Assembly (NCBI RefSeq): GCF_030767025.1
Contig: NZ_JASITE010000001.1
Coordinates: forward strand, 372,001 to 436,000
Direction of reading: 5' to 3'
Origin: Nocardia sp. CC227C
GTDB taxonomy: Bacteria > Actinomycetota > Actinomycetes > Mycobacteriales > Mycobacteriaceae
DNA: 64,000 nucleotides
Under the pieces are notes generated by a model that saw only the letters and a list, made by a program, of their open reading frames with translations, made no database searches and was not told where the DNA came from. Shown piece after piece: positions 1 through 64,000 of the stretch. Both the position numbers and the translations under genes were made by a program. How positions within the stretch are numbered: position 1 is the first letter of the stretch; each line of letters begins with the position of its first letter.

Positions 1-797
1 AAGCTGATGAGCTGGTAGAGCATTTCCTCGTCGGTGAGGTTGGCCGGATGGACGGCCATGCGCGAGGTGACGTCGTCGGCGGGCTCGGCCCGGCGCAGCG
101 CGATGAGTTCCATCAGCGCCTCGCTCAGATGCTGCATGCCCCACGCCGCGTTGACGGTGTCGAAGAGCGCGGCCATTCCGGTGGCCACCCGCTGCCCCAA
201 TTCCGCCGAGCAGCCCACCATTTGGTTGAGCACCTCGAAGACCAGCGGAAAAGCGTACTGGCTCACCAGATCCGCCGATCCGGTCTCGCAGAAGGAGTTG
301 ATCAGCGGGGCGGCGACCTGCTCGACGGTGAGATGCAGGGTGTGCAGGTCGATGCCGTCGATACCGGCGACGTAGCTCTGCCGGTAGCGGGCGTGGGTGG
401 GCCCGGTATTGCGCAGGGCGTTCGGATACCACTGCATCATCGGCTTGACCGGGCACTCGTCGGGCACCGACTGCTGCCACACCCGCGGGTCCGCGGGGAA
501 GTGGTCCGGGTCGTTGAGGATGCGCAGCGCCGTCTGATAGCCGATCACCAGCGTGGCGGGCACACCCGGGGCCAGTTCGATGGGGACGAGCGAGCCGTAC
601 TTGTCGCGCATCTCCCGGTAGGCCCGGTGCGGGTCGGCGGCGAACTCCTCCGAGTGCAGCACCATATGCGGGCCGGAGGAGTCGAGCGGCGATCCGTAGT
701 GGACCGGTAGGGCGTCCGTGGTGGCACCGAAGTGCGGTGGGGTGGTCAAAGGTGTGACTCCAGATAGGGGAACAGCCGATCTATCACCCGAGACCAT
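1..797 (-). CDS. cytochrome P450 (N-terminal part; runs off the window)
   Basis: About 265 codons are visible, read from ATG at 797 to the window edge, so the I-helix onward (oxygen-binding motif, ExxR, heme Cys loop) is missing. The visible part fits a soluble bacterial P450: a short N-terminus, HSEEFAADPHRAYREMRDKYG (the usual start of the fold), then the helical region up to EEMLYQLIS, just before the I-helix. No membrane anchor is seen, so it is probably cytosolic and needs ferredoxin partners. The substrate cannot be told. It lies 18 bp downstream of a decayed kinase fragment, so it probably has its own promoter or is read from asnB. Confidence 0.8.
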   Translation of the reverse strand, partial: MVSGDRSAVPLSGVTPLTTPPHFGATTDALPVHYGSPLDSSGPHMVLHSEEFAADPHRAYREMRDKYGSLVPIELAPGVPATLVIGYQTALRILNDPDHFPADPRVWQQSVPDECPVKPMMQWYPNALRNTGPTHARYRQSYVAGIDGIDLHTLHLTVEQVAAPLINSFCETGSADLVSQYAFPLVFEVLNQMVGCSAELGQRVATGMAALFDTVNAAWGMQHLSEALMELIALRRAEPADDVTSRMAVHPANLTDEEMLYQLIS

Positions 798-815
798 CTC
801 ACATTCCTTGCTGCC

Positions 816-1208
816 CTACTGATTTCGCCTGTCCACGCTAGCATTCGGACGGCGAACCGGCTCCCGATGCGCCGCGGCCGGGAGCCGGAAGCCCACGCAC
901 GCACCGCCGTCGGGGTGATTCCCGGCGTGCGTGACGCCGCCGTGCGCGGTCACGATATCGCGGACAATGGCCAGGCCCAGGCCGGATCCGGGGGTGGAGC
1001 GGGTCGCGTCGGCGCGATAGAAGCGGCCGAAGACGGCGTCGGAATCGGCGGCGGCGATACCCGCACCGTGGTCCCGCACAGTGAGATCGGACGCGTGCAC
1101 GGTGATCTCGACCGGGTCGCCCGGCGGGCCGAACTCGAGAGCGTTGTCGAGCAGGTTGTCGACGCAGCGGGCCAGGGCGCGCGGGAGCGGCCCGGCCGGG
1201 CGGCTACA
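816..1208 (-). pseudogene. sensor histidine kinase remnant (HATPase domain only)
   Basis: One frame carries a histidine-kinase ATPase domain in good order: N box RCVDNLLDNALEF, G1 box VRDHGAGI, F box VFGRFYRAD, G2 box GSGLGLAIV. There is no sensor, membrane or His-phosphorylation domain. The frame meets the asnB stop codon (1204-1206) directly, with no start codon or ribosome site for the full fragment. The only ATG (1100) would leave out the N box. A kinase needs the HisKA domain to signal, so I read this as the 3' end of a kinase gene left after a deletion that fused it to the end of asnB. No response regulator gene is nearby. Confidence 0.65.
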
Positions 1209-3231
1209 GGGTGACCGGGTAGACCGGTTCCTGGATCTCCGGCTTGATGCGCTGTTCGACGAAGATGCCGTGCCAGATCATGAAGACCAGCAAGGTCCAC
1301 AGGCGGCGGCTGTGGTCGGAGGTGCCCGCGCGGTGGGCGTCGAGCATGCCCAGCACCGCCGCCTTGTCGAGCAGGTGGTCGGTGGCGGAGTCGGTGATCT
1401 GCTGGCGGGCCCAGTCGTAGAGTTCCGGGCCGCGCAGCCAATGCCGCAGCGGGACGGGGAAACCGAGCTTGGCGCGGTGCAGGACGTGCGGGGGCACGAT
1501 GTCCTCCAGAGCGCGGCGCAAGGCGTACTTGGTGGTCTCCTTGGTGATCTTCTGGTCCACCGGGATCTTCTCGGCGACCGCGAAGACCTCCGGATCCAGG
1601 AACGGCACCCGCAGTTCCAGCGAATTGGCCATGGTCATCTTGTCGGCCTTGACCAGGATGTCGCCGCGCAGCCAGGTGAACAGGTCCAGATGCTGCATGC
1701 GCGCCACCGGATCCCAGTCGCGGCCCTGCATGGCCCAAATGGGATCGGTCACATCGCGATGCGTCCACTCCGGGCGGAAATCGCGCAGCACCGACCGCAA
1801 TTGGGCATCGTTGAAGCTGCGGGCATTGCCGTAGTAGCGGTCCTCGAGGGTCAGTGAACCGCGGTGCAGCAGGCTCTTGCCGCGGGTGCCGTCGGGAATG
1901 CGCTCCGACAGCTTGCCCGCCAGGCGGCGCAGCGGCTTGGGCAGATACTCGAACGGCCTGAGCGACAGCGGTTCCCGATAGATGGTGTAGCCGCCGAACA
2001 GCTCGTCGGAACCCTCGCCGGACAGTACCACCTTGACGTGCTTGCGGGCCTCCTTGGCCACGAAGTACAGCGGCACCAGCGCCGGATCGGCCACGGGTTC
2101 GTCCAGATACCAGACGATCTCGGGAATGGAAGCGGCGAACTCCTGAGGGCTCACGGTGCGGATGAAATGCTTCGCGCCGATCGCCTCGGCGGTCTCGGCG
2201 GCCACATCGGCCTCCGAGTAGCCCTCGCGCTCGAAGGCCGAGGTGAAGGTGAGCAGATTCGGATTGTGCCGGATGGCCAGCGCCGCGATGGCGGTGGAAT
2301 CGATGCCGCCGGAGAGGAACGCGCCCACCGTCACATCCGCGCGCATGTGCTTGGCCACCGAATCCTCCAGGGCCTCGGCGATCTCGCGGTAGCGGTACTC
2401 GGCGGTATTGGGGCGCTGCGCCGCCGGACGCGGCCGCGTGGTGGGTGGCTGCGCGGTCACCTCACCGGGCTTCGCGAACGGCACCACCCGGAAACGCGGA
2501 TCGAAATAGCGCGTGATCCTCGGTGCCTGTCCGGGCTCCACCCACGCGTAGCAGCCCGACTCCAGCCGCCGGACGTCCCGGTGCAGGGTCTCCGGCTCCG
2601 GCACGTACTGCAACACCGTGTAGTGCTCGAGCGCGCGCGGATCGAGGGCATCGCTCAGGCCGAGCCGCGGGAGCAGTTCCAGCAGGCTCTTCTTCTCACT
2701 GGAGAAGGCGGTGCCGCCCGGACCGGTGGCCAGGAACAGCGGTTTGATGCCGAACCGGTCGCGGGCGATGAACAGCTTGCGGGTCTCGGTGTCCCAGATG
2801 GCGAAGGCGAACATGCCGCGCAGGCGAGCGGCAGCCTCCGGGCCCCAGTAGTGGAAGGCCGCCGCGATGGTCTCGGTATCGCCCTCGGTCGCGAACATGG
2901 GCTCGGCCCCGAACTCGGCGCCGTGCTCGGTGGTCAACTGCTCGCGCAGCTCCAGGTAGTTGTAGATCTCGCCGTTGAACGTCATGGCGTAGCGCCGCCG
3001 GTTCTCCGGCGGCCCCCAGCGCAGCGGCTGATGCGAATGTTCGATATCGATGATCGAGAGCCGGTTGAAGCCGAACACCATGTGCTCGTCGTGCCAGGTG
3101 CCCCGCTCATCGGGGCCGCGGTGGCGCTGGCACACCAGCGCATCGTGCAGCTGCGCCGCGATGGCTTCGGCAGTGGTCCCCTCCGGCGCGCCGGAAGTGT
3201 CAACGGTCAGATAGCCGAGCAGTCCACACAC
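1204..3231 (-). CDS. asnB: asparagine synthase (glutamine-hydrolysing)
   Basis: About 675 residues. It makes asparagine from aspartate, ATP and glutamine. The GTG start at 3231 is chosen because it puts the catalytic cysteine of the class II glutaminase domain at position 2 (VCGLLGYL). Other glutaminase motifs are RHRGPDERGTW and FNGEIYNYLEL. The synthetase half has the PP-loop LSGGIDST near residue 307 and SGEGSDELFGGY. A proline-rich linker lies between the halves. A GCGAGG-like ribosome site precedes the start. The same frame stays open far upstream over ctaC on the other strand, which is a GC-bias artefact. In mycolata this gene sits opposite ctaC, as here, and has been linked to envelope modification in some species. 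Confidence 0.93.
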   Translation of the reverse strand: MCGLLGYLTVDTSGAPEGTTAEAIAAQLHDALVCQRHRGPDERGTWHDEHMVFGFNRLSIIDIEHSHQPLRWGPPENRRRYAMTFNGEIYNYLELREQLTTEHGAEFGAEPMFATEGDTETIAAAFHYWGPEAAARLRGMFAFAIWDTETRKLFIARDRFGIKPLFLATGPGGTAFSSEKKSLLELLPRLGLSDALDPRALEHYTVLQYVPEPETLHRDVRRLESGCYAWVEPGQAPRITRYFDPRFRVVPFAKPGEVTAQPPTTRPRPAAQRPNTAEYRYREIAEALEDSVAKHMRADVTVGAFLSGGIDSTAIAALAIRHNPNLLTFTSAFEREGYSEADVAAETAEAIGAKHFIRTVSPQEFAASIPEIVWYLDEPVADPALVPLYFVAKEARKHVKVVLSGEGSDELFGGYTIYREPLSLRPFEYLPKPLRRLAGKLSERIPDGTRGKSLLHRGSLTLEDRYYGNARSFNDAQLRSVLRDFRPEWTHRDVTDPIWAMQGRDWDPVARMQHLDLFTWLRGDILVKADKMTMANSLELRVPFLDPEVFAVAEKIPVDQKITKETTKYALRRALEDIVPPHVLHRAKLGFPVPLRHWLRGPELYDWARQQITDSATDHLLDKAAVLGMLDAHRAGTSDHSRRLWTLLVFMIWHGIFVEQRIKPEIQEPVYPVTL

Positions 3232-3594
3232 TGCGACGAAAACCTCGCTTCGGGAGTCAGGGGTACACCACGCCCAGGACAGGACGGGTACGACGAAACT
3301 CAGTGTCCGAGTATGCCGTATCGATGGCCCTCCGCTGCGCTCCGGGCGGGTTGTCGTCCTGTGGGAGCAGGGAAGTTGGGGTGCGGCGGGGGTGTGGGGG
3401 CGTGTCGTGGGCGACCCGATCACATCCGGGCCGCCGGTTTGGTCTACGCTGCGTAGTACTCGGGAACTCCCGGGGTTGGTGGCGCGTTGTGCGCCCGACC
3501 CTGAGAATTTCCCAAACGTGCTGAATATGTGCCGTCCGGCGGAAGGGAGCCCGGGCGGCGCCGTGTCGATTAGACGACCAGGAAGGCGTTGAGC
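3232..3594. promoter_or_regulatory. divergent asnB / ctaC promoter region
   Basis: These 363 bp separate the starts of asnB (minus) and ctaC (plus) and must hold both promoters. I see no gene in it. It contains two short inverted repeats: CTACG/CGTAG arms at 3444-3456 and CGGGA/TCCCG arms just downstream. Either could be an operator, but neither matches a site I know. Confidence 0.5.
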
Positions 3595-4692
3595 GTGGCG
3601 CACAAGGCGAGCGAGGCGATAGGGGCACGACCCGCCCAGGGTCGGCGGGGCCGTATCCTTCGGCGGGCCGGGCTGGCGGTGTCCTTGGGGATGACCGCGA
3701 TGCTCGTCTCCGGCTGCTCGATCGATAACCCGTGGCTTCGGTTCGGCTGGCCCTCGGGTGTCACGCCGCAGGCCACCAAGATGCGGGAGCTGTGGACCTG
3801 GTCCGTGCTCGCCGCGCTGGCGATGGGCGTGCTGGTCTGGGGCCTGACCTTCTGGACCGTCATCTTCCACCGCAAGAAGAAGAACTCGCCGGAGTTCCCG
3901 CGCCAGACCGGCTACAACGTGCCGTTGGAGCTGACCTACACGGCGATCCCGTTCGTGATCATCGCGGTGCTGTTCTACTTCACCGTGGTCGTGCAGAACT
4001 ACGTGCACGAGAAGGTCGACAACCCGGATGTCGTGGTCGACGTGACCGCCTTCCAGTGGAACTGGAAGTTCGGCTACCAGAAGGTCGACTTCAAGGACGG
4101 TGGCCTCCAGTACGACGGCGTCGACGCCGAGCGCGAGGAGATGAACACCCAGATCCGGGAAGCGTGCCTGGACCGCAAGAACGACGAGGGTCACGCGCAG
4201 CCGTGCCCGAACAACGGTCTGCCGGCCAACGACATCTCCTACCTGAACTACGACAAGATCGAGACCATCGGCACCTCGGAGGAGATCCCGGTGCTGGTCC
4301 TGCCGACCGGCAAGGTCATCGAGTTCGAGCTGGCGGCCGCGGACGTCATCCACGCCTTCTGGGTGCCGGAGTTCCTGTTCAAGCGCGACGTCATGCCGAA
4401 CCCGAAGGAAAACCACTCGGACAACACCTTCCAGATCACCGAGATCGAGAAGGAAGGCGCGTTCGTCGGCCGCTGCGCGGAAATGTGCGGCACCTTCCAC
4501 TCCATGATGAACTTCGAGGTCCGCGCGGTGACGCCGGAGAAGTTCGAGCAGTACCTGAAGGAACGCGAGTCCGGTAAGACCAATGCCGAGGCGTTGGCCG
4601 CCATCGGTGAGTCGCCGGTCGCCGTGACCACCAAGCCCTTCGACACCGAACGTACGGCCCGCGGTGAGGGCCTTACGGAAGCCGCCAAGTGA
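3595..4692 (+). CDS. ctaC: cytochrome c oxidase subunit II (lipoprotein)
   Basis: About 365 residues. Subunit II of the aa3 oxidase carries the CuA centre that takes electrons from the bcc complex. The N-terminus is a lipoprotein signal with lipobox VSGC. Two membrane helices follow ([19 protein letters not shown] and [20 protein letters not shown]), then the periplasmic cupredoxin domain. CuA ligands are visible: His in VIHAFW, CxxxC in CAEMC, then His and Met in TFHSMM. An extra loop of about 50 residues rich in N, D and E interrupts the cupredoxin domain, as in mycobacterial CtaC. GTG at 3595 is preferred over TTG at 3589 because it is better spaced from AGGAAGG. It is followed 13 bp later by ctaF. 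Confidence 0.95.
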
Positions 4693-4705
4693 GGACTGAA
4701 CTGAC

Positions 4706-5122
4706 ATGAAGGTCGAAGCTCGCATCTTCGAACTGATCACGATCTTCTTCGTGCTCGTGGCCATCGTGTACGGCTACTTCACCGCCCAGTCGCGCACCGG
4801 CGTCGAATGGGCGGGCACCACCGCCATCGTGCTGTCGGCGGGCCTGTCGCTGATCGTCGGCACCTACTTCCGTTTCGTGGCGCGCCGCCTCGACCTGCGT
4901 CCCGAGGACTTCGAGGACGCCGAGATCGCGGACGGCGCGGGCGACCTGGGCTTCTTCTCGCCCGGTTCGTTCTGGCCAATCCTGCTGGCCGCGGCGGGCT
5001 CGGTGTGCGCGCTGGGCTTCGCGTTCTTCCAGTTCTGGCTGATCGGCGTCGGCGTGGTGCTGATCCTGATCGCCGCGGGCGGTCTGGTGTTCGAGTACCA
5101 CCTCGGCCCCGAGAAGCACTGA
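4706..5122 (+). CDS. ctaF: cytochrome c oxidase subunit IV (actinobacterial type)
   Basis: 138 residues with four predicted membrane helices (starting [48 protein letters not shown] and [16 protein letters not shown]). This matches the length and layout of actinobacterial CtaF, a small subunit of the bcc-aa3 supercomplex. It forms an operon with ctaC (13-bp gap, start preceded by GAGGA) and is closed by a strong hairpin 15 bp after its stop. In M. tuberculosis the qcr genes follow closely; here they are about 28 kb away. Confidence 0.93.
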
Positions 5123-5136
5123 CCCGAGTTCATCAG

Positions 5137-5163
5137 CGCCCCGCCCGGATTCCGGGCGGGGCG
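5137..5163 (+). terminator. hairpin ending ctaC-ctaF
   Basis: Perfect 13-bp inverted repeat (CGCCCCGCCCGGA and its complement) immediately after ctaF, followed by a mixed T-rich stretch (TTCTGCTGTGC). The position and the GC-rich stem fit an actinobacterial intrinsic terminator. Confidence 0.75.
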
Positions 5164-5304
5164 TTCTGCTGTGCTCATGCGTGTCTGCCGCGACACGCTC
5201 GCGCTTTGTCCGGTTCTAAAATCAGTTGGGGCATTTCGCTTTTCACCGCACTCCGCTGCGTTACGGTCGGCTGTCATTTCGAACGATCACGAGGAAAGGG
5301 CGGG

Positions 5305-5829
5305 ATGAAGCTTCGTATGTCCACGCTGGCGGTGCCAGCCCTTTGTGTGCTGTTCACGACCGCGGGGGCCGCGGTCACGGCGGGTCCGGCGGCGGCGACC
5401 GCGATCTCCGGCGAGTGCGCGGGCGGGCATGTGCAGTTCATGTCCGACACCCCCATCGGTCTGGAACCCACGCAGGTGACGGCGCGGCTCGACGGCGATC
5501 TGCACACCTGCGCCGGGACCCCGACCGAGGAGGGCGGTTGGTCCACCGACTTCGTCGGCGAGGCCAGCTGCCTGGGCGTCAACGGGGAGCTGGACGCCAC
5601 ATTCAACTGGGCCGATGGGAGGGTCAGCCGCATTGTCGGGCCGTTCGCGCTGAACGGTTACGGGGCGCCGGCGACCAATACCCTCCAGATCGTGGAGGGG
5701 CCGGGCGCCGGGGGCACGCTGGTGATCACGACCGGCCCGATCGAGAAGGCCGGTGGCTCGGTGACCACCTGTATCGACGGTCCCATCCGGAATGTCGGAA
5801 TGCCGGTCACGGGGGCGCGATTCGCGTGA
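5305..5829 (+). CDS. secreted hypothetical protein
   Basis: 174 residues. The ATG at 5305 follows GAGGAAAGGG. The N-terminus is a classical signal peptide (MKLRMSTLAVPALCVLF...) with a likely cut after GPAAATA. The mature part has four cysteines (ECAGG, HTCAG, ASCLG, TTCID), enough for two disulfides, and short beta-rich segments with many Gly, Thr and Val. I do not recognise the family. Similar small secreted proteins are common in Nocardia. It stands alone between two hairpins. Confidence 0.8.
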   Translation: MKLRMSTLAVPALCVLFTTAGAAVTAGPAAATAISGECAGGHVQFMSDTPIGLEPTQVTARLDGDLHTCAGTPTEEGGWSTDFVGEASCLGVNGELDATFNWADGRVSRIVGPFALNGYGAPATNTLQIVEGPGAGGTLVITTGPIEKAGGSVTTCIDGPIRNVGMPVTGARFA

Positions 5830-5836
5830 GTGTGCG

Positions 5837-5868
5837 AGGCGGGGTGCCCGGTGGCGAGCACCCCGCCT
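5837..5868 (+). terminator. hairpin after the secreted protein
   Basis: Perfect 11-bp arms AGGCGGGGTGC and GCACCCCGCCT with a 10-nt loop, followed by TTTCCCTC. It lies 8 bp after the stop codon at 5829 and before the convergent SDR gene, so it may serve both. Confidence 0.7.
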
Positions 5869-5903
5869 TTCCCTCATCCGCGCAATTGCCGAAAGCTCTC
5901 CTG

Positions 5904-6707
5904 CTACATGCCGAAAGCGTGCATGAGGCGGCTGGTGGAGCGCGGCGCGACGCCCGCGAGCCCGCGCAGGGTGCGGGAGAAGCGGGGTTCCACGCGGCTG
6001 GGCCGGGTGCGGATGGCGTGTTCGATCCAGCGGGCGGCCTCGGCGGGTACCGAGACCGGATGTTCGGAGTAGTAGTCTCGCGATTCGCCGTCGGTCTTGA
6101 CGGCCGGATACTGCACCGAGGTGACGTGGATGCCGCGCGGGGACAGTTCCGCGTCCGCACAGTCGCCGAAGGTGGTCCAGGCGGCCTGGGCGCTGGCGTA
6201 GGAGGCGAAATTCGGTGCGGCCCCGGTGGACAGGCTCCACGGCCCCACATTGACCACATGCCCGGATCCGCTGGCCAGCATGGCCGGAATCAGGCCGAGC
6301 GTCAGCCGCAGCGGGCCGAAGTAGTTGGCGGCCATCATGCGCTGGTAGTCGCGGAACTTGTCCAGCGATTGCAGCACCGGGCGGCGCAGCGGGCGGCCAG
6401 CATTGTTGACCAGCACATCGATGCGCTCGAATTCGGCTATCGCCCATTCGACGAGTTGATCCACATCGCCGAGGGCGGACATATCGCAGCGGTGCCAACG
6501 GGCCGAACCGCCCGCTTGGGCAATGGTATTGGTGTCGGAGATCAGGAGGTCGCCGCGGCGTGCCACCAGCAGCACCTCGGCGCCCTGGAGGGCTAGGAGC
6601 CGGGCGGTGGCGCGGCCGATATCGGAACAGGCATCGGTGATGACGATTCGCTTGCCCGCGATGGATTCGGAGGCGGGCCGACGACGATCATGGCGGAATT
6701 CGATCAT
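5904..6707 (-). CDS. SDR-fold protein with altered cofactor and catalytic motifs
   Basis: About 267 residues from ATG at 6707 (weak GAAGG upstream; ATG at 6755 would add 16 residues). The fold is that of a classical short-chain dehydrogenase: VLVNNAG at the usual place, DM for the adenine-contacting Asp, and conserved spacing to the C-terminus. However, the glycine-rich TGxxxGxG loop reads TDACSDIG, and the YxxxK active site reads YASAQ, so the catalytic Lys is Gln. Family knowledge says these changes should cripple NAD(P)H binding and catalysis. It may be a non-catalytic or repurposed SDR, or a gene in early decay, although the frame is intact. Confidence 0.8.
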   Translation of the reverse strand: MIEFRHDRRRPASESIAGKRIVITDACSDIGRATARLLALQGAEVLLVARRGDLLISDTNTIAQAGGSARWHRCDMSALGDVDQLVEWAIAEFERIDVLVNNAGRPLRRPVLQSLDKFRDYQRMMAANYFGPLRLTLGLIPAMLASGSGHVVNVGPWSLSTGAAPNFASYASAQAAWTTFGDCADAELSPRGIHVTSVQYPAVKTDGESRDYYSEHPVSVPAEAARWIEHAIRTRPSRVEPRFSRTLRGLAGVAPRSTSRLMHAFGM

Positions 6708-6826
6708 GGAACAGACAACCTTCGTGTGGGAACGAGCTGAACCATGCATCAGCACCCCGCCGACAGTGCCGATACCGGCCGCACACCGCGCTGACTGATT
6801 GCCAGGAGTGTGCGGCGGAACACAGT

Positions 6827-8086
6827 CTAGTCGGTCGGATCGTAACGCCGGGCGCGTTCGGCGACACAGATCTCATCGATTCCGGACACGATGTCGCGCA
6901 GCATCTCCGAGGGCAGCGCGGCCGGCCGCAGCCGACAGGTGAAGGTGATGAAGCCGTGGTCCTCACCGTCGAGTTCGCGCAGGTAGGGGGACCGCACGCC
7001 GTAGGTCATGGCCGAGATGACGGTGAAGCAGCCGGTGCGTTCGCGCAGGTCGGAGAACAGGTCGTGCAGGCCGTGGAAGACCCGCGCGTAGGTGGACATG
7101 GGGGCGAACAGCGAGATGCGGTACGCCGGACCGCGTTCGGAGGAGCTGATCACGGTATCGGCCAGAAACTCCGCATCCCGCAGTGTCAGCACCTTCGGAG
7201 CGAACATGAGCGCACCCGCCGCGGCATAGCGCACCGGCATACCCGCCCGGCCGCCCGCCGAGGAGGCGATGGCGCCCAAAGACTTCCGGGCACGCGCGCC
7301 GACCTCGCGCCGGGCTCGCAGCGAACCGGTCGGTGTGGTCGGATGCAGGCTCGACCACTGTCCGAATCGCATCGTGCCCAGCTTGACCTGTCCGGTGCCG
7401 ACCGGTCGCGACACCCGCAGCGGTGCGGTGTCGACCCAGCGGCCCACCTGGAGTACCGCGTCACCGGGCCGGGTGATCTCCTGTACCGACTGGTCGACGA
7501 AGGTGTCGAAATCCAGGAAGCGGTGCGCGTCGGTGGTGAGCCAGGTGCGGTCCTTGTCCACCGCGCGCACGGCGAGGGTGAGCGCGGTGATGATGCCGGT
7601 GCGCCCGCCGCCGCCGAGGATCCGCCGGAACCGCTCGCTGTTGTGGGCGCGTCCGCAGGTGCCGAATCGTCCGTCCTGATCGACGTATTCGACTTCCACC
7701 ACATTGTCGCTGAACATGCCGAACCGGTGCGAGGCGGAACTGAGCCCGCCGACCGCCGCGAATCCGCCCGCGGTGATCTCGCGGTGGTCGCCCACGATCG
7801 GCAGGCCCAGCCCGTGCGCACCCAGCGTGCGGTCGATCTCGGCCAGCCGCGCGCCCGCCTGCACCCGCACCGTGCGGGCATCGGCGTCGACCACCTGCAC
7901 CCGGTTCATCTTCCGCATGGACAGCACCGCGCCCTGCTCCGGCACCGCCAGCTCGTCCTCGGGCCGCTCGCCACCACGGATGATCAGCGGTTTCGTCGAT
8001 TTGCGCGAATCCCGAACCGTGCGAACCACATCCGCGGTGTCACGGGGCAGGAACTCATCTCCGATGGTGGGTGCGGACGTGCTCAT
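6827..8086 (-). CDS. FAD-binding oxidoreductase (PCMH-type, FAD-linked oxidase)
   Basis: About 419 residues from ATG at 8086 (ATG at 8104 is an alternative; neither has a strong ribosome site). The N-terminal half shows the PCMH/FAD_binding_4 pattern: LIIRGGERPED, MRKMNRVQVVDADARTVRVQAGARL, LPIVGDHREITAGGFAAVGGLSS, and GTCGRAHNSERFRRILGGGGRTGIITALTL. These bind the ADP and isoalloxazine of FAD. The C-terminal half is less typical and gives no substrate. No signal peptide is seen, so it is cytosolic. The neighbours (SDR and phosphatase) share the strand but the gaps are too large for tight coupling. Confidence 0.85.
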   Translation of the reverse strand: MSTSAPTIGDEFLPRDTADVVRTVRDSRKSTKPLIIRGGERPEDELAVPEQGAVLSMRKMNRVQVVDADARTVRVQAGARLAEIDRTLGAHGLGLPIVGDHREITAGGFAAVGGLSSASHRFGMFSDNVVEVEYVDQDGRFGTCGRAHNSERFRRILGGGGRTGIITALTLAVRAVDKDRTWLTTDAHRFLDFDTFVDQSVQEITRPGDAVLQVGRWVDTAPLRVSRPVGTGQVKLGTMRFGQWSSLHPTTPTGSLRARREVGARARKSLGAIASSAGGRAGMPVRYAAAGALMFAPKVLTLRDAEFLADTVISSSERGPAYRISLFAPMSTYARVFHGLHDLFSDLRERTGCFTVISAMTYGVRSPYLRELDGEDHGFITFTCRLRPAALPSEMLRDIVSGIDEICVAERARRYDPTD

Positions 8087-8141
8087 GGCGCTACAGCTAA
8101 CCACAAAACCGGAGGTTGCGCGCCCCCGTCTCGATGACCGA

Positions 8142-9701
8142 TCAGCCAGCGGGAGACAAGCGCTGAGTGAACAGGATCTTCCCGCTCGCGTCGCACAGAT
8201 TCACGGTCAGCTCCCGGCTGCGCCCGTCGATGAGCACCTCGCCGAAATGCTGGAACTCCGAATCCAGCGGAGAGGTGTTCGGCGTGGCCGGGGCGTGCAC
8301 GAACACCGCCTCCGGCCCGAACGTCCGGTCCAGGTCGTTGGGTCCGAACGCACCGGCATTGAGCGGACCGGAGACGAACTCCCAGAACTCGTCGAAATCG
8401 GTGAAGGCGGCGCGGTCGGGGGAGTAGTGGTGGGCGGCGGTGTAGTGCACATCGGCGGTCAACCAGACCACCCCGGTCACCCTGTTCGCCTTGATCGAGG
8501 ACAGCACCCGCGCGATCTCGGCCTCGCGTCCCGAGGGCGCGCCCGGATCATTGTTGGCGACCCCTTCGAAGGCGGTTCGGTCCTTCTGCTCCCCGTCCTT
8601 GACCACCAGCCCCAACGGCAGATCGTTGGCGACGATCTTCCAGGTGGCCGTGGAATCCCGCAAACCGTCCATGAGCCATCGAGTTTGGGCCGCCCCGAGA
8701 ATCCGGCCGTCGGCTCCGGTGTTCTCGGTATTGGGATCCTTGTAGGTGCGCATATCGAGCACGAACACATCCAGCAGCGGTCCGTAGGAGATCTTGCGGA
8801 ACAGCCGACCGTCCACGGCCTCCCGGGGATCCACCGGCATCCATTCGTGGAACGCCTGCCACGACCGCGTGGCGAGGGTGTCCATATTCCGTTCCGAATA
8901 GCCCTTGGACGCCGCGACCGTCCCACCCGGCGACCAGTTGTTCACGGTCTCGTGGTCGTCCCACTGCACCAGCTGCGCGACCGAGCCGTTGAACAGCCGG
9001 TAGTTCTCGTCGGACAGGTTGTAGGCGTAGTTGCCCCGGAACTGGTCGAGCGTCTGCGCCACCGCCGATTTCGCCTCGGTGACGGTGTTGCGCCAGACTC
9101 GGCCGTCCGGCAGGGTGACCGACTCCTGGAGCGGACCGTCGGCGTAGATGGAGTCGCCGGAGTGCAGGAACAGGTGCGGGTCGCGGGCGGCCATGGTGGA
9201 GAAGACCTTCATGCCATCGAGATCCGGATTGCTGCCGTACCCCTGTCCCGCCACATCGCCGGACCAGAGGATCTTGATATCCGACGGCGCGCTGGGAACG
9301 GTGCGGAAGACGCCGGTGATCGGCTCGGACGTCGCACCGTCCTCGGCCTCCAGGATGACCCGGTAGTGCACCTGCTGTCCCGGCTGCAACCCGGCGATGC
9401 GGAGCCGCCCGGTGCCGTCCGTCTCCGGTGTCAGCAGCGGTCCTTCGAAATGCCGTGGGTCGTTGAAGGATTCGGTGCCGGCGGTTTCGACGATGAGCTT
9501 GGCCGGGGCATCGGAGCGTGCCCAGATGAGAGCACCGTCCGGGCGCGGATCGCCGACCGCGACCCCGTGTGTGAGCGTGGGGCGCCGACGGACGACGGCC
9601 GGGCCGTCAGTGGAGCAGGAGACCAGCGCGGGAGCGGCCACCAAGCTGAAGGCGGAAGTGCGTAAAAGCGTGCGTCGAGTGAAGCCGGTGTGTAGGGCCA
9701 T
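8142..9701 (-). CDS. phoD: PhoD-type alkaline phosphatase, Tat lipoprotein
   Basis: 519 residues. ATG at 9701 is chosen because AAAGG lies 7 bp upstream. The N-terminus has a twin-arginine motif (FTRRTLLRT), a hydrophobic segment and a lipobox ending LVSC, so it is probably Tat-exported and lipid-anchored. The PhoD N-terminal domain (LTHGVAVGDPRPDGALIWARS) is followed by the metallophosphatase core: SGDVAGQG, HSGDSIYADG, QWDDHETVNNW and LTADVHYTAAHHY, which supply the metal ligands. Family members release phosphate from phosphodiesters and teichoic-type substrates outside the membrane. It is usually phosphate-regulated, but I see no clear PHO box. Confidence 0.9.
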   Translation of the reverse strand: MALHTGFTRRTLLRTSAFSLVAAPALVSCSTDGPAVVRRRPTLTHGVAVGDPRPDGALIWARSDAPAKLIVETAGTESFNDPRHFEGPLLTPETDGTGRLRIAGLQPGQQVHYRVILEAEDGATSEPITGVFRTVPSAPSDIKILWSGDVAGQGYGSNPDLDGMKVFSTMAARDPHLFLHSGDSIYADGPLQESVTLPDGRVWRNTVTEAKSAVAQTLDQFRGNYAYNLSDENYRLFNGSVAQLVQWDDHETVNNWSPGGTVAASKGYSERNMDTLATRSWQAFHEWMPVDPREAVDGRLFRKISYGPLLDVFVLDMRTYKDPNTENTGADGRILGAAQTRWLMDGLRDSTATWKIVANDLPLGLVVKDGEQKDRTAFEGVANNDPGAPSGREAEIARVLSSIKANRVTGVVWLTADVHYTAAHHYSPDRAAFTDFDEFWEFVSGPLNAGAFGPNDLDRTFGPEAVFVHAPATPNTSPLDSEFQHFGEVLIDGRSRELTVNLCDASGKILFTQRLSPAG

Positions 9702-9826
9702 GGGGTGACCTTTGCTGAGATTTCTCAACGGACTTTGAACGGCAGATGACGGAAAATGGACAAATCCGGTTCGCTGGAAGGGGTGCGTGAATTATTTTTC
9801 GTGTTCTGCCGCAACCCTTTCCGCGA

Positions 9827-9832
9827 TAGAAT
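9827..9832 (+). promoter_or_regulatory. possible -10 box giving a leaderless DUF222 transcript
   Basis: TAGAAT at 9827-9832 ends 6 bp before the ATG at 9839. Transcription would then begin at or within a base or two of the start codon, and there is no ribosome site upstream. This fits a leaderless mRNA, which is common in mycolata. Confidence 0.4.
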
Positions 9833-9838
9833 AACGGC

Positions 9839-11305
9839 ATGAATATGAGTCGGGTGGGTGAGGTGTTCGCGGTCGTGGAGGAATTGACGACCGCGACCAC
9901 CGCCCTGCTCGACGAGGACCTCACCAGCTACACCGATACCGACTTCGTGGAATTGATGCGACGCGTGGAAGCCGTCCGCGCCCGGTTGGGCGCGGTGTCG
10001 CATCGCCTGGTCATCGAGACCAGCGACCGGCATCTGCCCGAACGTGCCGGGTGCAAGAGCCTCGCGAAGTATTTGAGCGAGACCCTGCGGGTCTCGATGG
10101 CCGAGGCCGGAGCACGACGACGCGCGGCAGAGAAACTCGGCGTGTTTCATTTCGTGCACGGAGAAGACCGGGAACCGGAATTACCGCACACCGCCGCCCA
10201 GCAAGCGGCCGGGCTGCTGTCGGTAGAACACGCCCGCCGCATCATGACGGTCATGGACCGCATCCCCGCCGCCGTACCGACCGAATTACGGGTAGAGGCC
10301 GAACAGTTGTTGGCCCGGCACGCGCGCGAGTTGACCCCGGAAGCGATCGTGACGGTCGGGGAATCGATCCTGGCTCACCTCGACCCCGACGGCACCCTGA
10401 CCGACGACCGCGACCGCGCACGCGTCCGGGGGATCACGGTGGGGCGTCAACGCATCGACGGCATGACCGAAATCAACGGACTGCTCACCCCACACCTGCG
10501 GGCGCTGCTGGACGCGGTGCTGGCCAAAGGCGCCCGGCCGGGCATGTGTAACCCCGAGGACTCCGACAGTCCCTCGCTGGCCACCCGCGCCATCGACCCG
10601 AAACACCTCGAGGCCGCCGCCGGACGCGACATCCGCACCATCGCGCAACGCAATCACGATGCTGTGGCGGCGTTCCTGACTGCCACCGGGGGCGCGAAAA
10701 CCCTCGGCAGTCACCGGGGGATGCCGGTGTCGGTCGTGCTCACCATGCGTGTCGAGGACCTCGAACGCGGTACCGGGCACGCGGTCACCGGTTCGGGCAC
10801 GACCCTGTCGATCCCGGCCGCGCTGCGGATGGCCGAGGGCCGCTACCCGTGGCTGTTGCTCTTCGGCCGTGACGGAGTCCCCCTGTACTTGGGGCGCGGG
10901 CAGCGGTTGGCGTCGCGGTGGCAGCGGTTGGCGTGTGTGGCCCGTGACCGTGGCTGTACCTTCCCCGGCTGTGATGCGCCCGCGACGATGTGCGCGGTGC
11001 ACCATCTTATCCCGTGGGCACAGCAGGGCGGCACCGATATCGACAACCTGACCTTGGTGTGCGATCGCCATCATGCCCACGTCGCGGAGGACGCCGGGGA
11101 TCCGACCGGGTGGGCCACCGAACGCCTCGACGCGCACACTGGGTATCCGGGTCGTACCGGGTGGCGGCCTCCGGCCCATCACGACCCGGCACGGGGTCGG
11201 CGGGTCAACCACCGCCACCACGGCGACGAACTCCTCGGCCCCGCCATCCACCGCCTGCGCGTCAGGCAGGATGCTGGGCTACCTCCGCCGCCCCTGCGGC
11301 AATAA
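9839..11305 (+). CDS. DUF222 / HNH endonuclease (13E12 repeat family)
   Basis: 488 residues. The DUF222 domain covers about residues 20-330. An HNH nuclease follows at about 370-415: CTFPGCDAPATMCAVHHLIPW, then GGTDIDNLTLVCDRHH. It has the two metal-binding CxxC-like pairs and the HH and N of the catalytic fold. These multi-copy genes occur in mycolata and are often near phage or repeat sequences; their role is not settled. The last 29 codons (from HHGDELLG to PPPLRQ) are present again twice downstream in tandem, each copy with its own stop or equivalent end. The ATG at 9845 is a possible alternative start. Confidence 0.9.
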   Translation: MNMSRVGEVFAVVEELTTATTALLDEDLTSYTDTDFVELMRRVEAVRARLGAVSHRLVIETSDRHLPERAGCKSLAKYLSETLRVSMAEAGARRRAAEKLGVFHFVHGEDREPELPHTAAQQAAGLLSVEHARRIMTVMDRIPAAVPTELRVEAEQLLARHARELTPEAIVTVGESILAHLDPDGTLTDDRDRARVRGITVGRQRIDGMTEINGLLTPHLRALLDAVLAKGARPGMCNPEDSDSPSLATRAIDPKHLEAAAGRDIRTIAQRNHDAVAAFLTATGGAKTLGSHRGMPVSVVLTMRVEDLERGTGHAVTGSGTTLSIPAALRMAEGRYPWLLLFGRDGVPLYLGRGQRLASRWQRLACVARDRGCTFPGCDAPATMCAVHHLIPWAQQGGTDIDNLTLVCDRHHAHVAEDAGDPTGWATERLDAHTGYPGRTGWRPPAHHDPARGRRVNHRHHGDELLGPAIHRLRVRQDAGLPPPPLRQ

Positions 11306-11505
11306 GTCCGGTCACCACGGCAACGAACTCCTCGGCGCTTCCGTCCTCCGGCTGCGCGTCGAACACGGTGCCGGACTACCACCGTCATCCCTGCGGCAAT
11401 AAGCCCGTCACCACGGCGACGCACTGTTCGGCTCCAGTGTCCACAGGCTGTGGGGCGAACACGACGCCGGGCTAGCACGCCACCCCTGCGGTGATCAGTC
11501 CCAGG
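11216..11505 (+). repeat. tandem copies (about 96 bp) of the DUF222 gene 3' end
   Basis: Three direct copies begin at 11216, 11313 and 11409 (97- and 96-bp spacing). Copy 1 is the true 3' end of the DUF222 gene. Copy 2 still reads HHGNELLG..LRLRVEHGAGLP..LRQ and ends with CTGCGGCAATAAG exactly as copy 1 does. Copy 3 (HHGDALFG..HRLWGEHDAGLA) is more diverged. The retained reading frame and stop codon in copy 2 suggest slippage or recombination between related DUF222 genes. Confidence 0.85.
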
Positions 11506-11702
11506 ATCACGGCGGTACGCCCCAGCCGCCTCACCCCGGACACGGCAGCCACCGCAGTCATCATCGCGGCGAAAGCGAGTTGCGGCCACGGCCGAAGACG
11601 CAGCCAGGGCGGGGGCGATAACGCGAGACAGGACCCGGACGGAAACCCATGCCGTGCGGGGGCATTCCCAGGTTCACAGGCCAATCCCCGACGAGACCCC
11701 AC
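11472..11702 (-). CDS. possible small membrane protein
   Basis: 76 codons with two hydrophobic stretches near the C-terminus (QLAFAAMMTAVAAVSGV and TAVILGLITAGVAC). It overlaps the third repeat copy on the opposite strand, has no clear ribosome site and a low-quality Arg/Pro-rich N-terminus. It may be part of a decayed membrane gene or chance. I list it because no better coding frame covers 11510-11700. Confidence 0.25.
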   Translation of the reverse strand: MGSRRGLACEPGNAPARHGFPSGSCLALSPPPWLRLRPWPQLAFAAMMTAVAAVSGVRRLGRTAVILGLITAGVAC

Positions 11703-11708
11703 ATTCGG

Positions 11709-11787
11709 ACGCGTTATTGGAACGCCTTATCAGAACTCCTCATTCGGGGCGTCTTATCGGGACGTTTTGTTGAGTCGCCTTATTGGG
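11709..11787. repeat. 13-bp degenerate tandem repeat, six units
   Basis: Six head-to-tail units: ACGCGTTATTGGA, ACGCCTTATCAGA, ACTCCTCATTCGGG (14 bp), GCGTCTTATCGGG, ACGTTTTGTTGAG and TCGCCTTATTGGG. The consensus is about ACGCCTTATYGGG. The unit is not a multiple of three, so this is not a coding repeat. It lies in an intergenic stretch that is AT-richer than its surroundings. It could be an iteron-like protein-binding array or slippage product. Confidence 0.75.
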
Positions 11788-11890
11788 TGTGAATCTCTAG
11801 AACGCGCCCACAGCCAGTCCGTGGGCTGGAATAGCCACCCAACGGCAATCAACCCGGCACCACCGGCGCGCCCTGGTCGGCAGTCTCGGC

Positions 11891-12058
11891 GTGATCGGCA
11901 TCGTGGCCTACGCGGTATTCCTGGTAATGCGACCACGGGTGGACGCTGCCGATGTCGGATTCGGATTCATACCGATACTGGGCGCGAGCCTGGGACTGCC
12001 CGGCATCGTAGGAACAGCCGTAGCTGTACTGGCGGGCGATGCCCGATCGGAACCGTAA
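11891..12058 (+). CDS. small two-helix membrane protein or fragment of one
   Basis: The frame from GTG 11891 (or CTG 11873) reads VIGIVAYAVFLVMRP, then GFIPILGASLGLPGIVGTAVAVL and ends at TAA 12058. Two clear membrane helices are separated by a short polar loop. The frame is open from about 11800, but no ATG or good ribosome site is present, so the gene may have lost its start or use GTG. The family is not recognised. Confidence 0.4.
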   Translation: MIGIVAYAVFLVMRPRVDAADVGFGFIPILGASLGLPGIVGTAVAVLAGDARSEP

Positions 12059-12158
12059 CGCCACCGAGCCGACAGCGCATGCGTGAGCACCACCGGATCG
12101 CAGCCGCCGTCACCGAGCTCTCACACCCGACCATTCCGACTGGCACGAGGAAGACAGC

Positions 12159-13484
12159 TCAGACGGATTCCATGGCGGACAGCCCGAGACGCGCCGATGT
12201 CTGAAGCTCGGAATCCCACTCGGCGGCCAGCAGTTCCGTCTGGGACTGCGGTGTGCGGTGGGGTGGGAGAGAAGCGAAGCGGCGTTCGGTTGAGAGGACG
12301 GTTTCGAGGAGGGGCGCGGCGACGGTGGCGGGGGATCCGATCTCGCTGATGAGGCGGGCGGCGGCGCGGCAGTCGGCGTCGGCGTAGCCCGAGTTCAGGG
12401 GGGTCAGGGCGGCTAGGAGTACCGGTACGGCCGGGTCCGGGTCGCCGGTGATGTGCCACCAGGCGGAGGCGGCGTGGACGCGTTCCCAGCCGCCCGGGGA
12501 TTCCAGGCGTTTACGGACGTCGTTGGCGAAAGGGGCGGCGAGGGAACCAAGTTCGGCGAGGCGGTCGAAGTCGACGGCGATACCGGTTTCCACGGCTTCG
12601 CCGAAGACACGCAGGGCCACCTCCGGTTCGCCGGTGACCCGCCAATGCGCCCAGGCGGCGGTCTGGGTGCCGTGCCAGCGCAAGGAGGTGTCGGGCGGGA
12701 GGTCGGTGTCGTGGCGGGGCGGCTGCTCCGTGCCCAGGGCGAAGCGTTCGAGGCGGTCCGCTGCCGGGTGCGCGGCCGGGCCGATCGCGCCGATCACCTC
12801 GCAGGCCCAGCGGGCATGGCCGGTGCGCAAGTACGGCAACAGTTCCGGCACGGCCGGTGCGGCCGCCGGGCCCCACGCCGTCAATGCACGCAGGAGCGGG
12901 CGCAGGGCGCTGTGGTAGCCCTCGGTCGCGAGGCAGGTGCGGATGCCCGGCAGCAGCGCGTCGGCGAAGTCGACCAGGGGAGTCAGGACGTGGTCGATAT
13001 CGAAGGGGTCGCGGAGCATGCCGATGCGGCCGCTGGTCAGCCAGTCGCGCACGGTGTCGACGGCGGCCCGGTGGCGCAGGCGCGACAGTGCGAGAGTGAC
13101 CGAGCCGAAAGAGCTCTCATGTCCGAGCGCGGCGACCATGACCGGCACCAGCGGAGCGAAATCCTGGCCCGGTTCGGTCCCCGCGACCGCCGCCAGCACC
13201 CCCGCCGCGTCATCGCTGTGATAGTCCGGATCGGCGACGCAGCGGGCCAGTTCGGCGAGCAGTTCGGGTTGCGAGGTCCGCCACTGCATCATGATCTCCG
13301 AGGTGAGTGCGACACCCACCGACCGCAGTTCGGGATCTCCGGCGGCGAAGGAGGTCCTGGCCAGTTCGACCGTATCGGCGAGCGGCATCACCATGGCGGT
13401 GCGCGCGACATTGGGATCGGTTCTGGCCGTGGCCAAGAGCCGGAGCAGCCATGAGCTCAACATCACTCCGGTCGCGTGCGTCAT
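12159..13484 (-). CDS. HEAT-repeat-like hypothetical protein
   Basis: About 441 residues from ATG 13484 (GTG 13493 is also possible). The protein is Ala/Leu-rich and all-helical. It has recurring units of about 35-40 residues built as two helices with Pro and Asp turns, for example LLRALTAWGPAAAPAVPELLPYL and CEVIGAIGPAAHPAADRLE, which is the HEAT/armadillo pattern. Such solenoids serve as protein-binding scaffolds. No enzyme motif, signal peptide or membrane segment is seen. It is divergent from the NADAR gene with a 100-bp gap, so the two may share control. Confidence 0.8.
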   Translation of the reverse strand: MTHATGVMLSSWLLRLLATARTDPNVARTAMVMPLADTVELARTSFAAGDPELRSVGVALTSEIMMQWRTSQPELLAELARCVADPDYHSDDAAGVLAAVAGTEPGQDFAPLVPVMVAALGHESSFGSVTLALSRLRHRAAVDTVRDWLTSGRIGMLRDPFDIDHVLTPLVDFADALLPGIRTCLATEGYHSALRPLLRALTAWGPAAAPAVPELLPYLRTGHARWACEVIGAIGPAAHPAADRLERFALGTEQPPRHDTDLPPDTSLRWHGTQTAAWAHWRVTGEPEVALRVFGEAVETGIAVDFDRLAELGSLAAPFANDVRKRLESPGGWERVHAASAWWHITGDPDPAVPVLLAALTPLNSGYADADCRAAARLISEIGSPATVAAPLLETVLSTERRFASLPPHRTPQSQTELLAAEWDSELQTSARLGLSAMESV

Positions 13485-13584
13485 GGAATGCACGTTACCG
13501 TTTCGTGATAAATCCTGCGAGATGGCTGTGTCGCGGGAATATTGCCGGGTGAAGTGTCATGACGATCCGATACCGTCGGTCCTC

Positions 13585-14124
13585 ATGGACAGGGCGCAGT
13601 TGGTCGCGGCGATGACGGATGGAGCGACACCGGAGTTTCTCTTCTTCTGGGGCCATACGCGCACGCCCGGACAGCAGGTGGGCCGCTGGGTGCTGAGCCA
13701 GTGGTGGCCGGTCGAGTTCACCGCGGACGGCGTGATCTACCGCAGCGCCGAGCATTTCATGATGGCCGAGAAGGCGCGGCTGTTCGGCGACGACGATATG
13801 CGGGCGCGCGTGCTCGCCAGCGAGACCCCCGCCGATGCCAAGCGACTCGGGCGCGCGGTACGCGGATTCGACAACGCGACCTGGCTGGCTCGCCGCTACG
13901 ACATCGTGGTGCGCGGAAGTATCGCGAAATTCGGTGCGCACGAGGCACTTCGGGATTTCCTGGTGGGCACCGGCGACAAGGTGCTGGTGGAAGCCGCACC
14001 GCGCGACCGCATCTGGGGCATCGGAATGGGGGCGGACGATCCGAATGCGGCGGACCCGGTCTCGTGGCGAGGTGAGAACCTGCTCGGTTTCGCACTCATG
14101 GACGCGCGGGCGGCACTGCACTGA
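13585..14124 (+). CDS. NADAR family protein (YbiA-like N-glycosidase fold)
   Basis: 179 residues. Family signatures are clear: FFWGHTR near residue 20, YRSAEHFMMAEKARLFGD in the middle, and SWRGENLLGFALMDAR at the C-terminus. NADAR proteins act on ADP-ribose-linked or related N-glycosidic compounds. Known members remove riboflavin intermediates (YbiA type) or reverse ADP-ribosylation of guanine in toxin-antitoxin settings. Which applies here is not visible. The long upstream extension of the frame lies over the HEAT gene and is not used. It ends just before the remnant of an MmyB regulator that flanks the defence insert. Confidence 0.9.
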   Translation: MDRAQLVAAMTDGATPEFLFFWGHTRTPGQQVGRWVLSQWWPVEFTADGVIYRSAEHFMMAEKARLFGDDDMRARVLASETPADAKRLGRAVRGFDNATWLARRYDIVVRGSIAKFGAHEALRDFLVGTGDKVLVEAAPRDRIWGIGMGADDPNAADPVSWRGENLLGFALMDARAALH

Positions 14125-14127
14125 CGC

Positions 14128-14697
14128 CTATCGTTGACCAGGCGCAGGCTGGGCGTGTGCGCCCGCTTCCGGTCCACCAGCCACACCATCAGGTCCTGAT
14201 CCAGGGTGGGGCTCATGGTTTCGATCTCCATCTCGGTATCGCCGCGTTCGGGATGGTCCAATTGCATGATGCCCGTGCGGTGTTCGATGACGCGGTGCGA
14301 ATGCCAGCGGTGGGCGAATTCCGGATACGACCGCAGGGCGGCCACCAGCGCGTGCAGTTCGGTGTCGTCGGTCCAGTGCGCACAGGCCGAGCACAGCGCG
14401 GAGATGTACATGTCCGCGACCTCCGGCCGCATGCGAGGATATTCAGCCGCCGCCCGACCCGGAGGGCCGGTGTCGGATGCAGGGTGTCCAGGACCGCCCG
14501 CAGGGTTTCGCTCACCTGCTCGTGGGCCTTCCTGGCGGTGGGGCAGACGGCCGGTTCCATGCCGAAAGTGATGCGGAGGAAATGCTGGCGTTCGGCGGCG
14601 GTGAGCCGGAGGGCATCCGCCAGCGCCGCGAGCACGCCCGCGGAGGGGTTGGTGTCGCGTCCCAGTCCCAGCCGGGCGAGGTAGTCGACGCTCACCC
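14128..14697 (-). pseudogene. MmyB-type XRE regulator, C-terminal remnant (left half of split gene)
   Basis: Read on the minus strand, the remnant begins with VSVDYLARLGLGRDTNPSAG, the second half of the helix-turn-helix. It continues through the linker (TLHPTPALRVGRRLNIL), then jumps frame to MmyB ligand-domain sequence (HALVAALRSYPEFAHRW, DTEMEIETMSPTLDQDLMVW). The part between (roughly 45 residues by comparison with the family) is missing. It is therefore broken by a frameshift and an internal deletion as well as by the loss of its N-terminus, which lies at 19294-19393 beyond the insert. Confidence 0.8.
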
Positions 14698-14751
14698 TCG
14701 GCGAGTTGCGTCGACTCTGCACCACGAAGGCCTAGAGCAGCCGCTTGCCGC

Positions 14752-14769
14752 CAGCATTATCGAATGCTG
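14752..14769. promoter_or_regulatory. hairpin near left end of insert
   Basis: CAGCATTATCGAATGCTG is a perfect 7-bp stem with a 4-nt loop, 54 bp inside the left edge of the insert. It could be an end-recognition hairpin or the terminator of a lost gene. Confidence 0.4.
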
Positions 14770-14808
14770 TTCGTAGGTCGCGCGGCATTTGCACGTCGCG
14801 GGGTTGCG

Positions 14809-14832
14809 TATTCGAAGGTTCTCCTTCAAATA
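14809..14832. promoter_or_regulatory. inverted repeat upstream of hamA
   Basis: GAAGG/CCTTC arms around TTCT, extended with one mismatch by TATT/AATA and then GGTT/AACC. It lies about 60 bp before a TATAGT box (14889-14894) that could be the -10 of the hamA promoter, so it may be an operator. The rest of 14698-14957 has no gene that I can support. Confidence 0.4.
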
Positions 14833-14957
14833 ACCTGATCCGGGCGTAACCCTGACTGACTGCCGGGCCACTCGGACGAGACCAGCCGTATAGTTTCTAG
14901 GTCTGGGCCGCGGAGATGGAGTAAAGTCCTGAGCTGATCAGACGAGTCGTTCGGAAA

Positions 14958-15893
14958 ATGGAGGTCGGTGTTGACTGTGTTGATCTCTCTCTCACGCGAT
15001 GGCCGAATGGCGTGACTACGACCGCGTCTCCCGTGAAGTTAATCGAGGACTCGATCTCTGACATCGCCCAGCACGTGTCGGTTCGGGAGCTTCGGGACCC
15101 GACTTCTCATACCGCAATTACTGCCGAGGGTCTTGAAAGGCCTGAAGTCACCTTGGCGTTGGGCCGATATCTCGTGGCCGTCCTGGCTGGGTTGGTTGAT
15201 ATAGATGCGCGCCTGTCGACAGCACTCTTGGGCACAGGGATCGATGCGCAACAAGAATTGACATCTACAATATCGGAATTGATCGGCGACACCAACTCGT
15301 TTGTGGAAGAATCTGAAATAAAATTTCGGGATACACGCCGTAATGCGTGGATAGCAGAAGGTGTTGCACATGCGTTGCTGGTGGTCCGTGCGCGACAGAA
15401 CTCTGAACTTCTGACGGGTCCAGTTCATGCCTTAAAGGAGCAGCATAGCAAGCCCAGCCAGCAGGGCCTTGATTTGGTTGCCATTTACTCGGATAATGCA
15501 GAGATAATGCTTGCGGTCGGCGAAAGCAAAGCCTCGCGATTGGATGGCAGCGGTCAATTGACTGAATCCGCATCCATGTTCCGCAAAATTGATGACGGGA
15601 AGTATGGGACGGACTTGCGGGCAGCACTTCTGAATCTTCGTAGGGTTTTGACTGCGGATTTGCTGCCACAGGTGACCGAGGCGCTCTGGAAAGATAAGCT
15701 ATGCTATCTGCCAGTTGTATTTCACGAGAAAATGTTCGACATTTCTGCTGATCGACCCACTCTACGTACTTTGAGGCCGCCTGTCGCTCGGCGGCGTTTG
15801 GTGGCTCTGCGCCTCAACGATTTTCATGGGTTCTTCGACTCGATTGCCGATGCCATGCGAGCAGGGATCTGCGAGGTCGTGTCTGATGTTTAA
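14958..15893 (+). CDS. hamA: HamA-like nuclease (Hachiman effector, DUF1837-like)
   Basis: 311 residues from ATG 14958. In Hachiman defence, HamA is a PD-(D/E)xK nuclease held inactive by the helicase HamB and released on infection. Here GLDLVAIY about 17 residues before LAVGESKAS gives the D...ExK triad in the right order, near residues 170-195. The protein is soluble and has no membrane segment. Its stop overlaps the helicase start by 8 bp (ATGTTTAA), so the two are translationally coupled. The start is uncertain: ATG 14958 has no ribosome site, and GTG 15012 overlaps the stop of a short leader frame. Another DExK effector family paired with a helicase is possible; assignment rests on fold motif, size and partner. 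Confidence 0.6.
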   Translation: MEVGVDCVDLSLTRWPNGVTTTASPVKLIEDSISDIAQHVSVRELRDPTSHTAITAEGLERPEVTLALGRYLVAVLAGLVDIDARLSTALLGTGIDAQQELTSTISELIGDTNSFVEESEIKFRDTRRNAWIAEGVAHALLVVRARQNSELLTGPVHALKEQHSKPSQQGLDLVAIYSDNAEIMLAVGESKASRLDGSGQLTESASMFRKIDDGKYGTDLRAALLNLRRVLTADLLPQVTEALWKDKLCYLPVVFHEKMFDISADRPTLRTLRPPVARRRLVALRLNDFHGFFDSIADAMRAGICEVVSDV

Positions 15894-18800
15894 TCGTGGA
15901 GTGGACGAGCTGCTACAAGCTCTACCTCAATTGAGCGGGCTCGATGTTGATCGCATACGTCGGATGCTTACTCGCGCGTGGCTAGAAGCTGTCGATCTTC
16001 GTGATCTAGGCGGCGACGGCGTCAGCGGCTCACAGGATCTCGGCGATCTTCGCCGATTGGCCACCGCGCTGGAGGTGTATGCCATCCTTGCCGATGAGAT
16101 TGATTCAGAAACGCGGAAAGCGTGTGCTTTCGTGGCGGCAGAGGCCCTCGAAGTCGTCCGAGAAGTTGTCACGCTTAATCCTGGCCTGTCCCGTCCGTGG
16201 CTTTTTGGCACCCAGGACCGCTTCCAGCGAGTCGAAGCGGGGCTGCTCTATCTTATCGCTGGCTTCGACGCGAACGCTGCTCTGGTTGGTAGAGATCTCG
16301 GTATCCAACCTACCGATGACCTCACAGCCGCGGGCCAAGTGGAGTCATGGACGCTAGCTAGCATTCGAGGACTGCTCCAGCTGAAGTTGCCTCCCGGCGA
16401 CGCTCAGCCACCCCCTCTCGCGCTTGATGCGAAGCTGCACGGCCGTCTAAGAAATGCGATTCTGTCACGCCTGGGCGAAGCGGTCCGGGCGCATCTCCTC
16501 TGGTTGATGTTCATCACTGACGACAGCACCAGTGGGATCGGTGCTATCAGGAGCCTTATCGCGGATATTGAGCGCCCGGCGGCTGGGTTTGATGCCAGCG
16601 CGTCGTATTCAGACCTTCACCACCTTGCGCTGTTGCTGGTGGTCGCGCTGGGAGGAACGGCAGATCGTGCGCTGCGGAGGCTTCCGCCGCCACCGGACGA
16701 CGACGGTCGCTTTGTGCAGTTTCAACGGCATCGGTCAGAGGAACGGCCTTTGCTGTGGCCGGCTGCTGCGGCCTACGCGAAAGCAGCGATGCCGGGGCCA
16801 CATACACATGCTGTGGTCTCAGTACCGACGGGCGCAGGGAAGTCCGCTGTTGCCGAACTTGCAATCGCGCAGGCGATACGACATGGTTGGGTGCTTTATC
16901 TGTCTCCTACTAACGCGCTCGCGGGGCAGATCCGGCGACAACTCAACGAGGTGATTGGCGCGCTTCCAGGCGTGATGATTCGCGAGTTCGTCGGGGGAGC
17001 TGAGTATACAGAGTTGGCGGGCGAGGCTCTGGGAACCGTCGGCGAGAGCCAGATCCTGGTCATGACACCCGAAAAGTGCTCTCTCGCCCTTCGGCAGGAC
17101 CCGACTGCTTTCGAACGGATGACGCTCTGTGTGGTTGACGAGGCGCACGCACTTGGTGAAGCTGGCCAGCGAGCAGTCATCGCAGAACTCGTAGTGTCCG
17201 AAGTCCTTTATCGAGCGCCGAACGCCAGGGTTCTGATGCTGTCGGCGTTGATGGCGAATCCTGCGGACATCGCTGACTGGCTTCAGGGTGCGACGGGCGT
17301 AGATGCCTGTGTCGTGGACACACCGTGGAGACCGACACGGACGCTACGTGCAATCGCAGGGCTGGATCGAGGTCGCTACCGATTGAACCGGCATGCGGCA
17401 GCGAAGAAGGCGGCAGGTTTGTCGGGGCATCTCAAGAACGCGCCGTTCGATGCGCCGCTGGCTCTATTTGTGGGCTTGCAGGGCGCGTGGCGGACCTCAG
17501 ATCCATCCGACTTTGCTTTCGCGCCAACCTCGATTCGAATCTCACTAAAGTATCACCGCGGCAACGGGGTCAACCTGTCTGGATACGTTAACCTGACGGT
17601 TCAAGCGTTGGTACAAGCGCTGGGGCAGGAAAACCATCGAGTCCTCGCCTTCTTGCCTTCTAGTAAGCACTACTGTTTCGGCGTCGCCCGAAAGATGATC
17701 GGGTTTGCAGAAGCCGAACCTGTTGAACTCACCGAAGAAATCGACGCTCAATTGCTGCTTTCAGAAGCGGAACTAGGAGGACCGAGCGCGTTACGCGCAG
17801 CGCTCGGCAAGCGCCTCGCTGTACATACGAGTGCGATGCTGGCTGAGGAACGCAGAGCAAGTGAACTTGCCTTCGAGATGGGAATTGCGCGTGCGATGTT
17901 CGCCACGGGAACGATGGCTCAAGGGCTCAATCTTCCGGCGACAGTTGTCGTTATCGGTGGCACGAAGATCGGTTGGAATCAGACGGCAAGCAGCCAGGAG
18001 GAGAAGGAGCGAGCTCGCGCACAGCTACTCAATGCGATCGGTCGGGCTGGGCGTGCGAACGTTGCACCACGCTCGATGGCTATTGTGGTACCGGACAATG
18101 CCATTGAAGTAGACACAAACACCCAGGCTGCTAACACTGTCGTCCAGGCCGATTTTCTTCGAGACGAAGATGCTTCGACAGAAGTAACTAGCCAACTCCG
18201 CGGTCTGATCTACGATGCGATGAACGGATCGCTGGATGTCGACACCATGACAAGCTCTGAACAGACTGCATTCGCCTTCCTGTCTTATGCTGCCGAGGGA
18301 AACGCAGCCGAGGGAGTGCTACGTCGTAGCTGGGCTGTCCACAGCGCAGGCGCAACGTCATCTGCCGCGCAGCTCGGTCGAATGCTCGACGACGCGGGTG
18401 GCGCTTTTCTCAGGAGTAGATCGGCACCAGCCTGGGTAGCGCTTGCCGCACACCGTTCCGGGGTCGCGCTGCCAGATGCTGCGAGTCTGTATCGGGTGCT
18501 CAGACAGCACCTGATTGACAACGCCCCACCGAGTACGATCCGGGAGTGGGCGAGAGCCATGCTGATCGTGCTGTACACGCTAGACATCGACGAACTCGGA
18601 CGAGTGCTCCTCGCGCAGCCGTTTGCGTCAACGCAGATTGCGCCTATCTGGTCGGGGTCGAACGACAAGCGCTCGGGTTGGCGGATGCTGGACTCCGCAT
18701 TAGCAGCGTGGTTCGACGGTAAGCCGCTGATCGAAGTCGCTCGCTTCATAGAGCGAAGAGACCCTCAGGGTAAGTTTGAACGTGGGCAACAGGATCCGCT

Positions 18801-19206
18801 GCCTCGAACGCTGCGGGTCGTCAACGACGGGTTCGGCTTCCGCTTATCACTCGTCGCCGGCGCTCTCGGCGCGATCGTGGCTGCTGGCCGCGAAAACTCG
18901 GCCGCGCCCACCTGGGACTTGCCCGAAGACAGCACGCGAACTCTCGCCCTCCTGCCGCTCGCGATTCGATACGGCGCTGGCTCTCCAAGCGTGATCGCCT
19001 GGATGAGAGCGGGGGCACGGCCACGTGTTGTTGCCCATCTCCTGGATCGCCTCGTGCACCCACCTGCCGGTTTGGACGACGATGCGCTTCACTCCTGGGC
19101 ACGTACACAGCTCCGGAGCATTGGCAGGCGAGAGATCGAACCCGCTAATACGGAAGAAGAGCGAGCGCTGATCAACGCGTTGGTCACCGCAAGTACGGCG
19201 ATCTGA
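15886..19206 (+). CDS. hamB: HamB-like Ski2-family helicase (Hachiman sensor)
   Basis: 1106 residues. An N-terminal helical region of about 300 residues precedes the SF2 helicase core. Motifs in order are Walker A VPTGAGKS (about 313), SPTNALAGQ (Ia), DEAH in VVDEAHALGEAG (about 415), LSALMANP (III), TMAQGLNLPA (V) and NAIGRAGRAN (VI, about 717). The GxNxPA and GRAGR forms point to Ski2-like helicases. The C-terminal 350 residues are helical and not recognised. In known systems HamB senses damaged or abnormal DNA ends and controls HamA. ATG 15886 is chosen over the earlier in-frame ATG because it gives the coupled overlap with hamA. Confidence 0.75.
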   Translation: MFNRGVDELLQALPQLSGLDVDRIRRMLTRAWLEAVDLRDLGGDGVSGSQDLGDLRRLATALEVYAILADEIDSETRKACAFVAAEALEVVREVVTLNPGLSRPWLFGTQDRFQRVEAGLLYLIAGFDANAALVGRDLGIQPTDDLTAAGQVESWTLASIRGLLQLKLPPGDAQPPPLALDAKLHGRLRNAILSRLGEAVRAHLLWLMFITDDSTSGIGAIRSLIADIERPAAGFDASASYSDLHHLALLLVVALGGTADRALRRLPPPPDDDGRFVQFQRHRSEERPLLWPAAAAYAKAAMPGPHTHAVVSVPTGAGKSAVAELAIAQAIRHGWVLYLSPTNALAGQIRRQLNEVIGALPGVMIREFVGGAEYTELAGEALGTVGESQILVMTPEKCSLALRQDPTAFERMTLCVVDEAHALGEAGQRAVIAELVVSEVLYRAPNARVLMLSALMANPADIADWLQGATGVDACVVDTPWRPTRTLRAIAGLDRGRYRLNRHAAAKKAAGLSGHLKNAPFDAPLALFVGLQGAWRTSDPSDFAFAPTSIRISLKYHRGNGVNLSGYVNLTVQALVQALGQENHRVLAFLPSSKHYCFGVARKMIGFAEAEPVELTEEIDAQLLLSEAELGGPSALRAALGKRLAVHTSAMLAEERRASELAFEMGIARAMFATGTMAQGLNLPATVVVIGGTKIGWNQTASSQEEKERARAQLLNAIGRAGRANVAPRSMAIVVPDNAIEVDTNTQAANTVVQADFLRDEDASTEVTSQLRGLIYDAMNGSLDVDTMTSSEQTAFAFLSYAAEGNAAEGVLRRSWAVHSAGATSSAAQLGRMLDDAGGAFLRSRSAPAWVALAAHRSGVALPDAASLYRVLRQHLIDNAPPSTIREWARAMLIVLYTLDIDELGRVLLAQPFASTQIAPIWSGSNDKRSGWRMLDSALAAWFDGKPLIEVARFIERRDPQGKFERGQQDPLPRTLRVVNDGFGFRLSLVAGALGAIVAAGRENSAAPTWDLPEDSTRTLALLPLAIRYGAGSPSVIAWMRAGARPRVVAHLLDRLVHPPAGLDDDALHSWARTQLRSIGRREIEPANTEEERALINALVTASTAI

Positions 19207-19293
19207 CGGGACCACGCGCCGCTATGGAGAGGGGTGACACATTGATGCCTTCCTCCCCGTGTGCAGGCTTGGGAGTGTGTAACGAACATCTCG

Positions 19294-19393
19294 CCCCGGC
19301 CAGTGCGGCTACCTCCTCCCGGCGCAGACCTGGGGTGCGGCGTCGTAGGCCGGGCGGCAGGCTCACGTCCTCGGGCTGTAGCTGCGCGCGACG
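19294..19393 (-). pseudogene. MmyB-type XRE regulator, N-terminal remnant (right half of split gene)
   Basis: The minus strand encodes RAQLQPEDVSLPPGLRRRT followed by PGLRREEVAALAG, the highly conserved start of the MmyB-family helix-turn-helix. It stops being homologous at ALAG, exactly where the left remnant (14697) picks up with VSVDY. The first few residues before RAQL are replaced by sequence of a YceI-like fragment on the other strand, so this half has also lost its own 5' end. Confidence 0.8.
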
Positions 19394-19401
19394 GCGGCTG
19401 C

Positions 19402-19521
19402 ACCGCCACCGGCACGCCGCTGCGCACCGACTTTCGCGTGGCCACCGCCATCCCGTCGGCGATGATCAGTGACAAGGTGGCGATCGAGCTGGACATCGAG
19501 CTCATCGAGCCGAAGGCGTAA
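19402..19521 (+). pseudogene. YceI-like protein, C-terminal remnant
   Basis: The frame ending at TAA 19521 reads TPLRTDFRVATAIPSAMISD then KVAIELDIELIEPKA. It resembles the last strands of YceI lipid-binding proteins (DFGV....SDKV.IELDVE). Everything upstream of about 19400 in this frame is the antisense of the MmyB remnant, so only about 40 codons remain. It marks a second rearrangement junction beside the defence insert. Confidence 0.5.
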
Positions 19522-19525
19522 GCGT

Positions 19526-20059
19526 TCAGCGGGTGCGTTCGTGGAACAGGAGCAGGGTGTAGGCGGCCACGGTGTCGGCGTCGATGATCACCCCGGAACC
19601 GATCATGGATTCGAGTTCGGCGCGGGTGAACCAGGCCGACCGCATATCCTGCTCCTCCACCTCCCGCTCGTGCGGGCCCTCGGTCAGGTCGGTGGCCAGG
19701 AAATAGTGTCCGCGATTGCTGCACACCGCCGGGGCCGGGGCCAATTCGCCCAGATACGTCATGCTGGCGGCCCGTAGCCCGGTCTCCTCCCGCAGTTCCC
19801 GATGCGCGATCTCGATCGGTTCGGCGGCGGTGCGATCGGGCAGCGACCCGGCCGGGAACTCCCAACTCCGCCGCCCGAGCGGATACCGGTACTGCTCGAC
19901 CAGGTGGAACCGTTCCCCCTCGCGCGGTACCACGACCGCGAAGTCCGAACGATCCACCACGCCGTAGATGCTGGTGCTGCCGTCGGCGCGGCGGATGGCG
20001 TCCTCTCGAACCGTCATCCAGGCATTCGAATAGACCTCGCGCGAATCGATCGTCTCCAT
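19526..20059 (-). CDS. Nudix hydrolase (ADP-ribose pyrophosphatase type)
   Basis: 177 residues from ATG 20059 (AGGATCGG upstream; a longer frame to 20125 adds a poor Gly/Arg stretch). The Nudix box is HRELREETGL with the upstream WEFPAGSLPDRTAAEP; the spacing in front of REL differs by about one residue from the strict GX5EX7REUXEEXGU pattern. FHLVEQYRYPLGRRSWEFPAG is typical of ADP-sugar pyrophosphatases, which split ADP-ribose to AMP and ribose phosphate. Cytosolic. It stands alone, beyond the YceI and MmyB remnants. Confidence 0.88.
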   Translation of the reverse strand: METIDSREVYSNAWMTVREDAIRRADGSTSIYGVVDRSDFAVVVPREGERFHLVEQYRYPLGRRSWEFPAGSLPDRTAAEPIEIAHRELREETGLRAASMTYLGELAPAPAVCSNRGHYFLATDLTEGPHEREVEEQDMRSAWFTRAELESMIGSGVIIDADTVAAYTLLLFHERTR

Positions 20060-20382
20060 GTGTCCGATCCTGCCGGACGAGCGGCCGCGCCCACCGCTGC
20101 CCCGGGATTCGGGGGCTCCCGACACGCCCGTCCGGCCATTACCGTCGCCCGCGTGGGGTCACGGCCCCGCGGTGCCCGGCCGCACTGCCCGGTGGCCGGG
20201 GATACGGTCTGGGCGTGCGCTTTTCGGTCCCGAACGAGCGGTAGAGCGCCGAATCCGGGAAGCGCCCGCCCAGACCGCCACGGTTGGGCGGCACGCATGC
20301 CGCGCGACCTTCAGGGGTGGCGGATGGTGTGCGCGCCATACTCCAGGGGCGGTCAGCAGCCGCATGATCTTCTCCGGCGGTG
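20060..20382. other. non-coding gap between Nudix and IclR genes
   Basis: About 320 bp without a gene I can support. All open frames are Arg/Pro/Gly-rich GC-bias frames. It holds the Nudix promoter and short GC-rich inverted repeats such as CCCGGCC/GGCCGGG near 20176-20201. Confidence 0.5.
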
Positions 20383-20466
20383 GTGTGTTGCGACGTCTAC
20401 AAGTTCGGTGGCCACAGCGAGACAGCGAAGATCAAGCGCATCACGTCCTACTGGATCGAGCAGTGA
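20383..20466 (+). pseudogene. possible SnoaL/NTF2-like C-terminal remnant
   Basis: A short frame reads DVYKFGGHSETAKIKRITSY then WIEQ and stop. It looks like the last strands of SnoaL/NTF2-like proteins (VYxFdgdKI.RI.SYW). About 27 codons survive with no start, and they overlap the end of the IclR gene on the opposite strand. This is a weak call based on motif alone. Confidence 0.25.
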
Positions 20467-21415
20467 GCGGTAGTTCATCGGCGTCGCCGACGGGCGCATG
20501 CGCGGCCGATGGGCGGTAAGGCGCGCCTACCGCGGCGGCGGCGGCCATGGTGTCGGCGGCCAGGGCGTCCAGCGCGGTCGCGGTGAGATTGGTGTCGGGG
20601 CAGGCGACCACGGCGGCGGTGACGTGGCCGTTGCTGCCGATAGCGACTCCGCTGCCGGTGGCGCTGCCCGTGCCGAAGATCGGCGCGGCGACCGAGACGA
20701 CCGCGTTGTGGTCGGTGAGTTCGTCGGGCAGGTAGTCGATGGTGATGAGCTCGGTGATCATCGCGTTGAGGCGGTGGCGCAGCGGGTCGGTGACGGGGGA
20801 GTGGCGCAGGGTGGACAGCGCCTCGAGCATGGGGGTGGAGTCGTCGGCGAGGCGTTCGACCGCGTAACCGCGGGTGCGGATGGCGTCCAGGACGGCGCTC
20901 AGGCGGGGGCGGTGCGACGGGTCGGCGGTGGCGATCCAGGCGTCGCGTTCGGCGGCGGGGGCCCAGGCGACGAATTCGCGGCAGACCGGCGGGGCCAGGG
21001 GCAGGCGTCGGCCCACCCGGATCCAGGGCACCGAGGGGGTGCCGATCACCTCGGTGACGAGGATGGCGTCGGCCTCGCGTTCGGCGAGAAAGACCGGAAT
21101 GTCGTGCTGTGCGGCCAGCTTTCGCATCGGTTCGGCGGCCAGTCGGCGCAGCGGGAAGGCGGCTTCGGCGCGCCGCGCGACCGTCACCAGTTCCAATCCC
21201 AGGCTGTAGTTGCCGCTGTCGTCGCGCAGCGTCCAGCCATCGGCGGTGAGCTGGGTCAGCACCGCGTGCGCCGTCGCCCGGGACATGCCGGTGGCGCGCA
21301 CGATGGCGGCCAGTGAGAGATGTTCGGCCGGGCGGCGGGAGAGCAGGTCGATCACCCGCACCACCCGCTGGGTCGGCGGCGAGGCGGACGGTTCGTCCCG
21401 GGCGGATGCGCTCAT
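20441..21415 (-). CDS. IclR-family transcriptional regulator
   Basis: 324 residues. An N-terminal winged helix-turn-helix (residues about 17-75, with LSLAAIVRATGMSRATAHAV and LGLELVTVARRAE after it) is followed by an IclR effector-binding domain. The C-terminus adds a non-conserved Ala-rich tail of about 30 residues. It is divergent from cysD with 196 bp between the starts. Two palindromic sites lie there, so it probably controls the cysD-cysNC-sulfotransferase operon and itself. The effector is unknown; many family members bind small aromatic or carboxylic acids. Confidence 0.88.
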   Translation of the reverse strand: MSASARDEPSASPPTQRVVRVIDLLSRRPAEHLSLAAIVRATGMSRATAHAVLTQLTADGWTLRDDSGNYSLGLELVTVARRAEAAFPLRRLAAEPMRKLAAQHDIPVFLAEREADAILVTEVIGTPSVPWIRVGRRLPLAPPVCREFVAWAPAAERDAWIATADPSHRPRLSAVLDAIRTRGYAVERLADDSTPMLEALSTLRHSPVTDPLRHRLNAMITELITIDYLPDELTDHNAVVSVAAPIFGTGSATGSGVAIGSNGHVTAAVVACPDTNLTATALDALAADTMAAAAAVGAPYRPSAAHAPVGDADELPLTARSSRT

Positions 21416-21526
21416 TGTGAGTCCTGCTCGTCGGCGGGTGAAGGGTGCGGAAGTCGCCCCGGGGCACGGTAATCCAGCATCGGGTATTGACCGCCGTCAG
21501 GCTGCCCGCCTATCGTCGGTGTCACA

Positions 21527-21555
21527 TTATCGAACAATAGCGTCGAATATTCGAC
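21527..21555. promoter_or_regulatory. putative IclR operators in the iclR/cysD intergenic region
   Basis: GTCGAATATTCGAC at 21542-21555 is a perfect 14-bp palindrome. Just upstream, ATTATCGAACAAT (about 21526-21538) is a looser one that also contains TCGAA. Both are AT-rich islands in GC-rich DNA, 60-90 bp before the cysD start, which suits a regulator site. Confidence 0.6.
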
Positions 21556-21611
21556 ACCGCAACTCCGGAGGGCAACTCGGGAGACGGTTCGGGCGGAGTT
21601 CGGCGCGATAG

Positions 21612-22529
21612 GTGAGTGACGTGATGCCCACGGGGTACGAGCTGTCGCATCTGACAGCGCTCGAGGCCGAATCGGTGCACATCATCCGAGAGGTCGCGGC
21701 CACCTTCGAGCGGCCGGTACTGCTGTTCTCGGGTGGCAAGGATTCGGCGGTCATGCTGGAACTGGCGCGACGGGCGTTCTGGCCCGCCCCGCTGCCCTTC
21801 CCGCTGCTGCACATCGACACCGGGCACAACTTCGACGAGGTGATCGACTTCCGGGACCGCACCGCCGAACGGCTGGGCGCGCGCCTGCTGGTGGCACGGG
21901 TGCAGGACGATATCGACGCCGGACGGGTGGTGGAGCGGCCGGGCGAGACTCGCAACCGCCTGCAGACCGCCACCCTGCTGCGTGCCATCGGCGAACACCG
22001 CTTCGACGCTGTCTTCGGCGGCGCGCGCCGGGACGAGGAGAAGGCCCGCGCCAAGGAACGGGTGTTCAGCTTCCGTGACGAGTACGGGGCCTGGGATCCG
22101 CGCGCCCAGCGTCCCGAGGTGTGGAATCTGTACAACGGACGGCACCGCAAGGGCGAGCACATCCGGGTGTTCCCGCTGTCGAACTGGACCGAACTGGATA
22201 TCTGGGAGTACATCGACTCCGCCGCCGTCGAGCTGCCGTCGCTGTACTACGCGCACCGCCGCGTGGTGGTGGAGCGTGACGGAATGCTGTTGGCCGCCAA
22301 CCGTTTCCTGACCATCGGCCCGGGGGAGCGGCGCTACGAGAGCACGGTCCGCTTCCGCACCGTCGGCGACGCCACCTGCACCGGCTGCGTCGAATCCACC
22401 GCCGCCACCCCGGCCGAGGTGATCGCCGAGACCGCCGTCACCCGCCTCACCGAACGCGGCGCGACCCGCGCCGACGACCGCATCTCCGACTCCGGCATGG
22501 AGGATCGCAAGCGAGAGGGCTACTTCTGA
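21612..22529 (+). CDS. cysD: sulfate adenylyltransferase subunit 2
   Basis: 305 residues. It transfers the adenylyl group of ATP to sulfate, giving APS, in complex with the GTPase CysN. The PP-loop [15 protein letters not shown] is near residue 40. Family signatures [38 protein letters not shown] and the C-terminal [17 protein letters not shown] are all present. GTG 21612 is used; ATG 21624 is also possible (GGAG at about 21596). Its TGA overlaps the cysNC start by one base. No cysH (reductase) is in the cluster, and the sulfotransferase downstream suggests the product feeds sulfation. Confidence 0.95.
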
Positions 22530-24385
22530 TGCGCCGCAACCTGTTACGAATTGCCACCGCGGGCAGCGTCGACGACGGCAAGTCCACCCTCATCGGCCGC
22601 CTGCTCTACGACTCCAAAGCGCTTTTCAGCGACCAGCTCTCGGCCATCGAGATGTTCAGCACCGCGCGCGGTGACCAGGCCCCCGACCTGTCCTTGGTCA
22701 CCGACGGCCTGCGCGCGGAACGCGAACAGGGCATCACCATCGACGTCGCCTACCGCTATTTCGCCACGCCCCGACGGAAATTCGTCATCGCCGACACCCC
22801 GGGCCATGTGCAGTACACCCGGAACATGGTCACCGGGGCATCCACCGCGGATCTGGCGCTCATTCTGGTGGACGCCCGCAAGGGAGTCTCCGAGCAGACC
22901 CGCCGCCACGCCTTCCTGTCCGCACTGCTGGGCGTCGGCCACCTGGTGCTGTGCGTGAACAAGATGGACCTGGTGGACTTCTCCCGCGACCGCTTCGACG
23001 AGATCCGCGAGGAATTCGCCGATTTCGCCACCAAACTTGACGTCCGCGACCTCAGTTTCCTGCCGCTGTCGGCCCTGCACGGCGACAATGTGGTGGAACC
23101 CTCCGCGCACACCCCGTGGTTCCCGGGCCCGCCGCTGCTGCGTCACCTCGAGGATGTGCACATCGCCTCGGACCGCAATCTCATCGACGCCCGGCTGCCG
23201 GTGCAGTACGTCATCCGCCCCAGCGGGGAGACGCGGCGCAGCTACGCGGGCACCATCGCGGGCGGCGTGTTCAAACCCGGCGACGAGATCACCGTGCTGC
23301 CCTCGGGCCGTTCCACCCGCGTCGCCCAGATCTGGGGACCGGGCGGCGGCAAGGTGGAGGAAGCCTTCGCCGGCATGGCCGTCTCCCTCGCCCTGGACGA
23401 CGAGATCGACATCGGCCGCGGTGACATGTTCGCCCGCCCCGGCAATCAGCCCCATCAGGACCGGGAACTCGACGCCATGGTGTGCTGGTTCTCCGACGAC
23501 ACCGAACTGCGCCCCGGCGACCGCTACACCATCCGCACCGCCGCCCAGACCGCACAGGTGCGGGTGCGGACGCTCGACTACCGGCTGGACGTGAACACGC
23601 TGCACCGGGTGGAGGACGCGCCGCGCCTGGCGCTCAACGACATCGGCCGCGTGACCCTGCACAGCACGCAGCCGATCCTGTTCGACCCCTACCGTGCCAA
23701 CCGCGCCACGGGCAGCTTCATCCTCATCGACGAGCACACCGATCAGACCGTCGCCGCGGGCATGATCACCGGCCGCACGCCGGTCCAGCCGGCCACCCGT
23801 CGCGGCCCGGTCACCTGGCAGCGGTCGGCGGTGGCGCGCACCCAGCGGCTGTCCCAGGGCAAGACGCTGTGGCTGACCGGCCTGTCCGGCTCCGGGAAGT
23901 CCACCATCGCCGTGGAATTGGAGCGCCAGCTCATCGCGGCGGGCCGCCCCGCCTATCTGCTCGACGGGGACAATCTGCGGCACGGCATCAACGACGATCT
24001 GGGATTCGGCGATGACGAGCGGCGGGAGAACATCCGCCGGGTGGCCGAGATCGCGGCGCTGTTCGCCGATTCCGGCACCATCGCCATCGTCTCGCTGATC
24101 AGCCCGTTCGCCGCCGAGCGGGAGAACGCCCGCCGCATCCACGCCGACAGGGGGCTGGAGTTCCACGAGATCTTCGTCGACACCCCGCTGGCGACCTGCG
24201 AAGACCGGGATCCCAAGGGGCTCTACGCCAAGGCCCGCGCCGGTGAGATCACCCAGTTCACCGGCATCGACTCCCCGTACGAGCGCCCCGCACACGCCGA
24301 TCTGGTGCTCACCCCCGCCGACGGCACCCCGACCGCCATCGCCGAACTCATCCGCCGAGAGCTAGGAATCGCTGACCACCGATGA
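22529..24385 (+). CDS. cysNC: bifunctional sulfate adenylyltransferase GTPase / APS kinase
   Basis: 618 residues, a CysN-CysC fusion. The GTPase half has G1 [10 protein letters not shown]3 DTPGHVQYT and G4 NKMDL, followed by EF-Tu-like beta-barrels. The APS kinase half begins with P-loop GLSGSGKST (about residue 451) and [15 protein letters not shown]. With CysD it makes APS and then phosphorylates it to PAPS, the donor for sulfotransferases. Its stop overlaps the next start (ATGA at 24382). The fusion form is normal in mycolata. Confidence 0.95.
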
Positions 24386-25617
24386 CCGCATCCGACACCG
24401 CGAATGCCCCCGACGCCTCCGGCACCGGCCTGGAGCAGGCCGCGCCGCCGTTGACCGAACCCTTCCTGGCGGCCGTGGCCGAGGCCGAGAAGCTCGTCGC
24501 CGCAGCGCCTTTCATCCGCACCGACGCCGACCTCGCCGAGGGCTACGACTACCTGGCCGCCAGCATCTCGGCCTGTCTGCGCCTGTCCGGCGCGCACGGC
24601 ACCTCGCATCCGTACTTCGTCAGCTCCACCGGGCCGCACGCCAAGATGGGCCTGGACAACCCGGACACCCTCTACTACCACGCGAATATCGAGCCGACCG
24701 CCGAATACGTGCTGACCGGGGTGCGCGGCACCACCGTGGACCTGAGTTTCCAAGTGCTCAAGGGCGATTACACGGCCACCGACGTGCCGAATGGCGACGA
24801 CGCCTTCGACGACCGCCGACTGGAGATCGACGCCGACGGGAGCTACCGGCTGCGGTTCGGCCCACCCAAGGAGAATCCGGGGCCGAACTACTTCGTGCTC
24901 GGCGAGGGCGCGTCCATGCTGGCCGTGCGGGAGGTGTACGGCGACTGGGCGAACGAGACCAAGGGCCGCATCCGCATCGAACGCGTGGACACCGTCGGCA
25001 CCGCCCCGGCCGAACCCGATACCGCGCAACTGCGCAAGCGCTACCGGGCCGCCGGGAAGATGCTGCTGTCGCGCATCCACACCTGGTTCAACTTCCCCAA
25101 GTGGTTCTATCTCGACCTTCCGGTCAACACCCTCACCGCACCCCGGCTCACCCCCGGCGGACTGAGCACCCAGTATTCCTCGGTGGGCCACTACGACCTC
25201 ACCGATGACCAGGCGCTCGTCATCACCATCCCGCGTTCGCGCGCTCCGTACCTGGGCTTCCAGCTGGGCAGCATGTGGTACATCTCGCTGGACTACGTGA
25301 ACCACCAGACCAGCCTCAATCACGCGCAGGCACAGGTGGATCCGGATGACATGGTCCGCATGGTGGTGTCGGCGCGCGATCCGGGCGTCGCCAACTGGAT
25401 CGAGACCACCGGCCGGAGCCGGGGCATTCTCCAGTTCCGCTGGCAGCGCACCGATCGGCCCATCACCCCCGAGGAAGGCCCGGTGGCGGAGGTGGTGTCC
25501 TTCGACGAACTCGCCGCCCACCTGCCGCACCACGAGCACAACCGCATCGACGCCGCGGGCTGGCGTGAGCGCATCGCCGCCCGCCAGCGCGCCTTCGCCG
25601 ACCGGCAACTCGGCTGA
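24382..25617 (+). CDS. conserved hypothetical protein (DUF1214-like)
   Basis: 411 residues, start coupled to cysNC by ATGA. The central and C-terminal parts contain patterns seen in DUF1214 proteins: [35 protein letters not shown] and [23 protein letters not shown]. There is no signal peptide or membrane helix. Function unknown. As I recall, the order hypothetical - SDR - sulfotransferase also occurs at Rv3531c-Rv3529c of M. tuberculosis in a lipid/sterol region; I could not check this. Its place between PAPS synthesis and the sulfotransferase suggests a role in handling the sulfated substrate. Confidence 0.65.
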
Positions 25618-25656
25618 TCACCGCTCGGCTCACCCCTACGACACACAGGAATGCCC

Positions 25657-26442
25657 ATGAACAACCCCATGCTGGCCGGCAAGATCGTCGTCGTCAGCGG
25701 CGTCGGCCCCGGCCTCGGCCGCTCCATCTGCACCGAATCCGCCGCCGCCGGAGCCACGGTGGTGCTGGCCGCGCGCACCGAATCGCGGTTGAAGGAGGTG
25801 GCGGCCGAACTGGAGGCGACGGGCGCCGAAACCCTCTGCGTGCCCACCGATATCACCGATGACGAGGCGGTGCGCAATCTGGTGGCGCGCACCCTGGACA
25901 CCTTCGGCCGCGTCGACGTGCTGGTGAACAACGCCTTCGCGGTGCCGTCCATGAAACCGTTGGAGCGCACCGACTTCCAGCAGATAAGCGACAGCCTGGA
26001 CCTCACCGTGCTCGGCAATCTGCGGATGACCCAGGCGTTCACCGCGGCGCTGGCGGAGTCCAAGGGCAGTGTCGTCATGATCAACTCGGCGGTGCTGCGG
26101 CATTCCGAACCCCGCTATGGCAGTTACAAACTCGCCAAGTCCGCGCTGCACGCCATGTCGCACACCCTCGCCACCGAACTCGGCCCGCAGGGCATCCGGG
26201 TCAATACCGTTGCCCCCGGCTACATCTGGAACGACCAGCTGAAGTGGTACTTCGGCGAGATCGCCAAGAAGTACGGCATCACCCCGGAGCAGGTGTACGA
26301 GCAGACCGCGGCCAAATCGGATCTGAAGCGGCTGCCCGAACCCGACGAGATCGCCCGCGCCGTGGTCTTCCTGGCCTCCCCGTGGGCCAGCGCCATCACC
26401 GGGCAGACCCTCGATGTCAACTGCGGCGAATACCACGTCTGA
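25657..26442 (+). CDS. short-chain dehydrogenase/reductase
   Basis: 261 residues from ATG 25657 (CAGGA 7 bp upstream; ATG 25651 lies right against it). Complete classical SDR motifs: cofactor loop SGVGPGLG, VLVNNAF, and Tyr-Lys pair YKLAK, with Ser in MINSAV. The cofactor-binding strand ends in AART, which favours NADP(H) by the usual rule. It likely oxidises or reduces a hydroxyl/keto group on the same substrate the sulfotransferase uses. 14 bp separate it from the sulfotransferase. Confidence 0.92.
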   Translation: MNNPMLAGKIVVVSGVGPGLGRSICTESAAAGATVVLAARTESRLKEVAAELEATGAETLCVPTDITDDEAVRNLVARTLDTFGRVDVLVNNAFAVPSMKPLERTDFQQISDSLDLTVLGNLRMTQAFTAALAESKGSVVMINSAVLRHSEPRYGSYKLAKSALHAMSHTLATELGPQGIRVNTVAPGYIWNDQLKWYFGEIAKKYGITPEQVYEQTAAKSDLKRLPEPDEIARAVVFLASPWASAITGQTLDVNCGEYHV

Positions 26443-26456
26443 GAGCTGAGGAGACG

Positions 26457-27593
26457 ATGACGATGAGCGGACGTACCGGCGTCGGAACGGTCGAGGACCT
26501 GCACGCCTCCGCCACCAAGGTCTGCGGCCTCACCGATTTCGGGGCCGACGACTACACCGAGGCGCTCGGTGTGCTGCTGGAGTCCTATCGGCGTGACGCC
26601 GACCTGACCGAACTCGGCAGCAAGATGAGCCGCTACTTCCTGCGCGGAGCGCTGGTGGCGCGGGCCCTGAGCGAGGCGTCCTGGCGGGCCCATCCCGGCT
26701 GTGCCGACACCCCGGTCACCCGGCCCATCTTCGTGACCGGCCTGCCGCGCACCGGCACCACGGCCCTGCACCGGCTGCTGGCCGCCGATCCGGCGCATCA
26801 GGCCCTGGAGATGTGGCTGGCCGAGTTCCCGCAGCCCCGGCCGCCGCGTGACACCTGGGCCGACAATCCGGTCTACCAGCGCATCGACGCCGGGTTCGCC
26901 CAGCACCGCATCGAGAATCCGGAATTCATGGGCGTGCACTACATGAGCGCCGCCGATGTGGAGGAATGCTGGCAGCTGCTGCGGCAGACGGTGAAATCCA
27001 TCGCCTACGAGAGCCTGGCCCACCTGCCCACCTACTCGCGGTGGCTGCGCGGCCAGGACTGGACCAATGCCTATGTGCGGCACCGGAAGAACCTGCAACT
27101 CATCGGCCTGAACGACCAGCGCCGCTGGGTGCTCAAGAATCCCAGCCACCTGTTCGCCCTGGACGCGCTCATGCGGGTGTACCCGGACGCGCTCATCATC
27201 CAGACTCACCGCGATCCGGTCACCATCGTCGGCTCCTCGTGCAGTCTGTCCGAGCAGGCCACCAAGGGCTGGTCGAACTCCTTCGGCGGGGCGAAACTGG
27301 GTGCGGCGCAACTGGAACTGTGGTCGCGCGGCTGGCGGGAGTTCAGCGCGGCGCGGGCGCGCTACCGCGCCGACCAGTTCCTCGACATCCAGTTCGAGGA
27401 TCTGCGGGCCGATCCGATGGGCACCATCGAGACCATCTACAAGGCGTTCGGCATGGAACTCACCGATGCGGCGCGCACGGCCATGCTCGCGCTCGACGCG
27501 GAGAGCAAATCCGGTGACCGCAAGCCCGCGCACCGGTACTCGCTGGCCGATTACGGGCTGACCGAGGATCAGGTGCGCGCGGAGTTCGCCTAG
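26457..27593 (+). CDS. PAPS-dependent sulfotransferase family protein
   Basis: 378 residues. 5'-phosphosulfate loop FVTGLPRTGTTALHRLL near residue 92, and 3'-phosphate motif QTHRDPVTIVGSSCSL about 150 residues later. These are the two PAPS-binding signatures of the Sulfotransfer_3 group. ATG 26457 follows GAGGAGACG; the earlier open frame overlaps the SDR and is not used. It is soluble, so the acceptor is probably a cytosolic small molecule or acyl/CoA compound. In an operon with cysD and cysNC, it has its donor made next door. It converges with the TetR gene, overlapping by 4 bp. Confidence 0.88.
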   Translation: MTMSGRTGVGTVEDLHASATKVCGLTDFGADDYTEALGVLLESYRRDADLTELGSKMSRYFLRGALVARALSEASWRAHPGCADTPVTRPIFVTGLPRTGTTALHRLLAADPAHQALEMWLAEFPQPRPPRDTWADNPVYQRIDAGFAQHRIENPEFMGVHYMSAADVEECWQLLRQTVKSIAYESLAHLPTYSRWLRGQDWTNAYVRHRKNLQLIGLNDQRRWVLKNPSHLFALDALMRVYPDALIIQTHRDPVTIVGSSCSLSEQATKGWSNSFGGAKLGAAQLELWSRGWREFSAARARYRADQFLDIQFEDLRADPMGTIETIYKAFGMELTDAARTAMLALDAESKSGDRKPAHRYSLADYGLTEDQVRAEFA

Positions 27594-28246
27594 TCGGCGA
27601 CGTGCTGAGCGGGTCGGGCCGGGTCGGGGCTGTCGACGCGCAGCCCCAACCCGGCCACGAAGGTCGTCAGGGCCAGTTCGAAACTCTCGGCGTCGATTTC
27701 GTCGGCGCGGGCGCGCAGCAGGTGCGCCTGCTCCAGATGCGGATAGCGGTCGCGGTAGACCCGCGCATCGTCGACGAAACCGCGGGAGAACGAGCCGACG
27801 GTCGACCCCATGACCAGGTAGCGGGTGGCCGCGCCGATCATGGTGGCCTCGCGCGGCGGCCAGCCCGCACCCACCAGCCCGCCGTGCACCGCGTCGGCCG
27901 CGCGCAGGTTCTCCTCCCGCTGCCCCGGCCCGGAGGCCAGGTAGGGCACGAAATTCGGATGCGCCACCAAGGCCGCGCGATAGGAGCGCGCCCACTCCAT
28001 GAGCCCGTGCCGCCAGTCGCCGCTCGCGAAGGCCGAGGTGTCGACCCGGCTCATGATGCCGCGGGCGATATCGTCGAGCAGATCGTCCTTGGTGGGGTAG
28101 TGGCCGTACAGTGAGGCGGCCTGCACCCCCAGCTCGGCGGCCAGTTTGCGCATGGACAGCGCGCCGAGGCCGTCACGGTCGACGAGTGCCAGCGCCGTCT
28201 CGCGAATGCGGTCGCGGCTGAGCAGCGGCACCTTCGGCCTGGCCAT
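27590..28246 (-). CDS. TetR-family transcriptional regulator
   Basis: 218 residues from ATG 28246, preceded by GGGGAGG. The N-terminal helix-turn-helix is LSMRKLAAELGVQAASLYGHY followed by PTKDDLLDDI, a textbook TetR pattern. The C-terminal half is a TetR_C-like helical ligand domain of 150 residues. It is divergent from the first acyl-CoA dehydrogenase gene, and an inverted repeat overlaps that gene's leader, so it probably represses the acyl-CoA dehydrogenase - SDR - MaoC operon in response to an acyl-CoA or related ligand. Confidence 0.9.
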   Translation of the reverse strand: MARPKVPLLSRDRIRETALALVDRDGLGALSMRKLAAELGVQAASLYGHYPTKDDLLDDIARGIMSRVDTSAFASGDWRHGLMEWARSYRAALVAHPNFVPYLASGPGQREENLRAADAVHGGLVGAGWPPREATMIGAATRYLVMGSTVGSFSRGFVDDARVYRDRYPHLEQAHLLRARADEIDAESFELALTTFVAGLGLRVDSPDPARPAQHVAD

Positions 28247-28332
28247 CGGCCTCCCCTCTCTCGTCGGAGCCGAACCTATCACCCGGCTCTTGATCAACCG
28301 AACGACGTTGGGATACCGTCTGCGGCGTTAAA

Positions 28333-28352
28333 CCTAACACTGTTCGGTTAGG
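28333..28352. promoter_or_regulatory. putative TetR operator
   Basis: CCTAACACTGTTCGGTTAGG has perfect 6-bp arms (CCTAAC/GTTAGG) around an 8-bp spacer. It ends on the ribosome site (AGGAG) of the acyl-CoA dehydrogenase gene, so a bound repressor would block transcription there. Confidence 0.65.
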
Positions 28353-28359
28353 AGTGGAG

Positions 28360-29511
28360 ATGGACTTCGAACTCGGCGACGCACACCGCGAACTGCGGGA
28401 GGTCGCCCGGGCGTGGGTCGACAGGGAAGTCGTACCCTTCGCCACCGAGTGGGACCGCGCCGAAGCGGTCGATCCGGCGATCGTCGGCAAACTCGGCGAG
28501 ATGGGCTTCCTCGGCATCGAGATACCCGAGGAGTACGGCGGCTCCGGCGGCGACGCCCTGGCCTACTGCCTGCTGCTCGAGGAACTGGGTCGCGGGGACA
28601 GCGCCGTGCGCGGCATCGTCTCGGTATCGCTGGGCCTGGTCGCCACATCGATCAAGACCTACGGCAGCGCCGAACAGCGCACGCGCTGGCTGCCGCCGCT
28701 GTGCGCCGGAACCTCCCTGGGCTGCTTCGGACTCACCGAACCGGGCACCGGATCCGACGCCGCCGCGCTGACCACCCGCGCCGTGCGCGACGGCGACGAC
28801 TGGGTGCTGTCGGGCACCAAGATCTTCATCACCAACGGCACCCGCGCCGACGTCGCGCTCGTCTTCGCGCGCACCGGCGGGCCGGGGCCGAAGGGCGTGA
28901 CCGCCTTCCTGGTGCCCACGGACACACCGGGATTCGACCGTACCGAGATCAAGGGCAAACTCGGCCTGCGCGGGCAGGCCACCGCGGAACTGGTGCTCGA
29001 CGGCGTCCGGGTACCGGACACGGCGCGACTCGGCGCGGAAGGCCAGGGCTTCCGGATCGCCATGGGGGCCTTGGACAAAGGCCGCATGGGCGTCGCGGCG
29101 GGCTGCGTGGGCGTGGCGCGGGCCTGCCTGGAGGCGTCGGTGCGCTACGCGGGGGAGCGCGAGCAGTTCGGCAAACCCATCGCGTCCTTCCAGCTGGTCC
29201 AGGAACTGCTCGCCGATATCGCCGTCGAGGTCGACGCCGCGCGGCTGCTGACCTGGCGCGTCGCGGATCTGGTCGAGCGCGGCAAGCCGTTCGGCACCGC
29301 GGCGTCCATGGCCAAACTCTTCGCCAGCGAGGCGGCGGTCAAGGCCGCGAACAATGCCATCCAGGTCTTCGGCGGCTACGGCTACATCGACGAGTACCCG
29401 GTGTCGAAGTACCTGCGCGACGCCCGCGTGCTCACCCTCTACGAGGGCACCAGCCAGATCCAGAAACTGCTCATCGGCCGCGCCCTCACCGGCGTGAACG
29501 CCTTCGCGTGA
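28360..29511 (+). CDS. acyl-CoA dehydrogenase
   Basis: 383 residues. Start ATG 28360 lies 6 bp after AGGAG. Family signatures: EEYGGSGGDALAY, FGLTEPGTGSDAAAL (FAD and substrate contact), GAFLV-type beta-domain, and FGGYGYIDEYPVSKYLRDAR then LYEGTSQIQ. The Glu of YEGTSQIQ is at the catalytic-base position of short/medium-chain enzymes, so it is likely an active flavoprotein that desaturates an acyl-CoA. It leads an operon of four genes (this, SDR, second dehydrogenase, MaoC). Confidence 0.93.
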   Translation: MDFELGDAHRELREVARAWVDREVVPFATEWDRAEAVDPAIVGKLGEMGFLGIEIPEEYGGSGGDALAYCLLLEELGRGDSAVRGIVSVSLGLVATSIKTYGSAEQRTRWLPPLCAGTSLGCFGLTEPGTGSDAAALTTRAVRDGDDWVLSGTKIFITNGTRADVALVFARTGGPGPKGVTAFLVPTDTPGFDRTEIKGKLGLRGQATAELVLDGVRVPDTARLGAEGQGFRIAMGALDKGRMGVAAGCVGVARACLEASVRYAGEREQFGKPIASFQLVQELLADIAVEVDAARLLTWRVADLVERGKPFGTAASMAKLFASEAAVKAANNAIQVFGGYGYIDEYPVSKYLRDARVLTLYEGTSQIQKLLIGRALTGVNAFA

Positions 29512-29563
29512 ACCGCGCACCGCGCGGTACCGCTCGAACGACTGTGCCAGACAGGAGAATTCC

Positions 29564-30493
29564 ATGACCGCGAATCCCACGCACGGTAATCCCACGCCCG
29601 CGAGTCCTGTGCTCGCGAGTTCTGCGTCCCCGAGTCCCGCGTCCCCGGGTTCTGCGTCCCCGGGTTCTGCGCCCGCGAGTCCTGCGTCCCCGAGTTCTGT
29701 GTCCCCGAGTCCCGCGCCCGGGACTCCCGACCCCGGGAATTCAACACAGCCGGTCGCCTTCGTGACCGGTGCCGCCCGTGGGATCGGCGCGGCCATCGCC
29801 GCGCGGCTGGCCGCCGACGGGGCCGTCGTGGCGGTCGCCGACCTCGACGAGTCCGCCTGCGCCGCGACCGTGGACGCCATCGCCGCCGCTGGCGGCAAGG
29901 CCGTGGCCGTGGCCTGCGACGTGACCGCCGAGGACCAGGTGGACGCCGCCGTGGACCGGGTGGCGGCCGACCTCGGATCACTGGACATCCTGGTCAACAA
30001 TGCCGGGGTGCTGCGCGACAACCTGCTGTTCAAGATGTCGCTGGCGGATTGGGACACCGTCATGTCGGTCCACCTGCGCGGCGCGTTCCTGTGCAGCCGG
30101 GCGGCCCAGCGGCATATGGTGGCCCAGCGCTCCGGCAAGATCGTCAACACCTCCAGCGTCTCCGCGCTCGGCAATCGCGGGCAGGCCAACTACAGTGCCG
30201 CCAAGATGGGCATCCAGGGCTTCACCCGCACCCTCGCCATGGAACTCGGGCCGTACGGCATCAATGTCAACGCCGTCGCGCCGGGCTTCATCGTCACCGA
30301 GATGACCGCCGCCACCGCCGCGCGCATCGGCGTGAGTTCCGAAGAGCTGCAAGCCGAGACCGCCGCGATCACACCGCTGCGGCGGGTCGGGCGGCCCGCC
30401 GACATCGCCAATGCGGTGGCCTTCCTGGCCTCCGGCGATGCCGCCTTCGTCACCGGCCAGACCATCTACGTCGACGGCGGACGCCGTCTCTAG
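29564..30493 (+). CDS. FabG-like SDR with a repetitive Pro/Ser/Ala N-terminal extension
   Basis: 309 residues; the SDR domain itself starts only at about residue 63. The domain is complete: TGAARGIG, ILVNNAGVLRD, Ser in VNTSSVS, Tyr-Lys in YSAAK, and a C-terminal GQTIYVDGG. That fits 3-ketoacyl/3-hydroxyacyl dehydrogenases. The first 62 residues are a low-complexity run of SP, AS and PG units made by a 15-bp DNA repeat. A start inside the extension cannot be excluded, but ACAGGAG lies correctly before ATG 29564. It likely acts on the 3-hydroxyacyl-CoA made by the MaoC hydratase. Confidence 0.9.
   Translation: MTANPTHGNPTPASPVLASSASPSPASPGSASPGSAPASPASPSSVSPSPAPGTPDPGNSTQPVAFVTGAARGIGAAIAARLAADGAVVAVADLDESACAATVDAIAAAGGKAVAVACDVTAEDQVDAAVDRVAADLGSLDILVNNAGVLRDNLLFKMSLADWDTVMSVHLRGAFLCSRAAQRHMVAQRSGKIVNTSSVSALGNRGQANYSAAKMGIQGFTRTLAMELGPYGINVNAVAPGFIVTEMTAATAARIGVSSEELQAETAAITPLRRVGRPADIANAVAFLASGDAAFVTGQTIYVDGGRRL
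29600..29734 (+). repeat. 15-bp in-frame tandem repeat in the SDR gene
   Basis: Nine units of about GCGAGTYCTGCGTCC / CCGGGTTCTGCGTCC, each coding five residues of the SASPS/GSASP type. Two neighbouring units are almost identical, so copy number is likely to vary between strains. Confidence 0.8.
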
Positions 30494-30508
30494 GGGATCG
30501 AGAACATC

Positions 30509-31666
30509 ATGCGCAGAACGGTTTTCACCGCCGACCACGACGCCTTCCGGGAGACGGCGCGCGCCTTCATCGAGGCCGAGGTGGTTCCCGTCTACGAGAA
30601 GTGGTACGCCGAGGGCATCGTGCCCCGCGAGTTCTACTACAAGCTCGCCGAACTCGGCGTCTTCGGCATCGAGGTGCCCGAGGAGTACGGCGGGGCGGGC
30701 ATCGAATCCTTCAAGTTCCAGGCCATCCTCATGGAGGAGACCGCCCGCGCCGGAGTGTCCTTCGGCGGATCGGGCGTCCATGTCGGGCTCTGCCTGCCCT
30801 ACCTGAGGTCCCTCGCCACCGCCGAGCAGAAGCAGCGCTGGCTACCGGGCTTCGTCACCGGTGAACTCATGTTCGCCATCGCCATGACCGAACCCGGCAC
30901 CGGCTCCGACCTGGCCGGTATGCGCACCACCGCCACCCGGTCCGAGGACGGCACGCACTACGTGCTCAATGGGTCCAAGACCTTCATCACCGGCGGCGTG
31001 CACGCCGACCGGGTGATCGTCTGCGCCCGCACCGCGCCGCCCACCGAACAGGACCGCCGCCACGGCATCTCGCTGTTCGTCGTGGACACCTCCTCGCCCG
31101 GCTACACCGTCGGACGCGAACTCGACAAGCTGGGGCTGAAGGTCTCCGATACCGCCGAACTCACCTTCACCGACGTGCGGGTGCCGGTGGCGGATCTGCT
31201 CGGCGCGGAACATCAGGGGTTCTCCTACCTCGGGCGTAATCTGCCCCAGGAACGACTGTCCATCGCAGTCGGCGCGTACGCGCAGGCCAAGGCGGCGGTG
31301 CGGTTCGCGAAGGAATACACCCGGCAGCGCAGTGTCTTCGGGCAACCGGTGGCGAGCTTCCAGAACACCAAGTTCGAGCTCGCGGCCTGCCGCGCCGAGG
31401 TGGACGCCGCCGAGGCGGTGGTGGACCGCGCGCTCGACGCCCTGGACGCCGGGGAGTTGACTCCCGCGGACGCCGCCTCGGCCAAGCTGTTCTGCACCGA
31501 GGTCGCCGCCCGCGTCATCGACCGCTGCCTGCAACTGCACGGCGGCTACGGATTCATCAACGAGTACCCGATCGCCCGGCTGTACGCCGACAACCGTGTC
31601 AACCGCATCTACGGTGGCACCAGCGAAGTGATGAAGATGATCATCGCCAAGGATATGGGACTGTGA
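30509..31666 (+). CDS. acyl-CoA dehydrogenase (second)
   Basis: 385 residues, 15 bp after the SDR. Signatures EEYGGAGIESFKF, FAIAMTEPGTGSDL and LHGGYGFINEYPIARLYADNR then IYGGTSEVMKM. The short-chain base position is Gly (YGGTSE), so the catalytic Glu should be in helix G, as in long-chain and isovaleryl types. Thus the two dehydrogenases in this operon are probably not redundant; a heteromeric pair is another possibility, as known for steroid side-chain enzymes. Confidence 0.93.
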   Translation: MRRTVFTADHDAFRETARAFIEAEVVPVYEKWYAEGIVPREFYYKLAELGVFGIEVPEEYGGAGIESFKFQAILMEETARAGVSFGGSGVHVGLCLPYLRSLATAEQKQRWLPGFVTGELMFAIAMTEPGTGSDLAGMRTTATRSEDGTHYVLNGSKTFITGGVHADRVIVCARTAPPTEQDRRHGISLFVVDTSSPGYTVGRELDKLGLKVSDTAELTFTDVRVPVADLLGAEHQGFSYLGRNLPQERLSIAVGAYAQAKAAVRFAKEYTRQRSVFGQPVASFQNTKFELAACRAEVDAAEAVVDRALDALDAGELTPADAASAKLFCTEVAARVIDRCLQLHGGYGFINEYPIARLYADNRVNRIYGGTSEVMKMIIAKDMGL

Positions 31667-31691
31667 TGCGGGACTGTGAGGAGTGCGACGC

Positions 31692-32144
31692 ATGACCGAG
31701 TTCGCGGACTTCGATGCCCTGCGCGCCGCCGTCGGCACCGAGATCGGGGTGAGCGACTGGCTCACCGTCGATCAGCGGCGCATCGACCTGTTCGCCGAGG
31801 CCACCGGGGACCACCAGTGGATTCACGTGGATGCCGACCGCGCCGCCGCCGGACCCTACGGCGGCACCATCGCGCACGGATTCCTGACCCTGTCGCTCAT
31901 CGTGCCGCTCACCCAGCAGATCATGACGGTGCGCTGTGCCAGCGCCGGAATCAACTACGGGCTGAACAAGGTTCGCTTCATCACCCCGGTCCCGGCCGGC
32001 GGGGCGATACGGGCGCGCTTGCGGCTGGACTCCGTCACCGACGTCCCGGGTGGGGTGCAGGCCGAACGCACCGTCACCGTCGAACTCGACGGTGCGCAAC
32101 GTCCGGCCTGTGTCGCCGAGAGCATCTCCCGCTATCTGGTGTGA
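31692..32144 (+). CDS. MaoC-like dehydratase (enoyl-CoA hydratase 2 fold)
   Basis: 150 residues from ATG 31692 (GAGGAG 10 bp upstream). Single hot-dog domain with the hydratase motif: GDHQWIHVD, then GPYGGTIAHGFLTLSL, giving the Asp/His pair. It should hydrate an enoyl-CoA produced by the dehydrogenases. It is the last gene of the TetR-controlled operon and converges with the YdcF-like gene, 10 bp away. Confidence 0.92.
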   Translation: MTEFADFDALRAAVGTEIGVSDWLTVDQRRIDLFAEATGDHQWIHVDADRAAAGPYGGTIAHGFLTLSLIVPLTQQIMTVRCASAGINYGLNKVRFITPVPAGGAIRARLRLDSVTDVPGGVQAERTVTVELDGAQRPACVAESISRYLV

Positions 32145-32154
32145 GCCCGCGGCG

Positions 32155-32823
32155 TCACCGTCCGGAGCCGAACGGCTGCGCCGATAGCGGCGTCTCATCG
32201 GGGGTCATGGTCGCCACCACCGGAATTCCGGCGGCCTGGAAGTTGTGCAGCGCCCGCCCGATGTGATCGGCGGAGGTGATGAGGATGGCGGTCGTCGCGC
32301 CGATGGCCGCCATCACCCTCGCCGAGAAGGCCGCGTTCTGCACCGTCGAATTCGCCTGTGTTTCGACATGAATGCGCTGCGGCGGGATGCCGCGCGCGAT
32401 CAGCCACTCCGCCATGGCCGCCGCCTCGGGCACGCCGTTGCGCGGATTGCCGCCCGTGACGATGACCGGTGCGGCGGGGGAGAGCACCGCCGAGACGTAC
32501 CCGGCGTGCAGCCGGTTGATCAGCTCCGGTCGCATGGAGCCGTCCGGCAGCAGCCCGTAGCCGAGCACCACGATGGCGGTGTTCGGGGTGAACAGCGCGG
32601 GCAGCTGCAGCCCCGGAAGCCGCACCGTCGTCACCGTGTCGATGGCGGCGAGCACCTCGTCGGTGATTCCGGTGGACGGATGTTCCGGGGTGGCGGGTTC
32701 GGCGAGCGCCGGGGCCGCGGTCAGGGCCAGGGCGGTCAGGGCCGCACCCGTGACCACGAGCCGCGCGACCGCGCGGGCTGTGTGCCGCAGCACGGGGGCG
32801 GGGGGAAGGAACGGATCGAACAT
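32155..32823 (-). CDS. YdcF/SanA-like DUF218 secreted or anchored protein
   Basis: 222 residues. ATG 32823 is chosen because AGGAGG lies 8 bp upstream. Signal segment LVVTGAALTALALTAAPALA. The DUF218 domain shows IVVLGYGLLPDGSMRPELINRL, PVIVTGGNPRNGVPEAAAMAEW and HVETQANSTVQNAAF. In the ElyC/SanA/YdcF group the domain is linked to envelope integrity, with no clear reaction known. It lies outside the membrane. Its neighbours give no further clue. Confidence 0.85.
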   Translation of the reverse strand: MFDPFLPPAPVLRHTARAVARLVVTGAALTALALTAAPALAEPATPEHPSTGITDEVLAAIDTVTTVRLPGLQLPALFTPNTAIVVLGYGLLPDGSMRPELINRLHAGYVSAVLSPAAPVIVTGGNPRNGVPEAAAMAEWLIARGIPPQRIHVETQANSTVQNAAFSARVMAAIGATTAILITSADHIGRALHNFQAAGIPVVATMTPDETPLSAQPFGSGR

Positions 32824-33010
32824 GGGGGTGACCTCCTGACCACAAGATGTGACAAGTAGCCGGTTCACTTTTTCGATCAATGATCACCCGTGGCGTGCCC
32901 GCCGATAGGCGAATCCGCGAAATACGTACGCATTGGCGCGAACCGACAACCGGCGCCGGCCGTTCGTGGTGGAGCGGCAGGCCCGAGCCGAACAGCTCGA
33001 GACGAAACAG

Positions 33011-33046
33011 GCAGGGCCCCGAGTCGACTCCGACTCGGGGCCCTGC
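33011..33046 (-). terminator. terminator of the qcr operon
   Basis: A 16-bp perfect stem (GCAGGGCCCCGAGTCG and complement) with a 4-nt loop, 38 bp beyond the qcrB stop. It separates the respiratory operon from the YdcF-like gene on the same strand. The T run is weak. Confidence 0.8.
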
Positions 33047-33083
33047 CCTGTGACGATCAGTGAGAACTCTGCTCAGTGAGAAC

Positions 33084-34709
33084 TCAGTGGTCGCTGTGCT
33101 TTCCGCTGGAACCGTCATCCTGCGCCGCCTCCAGGGCCGCCAGCATGTCGTGCTCCTCCTGGTGCGCCAGCTGCGCGTTGGTCTCGATCTCGGCGGGCGG
33201 GTCGGCCCGCAGGAAGGAGCCCGAACCCGGCTTGCCGGCCGAACCCAGCTTGGACATCTTCTTCGGCACCGGAGCGCCCTGGTACTCCAGGGGGATCGGG
33301 TGGCCGTGCGAATCCACCGGGCCCAGCGGCTGGTGGATCTCGATGTACTCGCCGTGCGGCAGGCGCTTGATCACACCGGTCTCGACACCGTGCTCCAGCA
33401 CCGCGCGGTCGCTGCGCTGCAGGCCGATGCAGAACCGGTAGGCGATGAAGTACGCCAGCGGCGGGCCGAGCAGCAGCAGGATGCGACCGCCCCAGGTGGT
33501 GGCATTCAGCGAGATGTCGAACTTGAACGCGATGATGTCGTTCACGCAGGAGACGGTCAGCACCACGTAGAAGGTGATGGCCATGGCGCCGATACCGGTG
33601 CGCACCGGCACGTCGCGCGGACGCTGCAACAGGTTGTGCCGGGCGTCGTCACCGGTGAGGCGCTTCTCGATCCACGGGTAGGCGATCAGCACCGTGAACA
33701 CCAGACCCATCACCAGCGCCACCCAGAACACCGCGGGCACCGTGTAGTTGCCGATGTAGATCTCCCACGGCGGCATCAGACGCGCCATACCGTCGGTCCA
33801 CATCATGTAGAAGTCCGGCTGCGAACCCGCCGAGACCTGAGACGGGTTGTACGGACCCAGGTTCCAGATCGGGTTGATCTGCAGCAGACCACCCATGAGC
33901 GCGATGATGCCCAGCGTGAAGCAGAAGAACGCGCCCTGATCCGCGGCGAACACCGGGACGATGCGGGCGCCCACCACATTGGTTTCCTTGCGGCCCGGAC
34001 CGGGGAACTGGGTGTGCTTCTGGTACCAGACGATCGCCACGTGCGCCGCGATCAGCGCCAGCATGATGCCCGGCAGCAGCAGCACGTGCGCGATGTACAA
34101 GCGCGGAATGATGATGTCGCCGGGGAAGTCGCCGCCGAACATCAGCCAGTGCAGCCAGGTGCCGACCACCGGAACGCCGATGGTGATGCCCGAGAAGGCC
34201 GCGCGCAGACCGGTACCCGACAGCAGGTCGTCGGGCAGCGAGTAGCCGAAGAAGCCCTCGAACATGGCCAGGATCAGCAGCAGCGAGCCGATCACCCAGT
34301 TCGCCTCACGCGGCTTGCGGAACGCGCCGGTGAAGAAGATGCGGAACAGGTGGATGATGATCGACGCCGCGAACAGCAGCGCCGCCCAGTGGTGCACCTG
34401 CCGGACGAACAGACCGCCGCGCACCTCGAAGGAGATGTTCAGGGCCGTCTCGTACGCCCGCGACATGCCGACGCCGCGCAGCGGCTGGTACGCGCCGTCG
34501 TAGGTGACGTGCGCCATCGACGGGTCGAAGTACAGCGTCAGGTAGATACCCGACAGCAGCAGGATGATGAAGCAGTAGAGCGCGATCTCACCGAGCAGGA
34601 ACGACCAGTGGGTCGGGAAGACCTTGTTGATCGAACGCTTCATGAAGGCCGCGGCGTGATACCGCTCGTCGATCTCGTTGGCCTGTGCGGCCGCTTTGCT
34701 TGGGCTCAT
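33084..34709 (-). CDS. qcrB: cytochrome bc1 (bcc) complex cytochrome b subunit
   Basis: 541 residues. Core membrane subunit with two b hemes that oxidises menaquinol. Heme-binding histidines are visible in [21 protein letters not shown] and in WLHWLMFGG / [28 protein letters not shown]-type loops and the [12 protein letters not shown] segment correspond to quinone-site regions. The long C-terminal extension (about 130 residues, ending KHSDH) is typical of actinobacterial QcrB. It starts on the qcrA stop (ATGA). QcrB is the target of telacebec-type inhibitors in mycobacteria. Confidence 0.96.
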
Positions 34710-35863
34710 GAACGACGCTCCCAGAAGGCCGGTCCGAGCGGCTCGATGAAGTCGCCGTTGGCGACCAGGTAGCCCTCGGAGTTGACGGTGATCGGCAGCT
34801 GCGGCAGCGCACGGGCGGCGGGACCGAAGACCGGCTTACCCCATTCGGTCGCGGAGAACTGCGACTGGTGGCAGGGGCACAGGATCCGGTTGGTCTGCTG
34901 CTCGAACAGCGAGGTGGGGCAGCCCAGGTGGGTGCAGATCTTCGAGTAGGCGAAGTAGTCGCCGTAGTTGAAGCTCTCCTGACCCTTGCGCTTGATCGCC
35001 TTCTCCGCGTCCGCGGTGCGCAGGCGGATCAGCATGACGGAGTTGCGGATACCGCGCAGCGACTGGAGCGTCTCGTGCGCGTCGCCCCGCCACTCTTCCT
35101 TCCAGGGGAAGACGGTCTCCATCGAACCCGCGTCCAGATCCTCCGGACGCACCAGCACGATGTCGTCGATGCGGCCGGTGTCGCGACGCAGGTAGACGGT
35201 CTGGCCCGGGTAGTCCGGGGTCCAGCCCGACACCCACAGCGGCGACTTGTCGCCCTTGGCCCACGGGTTCTTCACCATGCCGCCGACGAAGACGAACAGC
35301 GCGCCGATGCCCAGCAGGCCCGCGCCGAGCCCCGCGGTGCGGGTGATCATCTTGCGGCGGGCCAGCGTGGAGGTGTCCAGCGCGTCCTGCAGCTCGGCGG
35401 CCAGGGTGCGGCGGTTGGTCTCCGAGGACTTGCCGTCGTGGCGGTCCTGAATGGAGATCTCGGCCGGAATGAACTTCTTGCGGATCAGCACCACCGCGAT
35501 GCCGATGGCGAGCACCGCGATACCCAGCGACAGACCGACCAGCGGGGTGTAGAGGCTGTAGGCGGCGTTGCCCTCGTCATTGCGGGACTTGTAGCTCCAC
35601 GGCCAGAACAGGAAGACACCGATCAGCGCGACGGCCGACAGCGCCGAGATGCCGAACCACATCGCCACCTGGCGCTCGGCCCGCTTCTCGGCCCGGGTGC
35701 CGGGCACCGGCCAGCGCGGCGCGCGATAGGCGACATCGACGCCGTCCATCTTCGTGCCGAGTTCGACCAGTTCGTCCCGCGACAGCGCGTCGAGCTGCTC
35801 CTCGGTCAGATCCGTCTGCGGCGTGGGGTGGTCCCCCATGCTGTTTCGCTCCTCTTCGCTCAT
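34706..35863 (-). CDS. qcrA: bcc complex Rieske iron-sulfur subunit
   Basis: 385 residues from ATG 35863, 8 bp after AAAGGA. Three membrane helices in the N-terminal half ([55 protein letters not shown]) as in actinobacterial QcrA, which is larger than the proteobacterial form. The Rieske cluster motifs are CTHLGCP and CPCHQSQF, giving two Cys and two His ligands plus the disulfide pair. It carries electrons from menaquinol to cytochrome cc. A twin-Arg-like ARRKM precedes the third helix, which is the Tat signal position in this family. Confidence 0.96.
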
Positions 35864-35936
35864 GACTGCGTCCTTTGGGTCATGTGCCCGGGCCCTCCGT
35901 GGTTACGCTGCGCTGCCGCCTCCGGGCCTGACGCGC

Positions 35937-36818
35937 TCATGACCGAGATCCGATCCACATGGCGGAACCGACCAGCAGGGTGATGCCGACGATCCAGGCG
36001 GCCAGACCCTCGGTGGCGGGGCCGAAGCCGCCGAGGCCGTAGCCGCCCTCGGCCCGGGTCTCGGTGCGGTCCTTGACGTAGGCGACGATGTCGCGCTTCT
36101 CCTCCGGCGTCAGCTGCCGGTCGGAGAACTTGGGCATGTTCTGCGGGCCGGTGAGCATCGCGGTGTAGATCTGCTGCTCATTGGCCGGCTCCAGCGGCGG
36201 CGCGAACTTGCCGGACGACAGCGCGCCACCCTTGCCGGTGAAGTTGTGGCAGGACGCGCAGTTCATGCGGAACAGCTCGCCACCGCGACCCAGGTCGGCG
36301 CCCCTGATCAGCGACTCCTGCGCGATCTCGCCGTCGGCGTCGCGCACCACGGTCGGGCCGCCGCCGTTGGCAGCGATGTACGCGCCCAGCGCGTCGGTCT
36401 GGCGGGCATCGAACTTGGGGGGCTTGCGCATGATCTGCGCCTCGTTGCGGACCGCGGGCATGCGGCCGGTGGAGACCTGGAAGTAGACCGCGGCCTCACC
36501 GGTGCCGATCAGGCTGGGGCCGCGATCCTCTACACCCTGCAGGTTGACGCCGTGGCAGGTGACACACGAGGTGTCGTAGATCTGCTTGCCCTCGCGCAGC
36601 AGCGCGGACTGATCCTCGTTCGCGGTCGCGACCTGGGCGTCCGGGGTCAGCGCCGAGGCCGTGAAGCCGGCTCCGACGAGGCCCATCAGCAGAACCAGGC
36701 CGCCCGCGAAGCGCCGCTTGCTGCGTCGCTGCCTACGGACCTTGGTGGCCTGATTCTCTTGCGCGCTGCCGATCCCGGGGCCGCTGGGATCTGGCGCTGA
36801 CGGGGGAGATGAACTCAT
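35937..36818 (-). CDS. qcrC: bcc complex diheme cytochrome c subunit
   Basis: 293 residues. N-terminal membrane anchor ([18 protein letters not shown]), then two cytochrome c domains with heme motifs CVTCH and CASCH, then a C-terminal anchor ([20 protein letters not shown]). Methionine ligands are likely in GRMPAV and NMPKFS. It passes electrons from the Rieske protein directly to CuA of CtaC, since actinobacteria lack soluble cytochrome c. First of three co-directional qcr genes; ctaE is 53 bp upstream on the same strand. Confidence 0.96.
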
Positions 36819-36871
36819 CTGTGTCCCTTTGGAGTAGACGGAACCGACTGTGCAGAAGCTCTCGTCCGGAA

Positions 36872-37489
36872 CTAGCGGACGAAGTAGATCGTGGCGAACA
36901 GCCCGATCCAGACGATGTCGACGAAGTGCCAGTAGTAGGAGACGACGATCGCCGCCGTGGCCTGCGCCGGGGTGAACTTGCTGAGCGTGGTGCGTACCAG
37001 CAGGAACACGAAGGCGATCAGACCGCCGATGACGTGCAGGCCGTGGAAGCCGGTGGTGATGTAGAACACCGAGCCGTAGACGCTGCTCGAGATCGAGGTG
37101 CCCTCGTGCACGAGGTGGTAGTACTCGTAGCCCTGGCCCGCCACGAAGAACGTGCCCATGAGCAGAGTGATGAAATACCAGCGCCGCAGGCCGAACACAT
37201 CGCCCTTCTCCGCCGCGAAAACACCCATCTGGCAGGTGAAGGACGAGGCGACCAGCACCGCGGTGACAGGCACGGCGAGTGCCATGTTCAGCTCGGTCGG
37301 CTCCGTCGGCCAGCCGAGTTCGGGGTTGGCCTGCGCGCGAGCAACGAAGTACATGGCGAACAGGCCGGCGAAGAACATCAGCTCGCTCGACAGCCAGATG
37401 ATGGTACCGACACTGACCATGTTGGGCCGGTTCAGCGAATGCACACGCTGAGTAATGGCCGATCCTGGGGTCCCTACTGCGGTCGTCAC
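36872..37489 (-). CDS. ctaE: cytochrome c oxidase subunit III
   Basis: 205 residues from GTG 37489 (VTTAVGTPG). Helices include [60 protein letters not shown] and [20 protein letters not shown]. The HFVDIVW and GFHGLHV motifs are subunit III hallmarks. It heads the ctaE-qcrCAB operon, as in mycobacteria. The longer frame upstream to 38203 is an artefact over the next gene. The start codon has no strong ribosome site. Confidence 0.95.
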
Positions 37490-37724
37490 GCCGGTAAGTA
37501 TGACCTGTTGTAGTACGACAGGTGTAGCCGGGTAGGAATCTTCGGGGCGCGTGTCGGAAACCGCAGCGCGAGAGGCCCTCTCGAGGTATGCCCGGCGTGT
37601 CTCATGAGCAGGGCATTCGCGCTGCTCGTCGGGCCCGGGGCGGTGACGACACCCAACGTAGGGCACGCGCCTGAGAAAAAGGCAAGAGTGGAACCGGTGA
37701 TTCCGGACTCGCGGAAAGGGTGAT

Positions 37725-38120
37725 ATGGCCTCGACAACCTGGTGGCGGCGGCTGTTCGGGCGGCCGGCGGCCGCCGGACTCGACCCCGCCGACGCCGATC
37801 TGGTGGAGGTGGCATCGAGTTTCGATGACGCCGAAGCCTGTTCGACCGCGCTGGAGCGGGCCACCGGCTGGACGCCGGAACGGCCCGCCGTGCTGCGGCA
37901 CCTGCTGCGGCTGCCCGCCGCGCAGGTGGAGAACGCGGCCGCCATCGCCGCGCAGGACGGATACTCGGTGCACGAGCGCGGCGACGGCGATCCGTGCGAG
38001 GTGGTGTTGCAGCGCGTGCAGCTGCTCGACGCCCTGCACTGCTCACAGGAACGCGCGCGCATGGCCGGATTGGCGCAGCGCCACGACGGAACGGCGCTCG
38101 GATGGACCGCCTGGCAGTGA
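37725..38120 (+). CDS. conserved hypothetical protein
   Basis: 131 residues, divergent from ctaE. It starts [13 protein letters not shown] and contains a helical region [20 protein letters not shown] and a C-terminal segment [20 protein letters not shown]. There are no membrane helices or catalytic motifs. A similar protein sits between ctaE and trpD in other actinobacteria as far as I recall, sometimes labelled RraB-like (RNase E inhibitor); I cannot support that label from motifs. The gene is probably real: it has normal codon use and is close to trpD on the same strand. Confidence 0.75.
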
Positions 38121-38217
38121 AAGCCGGTACCGCCCGGGGGAAAAACCCTCGCCCGGCGCACTAGGCTGCTGGGGGAGCACTGGTGTGCCGGAACCGCCAG
38201 CAATGGGAGAGAGAAGC

Positions 38218-39267
38218 ATGAGCGCGCGCAGCTGGAGGGAAATCCTCACCATCCTGACCGAGGGACGCGACCTGTCCACGGAGGAGGCGGCGTGGGCGAT
38301 GAACGAGATCTTCACCGACAACGCCACCTCCGCCCAGATCGCGGCCTTCGGCGTGGCCATGAAGATGAAGGGCCCCTCGCTGTCCGAACTGAGCGGACTG
38401 GCCTCGGGCATGCTCGCCCACGCCCGGCGGGTGCGGCTCGACCTCGGTGCCGTCGATATCGTCGGCACCGGCGGCGACCGTTCCGGCAGCGTCAATATCT
38501 CGACCATGTCCTCGATCGTGGTGGCCGCCAGCGGGGTGCCGGTGGTCAAACACGGGAATCGGGCGGCGTCCTCCAAGAGCGGCGGGGCCGACGTGCTGGA
38601 AGCGCTCGGCGTGAAGATCGCGCTCGGCCCCGAAGCGGTGGAACGCTGCGTGCGTGAGGTCGGGGTGGGATTCTGTTTCGCGCCCATGTTCCATCCGGCA
38701 CTGCGATTCGCCGGACCGGCGCGCAGTGAGATCGGCATCCCCACCGTATTCAATGTGCTCGGACCGCTGACCAATCCGGCGCAGCCCCGGGCGGGGCTCA
38801 TCGGGTGCGCCTTCGAGGATCTGCTGCCGACCTACGCGGGCGTGTTCACCGAGCGCGGGGCCTCGGCGCTGGTGGTGCGCGGCAACGACGGACTCGACGA
38901 GATCACCACGGTGGACACCACCGACGTGTGGGTGGTCGCGGGCGGGCAGCGCCGCCACGTCACCATCGACCCGGTCGAACTCGGGATTCCGCGGGTGGAG
39001 GCCGCCGCGCTGCAAGGCGGGGACGCCGCCATGAACGCGGTCATCGCTCGCAACATGCTGGCGGGTGAGCCCGGACCGGTGCGGGACGCGGTGCTGTTGA
39101 ACGCGGCGGCGGCCATCGTCGCCTTCGAACTCGAGGATGTCGAGGCCGATCTGCACGACAGGCTGGCCGGGGCGTTGAAGCGGGTCGCGACCGCGGTCGA
39201 CTCCGGGGCGGCGGCCGGGCTGCTCGATCGGTGGGCGGCGCTCAGCCATGAACTCGGTACCGACTGA
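38218..39267 (+). CDS. trpD: anthranilate phosphoribosyltransferase
   Basis: 349 residues from ATG 38218 (GGGAGAGAG upstream). It joins anthranilate to PRPP in tryptophan synthesis. Motifs: [15 protein letters not shown] (PRPP loop), [21 protein letters not shown], and [22 protein letters not shown] followed by [15 protein letters not shown]. All are complete. In mycolata it is separate from the main trp operon and next to ctaE, as here. Confidence 0.96.
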
Positions 39268-39419
39268 GAGGTTCGGACTGACCGGTTCCGGCGTCGTTAT
39301 CGCGTAGCCGGTGTGTTGCTGATCGGTCGGTGCCCGGTCGCCACGTTAGGGTGCACGGATTGCCAGCCGTGCTGACGCACCCGACACGGATGCGTGCCGG
39401 CTCGAGTGAGGAGTTCAGC

Positions 39420-39527
39420 ATGCGCGACGCTCTGGCCAAATCCGGGTTGTTCGCGGCCGTGTTCATCGTGGCCGCCCCGATGGCGCTCGCCGCGCTCACC
39501 ACGGTGGGGGCGCGGCTACGCGAATGA
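39420..39527 (+). CDS. small single-helix membrane peptide
   Basis: 35 residues from ATG 39420, with AGGAG 6 bp upstream. MRDALAKSG is followed by one hydrophobic helix (LFAAVFIVAAPMALAAL) and TTVGARLRE. The good ribosome site and amphipathic charged ends suggest a real small protein rather than chance. No family known to me; tail-anchored helper peptides of membrane complexes look like this. Confidence 0.55.
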   Translation: MRDALAKSGLFAAVFIVAAPMALAALTTVGARLRE

Positions 39528-39553
39528 GGCCGGGGCGTTGGGTTCCCCCCGCT

Positions 39554-39829
39554 CTACTCGCCGATGGAGAATCCCGCCTCCACATCGGCGCGGGCATAGG
39601 ACTTGAAGGCGATATTGGTGACGGTGCGCAGCACCCCCGCCGTCTTGTTGATCCTGCCGGTCACCACCTCGGCGATCTGCTCGTGATCGCGCACCCGCAC
39701 GATCGCGATCAGGTCCACATCGCCCGCGCACGAATACACCTCGGTCACGCCGTCGATATCGGCCAGCGCCTGCGCGGTCTCGGGAATGCGGGCGGCCTCG
39801 GCGTGGATGAGCACGATCGCGGTAATCAT
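39554..39829 (-). CDS. Lrp/AsnC-type ligand-binding (RAM) domain protein
   Basis: 91 residues from ATG 39829. One RAM domain only: MITAIVLIHAEAARIPETAQ, SCAGDVDLIAIVRVRDHEQI and INKTAGVLRTVTNIAF. There is no DNA-binding domain, so it is a stand-alone RAM protein, a group that binds amino acids and can form mixed oligomers with full-length Lrp regulators. The gene is convergent with the small membrane peptide (26 bp). Confidence 0.88.
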   Translation of the reverse strand: MITAIVLIHAEAARIPETAQALADIDGVTEVYSCAGDVDLIAIVRVRDHEQIAEVVTGRINKTAGVLRTVTNIAFKSYARADVEAGFSIGE

Positions 39830-39894
39830 GACGCCACTGTATTGGATCGCGCCCGCCCGCCGCTGCGGCCGGGGCGTCGGTAGCATCGAGGGGT

Positions 39895-40416
39895 ATGCGG
39901 GGGGTTGCCGTCTTCCTGGTCGGAGCGTGCGCGCTGCTGACCGGTGCCTGCGGGTCCGAGGCCGCGCGGGAGGAAGCCGTCGATCGGCCGCCGGTGCGGG
40001 TGGCGGCGCCGGGTCCGTTCACCGGTGAGTGCGGTCATGTGACGGATGCCGAGATACGTTCCACCACCGGACTTTCCGAACCCTCCGATATCTTTCGCAA
40101 CTCCGTCACCTGCCGCTGGTTCCATACCGCGCAGCACACCGATGTGACCTTCACGTCCTACCGCGGCAGCCCCATCGACCGCGAACGCGCCTGGGAAACC
40201 CTGTGGGGCCGCGACATCCGCTCCCTCACCCTGTCCGGCCACCCCGGCTTCCGCTCCCACGCCCCCGACGGCCCGACCCGCGAGGTCTGCGTGCTCGCCG
40301 TCCAACTCGGCGACGACTTCTTCGAATGGTCCTACCGCGGCGTCGTCACCCACCCCCACGCCAGCTGCACCATGGTCCGGCACCTCGCCGACCTGACCGT
40401 GCGACGGATGGGGTGA
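39895..40416 (+). CDS. DUF3558 lipoprotein
   Basis: 173 residues. Lipoprotein signal with lipobox LTGAC. The mature domain starts CGHVTDAEI and has paired cysteines (CGHV, TCRWF, EVCVL, ASCTM) and RSHAPDGPTREVCVL, as in the DUF3558 family of mycolata secreted lipoproteins. Function unknown. GGGG close to ATG 39895 is the likely ribosome site. It ends before a strong hairpin. Confidence 0.85.
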   Translation: MRGVAVFLVGACALLTGACGSEAAREEAVDRPPVRVAAPGPFTGECGHVTDAEIRSTTGLSEPSDIFRNSVTCRWFHTAQHTDVTFTSYRGSPIDRERAWETLWGRDIRSLTLSGHPGFRSHAPDGPTREVCVLAVQLGDDFFEWSYRGVVTHPHASCTMVRHLADLTVRRMG

Positions 40417-40557
40417 GCGCGGCGGGACGAGCCGAGATTCGAGTGTCCAGAGGCTCAGCCCTCGGTGCGCTTCGAGACGCGGTCACGTCCGCCATCGAAA
40501 GGTGGCCGAGGCGTTCACCCACGCGTACGGGGGCGGCCGTGACCGAGGCCCGCACCC

Positions 40558-40616
40558 GCGAGGGGGAACTGGTGGCGGCAACGGCCGAGAGGAGGCCGCC
40601 ACCGGTTCCCCCTCGC
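40558..40616. terminator. large hairpin between convergent genes
   Basis: 22-bp arms at 40558-40579 and 40595-40616 with 21 of 22 pairs matching and a 15-nt loop. It lies between the DUF3558 lipoprotein (plus) and the exonuclease (minus), so it can end both. No T run follows on either strand. The rest of the 240-bp gap holds no gene. Confidence 0.65.
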
Positions 40617-40657
40617 AATGGTTGCGGGAGTGGGCGGGGGGAGCCGCGAGGCGCATG

Positions 40658-42766
40658 TCACCCGTGGCCGTCGATTGGCTGTTCACCGCGGATCGCCGCG
40701 TCGGCACGGTCGAGCCAGGTCGTCCATGCGCCTGCGCCGAGGCGGGGTTCGCCGTAGCCGTCGGAGGTGCGGACGATGCGGGTGCCTGGTTGCTCCAGCC
40801 AGCGGGCGAGGAGGGCGGCCTCCTCCGGAAGTGCGCCGCGCAGTGGGGGATACGAGTCGTTGTCGAGTACGTCGGCCGGGGATACACGGTCGGGTGCGCG
40901 GAGTGCGTGGTCGGGTGAGGTGAGTGCGTGGCCGGGTGTGCCGGGTGGCGGGGAGGGGGTATGGCCGGGTGCGCCGGGTGGCTGGCAGGGGGTATGGCCG
41001 GGTGCGCCGGGTGGCTGGCAGGGGGTATGGCCGGGTGCGCCGAGTGGCTGGCAGGGGGTATGGCCGGGTGTGCCGAGTGGCTGGCGGGGAGTGTGGTCAG
41101 GTGTGCCGGGTGGCTGGGAGGGGGCGTGGTCTGGTGTGCCGAGTGCGGGACGCGGGGGTGGGGCGGGGGTGTCGAGCGGGAGGGTTGGAGCGAGTGCGGC
41201 AGCATCGGGTGTGGCTGGGGTTGGGGGCGTGCTGCCGGGTAGGCGGGTGGGGATGACGGTTTCGGCGGCGGCGACCAGGTGGTCGACGACGGGCATGGGG
41301 GGTACGCCGCGGGTGGCGGTTCCGGCGGCGGCCAGGCGGGCGTGGCGGATGACCGCGAACTCCCAGCCGCCCGCGCCGTCGGGGTGGGCGGCGATCAGTT
41401 CGGGGATGCGGGCCAGGGCGGCGAGGCGCTGGGTGCGGCGCAGCGCGCGCAGCACGGCGACGAGGCGGTCGCGCAGCCGGGCGGCCGATTCGAAAGTCTC
41501 TGCGCTGGAATAGCTTTCGATGCGAGCGCGGATGGCGTGCAGGGGCTCGTCGCAGCGCCCGGTGAACAGCGCGCGGACCGTCTCCGGAGCGCGGCTGTAC
41601 TCCTCTATATATAGGGGTGCGTTTCGGGCGCTCGCCGGGCAACCGCCGACCACGGCGGGCGGGCACTCGTGCCGACCGTCGCGCGGGATGCGGGCGGTGC
41701 AGGTGCGCAGGCCGGTGTACTCGGCGACCGTCGCCCCCACGTCCGTCGCGTCCGTCCGAGAGGTGAAGGGCCCCAGGCTGTATCGCGTCGGGGTCCGGGA
41801 GACGGCGAAGCGGGGGAACGGCTCCTCGGTGAGCGTGAGCCACCACGCCCGCTGCGGGAACTTCGACCGGCGGTTGTACGGCGGCGCGTGCGCCATGAGC
41901 AGCCGCAGCTCCCGCACCCCGGCCTCGAGCCCGTGCGCGCACACCACGTGGTCGATCCGGGTCGCCAGCCGCACCATCTCCCGCATCCGCGGCCGGGTCT
42001 CCGAACCGGTGAAGTAGCCGCGCACCCGGCGGCGCAGATTCACCGCCGTCCCTATGTAGAGGACTTCATCGGCGGGCCCGCGGAACAGATACACCCCCGG
42101 TGCGGCCGGAAGATCCACCGCCAGCACTCGTTTGGCACGATGCTGCCGCGTGACCTCCGGCAGATAGTCGACGAGTTCGGTGAGGCTGTGCACGCCCAGA
42201 TTCCCCACCCGCCCGATGAGCGCGTGCAGCACGTCCACGGTGGCGCGGGCGTCGTCGAGCGCGCGGTGCGTCGGCGTCGTCTCCGCGCCCAGCAGCTGCG
42301 CCAGCACCGACAGCTTCACCGAGGGGGCCTCGTCGCGACCCAGGATCCGCCGCGCCAGCCGCACCGTGCACAGTACCTGGAACGCGGGCCAGGCCAGCTC
42401 GCAGCGCAGCGCGGCCGCCTTCAGGAAACCGAGGTCGAAACGCGCGTTGTGGGCCACCAGCACCGCGCCCGCGGCGAACTCCAGGAAGCCGGGCAGCACC
42501 GCGTCGATGCGGGGCGCGTCGTAGACCATGGCCGTGGTGATGCCGGTGACCTGCACGATCTGCGGTGGAATCGAACGTCCCGGGTTGACCAGGGTGGCGA
42601 ACTCGCCCAGCACCTCGCCGCCGCGCACCTTCACCGCGCCGATCTCGGTGATGGCGTCGCCCTCCGGGCTCGTTCCGGTGGTCTCCAGGTCCACGACCAC
42701 GAAAGTCGTGGCGTAGAGCGGAGTGTCGAGGTCGTCGAAGGCCAGCTGCTCGGGCACGGCCTGCAA
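40658..42766 (-). CDS. DEDDh exonuclease / GIY-YIG (UvrC-like) fusion protein
   Basis: 702 residues. N-terminal DEDDh exonuclease domain ([46 protein letters not shown]), like DNA polymerase epsilon subunits. It is followed at about residue 225 by a GIY-YIG domain ([26 protein letters not shown]) and a UvrC-like UVR region ([21 protein letters not shown]). It matches Rv2191-type proteins with a likely role in DNA repair. A proline-rich repeat region at about 545-610 is encoded by 33-bp units. The start is TTG 42766 or GTG 42757; neither has a good ribosome site. Confidence 0.9.
40936..41133 (-). repeat. 33-bp in-frame tandem repeat in the exonuclease gene
   Basis: Six units of 33 bp, two consecutive ones (40969-41001 and 41002-41034) identical by eye. 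A seventh, decayed unit is at 41134-41166. Each codes eleven residues of the pattern [11 protein letters not shown]. This is an unusual insert in an enzyme domain linker and likely differs in copy number between strains. Confidence 0.85.
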
Positions 42767-43308
42767 GCGTAGGCCGGAGGTCCGACATATTTCCGCGACG
42801 GAAATGTCCGTTTATCTGACCGAGATTCTCGAGATGAACGACCCGAATTGCGAAAGTATGCTTCTTTGTGACCAGGGTCACAGTTATTCGAATGGTCGAT
42901 CAATCCCGGCGGGGCGACCGGATGGTCCGGTGGGTCGCCGGGCGTGTTCGATCGGGTTGCCGGGCCTGTCGCCGTGGCGGGTCGCGAGGTCGGGCGTGTC
43001 CTGATCAATGACTATCTACCCGACCTGGGGATATTCGGTAATAGCCGAGATAGAGCACGCTATGGATGGGCGCGCGCTCTCGACCGGTAGCCGTCGCGGC
43101 GCTCCCGGTGAAACGGCTGTCGTTATTGTTTCGTGATTGCTGTGATATTTGTCGCACCGAAATAGGGGTGGTCAACAATTTGGCGTAGTCCGGGTACGAC
43201 TTCGGGTTTACAAACCACCGTTATCGGCTCGTAATCTTCCTGAGACCTCGCGGAGTCCGACCCACCAAACCGGTGCGGCGTCGCGGGGCAGATTGGAAGT
43301 ACCTCACC
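42767..43308. promoter_or_regulatory. long leader/promoter region of the first NlpC/P60 gene
   Basis: 542 bp with no gene I can support. It is AT-richer than its surroundings after about 43000. It contains TCGTAATCTTCCTGAGACCT at 43229-43248, which recurs before the next NlpC/P60 gene, and a short inverted repeat GGTTT/AAACC at 43205-43216. I looked for a c-di-AMP (ydaO) riboswitch, which is common before such genes, and did not find its conserved blocks. Confidence 0.5.
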
Positions 43309-43941
43309 ATGGCGACCAACACCGTCAAGCGACAGGCCCGGGGCGTGCAGCGCAGTGCGCAGCGGGCCGTCGCGGCCGGCGCCGTCGGCGCTGCCACGCT
43401 GAGCGCGCTGCTGCTGCCCGCCGCCCCCGCATCGGCGCAGCCGGTGACCATCCCCGGCGTCGGCACCTTCGACGTCCCCGATCAGGTTCAGCTGCCCGCG
43501 GGCATTCCGGGCGTGCCGGAGTCCGTTCCGGTCGTGATCCCGCCGATTCCGGGTGTCGAGGTGCCGCCCGCGCCCGCCCCGTTCGTCGCCCCGCAGAAGA
43601 CCGCGGGCGAACTCGCCGTCGACGCCGCGCTGAGCAAGGTCGGCGCCCCGTACGTGTACGGCGCCGCGGGCCCGAACGCCTTCGACTGCTCGGGTCTGGT
43701 GAAGTGGTCCTACGCCCAGGCCGGTGTGCAGCTGCCGCGCACCAGCTACGAACAGCTCAATGCCGGCGCCCCGGTGTCCTACGACGCGCTGCAGCCCGGC
43801 GACATCGTGTCGTTCTACGGCGGCGGCCACTCCGGCATCTACGTCGGCAACGGCGAGGTCGTGCACGCCTCGACCTCCGGTCAGCCGGTGAAGGTGGCCC
43901 CCATCTCCTCCATGCCGTTCACCGGAGCCCGTCGGGTCTGA
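43309..43941 (+). CDS. NlpC/P60 peptidoglycan endopeptidase (secreted)
   Basis: 210 residues from ATG 43309. Signal peptide with cleavage after APASAQ. A Pro/Val-rich linker (PGVPESVPVVIPPIPGVEVP) leads to a C-terminal NlpC/P60 domain of about 110 residues with catalytic Cys in FDCSGLVKWSY, His in HSGIYVG and a second His in VVHAST. Such enzymes cut the D-Glu-mDAP bond in peptidoglycan stems. It precedes a second NlpC/P60 gene with a coiled coil, and both share an upstream motif. Confidence 0.93.
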   Translation: MATNTVKRQARGVQRSAQRAVAAGAVGAATLSALLLPAAPASAQPVTIPGVGTFDVPDQVQLPAGIPGVPESVPVVIPPIPGVEVPPAPAPFVAPQKTAGELAVDAALSKVGAPYVYGAAGPNAFDCSGLVKWSYAQAGVQLPRTSYEQLNAGAPVSYDALQPGDIVSFYGGGHSGIYVGNGEVVHASTSGQPVKVAPISSMPFTGARRV

Positions 43942-43955
43942 CCTGCGAAGTCCTC

Positions 43956-44000
43956 GGCGGCCGTGACCTTTTCGTGCCCTACTGGACACGCACGGCCGCC
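43956..44000. terminator. inverted repeat between the two NlpC/P60 genes
   Basis: Perfect 10-bp arms GGCGGCCGTG/CACGGCCGCC around a 25-nt loop. It may end transcription of the first gene, just before the shared promoter motif of the second. The long loop makes this uncertain. Confidence 0.4.
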
Positions 44001-44003
44001 GTT

Positions 44004-44023
44004 TCGTAACCTTATCGAGACCT
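44004..44023 (+). promoter_or_regulatory. promoter motif shared by both NlpC/P60 genes
   Basis: TCGTAACCTTATCGAGACCT here matches TCGTAATCTTCCTGAGACCT at 43229-43248 in 16 of 20 positions. The copies end 40 and 60 bp before the respective starts. The GTAAC core resembles MtrA-type sites that control cell-wall hydrolases in mycolata, but this is inference. Confidence 0.5.
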
Positions 44024-44063
44024 ATCTTTCCAACTCGGGGTAAGAGACGGGGACACGCCGACG

Positions 44064-45128
44064 GTGGCAGCGCAGCATCGGACACAGCGAACCAAACGAC
44101 TCGTGGGCGGGGCGCTGACGGTCGGCGTCATAGTCGTCTCCGGTTACGGAGGCGGTGCGGCCACCGCCGACCCGGTCGCCGCCCCCGCCACGGCCGGTGA
44201 GGCCGTCACCACCCTGGTGGATCTGTCACGGCAGTCCGAACAGCTCAATCAGGCCGCGCTCAACGCCCAGGACGACCTCGACGCCAAGATCGCTGCCGCC
44301 GAGGCCGCCGATGCCACGGCCGCGGAGGCCGCCCGGGTTCTCGGCGACGCCCGCGCCGAGATCGAGAAGTACCGGCCGGTCATCGACCGCGCCGCGGCCG
44401 CCGCCTACACCGGCGGCCGCAACAATCAGCTCACCGCGCTGCTGGCCAGCAGCTCACCGCAGCAGCTGCTCGACCAGATGTCCACGCTGGCGCTGGTCGG
44501 CAGCCGCACCGACGCGCAGCTGGGCGAATACAAGAAGGTCAGTGATGCGGCGGCCGCCGCCGAATCCGCCGCCCGCGCCGCCGCCGACGCCGCCAACGCC
44601 GCGCGCGCCCGGGCCGACTCCGTGCGCGCCGACCTCGAGCACAAGCGTTCCGAACTCCAGGGTTCCATCGCGCAGGTCATCGCCGCCTGGGGGCAGCTGT
44701 CGGCCAGCGACAAGTCCGCACTCGCCGGATCCGTGTTCCCGCCCGGCTTCGACCGCGACACCCTACTGCGCGGGCTGGTGCCCGGCAGCGGCACCAGCGC
44801 GCTGGCCGCCGGGCTCACCCGGGTCGGCGCACCCTATGTCTGGGGTGCGGTCGGTCCCGACCAGTTCGACTGCTCCGGCCTGGTGCAGTGGGCGTTCCGG
44901 CAGGTCGGCAAGAACGTGCCGCGCACCAGCCAGCAGCAGTCGCAGTTCGGCACGCCGGTGTCGCAGGCCGATCTACAGCCCGGGGACGTGGTGTTCTTCT
45001 ACCCTGAGGTGTCACATGTGGGCATCTACGCGGGCAACGGTCTGATGCTGCACGCCTCCACCTTCGGCGTGCCGGTCGCGGTCGCGCCGATGGGCTCCAC
45101 ACCCTTCCATTCGGCGCGACGGTACTGA
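44064..45128 (+). CDS. NlpC/P60 endopeptidase with coiled coil (RipA/RipC type)
   Basis: 354 residues from GTG 44064. Signal peptide, then a long alpha-helical coiled coil (about residues 50-215, Ala/Glu/Arg heptads such as AAESAARAAADAANAARARA), then the catalytic domain with DCSGLVQW, SHVGIYAG and LHAST. The architecture matches secreted division-linked hydrolases of the RipA/Rv2190c type, whose coiled coil blocks the active site or binds FtsEX-like activators. Likely acts at the septum. Confidence 0.92.
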   Translation: MAAQHRTQRTKRLVGGALTVGVIVVSGYGGGAATADPVAAPATAGEAVTTLVDLSRQSEQLNQAALNAQDDLDAKIAAAEAADATAAEAARVLGDARAEIEKYRPVIDRAAAAAYTGGRNNQLTALLASSSPQQLLDQMSTLALVGSRTDAQLGEYKKVSDAAAAAESAARAAADAANAARARADSVRADLEHKRSELQGSIAQVIAAWGQLSASDKSALAGSVFPPGFDRDTLLRGLVPGSGTSALAAGLTRVGAPYVWGAVGPDQFDCSGLVQWAFRQVGKNVPRTSQQQSQFGTPVSQADLQPGDVVFFYPEVSHVGIYAGNGLMLHASTFGVPVAVAPMGSTPFHSARRY

Positions 45129-45299
45129 GCGCGACGGTACTGAGTACGAGGCGGGCATGAACGGTCGGGCGCGGAGCGGGCGGCGGCGTGTGACCACGCG
45201 GCGCTGGCACCCGGAAGGACACGGCATGCGCGGTGTGGCGCGGAGGCAGCAGCGGGGCGACACCACGCAATGCCGCGCTCACGCCCGGAACGGCACCGC

Positions 45300-46313
45300 A
45301 TGAGTACGCTGCGCGGGCTGCGGGGATGGCTGGGTGCGCGTCGGCGCTTCCAGTTCGTCCTGACCGTCGTCATGGTGACGGCGCTGACCGGGACCTGCGG
45401 TGCGCTGCTCCTGCTGCCCACCACGGTGGTGCCGACACTGCGGGCCGGTACGCCGCCCACCGCGACGCCGCAGTCGAGCGTGGTCGCCGATCCGCAGCTG
45501 GAACGGGTGCGGCGGAGTATGGCGTCCTACGGGGAGGTGGTCAGCGAGACCGTCGCCCTCCGGGACGGGCGGGCCGGGATCGTGCTCGGGCATCCGGCGC
45601 AGCGCGCCGCCGTCGACATCCTGGCGGCGGAACTCGACGACGCCACCGCGGCCGTGACCGCGCTGTGGGGCACCGACTGGTCACGCGCTCCCGTGGTGGT
45701 GATCGCCTCCAGCCCGGCGGAGTTCGCCGGACTCACGAACACCGCGGGGGAGGTGCCCGCCGAGGTGGCGGCCGCGACCGTCGCCGATCCGTTCCGGCCC
45801 GGCAGCCGGCCGGCCGGGCAGCGGGTGGTGTTCGGCCCGGAATCCGGGGACCGCCTCGGGCCCGACGGGCTGCGATCGGTGCTGCGGCACGAACTCACCC
45901 ATATCGCCACGCGCGCGGTGACCGCGGACGGGTCCCCGCAGTGGATGGTCGAGGGTTTCGCCGAATACGCGGCGCATCGCGGCGGCGAGCGCGGTGCCGC
46001 CGAGATCGCGCCGACCCTGGCCGCGCGTGCCCGCGCCGGGGAGCTGCCGCGCGAACTGCCCGCGGACGCGGCCTTCGCGCCGAGCGGTGGGCAGGCCGCA
46101 CTCGCCTACGAACAGGCGTGGTCCGCCTGCGCTTTCATTGCCGACGAGTTCGGTGAGCCCGTACTGCTGAACCTGTATCGCTCCCTCGCGACGGGTCCCA
46201 AGGACGTCGCAGCCGTGGACGACATCCTGCGCGACACCCTGGGGACCCCTCGCGAGGGTTTCCTCGCCCGCTGGCGATCGTGGATCGTCACGCGCACGGC
46301 GGCGGGGGCGTAG
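45300..46313 (+). CDS. membrane-anchored zinc metallopeptidase (peptidase MA-like)
   Basis: 337 residues from ATG 45300. One N-terminal membrane helix (FVLTVVMVTALTGTCGALLLL), then an extracytoplasmic domain with zinc motif RHELTHIATR (HExxH) and third ligand Glu likely in WMVEGFAEYAA. This is the gluzincin/peptidase MA pattern. The substrate is unknown. The location beside peptidoglycan hydrolases suggests a role at the envelope. Frames before 45300 give only Arg-rich sequence and are not used. Confidence 0.85.
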   Translation: MSTLRGLRGWLGARRRFQFVLTVVMVTALTGTCGALLLLPTTVVPTLRAGTPPTATPQSSVVADPQLERVRRSMASYGEVVSETVALRDGRAGIVLGHPAQRAAVDILAAELDDATAAVTALWGTDWSRAPVVVIASSPAEFAGLTNTAGEVPAEVAAATVADPFRPGSRPAGQRVVFGPESGDRLGPDGLRSVLRHELTHIATRAVTADGSPQWMVEGFAEYAAHRGGERGAAEIAPTLAARARAGELPRELPADAAFAPSGGQAALAYEQAWSACAFIADEFGEPVLLNLYRSLATGPKDVAAVDDILRDTLGTPREGFLARWRSWIVTRTAAGA

Positions 46314-46316
46314 CGC

Positions 46317-46958
46317 TCACACCTTCGGCCGGGCTGTCAGGAGATGGAACGGCACGGGTGCGCCCGCCAGCGGTGTCTCCCGGACGTCGAATCCCGCCCG
46401 GACGAGCGCCGCTTCCAGGTCCGCCACCGGGCGCAGCCGGAACCCGTACGGCGTGAACGGCATCTTCGCCATGGCGTCCGGGTCGCCGACGCCGACGACC
46501 AGGCGGCCCCGCGGGCGCAGCACCCGGGCCAGCTCGGCGCAGGCGCGGTCCAGGTCCTCCACGAAGTAGAGGGTGTTGACGGTGATGGCCGCATCGAGGC
46601 TGTCGGCGTCGAAGGGCAGGTCGTCGAGTGAGCCCGCGAGCAGGCGCAGCCGACCCGACCCGATCTCGGCGGTATGGCGGGATTTCGCGCGGGTCAGCAT
46701 GTCGGTGGAGATCTCGACGCCGTACACCACCCCGTCGGTCCCGGCGCGCTCGAGCAGCAGCGGCAGTCCGACGCCGCCGCCGAAGCCGATATCGGCCGCG
46801 ACATCGCCCGCCGTCACCTCGGCGGCCTCGACCGCCGCGGCGACCGTGGCCCGGTTACCGCGATTGAGCATGAGAGCCACGACTTTTCCGAGGGGGCCGC
46901 TGGGATGGCCGAGCTGCCCAGCCACGATCGACATCAATCGTCCGGCAAGTGAATTCAT
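46317..46958 (-). CDS. SAM-dependent methyltransferase
   Basis: 213 residues. Class I Rossmann motif VAADIGFGGGVGLPLLLERA (motif I), VEISTDML (II), DSLDAAITVNTLYFVEDLDRA (IV-V) and RPRGRLVVGVGD (post-motif). The substrate is not visible; similar actinobacterial proteins are labelled UbiE/COQ5-like, and menaquinone or lipid methylation would be guesses. It converges with the metallopeptidase gene (3-bp gap) and is divergent from pimB'. Confidence 0.88.
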   Translation of the reverse strand: MNSLAGRLMSIVAGQLGHPSGPLGKVVALMLNRGNRATVAAAVEAAEVTAGDVAADIGFGGGVGLPLLLERAGTDGVVYGVEISTDMLTRAKSRHTAEIGSGRLRLLAGSLDDLPFDADSLDAAITVNTLYFVEDLDRACAELARVLRPRGRLVVGVGDPDAMAKMPFTPYGFRLRPVADLEAALVRAGFDVRETPLAGAPVPFHLLTARPKV

Positions 46959-47013
46959 GCTCAGGCAGCCTATGCGTCGGGGCCGGTCCCGTCATCGGCG
47001 GTGCGCGCGCATA

Positions 47014-47041
47014 TATGCATACGACACCTATGCATACGACA
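47014..47041. repeat. 15-bp-spaced direct repeat in the pimB upstream region
   Basis: TATGCATACGACA occurs twice, at 47014-47026 and 47029-47041, 15 bp apart. Each contains the palindrome TATGCATA. It is an AT-rich island in GC-rich DNA between the divergent methyltransferase and pimB' genes and may be an operator. Confidence 0.65.
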
Positions 47042-47101
47042 TCGCGTGATCGGTGGGCGGTGCGGACCGGGCGGCTGGGGCCGGTGCAGTAGTTTGAGGG
47101 C

Positions 47102-48268
47102 ATGGGGCGAACTCTCCTGGTTACCAATGATTTCCCGCCGCGGCCGGGCGGCATCCAGTCGTACCTGCACGCGCTCGCCCTCCAGCTGCCCGCGGACGAA
47201 CTGGTGGTGTACGCGCCGCGCTGGCGGGGCGACAGCCACTGGAAATTCGACGCGCAGCAGCCGTTCCAGGTGGTGCGGCATCCCACCACGCTCATGCTGC
47301 CCTCTCCGCTGGTGCTGCGGCGCACCCGCAAATTGTTGCGCGACGAGCAGTGCGACAGCGTGTGGTTCGGGGCGGCCGCGCCGCTGGCGCTGCTCTCGCC
47401 CCTGCTGCGGCGCGCGGGAGCCGAACGCATCGTGGCCTCGACGCACGGGCACGAGGTGGGCTGGTCGATGCTGCCCGGCTCGCGGCAGGCGCTGCGGGTG
47501 ATCGGCGATCACACCGATGTGGTGACCTATGTCAGCAAGTACACGCGGCGGCGGTTCGCGGCGGCCTTCGGGGCGCAGTCGGCGCTGGAGTATCTGCCCC
47601 CCGCCGTGGACTCGGAGACCTTCGCACCCGATCCGGCGGCGCGGGCGGAACTGCGCGCCCGCTACGGCCTGGGCGACCGGCCGACCATTCTGTGCCTGTC
47701 CCGGCTGGTCCCGCGCAAGGGTCAGGATGTGCTCATCCTGGCCATGCGCTGGATCAAGGAGCGGATCGACGGCGCGGTGCTGGTCATCGCGGGCAGCGGC
47801 CCGTACGAGCAGAAGCTGCGGGCCCTCGCGCAGGCCATGGGCGTGGCCGATGACGTGGTCTTCACCGGCCGGGTGCCGTCGGCCGAACTGGCCGCCCACC
47901 ACACCATCGGCGATGTGTTCGCCATGCCCTGCCGCACTCGCGGATTCGGCCTGGACGTGGAAGGACTGGGCATCGTCTTCCTGGAGGCGTCCGCGTCCGG
48001 GGTGCCGGTGGTGGCGGGCGATTCGGGCGGGGCCCCCGAAACGGTGCGTGAGGGCGAGACCGGCAAGGTGGTCAAGGGCGGCGATCCGGTGGCCGTGGCC
48101 GACGCCATCGTCGAGATCCTCGCCGACCGCGACGCGGCCGCCGCCATGGGGGCGGCCGGTCGAGCCTGGGTGCAACGGCAATGGCGCTGGGACGCCATGG
48201 GCGCCCGGCTTCGCCACCTGCTGGACCCCGCACCGCACCCGGTCCGCCCCGGCCCCACGCTCGACTGA
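47102..48268 (+). CDS. pimB: GDP-mannose-dependent mannosyltransferase (PimB')
   Basis: 388 residues. GT-B glycosyltransferase family 4 protein. N-terminal TLLVTNDFPPRPGGIQSYLH and C-terminal donor site with SRLVPRKGQDVLI, FGLDVEGLGIVFLEASASG and PVVAGDSGGAPETV. It matches PimB' (Rv2188c), which adds the second mannose to phosphatidylinositol monomannoside on the way to LM and LAM. Peripheral at the inner face of the membrane. The downstream SRPBCC and ArsA-like genes follow in the same order in M. tuberculosis. Confidence 0.92.
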   Translation: MGRTLLVTNDFPPRPGGIQSYLHALALQLPADELVVYAPRWRGDSHWKFDAQQPFQVVRHPTTLMLPSPLVLRRTRKLLRDEQCDSVWFGAAAPLALLSPLLRRAGAERIVASTHGHEVGWSMLPGSRQALRVIGDHTDVVTYVSKYTRRRFAAAFGAQSALEYLPPAVDSETFAPDPAARAELRARYGLGDRPTILCLSRLVPRKGQDVLILAMRWIKERIDGAVLVIAGSGPYEQKLRALAQAMGVADDVVFTGRVPSAELAAHHTIGDVFAMPCRTRGFGLDVEGLGIVFLEASASGVPVVAGDSGGAPETVREGETGKVVKGGDPVAVADAIVEILADRDAAAAMGAAGRAWVQRQWRWDAMGARLRHLLDPAPHPVRPGPTLD

Positions 48269-48404
48269 TCCCGCGCCCGAGACTCGCGGGCCCGGCCGGT
48301 GGTGCCCGGACTCGCGGCGCGGTCTGGTTCCGGCGAGCGCGGCGGGTCGCGAACGGCCGGAGCGGAGCGACGGTGATCGGGCCCGGTCCGCTAGGCTCAG
48401 CCGC

Positions 48405-48791
48405 GTGAGCAGTATCCAGGTTGCCGACCAGACGTTCGTCGCAGCGCCCGGGGCGGCGGTGGGCGAGCTGCTGGCCGATCGCGCCCGCTGGCGCCACTGG
48501 TGGCCCGACCTCACGCTCGAGGTGCGAGAAGATCGGGGCGAGAAGGGGATTCGCTGGACCGTCAAGGGGCCGCTGACCGGCACCATGGAGGTGTGGTTGG
48601 AGGAGATGCTCGACGGCGTCATCCTGCACTATTTCCTGCATGCCGAACCGCCGGGCGCGGACGGCCTGTCGGCGCGAGATCTGATGTCCCGCAATCGGGC
48701 GCGCCGGGTCGCCGGGAAACGGATGGCGTTCGAGATCAAGGCGCGACTGGAGGCCGGACGTCCGGCCGGTGTCGCTCCCGCACCCCGCTGA
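48405..48791 (+). CDS. SRPBCC family protein (Rv2186c-like)
   Basis: 128 residues from GTG 48405. It starts SSIQVADQTFVAAPGAAVGE and has the helix-grip pattern ADRARWRHWWPDLTLEVRED, KGIRWTVKGPLTGTMEVWLE and a C-terminal helix MSRNRARRVAGKRMAFEIK. This is a lipid-binding START-like cavity. Length and position match Rv2186c. The following gene is a second SRPBCC protein, 47 bp on. The ligand is unknown. Confidence 0.85.
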   Translation: MSSIQVADQTFVAAPGAAVGELLADRARWRHWWPDLTLEVREDRGEKGIRWTVKGPLTGTMEVWLEEMLDGVILHYFLHAEPPGADGLSARDLMSRNRARRVAGKRMAFEIKARLEAGRPAGVAPAPR

Positions 48792-48838
48792 CACCTTCGC
48801 CAACCACCGTCGTCGCTGGAAAGGAAGCGTTGCCCGAT

Positions 48839-49276
48839 ATGGCCGACCGGACGCAGAGGTCGATCGTCATCGACGCCCCGTCGGATCGGGTGATGGCCGT
48901 CATCGCCGACCTGGAGTCCTATCCGGAATGGGTGGCCGCGGCGCGTGCGGTCGACATCCTGGAGAAGGGGTCCGACGGCCGTGCCCGCACCGCCCGCTTC
49001 GTCCTGGACGCGGGCGTCGTGAAGGACACCTACACCCTCGCCTACCGCTGGCGGCCGGACGGCAAGGCGGTGAGCTGGACGCTGGTCAGCGGTGACCTGC
49101 AGAAAGCGCAGGACGGCACCTACGAGCTGATTGATCTGCCCGACGGCGGTACCCAGGTGGTGTACGAGCTGACGGTGGATCTGAACATCCCGATGATCGG
49201 CATGTTCAAACGCAAGGCCGAGAAGGTCATCACCGATACGGCATTGAAGGAACTCAAGAAACGGGTCGAAGGCTGA
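48839..49276 (+). CDS. SRPBCC family protein (Rv2185c/TB16.3-like)
   Basis: 145 residues. MADRTQRSIVIDAPSDRVMA and the C-terminal IPMIGMFKRKAEKVITDTAL / KELKKRVEG match the mycobacterial Rv2185c pattern almost directly. It is a START-like hydrophobic-ligand-binding fold. ATG 48839 follows GGAAAGGAAG by 12 bp; TTG 48830 would add three residues. It sits between Rv2186c-like and ArsA-like genes and may act with them in lipid handling. Confidence 0.9.
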   Translation: MADRTQRSIVIDAPSDRVMAVIADLESYPEWVAAARAVDILEKGSDGRARTARFVLDAGVVKDTYTLAYRWRPDGKAVSWTLVSGDLQKAQDGTYELIDLPDGGTQVVYELTVDLNIPMIGMFKRKAEKVITDTALKELKKRVEG

Positions 49277-49314
49277 CCGCGAGCAGGACCAGGCCGACCC
49301 CATCGACCACCCGG

Positions 49315-50673
49315 GTGGAACTGTTCGTCGGCAAGGGCGGGGTGGGCAAGACGACGCTGGCCTGTGCGACCGCCATGGCGTACGCGCGCGCCGGGCAGCG
49401 CGTGCTGCTCGCCTCCCTGGATCAGGCGCATTCGCTCGGTGACGCGCTGGGGGTGCGCATCGCGCACGATCCCGGCACCGTGCCGGGGGTGCTGACGGTG
49501 CGGCCGGGCCTCGATGTGATCGAGGTGGATTCCCTTGCGCTGCTGGAGGATCGGTTCCGCGAGGTGTTGCGGATGCTGTCCGGCGGCGGACACGACCACG
49601 GTATCGACATCGGCGCGCTCGACCCCGCCGAGCTGACCGGACTGCCCGGCGTGCAGGAACTGCTGGCGCTGTTGGAGATCGCGCAGTTCGCGGACGACGA
49701 GGACTGGGACGTGGTCGTGGTGGATTGCCCGCCGTCGGCCGATATGTTGCGCATCGTCACCGCGCCCGACACCCTGCTCGGCTATCTCGAGCGGGTGTGG
49801 CCCGCACACACTCGGACATTGACCGCCATCGGCGCGGATCTGCGGCGCGCGGTGCTGGCCACCACGGTGGAGCGGATCGCCGGCGCGGTGTCGGGTGTGC
49901 GCGATCTGCTCGCCGACCGCGAACGCACCGGGCTGCGCCTGGTGACCGCCGCCGAGCGGGTGGCGGTCGCGGAGTCGGCGCGGGTGCGCTCGGCGGCGGC
50001 GCTGCTCGGCCTGCGGCTGGACGCGATCCTGGTGAACAAGGTGCTGCCCCCGATGCCGCCACCGGGCGGGGCGGAGCCGGTTCCGGATGGATTCGCATCA
50101 CCGTCCGCCGGGGCGGAGCCGGTGCGGGGTGGATCCGAACCGCCGTCGGCAGGGGCGGGTTCGCCCGGCGGGCCGCCGCATCCGGCGGTGCAGTGGTACT
50201 TCAACCGCCGTGCCGAGCAGTTGGAGGTGGTCGCGGAGCTGCGGCAGCGCGTGTCGCCGACACCGGTCACGGTGGTGGGGCACGCCGGTGCCGAACCGGT
50301 GGGCCTCTCGGCACTGTCGGCCATGTCCTTCGACGTCGGTGCGAGTGGCGGCTGGGTCGGATCCGAACCGGTCCCTATGCTGGGATCGGAAGTTGACGGT
50401 GTGCCCGCTGTCACCGGCGAGCCCATGGTGCGGCTGGAATCGGGGGCCGGCGTGCGGTCGGTGTACGCGATGCGCATGCACCTACCGGTGGTCGATCCGT
50501 CGACCCTGCGCCTGGGACGAGTGGAGGACGATTTGATCGTGGGAGCGGACGGGGTTCGGCGTCGCCTGCGCCTTGCCCCGGTGTTGCGGCGGTGCACGGT
50601 CTCCGACGCCGAACTCGATGGCGAGCACCTCATCGTCCGATTCCGACCCGACCCTCAGGTATGGCCGATATGA
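49315..50673 (+). CDS. ArsA/Get3-like ATPase (Rv2184c-like)
   Basis: 452 residues from GTG 49315. Deviant Walker A FVGKGGVGKTTLACA at the N-terminus, switch motif VVVVDCPPSADMLRIV, and LAS LDQAHSLGDALG. This is the SIMIBI P-loop family used for arsenite export or membrane-protein targeting; in mycolata no arsenic genes accompany it. A low-complexity insert (about residues 245-285, rich in G, A, P, E, S) interrupts the domain, and the C-terminus adds a beta-rich segment. Its stop overlaps the next start (ATGA). Confidence 0.88.
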   Translation: MELFVGKGGVGKTTLACATAMAYARAGQRVLLASLDQAHSLGDALGVRIAHDPGTVPGVLTVRPGLDVIEVDSLALLEDRFREVLRMLSGGGHDHGIDIGALDPAELTGLPGVQELLALLEIAQFADDEDWDVVVVDCPPSADMLRIVTAPDTLLGYLERVWPAHTRTLTAIGADLRRAVLATTVERIAGAVSGVRDLLADRERTGLRLVTAAERVAVAESARVRSAAALLGLRLDAILVNKVLPPMPPPGGAEPVPDGFASPSAGAEPVRGGSEPPSAGAGSPGGPPHPAVQWYFNRRAEQLEVVAELRQRVSPTPVTVVGHAGAEPVGLSALSAMSFDVGASGGWVGSEPVPMLGSEVDGVPAVTGEPMVRLESGAGVRSVYAMRMHLPVVDPSTLRLGRVEDDLIVGADGVRRRLRLAPVLRRCTVSDAELDGEHLIVRFRPDPQVWPI

Positions 50674-51494
50674 GCGACCAGCACACCCGCGACCACCACG
50701 GCGCGAGCGAGGAGAACCTCGCCGAATTCGCCGCCGAACTCCGTCTGCTGGCCGAGGCCGTGCTGGAACGCGTCGAGCCCGTACTCCGTAAGACGGCCGC
50801 CGACGGCCGCGCCGAATGGTCCAGCTGCGCCTGGTGTCCCGTCTGCGCCGCCGCGGCCCTGCTCCGGGGCGAACACCACGATGTGGTGGCCGCCATCGCC
50901 GACCACGGCACCGCCCTGGTGACGGTGCTGCGCGAGGCCCTGGCCGGGGTGCCGGTGGAACCGATCATCCCGCCGGAGGCTGATCCGGACTCGCCGGAAT
51001 ACGCTGCGGCGCATCAGCATTCGTGGAACGAGCACGGGGCGGGGTCGGCGGGCGGCGCGGCGGCCGGTGGGCGGCGCGCGAGTTACCCGGGTGCGGCCGC
51101 CGAGTCGGGGCCGCAGGACCGGGCGAGCGGTCCCGGCGCTGATCCCGGTGTGCCGGAACCGGATTCCGCGAGCGGGCCGGACGCGGCGACCGGGCCGGAT
51201 GCGTTCGCCGGGTCCGGCGCGGCGCTTGGGCCCGACGCGGGGAGCGGGCCGGACGCGGGGAGGGGCCCCGGCGCGGCACGGGGCGGCTTCTGGACCGGCG
51301 GGGACGCACCACGATTCGCCGGTGAGGCAGGGCGCGAAGGCGTCGGGCGCGGGCAGGGTACGGGAAGCGGTGCGCCGTCGGCGGGCCGCGGTGGAGCGGG
51401 CGCTGGGCGCGGGGTACGGGGCACCGGACGTGAGGGGGCGGCGCGGTCCGGCTATGTTCCTATCTCCGTGACCATCAAGCCCCCTACGACATGA
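50670..51494 (+). CDS. Rv2183c-like hypothetical protein with Gly/Pro/Ala-rich tail
   Basis: 274 residues, start coupled to the ArsA-like gene. The first 110 residues are conserved-looking: a helix LAEFAAELRLLAEAVLERVE and a cysteine cluster SSCAWCPVCAAAALLRGEHH that may bind a metal. The remaining 160 residues are low-complexity with GPDA/GSGP repeats, probably disordered. Function unknown. It overlaps the ROK kinase gene by 4 bp, so four genes (from the second SRPBCC) appear to be one transcript. Confidence 0.75.
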   Translation: MSDQHTRDHHGASEENLAEFAAELRLLAEAVLERVEPVLRKTAADGRAEWSSCAWCPVCAAAALLRGEHHDVVAAIADHGTALVTVLREALAGVPVEPIIPPEADPDSPEYAAAHQHSWNEHGAGSAGGAAAGGRRASYPGAAAESGPQDRASGPGADPGVPEPDSASGPDAATGPDAFAGSGAALGPDAGSGPDAGRGPGAARGGFWTGGDAPRFAGEAGREGVGRGQGTGSGAPSAGRGGAGAGRGVRGTGREGAARSGYVPISVTIKPPTT

Positions 51495-52504
51495 CGGCCG
51501 CCATGGGGCAGCCGCTGACCGTCGGCGTGGATGTCGGCGGAACGAATATTCGCGCGTCCGTGGTGGACGGCGCGGGCGAGGTACTGGATACCGTGACCGC
51601 GCCGACGCCGCAGTCGGCGCGGGCGCTGGAGGACGGACTGGCGCGGGCGGTGCGCGAACTGTGCGCGCGCCACCGCATCGGCGCGGTCGGTCTGGCGGTG
51701 GCCGGATTCGTGGACGAGGACCGGGCCACGGTGCGGTTCGCGCCGCATCTGCCGTGGGAGGACGCACCCGTCGCCACCCGGCTCACCGACCGGCTCGGCC
51801 TGCCGGTGATCCTGGAACACGACGCCAATTCCGCCATGTGGGCCGAGTACCGGTTCGGCGCGGCCGCGGGCGGCCACAACGTGGTGCTGGTGGCGATCGG
51901 CACCGGGATAGGAGCCGCGCTGCTGGTCGGCGGCCAGCTGTATCGCGGAAGCTACGGTGTGGCACCGGAACTCGGCCACGTGCAGGTGGTGCCCAACGGC
52001 CGCGCCTGCGCCTGCGGCAAACGCGGCTGCTGGGAACGGTATTGCAGCGGCACCGCACTGGTCGACACGGCCCTGGAGCTGCTGGCCACCGATCCGCGGC
52101 GCTCCACCCTGCTGGCCCGCGAGGTGCACCGCGACCCGGATTCGCTGACCGGCCGCCGGGTGGCGGGCGCGGCGCAGGACGGCGACCCGGTGGCGCTGGA
52201 CGTGATGGCGGACTTCGCGCGTTGGCTGGGGCTCGGGCTGGCCGCCGTCAGCGATATCTTCGATCCGGACCTCATCGTCATCGCGGGCGGGGTGAGCACG
52301 TCGGCCACGCTGTTCCTCGACGATGCCCGGGAGCACTACGCCCAGTCCATCACCGGCGCGAAGCACCGGCGGCTGGCCCGCATCCGCACCGCCCAGCTCG
52401 GTGAGGCGGCGGGCATGATCGGCGCGGCCGAACTCGCCCGAGCCGCCCTGGTGGAGAACGTGGAGAACCCGGACGCGGTGTCGGCGGGCAAACCGCCCTG
52501 CTGA
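51491..52504 (+). CDS. ROK-family sugar kinase (glucokinase type)
   Basis: 337 residues. VGVDVGGTNIRASVVD (phosphate 1), VILEHDANSAMWAEYRFGAA (catalytic Asp), VLVAIGTGIGAALLVGG and the zinc site HVQVVPNGRACACGKRGCWE with CxCGxxGCxE. These are all diagnostic of ROK glucokinases, which phosphorylate glucose with ATP. Polyphosphate use is not predicted. Its ATG lies in the stop of the previous gene. Confidence 0.93.
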   Translation: MTAAMGQPLTVGVDVGGTNIRASVVDGAGEVLDTVTAPTPQSARALEDGLARAVRELCARHRIGAVGLAVAGFVDEDRATVRFAPHLPWEDAPVATRLTDRLGLPVILEHDANSAMWAEYRFGAAAGGHNVVLVAIGTGIGAALLVGGQLYRGSYGVAPELGHVQVVPNGRACACGKRGCWERYCSGTALVDTALELLATDPRRSTLLAREVHRDPDSLTGRRVAGAAQDGDPVALDVMADFARWLGLGLAAVSDIFDPDLIVIAGGVSTSATLFLDDAREHYAQSITGAKHRRLARIRTAQLGEAAGMIGAAELARAALVENVENPDAVSAGKPPC

Positions 52505-52748
52505 CCGATGCGCATATCACCGCCGCGGCGGGGTATGCCGAAGACGTTGCGGGTCGCGGGGTCTCGCCGCGGCCGCGACGGCGGCTTCGAATCGTGGGCT
52601 GCTGCCAGCATGTTCGGTATGTGTGCCAACCGTGTGAAAACTGCCGCCGGGGTTGGTTACGCCGAGGTCTCGGCGGTAGAGTCGGCAACTGACGGTGGTG
52701 CCCGCAATGAGGCCGGTCCCGATCAGGAAAATCAGGGGAAAGGACGCG

Positions 52749-53474
52749 ATGTTCTACTGGCTGCTGAAGTTCGTGTTGGTGGGACCGCTCATGCATCTCG
52801 TCAACCGGCCCGAGGTCGAGGGAGTGGAGAACATTCCGGCCAAGGGCGCGGCGATTCTGGCCGGTAACCACCTGTCGTTCACCGACTGGCTGTTCACCCC
52901 CCTCATGAGCCCCCGACGCATCACCTACCTGGCCAAGGCCGAGTACTTCACCACCCCCGGCATCAAGGGCCGTTTGCAGAAGTTCTTCTTCTCCGGCACC
53001 GGTCAGTACCCCATCGACCGCAGCGGCGCCGACGCCGCCGAGTCCGCCCTCAACACCGCGCGCAAGCTGCTGGCGGAGGGCCGTCTGGTCGGTCTGTACC
53101 CGGAGGGCACCCGCTCCCCGGACGGCCGTCTCTACAAAGGCAAGACCGGGGTGGCACGCCTCGCCCTGGAGACCGGTGTCCCGGTGATCCCGGTGGCTCT
53201 GATCGGCACCGACGAGGTGTGCCCGCCCGGTCCGTTCCGCTGGCGCAAGAAGAAGGTCATCGTGAAGTTCGGTGCGCCCATCGACTTCTCCCGCTACGAG
53301 GGCATGGGCGGCAACCGCTTCGTGGAGCGCGCCGTCACCGACGAGATCATGTACGAGCTCATGCGGATGTCGGGCCAGGAATACGTGGACGTCTACGCCG
53401 CCAGCCTGAAGAAGGGCGTGTCCACCGGTTCGCGGCCGGATGCGGACCGCATCCCGCAGACCATGGCGGGCTGA
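52749..53474 (+). CDS. 1-acylglycerol-3-phosphate acyltransferase family (PlsC-like)
   Basis: 241 residues from ATG 52749, 7 bp after AAAGGA. Acyltransferase motifs: GNHLSFTDW (HxxxxD), GTGQYPIDRSG, LVGLYPEGTRSPDGRLYKGK (EGTR) and PVIPVALIGTDEV. A single N-terminal hydrophobic segment holds it at the membrane. It transfers acyl groups to lysophospholipids or related acceptors; Rv2182c is the likely counterpart. The C-terminal 40 residues are polar. Confidence 0.92.
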   Translation: MFYWLLKFVLVGPLMHLVNRPEVEGVENIPAKGAAILAGNHLSFTDWLFTPLMSPRRITYLAKAEYFTTPGIKGRLQKFFFSGTGQYPIDRSGADAAESALNTARKLLAEGRLVGLYPEGTRSPDGRLYKGKTGVARLALETGVPVIPVALIGTDEVCPPGPFRWRKKKVIVKFGAPIDFSRYEGMGGNRFVERAVTDEIMYELMRMSGQEYVDVYAASLKKGVSTGSRPDADRIPQTMAG

Positions 53475-53504
53475 TCACCGGATCGAGCGCCCGAGCCGAC
53501 AGCG

Positions 53505-53533
53505 AGCCCCGGAAGACCGAGTCTTCCGGGGCT
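53505..53533. terminator. terminator after the acyltransferase gene
   Basis: Perfect 12-bp stem AGCCCCGGAAGA/TCTTCCGGGGCT with a 5-nt loop, followed by TTCGTGTT. It lies between convergent genes and may act in both directions. Confidence 0.8.
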
Positions 53534-53558
53534 TTCGTGTTCCCGCGCCCGGCGGACC

Positions 53559-54074
53559 TCAGCGCGCGGAGCCGGCGGTGTGGCGGACGAGTCGCCGGTG
53601 CGCCTCGATGGCCTCGAACTTGGCGAGATTGTGCCGGGCGTCGGCGAGGGCGTCGTGCGCGTCCTTGGGTACCGGCGGCAGCGCGGGGCGGCCGTGCTGA
53701 TCCCAGTGCTGGCGCAGTTCATTGGTGTAGCGGGGCAGCGCGTTGGGCAGATCCACCATGGAGCCCCAGAGCTGGCAGAGCGCGACGTGGTCGTACGCAC
53801 CGACCCAGGCCCACAGCTCGGGTTCGACGCCGGGGCGGGGGACCAGGAATGTGTAGAGGTCGTCGCGGATGCGTTCGCGGCTGCGCCACAGCGGGGAGGC
53901 GGGCGGCGGCAGCTGGGGGAGCACGTAGCGGCGTACGAAGGGGCCGGCCTTGGATTCGTCGAATTCCGTGGAGACCGCATAGTATTCTCGGCCGTCCTCG
54001 CACACCACCGCAATGGAAACCAGATCGATCACGATTCCATCCTCGATGAATTCGCAATCGTAGAAATACCTCAA
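53559..54074 (-). CDS. 3'-5' exoribonuclease, DEDDh type (Rv2179c-like)
   Basis: 171 residues from TTG 54074, with AGAGGA 9 bp upstream; this start gives MRYFYDCEFIEDG, the family N-terminus. Motifs: DCEFIEDG (first DE pair), WAWVGAYDHVALCQLWG (third D) and HDALADARHNL (final HxxxxD). The same set is seen in Rv2179c, an RNase of the RNase T superfamily that trims 3' overhangs. Upstream frame to 54101 is possible but lacks a ribosome site. Confidence 0.92.
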   Translation of the reverse strand: MRYFYDCEFIEDGIVIDLVSIAVVCEDGREYYAVSTEFDESKAGPFVRRYVLPQLPPPASPLWRSRERIRDDLYTFLVPRPGVEPELWAWVGAYDHVALCQLWGSMVDLPNALPRYTNELRQHWDQHGRPALPPVPKDAHDALADARHNLAKFEAIEAHRRLVRHTAGSAR

Positions 54075-54132
54075 CTGGCGGTTTCCTCTCGGCTTCGACA
54101 AAGGAATTCGGTGTTCGGTGACGGTCCATCGA

Positions 54133-54165
54133 CTCCGCCTCCGGCATGTCGTTCCGGAGGCGGAG
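54133..54165 (-). terminator. hairpin after the Rv2175c-like gene
   Basis: Perfect 12-bp stem CTCCGCCTCCGG/CCGGAGGCGGAG with a 9-nt loop, 26 bp beyond the stop of the DNA-binding gene and upstream of the exoribonuclease. No T run. Confidence 0.6.
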
Positions 54166-54191
54166 CCGTGCCCCGGTCCGGTCGTCTCGGC

Positions 54192-54560
54192 TCAGAACGG
54201 ATCGGCGGCCGCGCGCCGGATCACTTCGCGGGCCAGCGGGCCGTGCAGGGCGTCGATGGGGCGGCCGGGCAGGGAATCGTCCTCGGTGTAGATCCACTCG
54301 AGGATTTCCTCGTTGGTGTATTTGGCGTCGCGCATGACGGTGATCAGACCGGTCAGGTGTTTGGCGATGGCGCCGGTGGAGTCGAAGAAGTCCTTCGGAA
54401 TACCGGCGACCCCGTCGCGGCGCACCGCGATGAGCTGGTGGTCGCGCAGCATCTGATGTACCCGGGTGACGACCATGCCGAGCTGGTCCGCCACATCGGG
54501 CAGCGGGATCAGGGTGACCGAATCCGGGAGGACGTCGTCGCTGCAAGGGAAGGCACTCAC
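54192..54560 (-). CDS. Rv2175c-like DNA-binding protein (PknL substrate family)
   Basis: 122 residues from GTG 54560 (GTG 54566 is also possible). A winged helix-turn-helix (DVADQLGMVVTRVHQMLRD, then QLIAVRRDGVAGIPKDFF) is followed by a C-terminal helical domain LKHLTGLITVMRDAKYTNEEILEW. Rv2175c is a known phosphorylation substrate of PknL; here pknL is divergent and the starts are about 110 bp apart, supporting the same relationship. The target sites are unknown. Confidence 0.88.
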   Translation of the reverse strand: MSAFPCSDDVLPDSVTLIPLPDVADQLGMVVTRVHQMLRDHQLIAVRRDGVAGIPKDFFDSTGAIAKHLTGLITVMRDAKYTNEEILEWIYTEDDSLPGRPIDALHGPLAREVIRRAAADPF

Positions 54561-54668
54561 CCGCACAACGGTAGCCCGTCGCGGCGGCAACGTCGCATCA
54601 CACCCCGCCCGGACTACGATCGGGTGAGTCGTACGGGTCCCCGTAGGGAATATTGGGAAGGGCAACAC

Positions 54669-56693
54669 TTGATCGGCCAGATCCTGGAAGGGCGCTACCG
54701 CATCGATGCGCCGATCGCGCGTGGCGGTATGTCAATGGTGTTCCGAGGTGAGGACACCCGGCTGGACCGCCCGGTCGCCATCAAGGTGATGGACCCCAAA
54801 TTCGCCGCCGACCCGCAGTTCCTCACCCGCTTCGAACTCGAGGCGCGCGCGGTCGCCAAGCTCAAGCATCCGGCCCTGGTCGCGGTCTACGATCAGGGCG
54901 TGGACGGTGACCACCCATTCCTCATCATGGAATTGGTCGAGGGCGGCACCCTGCGCGAACTGCTGCGCGAACGCGGCCCCATGCCACCGCACGCGGTGCG
55001 TGCCGTGATCGAACCGGTCATGCAGGCTATCGGCGTGGCGCATGCCTCCGGGCTGGTGCACCGCGACATCAAGCCCGAGAACGTGCTCATCTCCGACTCC
55101 GGCGAGGTCAAGATCGCCGATTTCGGTCTGGTGCGGGCGGTGGCCGCCGCCAATATCACCTCGGCCAGCGTCATCCTCGGCACCGCCGCCTACCTGTCCC
55201 CGGAGCAGGTCACCAGCGGCCATGCCGACGCGCGCAGCGACGTCTACGCCGCCGGTGTGCTCATCTTCGAAATGCTCACCGGGCGTACCCCGTTCACCGG
55301 CGACAACTCGCTGTCCATCGCCTTGCAGCGGGTGGAGAACGACGTCCCCAGCCCGAGCCACCACATCTCCGGCGTCCCACCGGAATTCGACGAACTGGTC
55401 GCGCACGCCACCGCCCGCGAACCCGCGCACCGCTTCGCCGACGGCAGCGAGATGGCCGCCGAGATCCGCCGCATCGCCCAGGTGCTGCAACTGCCCGCCT
55501 ACCGGGTGCCCGCGCCGCAGGAATCGGCGGAACACCTCAGCGCCCGGTACCGCGTCGGCCCCACCCCCGCACCGGCCGCATCCCGCCAGCACCCGGCCCC
55601 CGTCGGTGCCGCCGATACGACGACCCGCCTACCCGCCGAGCCGCCCACCACGCGGGTACCGCAGGCGGCCACGCCCGCTCACCAGCACACCCGGGTGATG
55701 ACGGCGGCGCGTGAGCTACCCCCGGACTACGCGCGGTCGGCCGCGCCCGCCCCGCCGCGCACCCTCCCGCCGCACGACGATCAACCACCGCGCAACGGCT
55801 ACCTGACCGACCGCGGCAAATCCCGCCGCACCGCCGTCATGTGGCTCGGCGTGGTGGTGGTGCTGGCCCTGCTGCTCGGTATCGGCGGCTGGTGGTTGGG
55901 CGTGGGCCGCTACGAATCGGTACCGGCCATCGCGGGTCTGGACCGCGAACGCGCCGTCGCCACCCTCCAGGACGCCGGTTTCGATACCGAGATCAGAGAC
56001 AAGGCGTCCGACACGATTCCGATGGGCAATGTGGTCGGCACCGATCCGTCCGCCGGAACCAAGGCGGTCAAGGGCTCCACGGTGGCGGTGCTCATCTCCA
56101 GCGGCAAGCCCAAGGTGCCCGGTATCCAGCCGGGCCAGGATGTGAAGAGCGTCAACCAGGCCGTCAGGGACGCCGGACTGAATCCGGTGGACGCCGGGGA
56201 GATCTCCAGCACGGCGGCGGAGGGCACGGTCGCCAAGGTGGATCCGAGCCCCGGCACGGTCCTGCCGATGGGCGCGGACGTGAAGGTGTACACGAGCAAG
56301 GGTTCGGCTCCGGTCGAGCTCCCGAATGTGCGCGGCAAGACCGAGGAGGAGGCGAGAGCCGCCCTGGAAGCGGTCGGCATCGAGGTCACCGACACCAGGG
56401 TCGAATTCGACTCCAAGGTCAAGGCCGGTGAGGTGGCCGGGACCGATCCGGCCGCCGGAACCACCGTCGACTCCAGTGAGGGTGTGGTCCTGCTCATCTC
56501 CAATGCCGTGGAGGTGCCGGGTCTGCTCGGTTCCAGCGTCGGCGATGCCCGTGCGAAACTCGAGGCCCTCGGCCTGGGGGTGTCGGTGCGGCAGCTGGCC
56601 CCGAGCGATTCCTCGATCGTCATCTCGCAGAGCAGCGTCCCCGGCGCGAAGGTCGAACCGGGTTCCACCATCACCCTCGTCGCCTTGCCCTGA
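54669..56693 (+). CDS. pknL: serine/threonine protein kinase PknL with four PASTA domains
   Basis: 674 residues from TTG 54669 (GGAAGGG 7 bp upstream; GTG 54624 would add 15). Kinase domain about 1-275: glycine loop IARGGMSMVF, VAIKVMD (Lys), VHRDIKPENV (catalytic), ADFGLVRA (DFG) and SEQ-type activation loop. A Pro-rich juxtamembrane stretch leads to a helix near 392-412 (MWLGVVVVLALLLGIGGWWLG), then four PASTA repeats, each with PxVxG / VVxxDPxxGT hallmarks. The PASTA part faces outward and probably senses muropeptides. As I recall, M. tuberculosis PknL lacks PASTA domains, so this form is longer. It ends at a strong terminator. Confidence 0.93.
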   Translation: MIGQILEGRYRIDAPIARGGMSMVFRGEDTRLDRPVAIKVMDPKFAADPQFLTRFELEARAVAKLKHPALVAVYDQGVDGDHPFLIMELVEGGTLRELLRERGPMPPHAVRAVIEPVMQAIGVAHASGLVHRDIKPENVLISDSGEVKIADFGLVRAVAAANITSASVILGTAAYLSPEQVTSGHADARSDVYAAGVLIFEMLTGRTPFTGDNSLSIALQRVENDVPSPSHHISGVPPEFDELVAHATAREPAHRFADGSEMAAEIRRIAQVLQLPAYRVPAPQESAEHLSARYRVGPTPAPAASRQHPAPVGAADTTTRLPAEPPTTRVPQAATPAHQHTRVMTAARELPPDYARSAAPAPPRTLPPHDDQPPRNGYLTDRGKSRRTAVMWLGVVVVLALLLGIGGWWLGVGRYESVPAIAGLDRERAVATLQDAGFDTEIRDKASDTIPMGNVVGTDPSAGTKAVKGSTVAVLISSGKPKVPGIQPGQDVKSVNQAVRDAGLNPVDAGEISSTAAEGTVAKVDPSPGTVLPMGADVKVYTSKGSAPVELPNVRGKTEEEARAALEAVGIEVTDTRVEFDSKVKAGEVAGTDPAAGTTVDSSEGVVLLISNAVEVPGLLGSSVGDARAKLEALGLGVSVRQLAPSDSSIVISQSSVPGAKVEPGSTITLVALP

Positions 56694-56712
56694 TAGGTCG
56701 ATCGCTGTGCGT

Positions 56713-56752
56713 ACGCGTGTGGCCCGTGCCGACCGGCACGGGCCACACGCGT
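56713..56752. terminator. bidirectional terminator between pknL and aroG
   Basis: A 19-bp perfect stem (ACGCGTGTGGCCCGTGCCG and complement) with a 2-nt centre, between the convergent pknL and aroG genes. It is the longest perfect hairpin I found in this window. Confidence 0.85.
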
Positions 56753-56763
56753 GAATCCGGTTC

Positions 56764-61342
<4,579 letters not shown>

Positions 61343-61409
61343 AGGCGGTCGTTCCCCCCGGAAAGGTCGGCGGTCTGGCGACCGCATCGGATTCTGGACG
61401 CGGGCCAGT

Positions 61410-62987
61410 CTAGTGCGTCGGCGTCGGTGCCACCGCGTCGGTGCGGCCGGTTCCGGTCCGGGCATGTCGTACATCACCCGTGATGCGCGCCGCGGCGAGT
61501 TTTCCGGAGAGCAGAACGGTCGGCACGCCGACGCCGGGGGTGGTGCCGCAGCCTGCGAGAACGACATTGTCGCGGCCGCGCACCAGATTGCGGGTGCGCA
61601 GCGGCCCGGTCTGGCGGAACAGGTGCGCCGCCGAGAACGGTGTGCCCGCGACCATGCCCCGATCCCGCCAGGTGTGCGGGGTGTCGACGTGGTCGACGCG
61701 GAAGTGCTCGGAAATCCCTTGGTAGCCGCGGGCTTCCAGGGTCAGCAGGAGTTCGCGCAGATAGGCGGGTCCGAGCCGGTCCCAGTCCAGCGGCGCGGCA
61801 TCGAGATTGGGGCAGGGGGCGAGCAGCGACAGCGGTTCGTGCCGGGCGTCGGCGCGGTCGATGTAGAGGCTCGGATCGGTGAGCGCGGGCCGGGTGAGCA
61901 GCAGCGACGGATCGCTCATGAGCGCGCCGCGGCCCGGGCGGGCGGCGATCTCGGCGAAGGTGCGGTCCCAGGCCCGGCCGAAGTCGATGGTGTGATGCGC
62001 CCGCACCGGCCAGGATTCGGTCTGCCGCGCGGGAATGGTGCCGTGAGCGACGACAGCGGAGGGCGAGGCGCGCAGCCAGCGGCGGCGGCCGACGCCGAAG
62101 CGGTCCAGGCCGCCCAGGTCGGCGGTGAGCACCACCGCGTCGCAGGGCAGGGTGCGGCCGTCGGCGAGCCGGACGGCGTGTGCCCGGCGGCCGCGGTAGT
62201 CGATGCCGGTGACCTCGGTGTCCAGTTCCAGGGTGCCACCCGCCGCGGTGAAGGCGCGGGCCAGGGCGTCGGCAATGGCGCGCATCCCGCCCTCCGGGTA
62301 GTAGACGCCCAGGCAGGTGTCCATGTACGGAATCGCGCCGTAGACGGCGAGGGCCCGCGCGGGGGCCATCCCCGCGAACAGGGCCTGGAAGCTGAACAGG
62401 CGGCTGAGCTGCTCGTCGCCCATGATGCGCCGCACGCGGGGGCCGAGGCGGCCGAACGCGCCGAGGCGCACCAGTTCGGCCAGCGCCGCGCGCTTCTCGG
62501 GGATGCGCACCATATCGAGCGGGGAGTCGAAATTGGTGTCCATGAAGGGGCCGAACTCGGCCTCGTAGACCCGGTGCAGCCAGCCGCGCAGTCGCCGGTA
62601 GCGCCGGGCGGCGGCGGTGCCGCGCACGCGGGTGACCTCGGCGGCCATGGCGTCCGGATCGGAGTGGACGTCGATGATCGCGTCGTCGGCGAAGCGGGCG
62701 CGGTAGGCGGGGGTCACGTCGAGGATGCGCAGCCCGACCGACTCGCGGGTGTGCTCGACCGCCGCGAGCGCCTGGTCGACCAGGTCGGGAACGGTGAGAA
62801 TGGTTGCCCCGGAATCGATCTCGTAGTCCGCGCCGCGATAGCGGCCGACCCGTCCGCCCGGGTGGTCGGCCCGCTCCAGCAGCGTCACCTGCCGTCCGGC
62901 CCCGGTCAGGTACAGGGCGGCGGCCAGTCCGGCCAGTCCCGCGCCCACCACCACGACCCGATCGGTCGGCCCCGCAACAGTTCTCAT
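61410..62987 (-). CDS. crtI: phytoene desaturase
   Basis: 525 residues from ATG 62987. FAD-dependent desaturase: VVVVGAGLAGLAAALYLTGAG (Rossmann), LLERADHPGGRVG, IDSGATIL and C-terminal LAGCGTTPGVGVPTVLLSGKLAA. It converts phytoene stepwise to neurosporene or lycopene. Membrane-associated by nature of the substrate. The longer upstream frame belongs to the prenyl synthase in another register and is not used. It lies 62 bp downstream of the prenyl synthase stop (63050). Confidence 0.93.
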   Translation of the reverse strand: MRTVAGPTDRVVVVGAGLAGLAAALYLTGAGRQVTLLERADHPGGRVGRYRGADYEIDSGATILTVPDLVDQALAAVEHTRESVGLRILDVTPAYRARFADDAIIDVHSDPDAMAAEVTRVRGTAAARRYRRLRGWLHRVYEAEFGPFMDTNFDSPLDMVRIPEKRAALAELVRLGAFGRLGPRVRRIMGDEQLSRLFSFQALFAGMAPARALAVYGAIPYMDTCLGVYYPEGGMRAIADALARAFTAAGGTLELDTEVTGIDYRGRRAHAVRLADGRTLPCDAVVLTADLGGLDRFGVGRRRWLRASPSAVVAHGTIPARQTESWPVRAHHTIDFGRAWDRTFAEIAARPGRGALMSDPSLLLTRPALTDPSLYIDRADARHEPLSLLAPCPNLDAAPLDWDRLGPAYLRELLLTLEARGYQGISEHFRVDHVDTPHTWRDRGMVAGTPFSAAHLFRQTGPLRTRNLVRGRDNVVLAGCGTTPGVGVPTVLLSGKLAAARITGDVRHARTGTGRTDAVAPTPTH

Positions 62988-63049
62988 TCCACGGCTTTCG
63001 TACTCGTTCGGGCGTCGGTGCTGGTTCGGTGTCGGTGCTGGGTCGGGTG

Positions 63050-64000
63050 TCAGTAGGCGCGCGCCGTCGCGGCCTGCGCCATCTTCCGCAAGTGGGCCTT
63101 GGCCTCGGCGGTGGCGGTGCTGCCGTCGAGGGCGGCGAGGCCGCGCTCGGTGAGGTCGGTGATGCGCCGCTCCACCGCGTCCACCGCGCCGAGATCGGTG
63201 ATGACGGTGCGCAGCCGCGCCACCAGGTCGGCGTCGAGATCCGCGCCGAGGCTCTCGCGCAGCAGCCGGGCCGCCGCCGGATCGGTGGCGTCGGCGCGGG
63301 TCAGGGCCTCGGCGACCAGGACGGTGCGCTTGCCCTCGCGCAGATCGTCGCCGGAGGGTTTGCCGGTGATCGCCGGATCGCCGAAAACCCCGAGCAGGTC
63401 GTCGCGCAGCTGGAAGGCGATGCCGATATCGGTGCCGAATTCGCGGTAGGCCGCGACGAGTTCCGGGTCGGCGTCGGCGAGCGCGGCACCCATGTGCAGG
63501 GGCCGTTCGATGGTGTAAGCGGCGGTTTTGTAGCGGTTGATCCGCAGCGCCGCCGCCACGGATTCGTCCCCCGCGGACTCGCCGTGGATATCGAGCAGTT
63601 GCCCGCCGAGCACCTCGGTGCGCATGGCCGCCCACACCGGTGCGAACCGGGCGCGGGCGGCGGCGTCCAGCCCGGCCTCGTGGGTCATGTCGTCGGCCCA
63701 GGCCAGCGCGAGATCGCCGATCAGAATGGCGACGCTGGTGCCGTAGTGGTCGGCGTCCCCGGCCCATCCGGCGGCGCGGTGCCGCTGCTCGTAGTCGACG
63801 TGCACGGTCGGGAAGCCGCGCCGGGTGCGGGAGGAGTCGATGATGTCGTCGTGGATGAGGGCGCACGCCTGCACCAGTTCCAGCGCCGAGCAGGCGGTGA
63901 GCACCGCCGCCGCGGCCGGTCCGTCGGCGCGCCCGCCCGCCCCGAGCCAGCCGGTCCAGGCGAATGCGGGCCGGGTGCGCTTGCCGCCGCGCAGTACGAA
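63050..64000 (-). CDS. crtE: trans-prenyl diphosphate synthase (GGPP type; 5' end outside the window)
   Basis: 316 residues visible up to the window edge; the N-terminus is missing. GGKRTRP (residues near the edge), first Asp-rich motif IHDDIIDSS, second FQLRDDLLGVFGD, and YKTAAYTIE between. The small residues before the first motif favour C20 (GGPP) or longer products. It supplies the carotenoid genes downstream and may also serve menaquinone or polyprenol pools, as Rv2173 (idsA2) sits at this place in M. tuberculosis. Confidence 0.92.
   Translation of the reverse strand, partial: FVLRGGKRTRPAFAWTGWLGAGGRADGPAAAAVLTACSALELVQACALIHDDIIDSSRTRRGFPTVHVDYEQRHRAAGWAGDADHYGTSVAILIGDLALAWADDMTHEAGLDAAARARFAPVWAAMRTEVLGGQLLDIHGESAGDESVAAALRINRYKTAAYTIERPLHMGAALADADPELVAAYREFGTDIGIAFQLRDDLLGVFGDPAITGKPSGDDLREGKRTVLVAEALTRADATDPAAARLLRESLGADLDADLVARLRTVITDLGAVDAVERRITDLTERGLAALDGSTATAEAKAHLRKMAQAATARAY

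What the first reader, a model, noticed from the sequence alone, without database searches (positions are those of the whole stretch)
40936..41166. 33-bp repeat inside a DNA-repair exonuclease
Six clean and one decayed 33-bp units code for [11 protein letters not shown]-type 11-mers within a DEDDh/GIY-YIG protein. Each of several units carries a Cys. It is a likely variable-number repeat, useful for typing, and adds a flexible Cys-containing linker to a nuclease.
Basis: seen in the sequence. Interest (0 to 1): 0.5.

Follow-up and report, generated by a model that had tools for sequence, protein, structure and literature searches.

The report
Repeat-grown loop in bacterial repair nuclease
In a Nocardia bacterium, a loop of a DNA-repair enzyme has been lengthened by a tandemly copied 33-letter DNA stretch; some related species grew unrelated repeats at the same spot, which looks like ordinary, tolerated drift of a floppy loop.

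Summary
The array is real: 6.6 copies of 33 bp at 40929-41145, in frame in a 702-aa minus-strand gene (40658-42766). The protein belongs to the actinobacterial DEDDh + GIY-YIG + UvrB-binding nucleases (NF005905). The array fills over half of a Pro/Thr/Ala/Gly-rich linker (aa 507-638), which AlphaFold2 leaves mostly disordered, inside the C-terminal domain. The finding's coordinates are about 25 bp off; only 3 of 7 units carry Cys.

Comparison changes the picture. Linkers run from 2 to 167 aa over 68 Nocardia orthologues (median 20) and are 1 aa in Saccharopolyspora and Pseudonocardia. The nearest relative, N. otitidiscaviarum (92.8% DNA), has its own 33-bp array with different units; the next, N. 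uniformis, has 20 aa and none. N. ninae/N. suismassiliense (30 bp), N. shimofusensis (18 bp) and N. tenerifensis (18 bp) have other arrays at the same site: at least four changes on the tree. Linker Cys are not conserved. The ten long linkers measured also show weaker codon bias than the gene core.

Best reading: a dispensable disordered loop where in-frame tandem duplications are tolerated and turn over. Strain-level variability (typing use) could not be tested.

The parts
40658..42766 (-). 702-aa DEDDh exonuclease + GIY-YIG + UvrB-binding-motif protein (PRK07883 / NF005905), TTG start
   Evidence: NF005905 909 bits against a cut-off of 508; RNase_T 8e-38
42227..42700 (-). DEDDh 3'-5' exonuclease domain, aa 23-180
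   Evidence: D26, E28, D111, H167 and D172 invariant in 30 of 30 aligned orthologues
41861..42115 (-). GIY-YIG endonuclease domain, about aa 218-302
   Evidence: (UvrC N-terminal domain structures); Y226, Y237, G239, R245, R247, E286 and N298 invariant in 30 of 30
41627..41701 (-). UvrC-like Cys region, aa 356-380: three of the four Cys kept, the fourth position is Ala380
41462..41542 (-). UVR (UvrB-binding) motif, aa 409-435
   Evidence: PF02151 in 27 of 30 orthologues, best 4.6e-07 (this member 0.014, 15.6 bits, under the cut-off of 21.5)
41267..41398 (-). first half of the small C-terminal domain, three strands and a helix, aa 457-500
   Evidence: block means of pLDDT 95-98
40853..41248 (-). 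hypervariable Pro/Thr/Ala/Gly-rich linker, aa 507-638 (132 aa)
   Evidence: anchors on both sides; pLDDT below 50 over aa 520-631
40910..41140 (-). 33-bp tandem array: six units plus one decayed unit, in frame
   Evidence: TRF 40929-41145; units listed
40888..40938 (-). short 21-bp tandem repeat (2.4 copies) overlapping the decayed unit
40685..40852 (-). second half of the small C-terminal domain, helix-strand-helix, aa 639-694
   Evidence: E649, W656 and V665 invariant in 30 of 30

Best explanation
The array is a young, in-frame coding minisatellite in a dispensable disordered surface loop of the actinobacterial DEDDh/GIY-YIG repair nuclease. Ancestrally the loop was probably a turn of about one residue between two halves of the C-terminal domain. 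In Nocardia it became tolerant of insertion. Tandem duplication (replication slippage or unequal exchange; inferred) repeatedly created arrays of different period and sequence, in multiples of three bases, and these expand, turn over and decay while the catalytic and UvrB-binding parts stay conserved. The repeat probably has no dedicated biochemical role beyond lengthening a flexible tether. Shown: the array, its frame, the disorder prediction, length variation and repeated occurrence at one site. Inferred: slippage as the mechanism and near-neutrality as the cause.
For: Linker lengths of 2-167 aa (median 20) in 68 Nocardia rows, a multiple of three in 67 of 67 measured; L033 was set aside because its core is frameshifted upstream of the linker. 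Outgroups: 1 aa in the Saccharopolyspora, Pseudonocardia, Longimycelium and Kutzneria loci, 15-17 aa in Tsukamurella. Arrays of 33, 30, 18 and 18 bp in four lineages (best TRF scores of the six array rows 146 to 358) need at least 4 changes on a 74-row tree of the core gene. N. brasiliensis IFM 10847 has a 145-aa linker with a 75-bp segment repeated 141 bp away (87% alike), against 32 aa in N. brasiliensis NBRC 14402. TRF arrays of score 100 or more: 5 in 5,810 linker bases against 7 in 417,293 other bases of 57 Nocardia loci, window not counted. In a sample of 118 Nocardia genomes the array region has a long match, besides the window's own genome, only in N. otitidiscaviarum (G109, the same sequence as L003); the other matches over the array are short and weak, 25-108 bases, E 5e-5 or worse. 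Units are more alike within the window (86%) than between the two sister species (62%). Disorder: pLDDT below 50 at 520-631. Differing codon pairs among six units: 46 nonsynonymous, 21 synonymous; changes 19/29/22 over codon positions, so the residues are not tightly held. Four-fold GC3 is 0.65-0.81 in 10 linkers of 60 aa or more against 0.88-0.93 in the cores of the same genes.
Against: The ten long linkers measured keep a similar make-up (Pro/Ala/Gly/Ser/Thr 53-70%), which could mean selection for an extended tether. Recurrence at one site could be positive selection rather than tolerance. In N. otitidiscaviarum the units are hardly more alike among themselves (66%) than with the window's (62%), so homogenisation is shown for the window only. 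No strain-level data show that the array is unstable now. The flank control is confounded: arrays lengthen the linkers they sit in, and flank arrays may be non-coding. Third-base G+C is also somewhat lower just after the linker in some genes (window 17 of 22). The tree is a quick one with SH-aLRT support only, array rows were labelled by hand, weaker repeats (scores 30-56 in L011, L024, L079, L086, L090) were counted as none, and the number of changes does not by itself tell gain from loss.
Confidence: 0.75

Rival explanations
1. The linker is adaptive: long disordered tethers were selected repeatedly in Nocardia, and copy number tunes how the C-terminal domain or UvrB reaches the two nuclease domains, as repeat number tunes TolA in E. 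coli.
For: Long linkers (60 aa or more) in 11 of 68 Nocardia rows, in several separate clades; similar make-up despite unrelated units; tolA repeat number changes stress tolerance (PMC3477136, abstract read).
Against: Many relatives do without (N. uniformis 20 aa, N. cyriacigeorgica 3 aa, N. vinacea 2 aa); unit residues change freely; codon bias is weaker in the linker.
Confidence: 0.15
2. The tract matters as DNA: a G-rich strand (template strand of the gene) that can form G-quadruplexes or bind a protein, with the peptide as by-product.
For: Coding-strand G/C skew -0.51 in the window linker, and two canonical G-quadruplex motifs on its + strand.
Against: Only the window and N. otitidiscaviarum show the skew (-0.51, -0.42); six other long linkers (L006, L008, L020, L024, L027, L078) lie between -0.03 and 0.09 (quadruplex motifs were not searched there). 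Lengths are multiples of three in 67 of 67 rows.
Confidence: 0.05
3. A second gene overlaps the array: one of the long open frames on either strand (for example 40767-41513 + or 40483-41205 -) is the real product.
For: Three of six frames are open across the whole linker, and several ORFs of 100 aa or more overlap it.
Against: No Pfam match at E 0.001 for those two frames. The linker sequence that would encode them is absent or different in relatives, while the nuclease frame continues into a conserved C-terminal half.
Confidence: 0.03
4. Copy number in the assembly is an artefact of short-read collapse or expansion.
For: The genome is a 52-contig draft, and units 3 and 4 (counting from 0) are identical.
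Against: The other units differ from each other, and the sister species' own assembly has an array of the same period at the same place. The existence of the array is safe; the exact count is less so.
Confidence: 0.05

Closest known systems
Cho-like+Exo subfamily of the GIY-YIG superfamily (PRK07883 / NCBIfam NF005905)
   Same: N-terminal DEDD exonuclease, GIY-YIG, UvrC-like Cys region, UvrB-binding motif, no RNase H/HhH end of UvrC detected; described as specific to Actinobacteria in PMC1564403 (passages read)
   Different: 132-aa repeat-built linker inside the C-terminal domain; fourth Cys of the Cys region missing, as in the other Nocardia rows read
Intragenic tandem repeats such as those of E. 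coli tolA (PMC3477136, abstract read)
   Same: in-frame coding repeat of variable copy number
   Different: tolA repeats vary among strains of one species and were tested for phenotype; here only between-species variation is shown, and the site bears different repeats in different species
VNTR / MLVA typing loci (mycobacterial MIRU-VNTR; recalled and seen in listings)
   Same: tandem array of minisatellite period
   Different: polymorphism among isolates not shown

Membership tests
NCBIfam NF005905 (PRK07883, DEDD exonuclease domain-containing protein) | whole-protein score above the curated cut-off | tested here: met
   909 bits against 508
Cho-like+Exo (PMC1564403, Table 1) | N-terminal DEDD/ExoIII exonuclease domain | tested here: met
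   PF00929 8e-38, aa 23-180
Cho-like+Exo (PMC1564403, Table 1) | GIY-YIG domain | tested here: met
   PF01541 in 30 of 30 orthologues at E up to 10 (this member 0.0017, below its curated cut-off); profile match to UvrC over aa 213-444, probability 99.8%
Cho-like+Exo (PMC1564403, Table 1) | C4 region with four conserved Cys | tested here: not met
   Region aligned to UvrC and three Cys invariant in 30 of 30, but position 380 is Ala; no Cys there in 67 of 67 Nocardia rows read, one further row (L025) unread. So I file the protein under NF005905 and call Cho-like+Exo its architecture
Cho-like+Exo (PMC1564403, Table 1) | UvrB-binding (UVR) motif | tested here: met
   PF02151 in 27 of 30 at E up to 10; this member E 0.014 at aa 409-435, below its curated cut-off; the UvrC profile match covers it
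Cho-like+Exo (PMC1564403, Table 1) | no UvrC EndoV/RNase H and HhH end | tested here: met
   no such Pfam family among the 13 that matched in 30 members at E up to 10, though HMMER's filters drop most weak matches; no profile match of the C-terminal part to UvrC's C-terminal half
VNTR typing locus | tandem array well above chance | tested here: met
   score 308 against at most 118 in shuffles
VNTR typing locus | copy number differs among isolates of one species | not testable with these tools
   collections hold about one genome per species; the closest found is 92.8% identical in DNA

The most novel reading that the evidence does not exclude
One loop of a repair nuclease is a repeat-birth hotspot under selection: Nocardia lineages independently grew disordered repeat tethers there, so that linker length became an evolvable dial for coupling the C-terminal domain (and UvrB binding) to the exonuclease and endonuclease.
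Probability: 0.12. Interest if true: 0.5.

Novelty: new member of a known kind. Interest (0 to 1): 0.27.

Why it matters
It gives a natural series, 1 to 167 residues with four kinds of tandem unit, of how coding minisatellites arise and turn over in one tolerant loop of an otherwise conserved repair enzyme. If the array proves variable among isolates it could serve as a typing marker for the N. otitidiscaviarum group. The nuclease itself seems little studied: 3 papers in the searched library name Rv2191, the presumed M. tuberculosis counterpart (name recalled).

Tried and rejected
Cys-based function of the repeat: rejected, Cys not conserved in related linkers. G-quadruplex as common cause: rejected, G-strand skew in one lineage only. 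Other copies of the array in the genome: only one second match, overlapping the array's own end (51 first-look candidates, 40 scored). Identity of the C-terminal domain: Foldseek gave no match at E 0.001 or better, VIA-align best Z 4.0, and profile comparison with actinobacterial UvrC after the UVR motif was not significant (E 0.17 and 0.22). By eye the order of strands and helices resembles the UvrC segment just after its UVR motif, with the linker where UvrC has a loop and a strand, but no test supports this. The full-model VIA search was filled by the exonuclease domain, as were the 50 rows shown of the full-model Foldseek search.

Literature: three searches for Nocardia with tandem-repeat terms (15 of 33 listed; 12 of 194 listed; 0 papers) and two on intragenic repeats and disorder (0 papers; 6 of 6 listed) showed no paper on this array in the rows listed; only listings were read for these, so this is not a claim that none exists. 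Searches (3 papers; 1 paper) sought the nuclease. Papers opened: PMC1564403, PMC12170906 and PMC10609372 (passages), PMC3477136 (abstract and outline).

Rows dropped: 110 linker rows were measured. L105 and L109 had no usable anchor. L033 was left out of the frame and codon counts. Of the 12 uvrC stretches, 9 were used; 3 gave a wrong-frame ORF.

Full report
Observation. The window holds a 33-bp tandem array at 40929-41145, 6.6 copies, 90% matches, no indels. Scrambling the linker 500 times by dinucleotide and 500 times by codon gave best scores of 118 and 108 against 308. The array lies in frame in a minus-strand gene of 702 codons (40658-42766). Units 0 to 5 are recognisable (mean pairwise identity 86%), two of them identical; unit 6 is decayed after about five codons. 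Cys occurs in units 2, 3 and 4 only.

Host protein. NF005905 scores 909 bits against a cut-off of 508. Pfam gives RNase_T and, below their curated cut-offs for this member, GIY-YIG and UVR; over 30 orthologues these two are found in 30 and 27 at E up to 10. Profile comparison with actinobacterial UvrC aligns aa 213-444 with 99.8% probability. Residues that I recall as catalytic in both nuclease families are invariant in 30 of 30. This is the architecture called Cho-like+Exo, specific to Actinobacteria, in PMC1564403 (passages), with the difference that the fourth Cys of the C4 region is absent here.

Where the repeat sits. AlphaFold2 with 30 sequences gives mean pLDDT 81, with aa 520-631 below 50. 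The disordered stretch separates a three-strand-plus-helix half (457-500) from a helix-strand-helix half (647-694) of a small C-terminal domain; both halves are conserved. In the Saccharopolyspora and Pseudonocardia loci the two halves are joined by about one residue at this place.

Comparison. The closest named relative is N. otitidiscaviarum NBRC 14405 (92.8% over 4.1 kb of DNA). It has a 146-aa linker with its own 33-bp array, whose units read like GTPDQTAGHTP rather than [11 protein letters not shown]; window and sister units are 62% alike, window units among themselves 86%, sister units 66%, so the window's array looks recently homogenised and the sister's older or more decayed. N. uniformis, the next branch, has 20 aa and no array. 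Over 68 Nocardia rows the linker runs 2-167 aa, median 20, with 11 at 60 or more. N. ninae and N. suismassiliense have a 30-bp array, N. shimofusensis and N. tenerifensis 18-bp arrays of different sequence. On a 74-row tree of the core gene the array state, labelled by hand, needs at least four changes; the six outgroup rows have no array (linkers of 1 to 17 aa), so gains are the simpler reading. N. brasiliensis IFM 10847 has a 145-aa linker containing a 75-bp segment twice, 141 bp apart, while N. brasiliensis NBRC 14402, a near neighbour on the tree, has 32 aa. A DNA search of a sample of 118 Nocardia genomes (the window's included) with the array region and its flanks found a long match, besides the window's own, in one genome only (G109, query 105-551, 78%); its sequence is the N. 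otitidiscaviarum one, 100% over 3,441 bases. The other matches were mostly to the conserved C-terminal half after the linker; those over the array itself were short and weak.

Controls. TRF arrays of score 100 or more: 5 in 5,810 linker bases and 7 in 417,293 other bases of 57 Nocardia loci; arrays lengthen linkers, so the ratio overstates the effect. In 800 kb of the same genome plus the window, four arrays reach 300, so strong arrays as such are not exceptional in this genome.

Codon use. In the 10 linkers of 60 aa or more that were measured (of 11; L033 left out), G+C at the third base of Pro, Thr, Ala, Gly and Val codons is 0.65-0.81, against 0.88-0.93 in the core of the same genes. The 47 codons after the linker give 161 of 185 in eight genes, though 17 of 22 in the window, and pooled short linkers give 0.84. 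This fits weak selection on the inserted sequence, or its recent birth.

Mechanism. Shown: repeated, in-frame length change at one predicted disordered loop, with different units in sister species. Inferred: slippage or unequal exchange as the source, and tolerance rather than need as the reason. A selected tether is the main rival; similar composition of unrelated linkers speaks for it, free change of residues and many short-linker relatives against it.

Verdict. A real but ordinary kind of feature: a coding minisatellite in a tolerant linker, with good comparative evidence for repeated birth. Strain-typing value remains open.

Noticed in passing
41627-41701 (aa 356-380), and the Nocardia orthologues: The UvrC-like four-Cys region lacks its fourth Cys in 67 of 67 Nocardia rows read (one row unread) and in 2 of 6 outgroup rows (both Tsukamurella); 4 of 6 outgroup rows and 9 actinobacterial UvrCs keep it. 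If UvrC's Cys region binds an iron-sulphur cluster (recalled), this branch may have lost it.
   Followed up: partly
linkers of L003, L006, L008, L020, L024, L027, L078, L092, L093 and the window: All ten long linkers measured show lower third-base G+C at four-fold codons than the core of the same gene.
   Followed up: partly
29601-29729: 15-bp repeat coding an Ala/Ser/Pro-rich N-terminal stretch before what looks like a short-chain dehydrogenase (29564-30493 +); not scanned against families.
   Followed up: no
11212-11491: 97-bp repeat, 2.9 copies, over the 3' end of an ORF (9839-11305 +) that looks like an HNH-nuclease 13E12-type protein (label recalled, not scanned).
   Followed up: no
L147:5739-5985 (window genome, contig 5): Another strong multiple-of-three array, 30 bp x 8.2, inside a 914-codon open frame.
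   Followed up: no
L033 (N. brasiliensis IFM 10847) and L007 (N. crassostreae): The orthologue is frameshifted just before the linker in L033; in L007 the open frame read from the match start ends after 175 codons. Sequencing error or a real break cannot be told apart here.
   Followed up: no
L025:4976-5071 (N. macrotermitis): Twelve perfect copies of an 8-bp unit shortly after the end of the gene.
   Followed up: no
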